From Rickettsia typhi (GTDB lineage Bacteria; Pseudomonadota; Alphaproteobacteria; Rickettsiales; Rickettsiaceae): 16,728 nt of DNA. How positions within the stretch are numbered: the stretch's first letter is position 1; each line of letters starts with the position of its first letter. The DNA lies in contig CAMCTQ010000013.1 of assembly GCA_945878545.1 (NCBI GenBank), positions 1-16,728 of the forward strand, given 5' to 3'. Of this stretch, positions 1 to 16,728 are shown piece after piece. The position numbers and the translations under genes were made by a program. The notes under the pieces were generated by a model. The model ran no database searches, had not been told where the DNA came from, and saw nothing but the letters and a program-made list of their open reading frames with translations.

Positions 1-81
1 ACAGTTACCGTTATCGTAACTTAGTAAAACGCTAAAAAGTTATTCTAAAAAGGTCACTAATTAACAACGGTAGTAGCTAAA

Positions 82-312
82 ATGACTTATAAACAAAACA
101 CCGACTTGCCTAAAGGAGTAAGGAATAATTTACCCTTTCATGCTCAAGACATATACAGAGAAGCTTTTAATCACGCATGGGAACAATATGAGTCACCGGA
201 TAAGAGAAGAGATCCAAGTGAATCTCAAGAACAGGTGGCACACAAAGTTGCATGGGCAGCGGTCGAAAAAAAATATAAAAAAAACTCTGAGGGAAAATGG
301 TTGCCAATTTAA
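82..312 (+). CDS. ChaB-like small protein
   Basis: This 76-residue protein matches the ChaB family pattern almost end to end. Near the N-terminus it has LPKGVRNNLPFHAQDIYREA, followed by FNHAWEQY. In the C-terminal half it has VAHKVAWAAVEKKY and a final GKW. ChaB was named as a putative regulator of the cation antiporter ChaA in E. coli, but its biochemical role is poorly defined; the fold is a compact alpha/beta domain. No chaA is visible here, so the name describes family membership only. No signal peptide or membrane segment is seen, so it is probably cytosolic. The start lacks a clear Shine-Dalgarno sequence (GGTAGTAGCTAAA precedes the ATG), but the family N-terminus begins a few residues later, which supports it. 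It ends about 50 bases before the next promoter and looks like an independent unit. Family assignment is confident; function is unknown. Confidence 0.85.
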   Translation: MTYKQNTDLPKGVRNNLPFHAQDIYREAFNHAWEQYESPDKRRDPSESQEQVAHKVAWAAVEKKYKKNSEGKWLPI

Positions 313-360
313 ATAGAAATTACTGTTAGCTTAATAAACGGCTTCTTAATAATTTTTCCC

Positions 361-389
361 TTGACAGATTCTCAATAACATTGTACTAT
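361..389 (+). promoter_or_regulatory. sigma70-type promoter of the trpR-like/trpX unit
   Basis: A perfect TTGACA -35 box (361-366) is followed by a 17-base spacer and a TACTAT -10 box (384-389). Transcription would start near 396, about 34 bases before the ATG at 430. It is one of the best promoter matches in the window and lies directly upstream of the TrpR-type gene. The -10 box sits inside a palindrome (383-408), so the promoter is probably repressible. It is predicted from sequence only. Confidence 0.75.
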
Positions 390-408
390 CATACTAATAT
401 AGTAGTAC
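383..408 (+). promoter_or_regulatory. candidate TrpR-family operator
   Basis: A 26-base imperfect palindrome has outer half-sites GTACTA (383-388) and TAGTAC (403-408). Nested inside is a second perfect palindrome, TACTA-ATA-TAGTA (392-404). The half-sites resemble the GTACTAGT arms of the E. coli TrpR operator, but the spacing is wider. The palindrome covers the -10 box and the predicted transcription start, the classic position for autorepression by the protein encoded 22 bases downstream. The symmetry is seen directly; binding is inferred. Confidence 0.5.
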
Positions 409-429
409 ATCAATGGGTAAAATATTATT

Positions 430-717
430 ATGAACGATGATCACCACAGAAACCTACTAGAATTATACGACGCTATTTTAAAACTGGATAACAAGAGTGA
501 AGTTAAGAATTTTTTTGCTGATTTGTGTACCCCAGCTGAGTTAAAGGCCCTGCAAGAGAGATGGAAAGTTTGTCAACTTTTGGAGCGTGGAGATTTATCT
601 TATCGAGATATTCAAAAAATTACTAAAGCAAGTTTAACAACGATTGGCCGGGTTTCAAGGTTTTTAAAAGAAGAAAATTATCATGGATATAGGACTATTT
701 TGCAAAAAATTAAATAA
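430..717 (+). CDS. YerC/YecD-type TrpR-family transcriptional regulator
   Basis: This 95-residue protein has the Trp repressor fold signature. An N-terminal helical part (about 1-30) is followed by FFADLCTPAELKALQERWKV (about 29-48), which matches the 'LLTPdEreaLgeRwrI' core of TrpR. The helix-turn-helix follows at about 56-80 (LSYRDIQKITKASLTTIGRVSRFL). It belongs to the YerC/YecD branch, whose members are DNA-binding but not all proven to sense tryptophan. It is full length for the branch. An excellent promoter with an overlapping palindrome lies directly upstream, suggesting autoregulation. The next gene, a TrpX-type substrate-binding protein, starts 18 bases after the stop, so the two are almost certainly cotranscribed. 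No strong Shine-Dalgarno sequence precedes the ATG. The family is confident; an aromatic amino-acid corepressor is inferred from context. Confidence 0.88.
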   Translation: MNDDHHRNLLELYDAILKLDNKSEVKNFFADLCTPAELKALQERWKVCQLLERGDLSYRDIQKITKASLTTIGRVSRFLKEENYHGYRTILQKIK

Positions 718-735
718 AAGTATGTTGGAATAAAA

Positions 736-1713
736 ATGTTTAAAAAGATCTCAAAATTACTTCTCATTATTAGTTTATTACTAAATTTCGCAGATTTGGC
801 TGCTGCAAAACAAAACAAAAAAACTAGGGTTTATGTAAGCCAATTTGCCAAACACCCAGCTCTTGATGCCACTACTTCTGGTATTGTTGATGGGTTGAAA
901 GATGCTGGGTTTGATAATTCTAATCTCGATATTCAAGTTGAGTATGCTCAAGCAAGCGTAGCACTAGCTCAGGCAATCGCCAGTAAGTTTGTAAGTAAAA
1001 ATCCCGATGTTGTAGTCGGTATTGCCACAGTCTCTTCACAGTCCTTTATGAAATATGTAAAGGATAAAAAAGTTAAGTTGGTTTTTTCCTCTGTTACTGA
1101 TCCATTAGGTGCTAATTTAGTAAACAACCTAAATAATTCAGGTGAATTTGTTACTGGTGTATCAAATTACATTGCATTAGAACCGCAATTAGAGATGTTC
1201 AAAAAAATCAAACCTAATATGAAAACTTTAGGATTCCTCTATAATCCAAGTGAAGCAAATTCAGTTAGTTTAATCAAAAACCTTGAAGAAATCTGTCCTA
1301 AGTTTGGAATAAAATTGGTAACACAAGTTGCAAGTCAAACATCTGAAGTTATGCAAGCTACACAAAAGTTAGCAAGTACAGTTGATGCAATTTTCATCAG
1401 TAATGATAGTACAGCTTTAAGTGCTATACAAATAATCGTCAAGGTTGCTAAAGATCAGAAAATTCCAGTGTTTGTTAGTGATACAGACATAGTAAAAGAT
1501 GGCCCACTTGCTGCCCTTGGTCCAAACCAATACGAAATCGGCAAGCAGACTGCTGCCATTATTGTACGAGTCATAAATGGTGAAGAAATAAGTAAAATTC
1601 CAACTCAATTTCCAGTAAAAACTGAGCTTTATATCAATCTAAAAACAGCTAAAGAGCTTGGTATTACAATTCCTCAGGAATTGTTGAGTAATGCTGACAA
1701 GATAATTAAATAA
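736..1713 (+). CDS. TrpX-type ABC transporter substrate-binding protein
   Basis: This 325-residue exported protein has a Sec signal peptide: KK near the start, a hydrophobic stretch at about 8-21, and a likely cut after LAAA at residue 24. There is no lipobox cysteine. The mature part fits the ABC_sub_bind family (TrpX-like, type I periplasmic binding fold): IVDGLKDAGFDNSNLDIQVE near the N-terminus, then VVVGIATVSSQSF, FSSVTDPLGANLV, TLGFLYNPSEANS, IFISNDSTALSAI and PVFVSDTDIVKDG. Family members bind tryptophan, tyrosine or related ligands in the periplasm and hand them to a TrpY/TrpZ-like permease and ATPase. Neither partner is adjacent; the next gene is convergent mrp. Pairing with a TrpR-type regulator supports an aromatic ligand, but the specificity is inferred. 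It would be translated from the regulator's transcript; a weak GGA precedes the start. Confidence 0.85.
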   Translation: MFKKISKLLLIISLLLNFADLAAAKQNKKTRVYVSQFAKHPALDATTSGIVDGLKDAGFDNSNLDIQVEYAQASVALAQAIASKFVSKNPDVVVGIATVSSQSFMKYVKDKKVKLVFSSVTDPLGANLVNNLNNSGEFVTGVSNYIALEPQLEMFKKIKPNMKTLGFLYNPSEANSVSLIKNLEEICPKFGIKLVTQVASQTSEVMQATQKLASTVDAIFISNDSTALSAIQIIVKVAKDQKIPVFVSDTDIVKDGPLAALGPNQYEIGKQTAAIIVRVINGEEISKIPTQFPVKTELYINLKTAKELGITIPQELLSNADKIIK

Positions 1714-1727
1714 TTATAAAGAGAAGC

Positions 1728-1767
1728 ACTTTAATTTTCTAAATTTTAAAATCTAATAAATTAAAGT
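1728..1767. terminator. AT-rich bidirectional hairpin between trpX and mrp
   Basis: ACTTTAATTT (1728-1737) is the exact reverse complement of AAATTAAAGT (1758-1767), giving a 10-base stem with a 20-base loop. It lies between two convergent genes and overlaps the last codons of mrp. The stem is almost entirely A-T and no clean T-tract follows, so it is at best a weak terminator. Confidence 0.35.
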
Positions 1768-2731
1768 ATTTTTGAAGAGATTCTCCCTTGTCACATGCCT
1801 CAGCTAATCCTGTGTTTAAAGGTATTTTAGCTAAAAGTGGAATATTATAATCTGTGGATATTTGATTGCCACTACTACCTGAAAATATGTTTATTTTTTC
1901 CGAAGAATTTGGCACGATGTAGTAGCTCATATTCTCAATTATTCCTATTATTGGTACAGCAAATTTTTTATATAAATTTATAGCTCTTTGCACATCAATT
2001 GCTGAAATTTTTTGTGGCGTTGTGACCATTATTACCCCAGAAACAAGATAATTCTGTAGCAAGCTTAAATGTATATCGCCAGTACCAGGGGGGGTATCAA
2101 CTATCAAATAATCAAGTTTTCCCCAATCTGTCAAAGAAATCAACTGATACAGAGCTTTACTAGTCATAGGGCCACGCCAGCTGATTGATGATAAAGGATC
2201 AGTAATAAAGCCAATTGAGTTTATTTTTACATTATGATTATAAAGCGGGATCATTCTTTTGTTTAAAAGTTCTGGTTTACCACTTGATGCAAATATATTT
2301 GGTATGGAAGGGCCATAAATATCTGCATCAAGTAAACCAATTTTTTTCCCCTGACTAGCTAATTTTTGAGCAAGAAGTGCTGATATAGTCGATTTTCCTA
2401 CGCCTCCCTTACCAGCAGCTACCAAAATTACTTTGTCAATATTATCAAGTATTATTTTAGAGCTTTGGTCTTTTTGTGATTTTTGTTTGCTTTCTGAGCT
2501 TGTTAAAACAATGTTAATTTTACCAATATCAGCAATCTCTTGCAACTCAGTTATTATAAGCTCTCTAACTCTTTTCGCCTCTGCCAAATCAATCCCATCA
2601 ATATCTATAGAAAAACCAATATCTTTGTCTTTTATAATTATTTCGGAAGATCGGTCTATAACCTTAGAATTGTCAGAAAAGGCAATAGCAGCAATTTTCG
2701 TTTTAATTTGTGGTTTAATTAAGGTTGACAT
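1739..2731 (-). CDS. mrp: Mrp-type P-loop ATPase, iron-sulfur carrier family, lacking the CxxC
   Basis: This 330-residue protein has a divergent N-terminal MIP18/DUF59-like domain (about 1-80), a short polar linker, and a deviant Walker A P-loop, GKGGVGKST, at 107-115. Further family marks are DADIYGPSIPNIF (135-147), WRGPM (185-189), VDTPPGTGD (211-219) and TTPQ (237-240). Mrp/ApbC/Nbp35 proteins carry [4Fe-4S] clusters to apoproteins, normally bridged by a C-terminal CPxC. Here the equivalent segment after ENMSY (266-270) reads YIVPNSSEK, with V273 and S276 where the cysteines should be. The only cysteine visible nearby is C313 in EACDKG. The P-loop is intact, so ATPase function may persist while cluster carriage is doubtful. 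It is convergent with trpX and divergent from hflK across 88 bases. The family is confident; retained cluster-carrier activity is uncertain. Confidence 0.92.
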   Translation of the reverse strand: MSTLIKPQIKTKIAAIAFSDNSKVIDRSSEIIIKDKDIGFSIDIDGIDLAEAKRVRELIITELQEIADIGKINIVLTSSESKQKSQKDQSSKIILDNIDKVILVAAGKGGVGKSTISALLAQKLASQGKKIGLLDADIYGPSIPNIFASSGKPELLNKRMIPLYNHNVKINSIGFITDPLSSISWRGPMTSKALYQLISLTDWGKLDYLIVDTPPGTGDIHLSLLQNYLVSGVIMVTTPQKISAIDVQRAINLYKKFAVPIIGIIENMSYYIVPNSSEKINIFSGSSGNQISTDYNIPLLAKIPLNTGLAEACDKGESLQKYFNLLDFKI

Positions 2732-2733
2732 AC

Positions 2734-2761
2734 TTGCAATATTAAATAATCTTACTATATT
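2734..2761 (+). promoter_or_regulatory. possible hflK operon promoter
   Basis: TTGCAA (2734-2739) and TATATT (2756-2761) are separated by 16 bases in the AT-rich mrp/hflK divergent gap. The predicted start would be about 50 bases upstream of hflK. The region is so AT-rich that chance matches are likely. A nearby TTGACA (2725-2730) has no properly spaced -10 box. Confidence 0.3.
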
Positions 2762-2819
2762 ATTAAATGGTCGATTCGTCTCTATAAACTACTTAAACAT
2801 CTAAACTATAGTTCAAATA

Positions 2820-3884
2820 ATGACAAATAAAATATATAATCTAATTTTTAAAAAATCCCCTTGGGAAGATTTCGAACCAAAGGAAAACATTTTTACTAAG
2901 AAACGCAAGGATCAATTTAACTTTGATAATTTTCAATTCAACTTTAATGGCAAATCATTAATTTGGGTTGCAGTAGGCATTACATTATTGTGGCTTGCAA
3001 ATGGTTTTTACAAAGTAGAAGAAGGAGAAGAAGCTGCTATCATTAGATTTGGTAAATTTCATAGGAAAGCCATGCCAGGTTTAAATTATAAATTGCCTAG
3101 CCCATTTGAAATTGTAGAAATAGAGAAAGTCGCACAATCCAGAAGAATAGAGATTGGCTACAGATCCAATGGAAAGTCTAGAAATAACGCCGGAGCAGAC
3201 TTAAGCAAAGATAGAGATGTTGCGGCTGAAAGCATTATGCTAACTGGTGACGAGAATATTATTGAGTTAAATGTGGACGTAATGTGGCACATATCCAATT
3301 TATCTGATTATCTATTCAATGTTACCGATCCAGAAGAAGCTGTAAAGGCTGTCTCAGAAAGCGCTATCAGGGAAGTGATAGGAAACATACCAATTGCCTC
3401 AGTACTTTCCAACCAGAAGCAAGAAATTGCTGATAAAATTGAAGGTCTAATAAAGCAAATTTTAGAACAATACAAAAGTGGTGTTGCTATAGAACAAGTA
3501 AAACTTTTAAAAGCTGAGCCTCCTAAAGAAGCCATCCAGGCTTATAGAGATGTGCAAACAGCAAAAGCAGACAAGGAAAAAGAAATTAATGAAGCACAAT
3601 CCTATAGGAATAACATTTTGCCAAAAGCTAGAGGAGAAGCGGCAAAAGTTTATGAGGAGTCTGAAGGGTATAAAGCAGAGGTAATCGCCAAAGCTGAAGG
3701 TGATGCTTCAAGATTTACTGCAATATATAATGAGTATTTATTAAATAAAGAAATAACCCGTAATAGGCTATATTTAGATGCTTTGAAGGAAATCCTGTAC
3801 CAGTCTGATAAAGTAATAATGGGTGGCGATGGAATGCTCCCACATATGGCAGTAAAGCCTAAAGCTACGACGAGTAGCCAATAA
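2820..3884 (+). CDS. hflK: HflK, SPFH-domain subunit of the HflKC membrane complex
   Basis: This 354-residue protein has a cytoplasmic Asn/Phe-rich N-terminal part (PWEDFEP, then repeated NFDNFQFNFN), one membrane segment at about 46-63, then an SPFH/band 7 domain starting at VEEGEEAAIIRFGKF (66-80). That domain continues through DVMWHISNLSDYLFNV and VSESAIREVIGNIP. It is followed by a long helical stretch rich in Ala, Glu and Lys (KADKEKEINEAQSYRNNILP, then GEAAKVYEESEGYKAEVIAK). HflK and HflC build a large cage at the cytoplasmic membrane around FtsH and modulate its proteolysis. hflC follows 31 bases downstream and degP after that, forming an envelope quality-control run. Its length is slightly shorter than that of E. 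coli HflK. The ATG has no obvious Shine-Dalgarno sequence, which is usual in this window. Confidence 0.95.
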   Translation: MTNKIYNLIFKKSPWEDFEPKENIFTKKRKDQFNFDNFQFNFNGKSLIWVAVGITLLWLANGFYKVEEGEEAAIIRFGKFHRKAMPGLNYKLPSPFEIVEIEKVAQSRRIEIGYRSNGKSRNNAGADLSKDRDVAAESIMLTGDENIIELNVDVMWHISNLSDYLFNVTDPEEAVKAVSESAIREVIGNIPIASVLSNQKQEIADKIEGLIKQILEQYKSGVAIEQVKLLKAEPPKEAIQAYRDVQTAKADKEKEINEAQSYRNNILPKARGEAAKVYEESEGYKAEVIAKAEGDASRFTAIYNEYLLNKEITRNRLYLDALKEILYQSDKVIMGGDGMLPHMAVKPKATTSSQ

Positions 3885-3915
3885 GTTATAGAAATTAATA
3901 AGATATTATAAAATT

Positions 3916-4773
3916 ATGAATAAAATTTATTATGTTACATTTGCAGCATTTGGAATGCTGATGGTTCTGTCAGGATCTTTGTTTAGTGTTGATCAAAGAC
4001 AAAACGCTGTTGTATTCCAATTTGGTGAAGCTGTTAGAGTAATTGAGTCCCCTGGATTAAATATAAAAATTCCTTTCATTCAAAATGTACAGTTTTTTGA
4101 CAGAAGAATTTTGGATGTTAAAGCTGAGGCAAAAGAAGTAACTGCTTCAGACGAAAAAAGGGTAATTGTTGACGCTTTTGCAAAATTTAGGATCGTAAAT
4201 ACAGTTGAGTTTATTAAAACTGTGCATAACTATCAAGGCGCACAACTTCGTTTGAACAAGATTCTAGAATCAGCAATGCGTACTGTAATTGGTAAAGTTC
4301 CATTAAATACTCTTCTTACTGATAAAAGAGCAAATTTAATGTTACAAATAAGAGATCTAACCTATTCAGAGGCAAAGAATTTTGGGGTAGAAGTAATTGA
4401 TGTTAGGATTTTAAAGGCAGACTTACCTCCAGAAAACAGTACTGCTATTTATATGCGTATGCAAACTGATCGCGAAAAAGAAGCAAATCAAATTAGGGCT
4501 GAGGGAAACGAAGAAGCAGCAAGAATAAGATCTAAAGCTGACAAAGAAAGTAAAATAATCTTGGCTAACGCTTATATGGACTCTCAAAAAACTAAGGGAC
4601 TTGGAGATGCAGAAGCTGCGCATCTTTATAATCAAGCTTATTCAAAGGATCCAGAGTTTTTTAAGTTTTATGCTTCTTTAATTGCATATAAAGCATCATT
4701 ACCAAAGGAAAATACTCAGTTTGTTCTTTCTCCAGATTCTGAGTTTTTCAGATATCTAAAATTAGGGAAATAG
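3916..4773 (+). CDS. hflC: HflC, SPFH-domain subunit of the HflKC membrane complex
   Basis: This 285-residue protein has an N-terminal membrane anchor at about residues 5-24, followed at once by the SPFH entry FSVDQRQNAVVFQFGEAVRV and PGLNIKIPFIQNVQFFDRRI. The band 7 core continues through VDAFAKFRIVNTVEFIKTV and ESAMRTVIGKVPLNTLLTD. Next come a charged helical region (REKEANQIRAEGNEEAARIR) and the FYASLIAYKASLPKENTQFV tail typical of HflC. It is the obligate partner of the preceding hflK product and localises to the cytoplasmic membrane with most of its mass exposed to the periplasm. degP starts only 4 bases after its stop, so the two are cotranscribed and perhaps translationally coupled. 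Size is close to the family norm. The start lacks a Shine-Dalgarno sequence but is the only start giving an intact anchor. Confidence 0.95.
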   Translation: MNKIYYVTFAAFGMLMVLSGSLFSVDQRQNAVVFQFGEAVRVIESPGLNIKIPFIQNVQFFDRRILDVKAEAKEVTASDEKRVIVDAFAKFRIVNTVEFIKTVHNYQGAQLRLNKILESAMRTVIGKVPLNTLLTDKRANLMLQIRDLTYSEAKNFGVEVIDVRILKADLPPENSTAIYMRMQTDREKEANQIRAEGNEEAARIRSKADKESKIILANAYMDSQKTKGLGDAEAAHLYNQAYSKDPEFFKFYASLIAYKASLPKENTQFVLSPDSEFFRYLKLGK

Positions 4774-4777
4774 TTTT

Positions 4778-6241
4778 ATGAAAAAATATTTTATTGGGTT
4801 ATTTATTTTAATTACAATAATTGGAAATTTTTCTGGTACCATTGCTTCCGCTAACAAAGGACTGCCAATAACAAGCTTTGCTGACGTAGTAGAACCTTTA
4901 ATGCCAGCTGTGGTTAATATTTACACAGTAAAATATAATAAAAAGAAACAATCTAAAGATGGCCATTTACCAGAATTAATACCTTTTGAAGAATTTAGTG
5001 ACTTTTTCAGACAATTTAATATGCCTTTTGCGTTTGATTTATATTCTGGTCCAAGGGCTCTGTCTCTAGGATCAGGTTTCATTATTGACGAAACTGGATT
5101 AATAGTAACTAATCATCACGTTATCGCCGGATCAGATGAGATCCATGTAAAATTATCAGATAACACGGAACTACCAGCAGTAATAGTGGGTAGAGATCCA
5201 CAAACAGATCTAGCTCTAATAAAAATCAACCCTGCCAAAAAGTTACCTTTTGTTTCATTCGGCAATTCTACCGAAGCAAGAGTGGGGGACGTAGTGATAG
5301 CTATAGGAAACTCACTTGGTTTTGGTGGCACTGTTACCACAGGGATTATTTCTTCGAAAGGAAGAGACCTCGGCTCTGGTATGGATGAATTGGTTGATGA
5401 TTTTATTCAAACCGATGCAGCAATTAATACGGGAAATTCTGGTGGTCCACTTTTCAACATTGAAGGAAAAGTAATAGGTATTAATACATCAATTCCTGCC
5501 GTTGCTGGTGGTACTAACGTTGGAATTGGTTTTGCAATTCCGTCTAACAGGGCACAAAATATAGTTTATGAATTAAAGAAAAGTGGAAAAATAAGTCGTG
5601 GAAGGCTAGATATAGCAATCCAAGAAAATACTAAAGAACTATCGGAAGCATTAAATCTTGATAAAGATTATGGTGTGTTAGTGGTCGATGTTAAAGCCGG
5701 CGGTTCAGGCAACAAAGCTGGCTTAAAAAGAGGGGATTTGATACTTGAATTTAATGATAAAAAAGTTTTAAATTCAAGAAAATTACAATTGTTTGTAGCT
5801 GAAACTCAGGTTGGAGACGAAATAAAATTAACAATCATACGCGATGGGAAAAATATAAATCTCAAAGCTACAATTTCTGAAGTTATAGATGATAAAGAAG
5901 ATGAATCAGAAGTCAGTGTTAGTCCTTCTAAAACCATCAATAGTAAAAACCTATTGGAAAAATCTGACGTTGTTTTTACTAACTTAACTGAAGATTTAAA
6001 AAATAGGTTCAATCTTGACAAAAATGCTAATGGACTTTTCGTTACTGAACTAAAATCAGATGATCCAAACATTAAGTTAAGAGTTGGCGACATTGTTCTT
6101 GCCATTAACCAAGAGCCCATAAATGATATAGGTCAATTTGATTTAATATACAAAAAGTTAAAATCTAGTAATAAAAAAAATGCAATCTTGCTTGTAAAAA
6201 GAAGAGATTTTAGTATGTTTATGGTATTGCCAATTAAATAA
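4778..6241 (+). CDS. degP: DegP/HtrA periplasmic serine protease with two PDZ domains
   Basis: This 487-residue protein has a Sec signal peptide (KK at the start, hydrophobic at about 5-17, cut near IASA at 22-25), a trypsin-like protease domain and two PDZ domains. The catalytic triad is complete: His114 in TNHHVIAG, Asp144 in DPQTDLALIKI, and Ser221 in TGNSGGPL. PDZ1 covers about 277-365 (GVLVVDVKAGGSGNKAGLKRGDLILEFND) and PDZ2 about 395-485 (GLFVTELKSDDPNIKLRVGDIVLAINQ). The family degrades or refolds damaged proteins in the periplasm. An acidic Asp/Glu/Ser-rich linker joins the two PDZ domains. It follows hflC by 4 bases; AGGGA (4764-4768) lies at a suitable distance before the ATG. Placement beside hflKC makes this an envelope stress module. 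Length is normal for Do-type proteases. Confidence 0.96.
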   Translation: MKKYFIGLFILITIIGNFSGTIASANKGLPITSFADVVEPLMPAVVNIYTVKYNKKKQSKDGHLPELIPFEEFSDFFRQFNMPFAFDLYSGPRALSLGSGFIIDETGLIVTNHHVIAGSDEIHVKLSDNTELPAVIVGRDPQTDLALIKINPAKKLPFVSFGNSTEARVGDVVIAIGNSLGFGGTVTTGIISSKGRDLGSGMDELVDDFIQTDAAINTGNSGGPLFNIEGKVIGINTSIPAVAGGTNVGIGFAIPSNRAQNIVYELKKSGKISRGRLDIAIQENTKELSEALNLDKDYGVLVVDVKAGGSGNKAGLKRGDLILEFNDKKVLNSRKLQLFVAETQVGDEIKLTIIRDGKNINLKATISEVIDDKEDESEVSVSPSKTINSKNLLEKSDVVFTNLTEDLKNRFNLDKNANGLFVTELKSDDPNIKLRVGDIVLAINQEPINDIGQFDLIYKKLKSSNKKNAILLVKRRDFSMFMVLPIK

Positions 6242-6259
6242 TAATTTTAGAAAATTAAT

Positions 6260-7081
6260 ATGGAAAACATAGATAATCAGTTAGATAATATAGGTCTAAG
6301 CAATGATACGAATCCTGTAGCTGTGCTTAGTTTTTACAGTTTTGTAAATCTTCCTGAACTAGAAATTTTACTACCTAAAATCTTATTAATATCTAAAAAG
6401 AAGTATATAAGAGGTACTATAATTATTGCTCATGAAGGTTTTAATGGGTCTATTTCTGGAAAAGAAGATAACCTACATTTAGTTATTGAGGAATTAAGAA
6501 GTCTTACCAATCCAAAAGATATTAATATAAAAGTAAATTATTGTAGCACGCAACCATTTTCCAAAATCAAAGTAAAGATAAAAAATGAGATCGTTTCAAT
6601 GAAATCTGGAGAAATCGATGTAGAGAACTTAAAAGGTAACTATATTGAGACAACTGACTGGGATCAATTTATAAAAGGAAGTGATGTAGTAGTTGTAGAT
6701 ACAAGGAATAGCTACGAAGTAAAAGTAGGAAGTTTTCAGAAAGCTATAGATCCGCATACCGAGACTTTTAGGGAATTCCCTGAATGGGCTGAAAAAAATT
6801 CAGAGTTATTTAAAAATAAGAAAATAGCTATGTTCTGTACTGGCGGAATAAGATGTGAAAAATCTACAGCTTATATGAAAACACTTGGTTATGAGCAAGT
6901 GTTTCATCTCAGAGGTGGAATCTTACAATATCTTGAGGATACCAAAAACAAAAATGGTGCATGGACAGGAGATTGTTTTGTTTTTGATGACAGAGGCGCA
7001 GTTGATTCTGATTTATCACCTAGTGAGGGATACTGGGTTCAGAAAGGACAAACTGCCAAGAGTGTTAGCATAAATAAATGA
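6260..7081 (+). CDS. trhO: TrhO, rhodanese-domain tRNA uridine(34) hydroxylase (UPF0176)
   Basis: This 273-residue protein has an N-terminal acylphosphatase-like part typical of TrhO/YceA ([20 protein letters not shown], then [16 protein letters not shown] at about 52-67) and a rhodanese domain (about 125-235). The signature [15 protein letters not shown] includes C193 and C199, and [11 protein letters not shown] and [11 protein letters not shown] are both present. A C-terminal Cys-containing tail ([13 protein letters not shown]) follows. TrhO hydroxylates U34 of several tRNAs on the way to 5-methoxyuridine-type wobble modifications. It starts 18 bases after degP, and its stop overlaps the start of the next gene (ATGA at 7078-7081), so the two are likely translationally coupled. 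The N-terminus carries a short Asn-rich extension; a start further in is possible. The family is certain; the hydroxylase role is known from homologues. Confidence 0.93.
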
Positions 7082-7707
7082 TGTCGATCAATTCTAGTCT
7101 GGTCAAAAAAATAGTCATAGTTACTAAGAGTAACCTGCTAGCTGATTCAATAAAATGTAATTTACCAAATATTGATTTTTTGTTTATTAGTAATAATTTA
7201 CAAAAGTCTATTGATTCCCACAGCAAAATTGATTTACTAATAATAGATTTTGACTGCCAAAAACCAGAAGCTATCCAGCAATATAAGATTAAAACCATTG
7301 TAACCATAACAAATGGAAATAAATTTTTAAAAGATGAAATAAAAATTTCAAAACCATTTAAGTTGAATAGTTTGCTAAAAATAATAGAAGGCACAAATAA
7401 TAGTAAAGATATTTTTTGTGTAATTAATGATGATTTTATTTACAATGAAAGATTACGCACATTAAATTCACAAGAAAAATTGATCAAGTTAACAGAAAAA
7501 GAAAATGATATTTTCAAATTTATGTTACTCAGCCCAGATTACAAAATTAAAAAAGAATCGCTTTTAAAAAACATTTGGAAATATCATGAAAATAGCGAGT
7601 CTTCTACGGTAGATACTCATCTTTACAAACTTAAAATAAAACTTCCCGATGAAATGCTACAATTAAGAAATAATATCTGCCAATTAAATATAAAAACACT
7701 AATGTAA
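7078..7707 (+). CDS. OmpR/PhoB-like regulator with degenerate receiver
   Basis: This 209-residue protein has a receiver-like N-terminal domain (about 9-105) and a winged-helix C-terminal domain (about 130-205). The receiver keeps [15 protein letters not shown], a strand ending in Asp (LLIIDFD, D57 or D59) and SKPF (K92-P93). The paired acidic residues after strand 1 are replaced by TKS, so phosphorylation is doubtful. The effector domain shows the trans_reg_C pattern: [40 protein letters not shown], then [12 protein letters not shown]. No histidine kinase is adjacent. Its start overlaps the trhO stop by 4 bases, implying coupled translation. It ends 28 bases before a strong bidirectional terminator. 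It may be a phosphorylation-independent regulator, but its targets cannot be read from the sequence. Confidence 0.78.
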
Positions 7708-7734
7708 TCCGATTCGTGGTACATCTACTGTTGT

Positions 7735-7769
7735 TTTATAATAACCGCCATCATAGCGGTTATTATAAA
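7735..7769. terminator. strong bidirectional terminator hairpin
   Basis: A perfect 14-base stem pairs 7735-7748 with 7756-7769 around the 7-base loop CATCATA. The core is ATAACCGC/GCGGTTAT, flanked by an A/T stretch that gives U-rich tails on both strands. It separates the regulator gene on the + strand from the convergent gene ending at 7847 and probably stops transcription from both sides. Confidence 0.85.
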
Positions 7770-7846
7770 TTTTGGAGACTTACTGTGCTTGAATAAACTA
7801 ATAAAGATTCAATAACACCTAACTGGAAACGCTGTTTCCACATTAA

Positions 7847-8638
7847 TTAATCGTTGGGGATTTCTGTTATCAATTCACCTTGTATAGCAACTAAGTTGTC
7901 TATATCTTGTTCAACCAATAAATGACGGATACTTGGGCAAGATAATGTACTGGCATCAACAATTTCATCATGTAGCAATCTGTCTAAAGTCATCAACAAT
8001 GCTGAATCACTTTTTATTATGTCTTCTTCTTCCGAATTGCCTCCTCTAAGTAGGTTTTTCACAAAATTATCATCAAATTCATGAAGTTTAGGATCAGCAA
8101 GAGGTGCTAGTACTTCTTGGACTTGTTGTGATTCTTCCTGCAAAAAACTAAATTTAGGAGTGATGTACGCATCAAAAATAGCAAGCGTCGTTTGCCCTCC
8201 CTTACCATATGGTACCTCTAACATATCTAGTCCATGGCTTGCAAGATCTGCTATAGACGTCAAAACAGCTTTTAGACAGTTATTCTGCTCGGCAATATAG
8301 GTTAACATTACTCTACCGTGAACGTTTAGTGCTAAATAACTATTTCTTAACCCTTCTATATCGCCATTGCTATAAAACTCCATAGACTCCAGGGCTTGAG
8401 TAAATTGGGAAAATCTAGCCGTCTTATCTGGATTGCAAAACCCATTTCCCCATTCTAGTTCGATTGATGGAGTTTCACCAAGTGGATTCATGATACCAGG
8501 GCATCCTGCTTGCGCTCTAGCATGAATAAACGGAACATTATATTTTGTAGCTAACTCCACAGTTTTTGATCCACTGCTACTTGCAGCAACAAAATCTTGT
8601 GCTATAGATTTTTCAAGACCTCTTAAAAAAAATTTCAT
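7847..8638 (-). CDS. hypothetical protein, possibly degenerate ankyrin-like
   Basis: I do not recognise this 263-residue protein with confidence. It has no signal peptide and no membrane segment. Parts resemble degenerate ankyrin repeats: GRVMLTYIAEQNNCLKAVLT, followed by DLASHGLDMLEV and then GKGGQTTLAIFDAYITPKF, and earlier NPLGETPSIELEWGNGF. The C-terminal third is acidic and rich in Leu, Asp and Ser. An ankyrin-type fold would make it a candidate host-directed protein, since such repeats are common in intracellular bacteria, but this is speculative. The start is well supported: AGGAGG lies about 8 bases before the ATG at 8638, one of the best ribosome sites in the window. Codon use looks less AT-rich than that of its neighbours. 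It follows the GNAT gene by 46 bases on the same strand and ends before the 7735-7769 terminator. Confidence 0.7.
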   Translation of the reverse strand: MKFFLRGLEKSIAQDFVAASSSGSKTVELATKYNVPFIHARAQAGCPGIMNPLGETPSIELEWGNGFCNPDKTARFSQFTQALESMEFYSNGDIEGLRNSYLALNVHGRVMLTYIAEQNNCLKAVLTSIADLASHGLDMLEVPYGKGGQTTLAIFDAYITPKFSFLQEESQQVQEVLAPLADPKLHEFDDNFVKNLLRGGNSEEEDIIKSDSALLMTLDRLLHDEIVDASTLSCPSIRHLLVEQDIDNLVAIQGELITEIPND

Positions 8639-8684
8639 TTATTATTCCTCCTAAAATGATTACTTACTTCAAAATCAGCAATGG

Positions 8685-9110
<426 letters not shown>

Positions 9111-9256
9111 AATTTTATATATATTTTTATAAAACACTGCATGAATAAGTTAAAGAACGTAGCGACTTCCTGTGTTATCTAAAGCCAAACGACCTTACCT
9201 AGAGCTTAGGTTAGCTCAACCATTGGTTAAAGTAAACAAGATTTTTACAAAAATAG

Positions 9257-10423
9257 TTACTTACTAGGGGTAGATAACACTTCTTCTGTTACTGCTCTTA
9301 GGTTATTATCCTGAACAACGTAAGCTCCGTTTTGTTTTCTTATGATTTCATATTCACGCTGAGCTATAGAGTCTACAAAATATATTTTCCCGGAAAGTCC
9401 AGAGAACTTTTCTGAGCTTTGTAATCTAGACAAGAATTCTTCCTTATTGTAACCATTAACTATGCTGCTCGCAATTATTTTACCAGCATCGTAGGCAAGA
9501 GTATGCATAAATGAAAAGTGGTTCACGCCTAACGTAGCAGCTCTTTGCTTTAAATTACCATTATCAAGAGCAATTGCGCCTGTATAAATAATATCAAATT
9601 GTTGGTCTTGATCTACATCTATCCTATTGTCTCCTGCAATAATGGCCTTTTTATCTAGATTAAAATTCTTAGCAATTTTATATATTCTTTTTAAATTTTC
9701 TGGATCATCTCCAACTATAACCACTGGACGCTTTAAATTCTCATCATATTCGTTTAAATTATCCGCTGTGTCAGCGACAATATTAATAGCTTTTTCTATA
9801 TCTTCGTCGCTATTATTATAAAATTCCATTCTACTTAGCGCAGCATCTTTATTTGCTATAATATTCTGAATTATTTTACTAACAGTTTGTGAATATCTAC
9901 CAGCTGGTAACAATATTATATAATTTTTATATTCGTTATTTATTAGATAAGTAGTGATTTGCTCCATTTGCCTCATAGGAGCATGACCAAAGACAAAAAT
10001 ATTATTATCTGCTAAGGTTGGGTCATTTGAAAGAGACATAGCTATTACATCTTGCCCCTTAATTTGGGCAGATAAAATTTTAGTATCTTTAGAATATATT
10101 GGTCCAATTATAATCTTGGTTTTTTGTTCCAATATTCTTTTAATCGAATCTTTTAATTTAGTTTCATCAGACGAGTCGTAAGATGTGACTTTAATTTTGG
10201 TTTTAGCACCATCACCTAAACCCATCTTTATTAATCCAGCATATTGTTTTCCAAGCACTTCATTTTCACCAGACAATGGGAGTAATAGAGCAATCTCAGT
10301 CACATTATTAGACATGTTCTTTTTACTACTATTAACATTATGCCCAGATTCACAAGCATTAAGAGCAAATAGACAATAAAAAGAAATAATGAGTTTTGTA
10401 AATTTTTGTTTTATATTGTTCAT
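9257..10423 (-). CDS. LppC/LpoA-like lipoprotein, penicillin-binding protein activator family
   Basis: This 388-residue lipoprotein has a signal peptide with lipobox LNAC, placing the lipidated cysteine at residue 24 (KQKFTKLIISFYCLFALNAC). The mature part has a type I periplasmic binding protein fold: EIALLLPLSGENEVLGKQYA (near 43-62), KIIIGPIYSKDTKILSAQI, VIAMSLSNDPTLADNNIFVF and VVIVGDDPENLKRIYKIAKN. It matches the C-terminal LpoA/LppC domain that, in gammaproteobacteria, activates PBP1A from the outer membrane. The alphaproteobacterial forms lack the TPR half, and their role in peptidoglycan synthesis is inferred. The gene is divergent from rsmI with 37 bases between the starts, the same pairing seen for yraM/yraL in E. 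coli, which supports the call. Peptidoglycan is reduced in many Rickettsiales, so a retained activator is notable. Confidence 0.85.
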   Translation of the reverse strand: MNNIKQKFTKLIISFYCLFALNACESGHNVNSSKKNMSNNVTEIALLLPLSGENEVLGKQYAGLIKMGLGDGAKTKIKVTSYDSSDETKLKDSIKRILEQKTKIIIGPIYSKDTKILSAQIKGQDVIAMSLSNDPTLADNNIFVFGHAPMRQMEQITTYLINNEYKNYIILLPAGRYSQTVSKIIQNIIANKDAALSRMEFYNNSDEDIEKAINIVADTADNLNEYDENLKRPVVIVGDDPENLKRIYKIAKNFNLDKKAIIAGDNRIDVDQDQQFDIIYTGAIALDNGNLKQRAATLGVNHFSFMHTLAYDAGKIIASSIVNGYNKEEFLSRLQSSEKFSGLSGKIYFVDSIAQREYEIIRKQNGAYVVQDNNLRAVTEEVLSTPSK

Positions 10424-10460
10424 GTTACATCTCTAAATTTAAGACAATGATTTATTTAAT

Positions 10461-11303
10461 ATGAATTTTAAACCCGGGCTTTACATAGTGTCAACTCCAA
10501 TTGGCAACTTAAATGACATTACCATTCGTGCAATCGAGACTTTAAAGAATTCTGATATTATTTTTTGTGAAGATACCAGAGTATCGGGAAAATTACTAGC
10601 GAAACATCATATCATTACTCCTCTTTCTGTATATAATGATAAAAGTGATGAGGCAACACGTAAATACGTAATAAAAAACATAGAGTCTGGAAAAGTTGTT
10701 TCTTTAATCTCTGATGCCGGAACTCCATTAATTTCAGATCCTGGGTATAAATTAGTTAGAGAATTAAAAGAAAAAGGCTATTTTATTGATATAATACCAG
10801 GAGTTTCAGCTCCCATTGCGGCATTAACTATTTCAGGATTACCATCTGATCGATTTATATTCGCCGGATTTCTACCTAAGACAAATATAGGAAGAGAGCA
10901 AGTTTTTGCAGAATTCATAGACTTTGATGCCACGCTTATCTTTTTTGACAGTCCTGTAAGAATTGTATCTTCATTAGAAGCGGCACTAAAAATCTTAGGA
11001 AATCGCCAAGCTAACGTTTCTAGAGAGTTAACCAAATTATTTCAAGATTCTAAAACAGGTAATTTATCAAGTTTAATAGAATATTATAAGAAGAATTTAC
11101 CAAGAGGAGAAATAGTATTGTTAATTTCTGGTAAGAAATTAATTGATATATCTCCAGAAAAAATAGCCACAGAAATTAAAGATTTACTTATTTCAGGTGA
11201 GCGTGCAAAGGATATCACCGAAAAACTGTCTCAAAAATACCATAAATACTGTAGTAAAAGTGAAATTTATAAAATTTGTAATTCTTTAAAGATAAAAAAA
11301 TAA
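10461..11303 (+). CDS. rsmI: RsmI, 16S rRNA C1402 2'-O-methyltransferase
   Basis: This 280-residue protein is a tetrapyrrole-methylase-fold enzyme with all the RsmI marks: YIVSTPIGNLNDITIRAIE (8-26), FCEDTR (35-40), VVSLISDAGTPLISDPGY (79-96), IIPGVSAPIAALTISGLPSD (111-130) and FAGFLP (134-139). It uses S-adenosylmethionine to 2'-O-methylate C1402 in the decoding centre of 16S rRNA. Length matches the family (about 280-290). Its start lies 37 bases from the divergent lppC start, so the two share a very short promoter region. No strong Shine-Dalgarno sequence is visible. It ends 73 bases before the first of three small secreted-protein genes on the same strand. Confidence 0.95.
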   Translation: MNFKPGLYIVSTPIGNLNDITIRAIETLKNSDIIFCEDTRVSGKLLAKHHIITPLSVYNDKSDEATRKYVIKNIESGKVVSLISDAGTPLISDPGYKLVRELKEKGYFIDIIPGVSAPIAALTISGLPSDRFIFAGFLPKTNIGREQVFAEFIDFDATLIFFDSPVRIVSSLEAALKILGNRQANVSRELTKLFQDSKTGNLSSLIEYYKKNLPRGEIVLLISGKKLIDISPEKIATEIKDLLISGERAKDITEKLSQKYHKYCSKSEIYKICNSLKIKK

Positions 11304-11376
11304 AAAATCTAGTTTATTTCTTTGAGAAAAATGTTAGAGTGTGTGCACCAAGTTAATTTATTTAAGGAGTTTAAAA

Positions 11377-11574
11377 ATGTTAAGATTATTTGTTATTTTA
11401 GTTAGTGTATTCGCTTTTTCAAAAGTTGCTTTTGCAGCTGACGCTGACATGAATAAAAAACCTGCTACTGAAGTTACTAAAGATGCTGCTGATAAAGACA
11501 GCATGAAAGACAAAATGGACGACAAAATGGCTGAAAAAATGGACGACAAAGCTGAAGGAAACAAAGCTAAATAA
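11377..11574 (+). CDS. small secreted protein, tandem paralogue 1 (Met/Asp/Lys tail)
   Basis: This 65-residue protein has a clear Sec signal peptide (MLRLFVILVSVFAFSKVAFA, cut after residue 20). The mature peptide is very polar, with no cysteine or histidine. Its C-terminal half places methionines at residues 43, 47, 51 and 55 (MKDKMDDKMAEKMDDK), a strict i,i+4 spacing that would line one face of a helix. The start is fixed by AAGGAG (11364-11369), 7 bases before the ATG; an upstream in-frame start would spoil the signal peptide. It is the first of three consecutive genes sharing signal peptide and ribosome site but not the tail. The function is unknown; a periplasmic metal- or membrane-interacting peptide is possible. 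It is more diverged from the other two than they are from each other. Confidence 0.75.
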   Translation: MLRLFVILVSVFAFSKVAFAADADMNKKPATEVTKDAADKDSMKDKMDDKMAEKMDDKAEGNKAK

Positions 11575-11636
11575 TAATTGTTTAATTAGTAACCAATTAA
11601 TATAAAGTCTATTTTTTTAAGTTGAAGGAGTTTAGT

Positions 11637-11879
11637 ATGTTAAAGAAACTAGTAGTCTTGCTTAGTATTCTTGCTTTTGCAAAAGTTGCTTTTGCTGCTG
11701 GTGCTGATAGCACGAGCAAAAAACCAGAGCATGAAGTTGTGAAGGGAAAAGAGCATGAGCATCACGAGAAGAACGGAAAGCATAAAAAGCATAAGAATAA
11801 GCATGAGAAGCATGAAAAACATGAAGAGAAAAAACATGAGAAACATGAAGAACATGAACATAGTAAAGAAGCTAAATAA
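11637..11879 (+). CDS. small secreted protein, tandem paralogue 2 (His/Glu/Lys-rich)
   Basis: This 80-residue protein begins with the signal peptide MLKKLVVLLSILAFAKVAFA (cut after residue 20), almost identical to that of paralogue 3. The mature part holds 13 histidines in 60 residues, mostly as KHEKHE-like steps at about 50-75, together with many Glu and Lys and no hydrophobic core. Such sequences are expected to be disordered and to bind Ni, Zn or Cu ions, but binding is inferred. The start is set by GAAGGAG (11624-11630), 6 bases before the ATG. The internal repeats suggest expansion by slippage. It lies 62 bases after paralogue 1 and 64 before paralogue 3. I recognise no named family. Confidence 0.75.
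   Translation: MLKKLVVLLSILAFAKVAFAAGADSTSKKPEHEVVKGKEHEHHEKNGKHKKHKNKHEKHEKHEEKKHEKHEEHEHSKEAK
11775..11868 (+). repeat. AAGCATGA-type short tandem repeats encoding (K)HE steps
   Basis: The coding stretch is built of imperfect 9-12-base units such as GAGAAGCATGAAAAACATGA, giving the KHEKHEKHEE pattern. The units differ at synonymous and non-synonymous positions, so the array is old or degrading. It is a likely site of length variation between strains. Confidence 0.6.
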
Positions 11880-11910
11880 ATTGATGTTATTTAGCAATTA
11901 AGTAGCATCA

Positions 11911-11930
11911 ATAAATAAAGATTTATTTAT
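11911..11930 (+). promoter_or_regulatory. perfect hairpin directly before the ribosome site of paralogue 3
   Basis: ATAAATAAA (11911-11919) pairs perfectly with TTTATTTAT (11922-11930) across a 2-base gap. The AAGGAG ribosome site starts at the very next base (11931). In the mRNA this would place a 9-base A-U stem against the Shine-Dalgarno sequence. It may stabilise the 5' end or affect ribosome access. All pairs are A-U, so chance formation in this AT-rich gap cannot be excluded. Confidence 0.4.
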
Positions 11931-11943
11931 AAGGAGTTCTAAT

Positions 11944-12153
11944 ATGTTGAAAAAACTAATAGTGTTGCTTAGCGTTCTTGCTTTCGCAAAACTTGCCTTT
12001 GCATCGTCCGCGGCTATTTCTGTGCCGGTTGAAAAGCATGGAAAAAGCCATGACGATCATGGGAAAAACAACGAAGATCACGGAAAAAGTCATGACGATC
12101 ATGGAAAAAGCCATGATAACCATGGAAAAGCTGGGAAACCGGCTGCTCAATAA
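11944..12153 (+). CDS. small secreted protein, tandem paralogue 3 (HGKSHDD heptad repeats)
   Basis: This 69-residue protein has the signal peptide MLKKLIVLLSVLAFAKLAFA (cut after residue 20), a near copy of that of paralogue 2. The mature part has a short Ala/Ser/Val lead and then a seven-residue repeat starting HGK at residues 32, 39, 46, 53 and 60 (consensus HGKSHDD), ending in GKPAAQ. It has eight histidines and many Asp residues, fitting a disordered metal-binding or calcium-like acidic repeat; the ligand is unknown. The start is fixed by AAGGAG (11931-11936), 7 bases before the ATG. It is the last of the three paralogues, with rpmI following on the same strand. I recognise no named family. 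Confidence 0.75.
   Translation: MLKKLIVLLSVLAFAKLAFASSAAISVPVEKHGKSHDDHGKNNEDHGKSHDDHGKSHDNHGKAGKPAAQ
12037..12141 (+). repeat. 21-base coding minisatellite, about five units
   Basis: Units begin with CATGG or CACGG at 12037, 12058, 12079, 12100 and 12121. Units 1, 3 and 4 are nearly identical; unit 2 is diverged (AACAACGAAGAT) and unit 5 is degenerate. Because 21 is a multiple of three, gain or loss of a unit keeps the reading frame and changes the number of HGKSHDD repeats. Confidence 0.85.
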
Positions 12154-12167
12154 GTAGTATCTTTTTA

Positions 12168-12218
12168 TTCAGGCCTTTAGTTAATAAAAACTTTTATTTA
12201 TAAATTTAGAGGCTTGAA
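12168..12218 (+). terminator. long hairpin after paralogue 3
   Basis: TTCAGGCCT (12168-12176) pairs with AGGCTTGAA (12210-12218) with one G-U pair. An inner stem, AATAAAA (12183-12189) with TTTTATT (12192-12198), closes the middle. It lies between the last secreted-protein gene and the rpmI promoter, where a stop is expected. No T-tract follows the outer stem, so efficient intrinsic termination is uncertain. Confidence 0.4.
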
Positions 12219-12241
12219 AAATAATTATAATTGTATATACT
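12214..12241 (+). promoter_or_regulatory. candidate rpmI-rplT promoter
   Basis: TTGAAA (12214-12219) and TATACT (12236-12241) are spaced by 16 bases. Transcription would begin near 12248, leaving a leader of about 70 bases before rpmI. The -35 box overlaps the 3' arm of the preceding hairpin. Confidence 0.5.
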
Positions 12242-12319
12242 GACTCGCAGCAACGTGGCCCTGGTATGCCTAATTTGCTGTTTGTTTATTTTTTAAATGC
12301 CAAATTAAGAGACATGAAT

Positions 12320-12526
12320 ATGCCTAAAATGAAAACCCATTCGGGTGCAAAAAAACGCTTTAAGCTTACTGCAACAGGTAAAGTAAAAGCTGGTCAAGCT
12401 GGTAAGCAGCACTTTATGAGACGTCGTACAAAAGCTCAACTTCGTAACCAAAGAGGGACGGCAGTTCTTTGCGATCAAGATGCAAAAAGATTGGTAAAGA
12501 TATTCCTTCCAAATGGAACTAATTAA
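12320..12526 (+). CDS. rpmI: 50S ribosomal protein bL35
   Basis: This 68-residue basic protein has the classic bL35 sequence [20 protein letters not shown], then [20 protein letters not shown] and a C-terminal tail ending in FLPNGTN. It is a structural protein of the large ribosomal subunit. The start at 12320 is chosen because AAGAGA (12307-12312) lies 7 bases before it and bL35 begins MPKMK; ATGs at 12314 and 12266 are in frame but would add non-conserved residues. rplT follows 18 bases later. infC, the usual upstream neighbour, is absent; the three secreted-protein genes stand in its place. Confidence 0.96.
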
Positions 12527-12544
12527 AAAACGAGAGTTAAAATT

Positions 12545-12919
12545 ATGACACGTGCAAAAGCAGGAAAAGTATCCAAAAATCGTCACAAAAAAATAATCAA
12601 ACTTGCCAAAGGTTATAGAGGCAGAGCAAAAAATTGTTTTAGAATAGCTATTGAAAAAGTAGAGAAAGCACTGCAGTATGCTTATAGAGATCGTAGAAAT
12701 CGCAAGCGTGACTTTAGAGGTCTATGGATTCAAAGGATCAATGCAGCGGTTAGAGAACATGGTATGATTTATTCTACCTTTATTAACGGACTCTTGAAAG
12801 CTGGTATTGCTATTGATCGCAAGATGCTAGCAGAGCTTGCTGTAAATAACGCCGATAGTTTTGCTCATATCGTAGAGCAAGCTAAAAAAGGGTTATCTGT
12901 AAAAAAACAAATAGACTGA
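12545..12919 (+). CDS. rplT: 50S ribosomal protein bL20
   Basis: This 124-residue protein matches bL20: the basic N-terminal helix with [20 protein letters not shown], then [20 protein letters not shown] and [20 protein letters not shown], and the C-terminal [20 protein letters not shown]. It binds 23S rRNA early in large-subunit assembly. In enterobacteria bL20 represses its own operon through a leader upstream of rpmI. A leader of about 70 bases exists here, but I could not find the pseudoknot by eye. GAGAG before the ATG is a modest ribosome site. It is cotranscribed with rpmI. Confidence 0.97.
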
Positions 12920-13512
12920 AAGGAATAGACATTTACTGAGATTGATGGATTAATCCGATGTTGTATCTTGTTAAGTCGAGTCAATATTCTTTGTATAAAT
13001 TCTATTTTTTGCATTCCAGTAAATGATCTGTTCCCTACCCTGGTTGAAAATGGCTAATTGAGTAAACCAGATTGCCATCCTGAGCTTTGCGCGGAAAAGG
13101 CGTGAGGATCCAGTCTTTCCTATGATTTGCCAAGCAAGCCTAGATCCCTTACGTCGGCCTACGAAACCTCCTCAAGGATGGGCGTTTTTCGCTTTTTGAA
13201 CCGGGATGTGACATATACCAGTAAATCATATTTAAATTGCCATAAAATATTTCTGATTGATTAGAAATAAGAAGGTAGTTTTTTAGTTGCTATAATCCAT
13301 TTTTTGTATTCCTTAGGGCTAGAATACTATTTTCTGAATTGATTTATCGTCACCCCCCTCTTATTTTTTGATGATTTTTTTGATTTGACGATTTATCGAT
13401 CCAATGGCATATATAACATTGGTAATGTAAATCACTTTTTGCAATGGAACTAAAAAAATCAAGTCCGTACTAAACTTTGTACAAATTCAAGTTTATAGAC
13501 CAGCTGTATTAC
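12920..13512. other. 593-base intergenic region without a supported gene
   Basis: No convincing ORF or tRNA is seen between rplT and the convergent rhodanese gene. The left part is AT-rich and holds the short palindrome GGATTAATCC (12943-12952). The middle contains a composite palindromic element of higher GC (13016-13229). An approximately 22-base sequence around ATTTTTTGYATTCC occurs twice in direct orientation (12994-13017 and 13291-13312). The right part is AT-rich, with two copies of GATTTATCG (13341 and 13390), and shows nothing else I can interpret. Confidence 0.7.
13016..13229. repeat. composite palindromic element (RPE-like) flanked by direct repeats
   Basis: A core of about 110 bases is bounded by GCCATCC (13074-13080) and GGATGGGC (13176-13183) in inverted orientation. 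The arms contain partly matching inverted pairs (GCGTGAGGATCCAG against CTAGATCCCTTACG) around the centre near 13125-13131. Further out, ACCCTGGTTGAAAA faces TTTTTGAACCGGGAT. The whole is bracketed by CCAGTAAATGAT (13016-13027) and CCAGTAAATCAT (13218-13229) in direct orientation. GC content is clearly above the surroundings. The structure resembles the dispersed palindromic elements of Rickettsiales, which often sit between genes; copy number elsewhere in the genome cannot be seen here. A structured RNA is the alternative. Confidence 0.6.
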
Positions 13513-13842
13513 TTATTTTGATTTGACAAAGAATCCAGAAGAAGACCAGGCATGAATTCCTCCTTCTAAGTTCCACATATTTTGTTCAAAACCATCTTTC
13601 TCCAAGGCTTGGCAACCCATCATTGACCTAATCCCTGCCTTACATTGCAAGACTACTTTCTTTTTGCTTAAATCAGGAACTTCGTGTATTTTTATAAGAA
13701 GTTGGGACAGTGGTATATTAATAGCTTTTTCAATATAAGATTCCTTATACTCAATTGGCTCTCTTACATCAATGAGTACAACCTCATTTTTATCTAACCA
13801 AGATTTTAACGTTTTTGGGTCTATTGTTTTTATTTCTGCCAT
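13513..13842 (-). CDS. single-domain rhodanese-like sulfurtransferase
   Basis: This 109-residue protein is one complete rhodanese domain. It has VVLIDVREPIEYKESYIEKA (21-40), INIPLSQL (41-48), the active-site loop CKAGIRS starting at C67, and NLEGGIHAWSSSGF near the end. GlpE/PspE-type enzymes move sulfane sulfur from donors to acceptors in the cytoplasm; no signal peptide is present. The six-residue loop with one Arg fits a sulfurtransferase rather than a Cdc25-like phosphatase. The substrate is unknown. It follows gapR on the same strand, with a palindromic patch in the 154-base gap between them. It is unrelated in domain layout to the two-part TrhO at 6260-7081. Confidence 0.9.
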   Translation of the reverse strand: MAEIKTIDPKTLKSWLDKNEVVLIDVREPIEYKESYIEKAINIPLSQLLIKIHEVPDLSKKKVVLQCKAGIRSMMGCQALEKDGFEQNMWNLEGGIHAWSSSGFFVKSK

Positions 13843-13872
13843 ATTATCTCTAACTTCATATAATCGTTTCAG

Positions 13873-13951
13873 ATGAGTTTGCTACTAGGCGCGAGGAGGC
13901 GATACCGATAAAATATAGGCGAGCGACAAGTAACGACGTATGCAAGCTCAT
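13873..13951. repeat. palindromic patch between gapR and the rhodanese gene
   Basis: ATGAGTTTGC (13873-13882) faces GCAAGCTCAT (13942-13951), 10 pairs with one G-T. Between them lies GC-rich sequence with GGCGCGAGGAGGCGATACC and GGCGAGCGACAAGTAACGAC. It stands out sharply in composition from the AT-rich flanks and contains no ORF. It differs in sequence from the element at 13016-13229. I take it as a second dispersed palindromic element; a small structured RNA or transcript-end structure is possible. Confidence 0.5.
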
Positions 13952-13996
13952 GTCAAATGATTATACTCTTTATCTTTTGAATAAACACAATTAATA

Positions 13997-14233
13997 TTAA
14001 ACTTCTAAAGCCTGTCTGTAAAGTTCTAGTATAGCATCCTGCTCAGCTAACTTATTTTTATCAAGCTTTCTTAGCTTAACTATTTGCTTCATTGTTTTTA
14101 CATCAAATCCATTAGCTTTTGCTTCATCGAAAACTTGTTTTATATCATCTAGTAATGCAGTTTTCTCAGCTTCTAATCTTTCAACTCTATCTATATATTG
14201 CTTCAATTGGTCTTTTGCTACTACCTCAGACAT
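13997..14233 (-). CDS. gapR: GapR-family (DUF2312) DNA-binding protein
   Basis: This 78-residue protein matches GapR along its whole length: KDQLKQYIDRVERLEAEKTA (8-27), LLDDIKQVFDEAKANGFDVK (28-47), and MKQIVKLRKLDKNKLAEQDA (48-67). It is all helical, with an N-terminal coiled coil. In Caulobacter, GapR binds overtwisted DNA ahead of polymerases and helps topoisomerases; it is widespread in alphaproteobacteria. The start has AAGGA about 7 bases upstream. It is divergent from the 14444 gene across about 210 bases and upstream of the rhodanese gene on the same strand. Confidence 0.93.
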   Translation of the reverse strand: MSEVVAKDQLKQYIDRVERLEAEKTALLDDIKQVFDEAKANGFDVKTMKQIVKLRKLDKNKLAEQDAILELYRQALEV

Positions 14234-14325
14234 AAAATCCTTTTTGTTATATTTATAATCTCTGCTTTTATAAACACATTCAGACTAAAACACTAGAGTA
14301 AAGATGATTTTTTCCTAAAAAAACC

Positions 14326-14355
14326 TTGACCCAAATAAAAATTTTAGCTTATATA
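14326..14355 (+). promoter_or_regulatory. promoter for the 14376/14444 genes
   Basis: TTGACC (14326-14331) is followed by TATATA (14350-14355) with an 18-base spacer; a shifted TTATAT would give 17. Transcription would start near 14362, just before AAGG (14364-14367) and the small ORF at 14376. The leader before the small ORF would thus be very short. Confidence 0.5.
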
Positions 14356-14375
14356 GTTAAACTTAAGGTTTATCT

Positions 14376-14429
14376 ATGCAACCAGAAAGAACCGAAGCTT
14401 GCATTAGGAAAGATGAAATTCAACGATAG
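14376..14429 (+). CDS. possible 17-residue leader peptide
   Basis: A small ORF encodes MQPERTEACIRKDEIQR and stops at TAG (14427-14429). AAGG lies 8 bases before its ATG, and a TTGACC/TATATA promoter sits just upstream. Its stop is 14 bases before the ATG of the next gene, whose own ribosome site (AGGAAAG) overlaps the end of the small ORF. This layout suits translational coupling or leader-peptide control. The peptide is charged and has no run of a single amino acid typical of attenuation. A short ORF can arise by chance, so confidence is low. Confidence 0.35.
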   Translation: MQPERTEACIRKDEIQR

Positions 14430-14443
14430 CGCGAGGAAAGAAG

Positions 14444-15001
14444 ATGGGATTAAATTTTTCTGAAAATGTTTGTATCATAGCATTAATATGTACTGCGGTT
14501 TTATTTGCCAGTCTAATTATGAAATTCACCAATAGATCTGATAAAAAAAACAAAAACTTAATTCAATTATATTTGGAACTCAAATTTTTGTACAGAAACC
14601 TTACCCACAGCCTAGATGGCATTTTATCTCAGAATTTCTGTGTTGAATTAATAGAATCCATAAAGGAATACTACAATTTAGAAGAAATCATAGTAATTGA
14701 TTCAGTTAAAATGGAGTTTAAAACTACCAGACCAAAGGTTTTAAAAAAAGAAATTTATGACTTCTTACAATGCAATTTATCAAAGATTAAGAAAGATTTT
14801 CAAAAAGAAGAGTTTATAACCAACAAAATTAAGATTAATAATAAGGGGTATGTACTTTATATCGTTGAACTGGCCCCTAATACCGATTCTGATGGATTCA
14901 TTGTATGCGTTGAAAACTCTCCAACTCTACTGAGCAAAAATGAATTATTAGGGCTTAAAAGTAATATTAATTTACTTAGGACTGGATTATTCTGCGAGTA
15001 A
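14444..15001 (+). CDS. membrane-anchored protein of unknown function
   Basis: This 185-residue protein has one N-terminal membrane segment (about 8-26, CIIALICTAVLFASLIM) followed by a basic stretch (NRSDKKNKN), so the rest is probably cytoplasmic. The soluble part has helices (LIQLYLELKFLYRNLTHSLD) and then alternating strands and helices (IIVIDSVKMEFKTTR, then YVLYIVELAPNTDSDGFIVC) ending in KNELLGLKSNINLLRTGLFC. The order could fit a small GAF-like sensor domain without an output domain, but I see no family signature. The start is good: AGGAAAG lies about 5 bases before the ATG. It follows a possible leader ORF and precedes infA by 93 bases. No function is assigned. Confidence 0.75.
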   Translation: MGLNFSENVCIIALICTAVLFASLIMKFTNRSDKKNKNLIQLYLELKFLYRNLTHSLDGILSQNFCVELIESIKEYYNLEEIIVIDSVKMEFKTTRPKVLKKEIYDFLQCNLSKIKKDFQKEEFITNKIKINNKGYVLYIVELAPNTDSDGFIVCVENSPTLLSKNELLGLKSNINLLRTGLFCE

Positions 15002-15094
15002 ATTTCATTAGACGGCTTATTTACAAATTATTTGTTGTTTTGGAGGGTAATATTTGCTATAGTTGTGCACATAATTTATCTGCATGGAATACTA

Positions 15095-15310
15095 ATGGCA
15101 AAAGAAGAGCTACTCCAGTTTGATGGTAAAGTCCTAGAGCTTCTACCAAACGCTCATTTTAGAGTTGTTCTTGAAAATGGACATGAAATTATAGCTCATA
15201 CTTCGGGTAAGATGCGAAAAAATCGTATTCGTATTTTGGCTGGTGACAAGGTCAAGGTAGAAATGACCCCTTATGACCTTACAAAAGGCAGGGTTATACA
15301 CCGTAGCTAA
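15095..15310 (+). CDS. infA: translation initiation factor IF-1
   Basis: This 71-residue protein is a complete S1/OB-fold IF-1: [60 protein letters not shown] and [11 protein letters not shown]. It binds the 30S A site during initiation. The start at 15095 is the conserved MAKE; a longer in-frame start at 15032 would add a hydrophobic extension ([16 protein letters not shown]) absent from the family. GGAAT (15085-15089) is a modest ribosome site. It is convergent with polA across 100 bases. Confidence 0.97.
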
Positions 15311-15394
15311 GTCTATAGCAAAAAATCCATCAAAATTCTCAAAATAGCTTATAAATCAGATGTCCGCGAGATAAAGAACTGATAATATAATCAA

Positions 15395-15412
15395 AGTTTT
15401 TAGCTAAAAACT
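15395..15412. terminator. A-T palindrome at the infA/polA junction
   Basis: AGTTTTTAGCTAAAAACT is a perfect 18-base palindrome that overlaps the polA stop codon (15411-15413). As RNA it would form a 7-base stem with an AGCT loop. It lies between convergent genes and may help end both transcripts, but it lacks a GC core. Confidence 0.3.
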
Positions 15413-16728
15413 ATATTTCTTGCCAATTATCGCCGGAGGATACGTCAACCCTAGTTGGTATATCTAGAGTAATAATGTTTTCCATTATAGATTTTACTAA
15501 TTTTGTCACTGGCTCAACTTCTGATATTGGAGCTTCAAATACTAACTCATCATGAATTTGTAAAATCATTTTGGTTTTAAAAGACTCTGCCCGAAATTTT
15601 TTATCTATCGCAACCATTGCCATTTTAGCAATATCGGCAGTAAGGCTCTGCATCGGGGCATTAATTGCAGCGCGCTCCGCAAATGATCGTAAACTATGAT
15701 TCTTGTTATTAATCATAGGAATATAACATCTTCTACCAAGTAAATTTTCTACATATAGATTCTGCCGGGCAAAGTTAATGGTATCTGCCATATATTTTTC
15801 AATACCAGGATATTCTTGGAAATACTTTGCTATGTAATCTGCTGCTGCTTTTCTGCTAATATTTAAATTTTTGGCAAGACCGAATGAGCTAATACCATAA
15901 ATGATGCCAAAATTAATTGCCTTCGCATTGCGTCTTAGCTCTGAATTTACTTTGTTAATCTCCACACCAAAAATTTGACTTGCCGTTTGTTTGTGAATAT
16001 CTTCCCCCTTCATAAAAGCTTCTTTAAGAGCCTTTATATTTGCAACATGACTTAAAATTCTAAGCTCAATCTGTGAATAATCCGCTGAAATTAACTTATA
16101 ACCTGTAGGCGCAACAAAGGCTGCTCTGATATTATTACCTTCTTTAGTACGAATCGGTATATTTTGAACATTTGGATTATTAGAGCTCAAACGACCAGTG
16201 GTAGTTGAAGTTTGCAAGAAGGTAGTATGGATCCGGTTAGTCACTAAGTCTGCTTGCTTAGGCAGAGTATCAGTATAAGTATTTTTTAGTTTTGTTAAAT
16301 GCCTATACTTTAAAATTAAATCAGCAATTCCGTGCCCATCTTCACTCAGTTTTTCTAAGATTTCTACACCAGTACCATATGATTTTGATTTACCAGAAAT
16401 CTTTGAAAATGGTAATTTTAGCTTTTCAAATAATATTTCACCTAATTGTTTTGGAGATGATATATTAAACTCTTCTCCACAGAATTTAAAAATCTCTTTT
16501 TCAAGAACTTCTATTTCTTTCTGAAATTCACTTGATAATTTTTGTAAATAGGAAATGTTGATTTTAATACCATCCACTTCCATGCAATGTAAAATTCTAC
16601 ATAAAGGTAAATCAATTGTTTTATATAAATGCAGAGTTTTCTCGTTGAAAAGTTGGATTTTTATTGCTTCATAGCAGTCCACAAAATGGGGTAACAAATC
16701 TATAATAGGCAAAGTATTATCAACATTA
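15411..16728 (-). CDS. polA: DNA polymerase I, C-terminal part (cut by window edge)
   Basis: The reading frame is open to the right edge, so the 5' part of the gene lies outside. About 438 codons are visible. They hold the end of the 3'-5' exonuclease-like region and the complete polymerase domain. Motif A is DYSQIELRILSHVA (near 16082-16041), motif B is RRNAKAINFGIIYG (near 15935-15894), and motif C is QIHDELVFE (near 15560-15534). TSTTTGRLSSNNPNVQNIPI is the template-primer region. All catalytic residues (Asp of motif A, Arg/Lys/Tyr of motif B, His-Asp-Glu of motif C) are present, so the polymerase should be active in replication gap filling and repair. Whether the 5'-3' exonuclease and proofreading domains are intact cannot be seen. 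A TTG at 16710-16712 is not taken as a start. Confidence 0.96.
   Translation of the reverse strand, partial: NVDNTLPIIDLLPHFVDCYEAIKIQLFNEKTLHLYKTIDLPLCRILHCMEVDGIKINISYLQKLSSEFQKEIEVLEKEIFKFCGEEFNISSPKQLGEILFEKLKLPFSKISGKSKSYGTGVEILEKLSEDGHGIADLILKYRHLTKLKNTYTDTLPKQADLVTNRIHTTFLQTSTTTGRLSSNNPNVQNIPIRTKEGNNIRAAFVAPTGYKLISADYSQIELRILSHVANIKALKEAFMKGEDIHKQTASQIFGVEINKVNSELRRNAKAINFGIIYGISSFGLAKNLNISRKAAADYIAKYFQEYPGIEKYMADTINFARQNLYVENLLGRRCYIPMINNKNHSLRSFAERAAINAPMQSLTADIAKMAMVAIDKKFRAESFKTKMILQIHDELVFEAPISEVEPVTKLVKSIMENIITLDIPTRVDVSSGDNWQEI

Follow-up and report, generated by a model that had tools for sequence, protein, structure and literature searches.

In a 16,728-nucleotide stretch of DNA (the window), which by its sequence is from a 'Ca. 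Megaira'-like member of the Rickettsiaceae, three adjacent genes for small exported peptides (ORF1, ORF2 and ORF3) lie between rsmI and rpmI. Their signal peptides are homologous, a similar signal peptide is kept across the family, and the mature part appears to be a replaceable, mostly charge-balanced tail of low complexity. We give about even chances to the reading that the trio are Sec-exported, disordered peptides of the periplasm, ORF1 acting as a stabiliser like Asr or LEA proteins and ORF2 and ORF3 as a metal sponge. The set is real, conserved and unnamed; it is more than ordinary, since across the family the tail varies independently of the signal peptide, and less than a new mechanism. 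Soluble residence in the periplasm and disorder are what we infer, as is function, for which the composition, export and likely disorder of the tails speak.

Three exported-peptide genes between rsmI and rpmI

The positions and sizes of the genes (Table 1) agree with a preliminary description of this DNA, which had reported a trio of adjacent ORFs, and so does the strong AAGGAG ribosome site common to all three, found 6-7 nt 5' of each ATG. The encoded peptides end in Lys in ORF1 and ORF2 and in Gln in ORF3. None of the three matches a Pfam or NCBIfam model above the curated cut-off, and no Rfam match in the window reaches the gathering threshold. Between 11200 and 12350, promoter-like sites are at shuffle level (4 vs 4.1 in shuffles) and the two terminator-like hits are on the minus strand within the ORF3 repeats.

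Table 1 Features of the peptide genes and their flanks in the window.
Feature	Position	Strand	Remarks
rsmI (16S rRNA methyltransferase), left flank	10461..11303	+	TIGR00096, 219.9 bits, cut-off 167.9
AAGGAG ribosome site of ORF1	11364..11369	+	equivalents 5' of ORF2 and ORF3
ORF1	11377..11574	+	65 codons; signal peptide (codons 1-20), 45-residue Lys/Asp/Glu tail, no His, net charge -2
ORF1 signal peptide, codons 1-20	11377..11436	+	MLRLFVILVSVFAFSKVAFA
ORF1 mature residues 1-17	11437..11487	+	homologous to ORF2 mature residues 1-18 (11697-11750)
ORF2	11637..11879	+	80 codons; signal peptide, 60-residue tail, 13 His, net charge +2 (His uncounted)
ORF2 signal peptide, codons 1-20	11637..11696	+	
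ORF3	11944..12153	+	69 codons; signal peptide, 49-residue tail, 8 His in HGKSHDD-type repeats, net charge -1
ORF3 signal peptide, codons 1-20	11944..12003	+	
rpmI (L35), right flank	12320..12526	+	TIGR00001 above cut-off
rplT, next after rpmI	12545-12919		TIGR01032 above cut-off

The 20-residue signal peptides are closely similar, as had been proposed. Pairs 1/2, 1/3 and 2/3 share 12, 11 and 17 of 20 residues and score 62, 59 and 83, compared with maxima of 44, 47 and 52 among 5000 core-shuffled sequences; no shuffle (0/5000) reaches any of the observed scores. The best match to the four other exported or membrane-protein N-termini of the window scores 31, below every score within the trio. 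The putative cleavage site is after AFA. The signal-peptide codons of ORF1 have a low synonymous divergence (pS 0.07-0.21, vs 0.37-0.59 over the whole of rsmI), and only 0-2 of the 258-260 20-codon windows of rsmI have a pS as low. An RNA-level element in these codons was considered and dropped, because low values are common at gene starts elsewhere and the ORF1 value is therefore not special: the first 20 codons have a pS of 0.09-0.18 in lppC, 0.15-0.30 in rplT, 0.22-0.44 in rsmI and 0.15-0.50 in rpmI.

Conservation at the locus in Megaira-type genomes

The rsmI gene of the window is 83% identical to that of the closest locus, L001, and 79% identical to those of L002 and L003, the last of which is on the complete chromosome of 'Candidatus Megaira endosymbiont of Mesostigma viride'. 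Between rsmI and rpmI, L001, L002, L003 and G026 each have an ORF1 homologue and one His-rich ORF, and all four Megaira-type genomes (G001, G002, G003 and G026) carry this pair at the locus; absence from close relatives, which had been set beforehand as the outcome that would speak against the genes, did not occur. In three other Rickettsiaceae with both flanks present (L004, L006 and L019), no such ORF was found among plus-strand ATG ORFs of at least 40 residues.

The window has two His-rich ORFs, compared with one in each Megaira-type relative. By sequence, the counterpart of ORF2 is L001 ORF2, and the best match of ORF3 by position and by an HGKSHD-like motif is the His-rich ORF of L002 and L003. 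In L002, the gap that separates the two ORFs (L002:5105-5340) resembles the start of ORF2 (0/500 shuffles) and is perhaps a decayed third copy, of ORF2. The gap of L003 bears no significant likeness to the ORF2 start (67/500 shuffles), and no remnant of ORF3 was found in L001 (330 and 299 of 500 shuffles). Because a decayed ORF2 is suggested in L002 only and the comparisons in L003 and L001 are insignificant, the sequences do no more than suggest a three-gene ancestor at this locus.

Two side observations concern these loci. In G026 (L100:4651-5565), a gene for an IS1595 transposase (NF033547, 199.3 bits, cut-off 75) stands between the ORF1 and His-rich homologues, both of which have open frames. 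L019 comes from a metagenome-assembled genome titled Rickettsia typhi; its rsmI is only 57% identical to that of the window, the locus groups with other Rickettsiaceae loci, and the label may be wrong.

Similarity, repeats and rates of change in the mature parts

The mature parts had been called unrelated, which holds over their full length, where similarity stays within the level of composition (157, 1438 and 195 of 2000 shuffles reach the observed values), and for ORF3, whose mature start matches neither ORF1 nor ORF2 (2204 and 3298 of 5000 shuffles are as good). It does not hold for the beginnings of the ORF1 and ORF2 tails, which are homologous over 17-18 residues; this KKPxxEVxK region aligns far above shuffles both in the window (0/5000) and in L001 (0/5000).

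All three tails contain tandem repeats, of 12 nt in ORF1, of 9, 12 and 33 nt in ORF2 and of 21 nt in ORF3, where 4.4 copies encode the HGKSHDD heptads. The helix with Met at i,i+4 that had been described for ORF1 has to be qualified: the run sits inside the 12-nt repeat and is unconserved, the corresponding stretch having one Met in L001, two unspaced in L002 and none in L003. AlphaFold returned a pLDDT of 61 and a pTM of 0.22 for ORF1 and modelled part of the tail, at low confidence, as a helix, so that full disorder of this tail is not certain.

For the more distant orthologue pairs the mature parts have a pN/pS of 0.40-0.61, compared with 0.19-0.29 for rsmI, and in the close pair L002/L003 the values are 0.76 for ORF1, 0.26 for the His-rich ORF and 0.15 for rsmI; the figures for the mature parts are rough, since they rest on alignments of low-complexity tails. 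Judged from these alignments the mature parts are fast-evolving yet constrained. The earlier proposal of a locally duplicated, fast-evolving, exported set is upheld, and export and selection of the peptides are well supported at the sequence level.

Similar signal peptides with different tails in the Rickettsiaceae

Searches covered 85 genomes from the family and 343 from the order, and the hits were then read. At least 46 of the 85 family genomes encode a small exported protein whose signal peptide is similar, a lower bound because only proteins that were both found and read are counted. Behind this signal peptide are short charged tails in 23 genomes, DUF2673-type tails in 22 (20 confirmed with Pfam; G050 and G062 assigned by reading) and an Ala-rich tail in one (G024); named entries link the types to 'Ca. 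Tisiphia', Rickettsia endosymbionts and 'Ca. Trichorickettsia mobilis'. A Megaira-only profile reaches the Tisiphia-type peptides at E-values of 1.1e-5 to 2.9e-4 per genome; those of profile A6 are not independent, because A6 already contained these other types. Homology of the signal peptide between Megaira and the other genera thus has moderate support from sequence comparison.

Outside Megaira and Trichorickettsia the peptide gene often has the same neighbours. In G072 (Tisiphia-type), genes for an MsbA-like ABC exporter, the peptide, a Bcr/CflA-like MFS protein and lolC/E follow one another on one strand; lolC/E is above its NCBIfam cut-off, and the ABC and MFS proteins match the MsbA and Bcr/CflA models below theirs. 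An ABC gene adjoins the peptide in four of the six charged-tail regions examined for these neighbours (non-Megaira, non-Trichorickettsia). Among the 22 DUF2673-type regions, ABC or MFS/lolC genes adjoin the peptide in 21, on both sides in 16, and the G024 peptide, whose Ala-rich, helical tail ends in Lys, is beside an ABC gene. Similar signal peptides thus precede unlike mature parts at a single locus. The Megaira trio is away from this ABC-exporter/MFS locus, as is the pair of Trichorickettsia, where G084 and G085 have a tandem of their own with one His-rich and one non-His peptide.

DUF2673 (PF10880, Rickettsia) resembles the charged-tail peptides in its signal peptide and, at the ABC-exporter/MFS locus, has the position that a charged-tail peptide takes in Tisiphia-type genomes; it differs in its tail, of which 14-22% are charged residues in four members. 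Matches to the model start at residue 1 and so span the signal peptide, which means that the conserved DUF2673 tail is confined to Rickettsia-type genomes. ORF1-3 have no match to it in Pfam at E<=1 (cut-off 20 bits), and 20 Rickettsia-type proteins do match.

A profile built from nine sequences retrieved 97 proteins at E<=1 among 990 candidates. Most of the 97 homologues keep the signal peptide and have a tail that is either ORF1-type or His-rich. Three of them (P0016, P0019 and P0021) join a signal peptide of the ORF1 type to an ORF2-type tail. Their sequences suggest that copies recombined at the signal-peptide repeat, or, less probably, an assembly error; the longest contigs are 603, 24033 and 30785 bases. 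Frame-breaking changes in other strains, which had been named as evidence against the genes, do exist, but they are few: four of the 97 homologues are frame-shifted or tail-less (P0085, P0092, P0093 and P0096). P0085 and P0093 are frame-shifted homologues of both genes whose longest contigs have the same length (66238), and may reflect one assembly with both genes broken, or long-read errors. Further tails were noted behind Tisiphia-type or similar signal peptides in P0108, P0111, P0110, L140 and L179; they are Met-rich (P0108 and P0111, 8 Met each), Glu/Lys/Val helical, or Ala-rich and coiled-coil-like.

Composition of the tails

The tail set comprised 124 sequences, 15 of 124 database proteins being left out and 15 sequences from the window and genomes added; for half-tails and net charge the same 15 of 124 were left out and 14 were added. 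Of the 15, four belong to a different family, three are frame-shifted, three are recombinants, two are truncated at the N terminus, and the remaining three are a fused protein, a tail-less one and one with an odd end. His content was taken from 112 sequences, with 12 of the 124 left out (the 15 minus the recombinants).

Among 27 representatives below 50% identity, charged residues make up 46% of the tail on average, and the standard deviation of the net charge is 1.60, compared with 4.45 when signs are random (lower-tail p 2e-6, a statistic that only partly removes the relatedness of the sequences). Balance is present within each half-tail, and the two halves show a weak anticorrelation (r -0.38, p 0.02; r -0.40, p 0.04), so the charge balance is partly a matter of local repeat structure. 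Cys and aromatic residues number 0 in 1164 residues of the 27 representatives and 1 in 2106 residues of 50 representatives below 80% identity. Lys is the C-terminal residue in 22 of the 27 and 44 of the 50, and accounts for 19% of residues elsewhere. His content is bimodal: 72 of the 112 tails have 0-5.7%, 40 have 14-23% and none lies between. Among the 23 genomes with charged tails, the His class occurs only in the four Megaira-type and two Trichorickettsia genomes. ORF1-3 share the features of the Rickettsiaceae charged-tail set (a signal peptide, then a near-neutral, charged tail of 33-61 residues with hardly any Cys or aromatics), and ORF1 and ORF2, not ORF3, also have its C-terminal Lys.

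Function and alternative explanations

In the reading that we put first, ORF1 would be a generic stabiliser of the periplasm of the Asr/LEA kind, and ORF2 and ORF3 would take up and release a transition metal (Zn, Ni or Cu) through their clustered His. A charged C terminus is expected to help unfolded proteins escape tail-specific proteases. An S41-family protease is above cut-off in 21 of 21 genomes (barely in G001), which fits this kind of protection, and the C-terminal Lys would probably shield the unfolded tails in this way.

Metal buffering, raised in the preliminary description for the whole trio, is plausible for ORF2 and ORF3 because His content is bimodal, and unsupported for ORF1 because its Met run is unconserved. 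No metal gene tracks the His class: in 19 genomes ZnuA (18/19), cation efflux (19/19) and NicO (0/19) do not discriminate, and the ZnuA proteins of 11 genomes have His-rich stretches without a clear difference between carriers and non-carriers. A Pfam scan of nine of the window's ORFs turned up no recognisable metal gene next to the trio.

All three peptides could instead resemble Asr as disordered chaperones or proton buffers of the periplasm, with His tails that titrate at about pH 6-7 and become cationic on acidification, and with no part for metals; we consider this somewhat unlikely. Asr (NF033636) is the top NCBIfam match of ORF1 (20.4 bits), and a Tisiphia-type peptide also matches it (19.7); like the trio it is small, exported and of low complexity, and excerpts of PMC10746267 describe E. 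coli Asr as an intrinsically disordered periplasmic chaperone. The tails keep a near-zero net charge, and an Asr study cited in those excerpts has net charge in its title. However, both scores fall far short of the 50-bit cut-off and may be due to composition, ORF2 and ORF3 have no Asr match at E<=0.1, and the NCBIfam model describes a repetitive basic protein, in contrast to the near-neutral tails of the trio. ORF1-3 are thus not assigned to Asr. Moreover, no genomes but the Megaira-type and Trichorickettsia ones were found to have the His class, and acid exposure should reach others too.

That the tails are filler or near-neutral relics, grown by repeat slippage and of little function behind a signal peptide kept because it is already optimised, seems improbable to us. 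Tandem repeats in each of the three tails, the four frame-broken or tail-less homologues and the possible decayed copy in L002 are what such an origin would leave, but the frames stay open despite reduced genomes, pN/pS is below 1, His content is bimodal and Cys and aromatics are absent. Slightly less credible still is action on, or recognition by, the host as secreted or surface peptides, with tail turnover as an arms race: the tails do change fast and are exchanged, yet pN/pS is below 1 in every orthologue comparison, composition is kept where sequence is not, and the changes are mostly in repeat length and neutral to composition. Peptidoglycan tethers like Braun lipoprotein, their C-terminal Lys joined by L,D-transpeptidases, would suit the excess of Lys at the tail ends and the Lys-ended helical tail of G024 but are highly improbable, since YkuD (PF03734) is above cut-off in one of 21 genomes (the window's own not among them), with no match in Megaira-type or Trichorickettsia genomes, ORF1-3 have no Cys and so no lipobox, and ORF3 ends in Gln.

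Comparison with known metal-binding proteins

SilE, the periplasmic silver sponge that the proposed role of ORF2 and ORF3 resembles, is likewise an exported disordered protein, in which His and Met motifs bind metal according to excerpts of PMC5008109; binding by the trio is predicted only, and the conserved class in the trio has His with Lys and Glu in place of His/Met motifs. Its context also differs: the trio is flanked by rsmI and rpmI-rplT, and no sil genes were recognised among the ORFs of the window. Hpn and Hpn-2 of Helicobacter pylori are small paralogous His-rich proteins as well, which excerpts of PMC4671568 place in the cytoplasm, whereas ORF1-3 all start like signal peptides; this sets the trio apart from proteins that lack one. 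The His-rich stretch of ZrgA (NF047873, zinc uptake) matches ORF2 and ORF3 weakly (19.1 and 17.5 bits, cut-off 185). One source labels P0007 and P0022 as RcnB, an exported protein whose label suggests metals; no RcnB model is among the Pfam matches of ORF1-3 at E<=1, and the label is probably an effect of composition.

Possible selection on bulk chemistry

A broader interpretation, which we offer tentatively, is that of an exported-peptide cassette in which only the signal peptide is conserved and tails are swapped wholesale, selection acting on the bulk chemistry of the periplasm and not on sequence. Tails would be exchanged when neighbouring copies recombine at the signal-peptide repeat, when one form replaces another at an orthologous locus, or through repeat expansion. 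The chemistry selected would be neutral, highly charged and unfolded, with a His load present or absent, and the His class would be a switch at the level of lineages, so far in the Megaira-type and Trichorickettsia only.

If this is right, selection for composition maintains tiny disordered periplasmic peptides in obligate intracellular bacteria whose genomes are reduced; ordinary homology searches would miss such genes, signal peptide and position being the only guides to orthology; and DUF2673, which has no assigned function in Rickettsia, would gain a positional relationship to unrelated-looking peptides. In the open-licence literature we found no paper on DUF2673 in Rickettsia, and nothing on these genes among His-rich, hypervariable or conserved-signal-peptide sets. 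The terms low complexity, secreted, signal peptide and histidine have no hit in PMC10132079, on Megaira genomes. A dual RNA-seq of Megaera polyxenophila in Paramecium is reported in PMC13134042, whose excerpts leave trio-type genes unmentioned.

Other features of the window

On the minus strand at 7847-8638 the window has an ORF of 263 residues without a Pfam match at E<=1. At 7078-7707 it encodes a 209-residue protein with a terminal Trans_reg_C DNA-binding domain, for which no receiver domain was matched in Pfam. Finally, the segment at 12247-12281, 5' of rpmI, is near-invariant across the four Megaira-type loci and forms a CAGCAA/TTGCTG hairpin (consensus -12.8 kcal/mol, without compensatory change), perhaps a ribosomal-protein leader.
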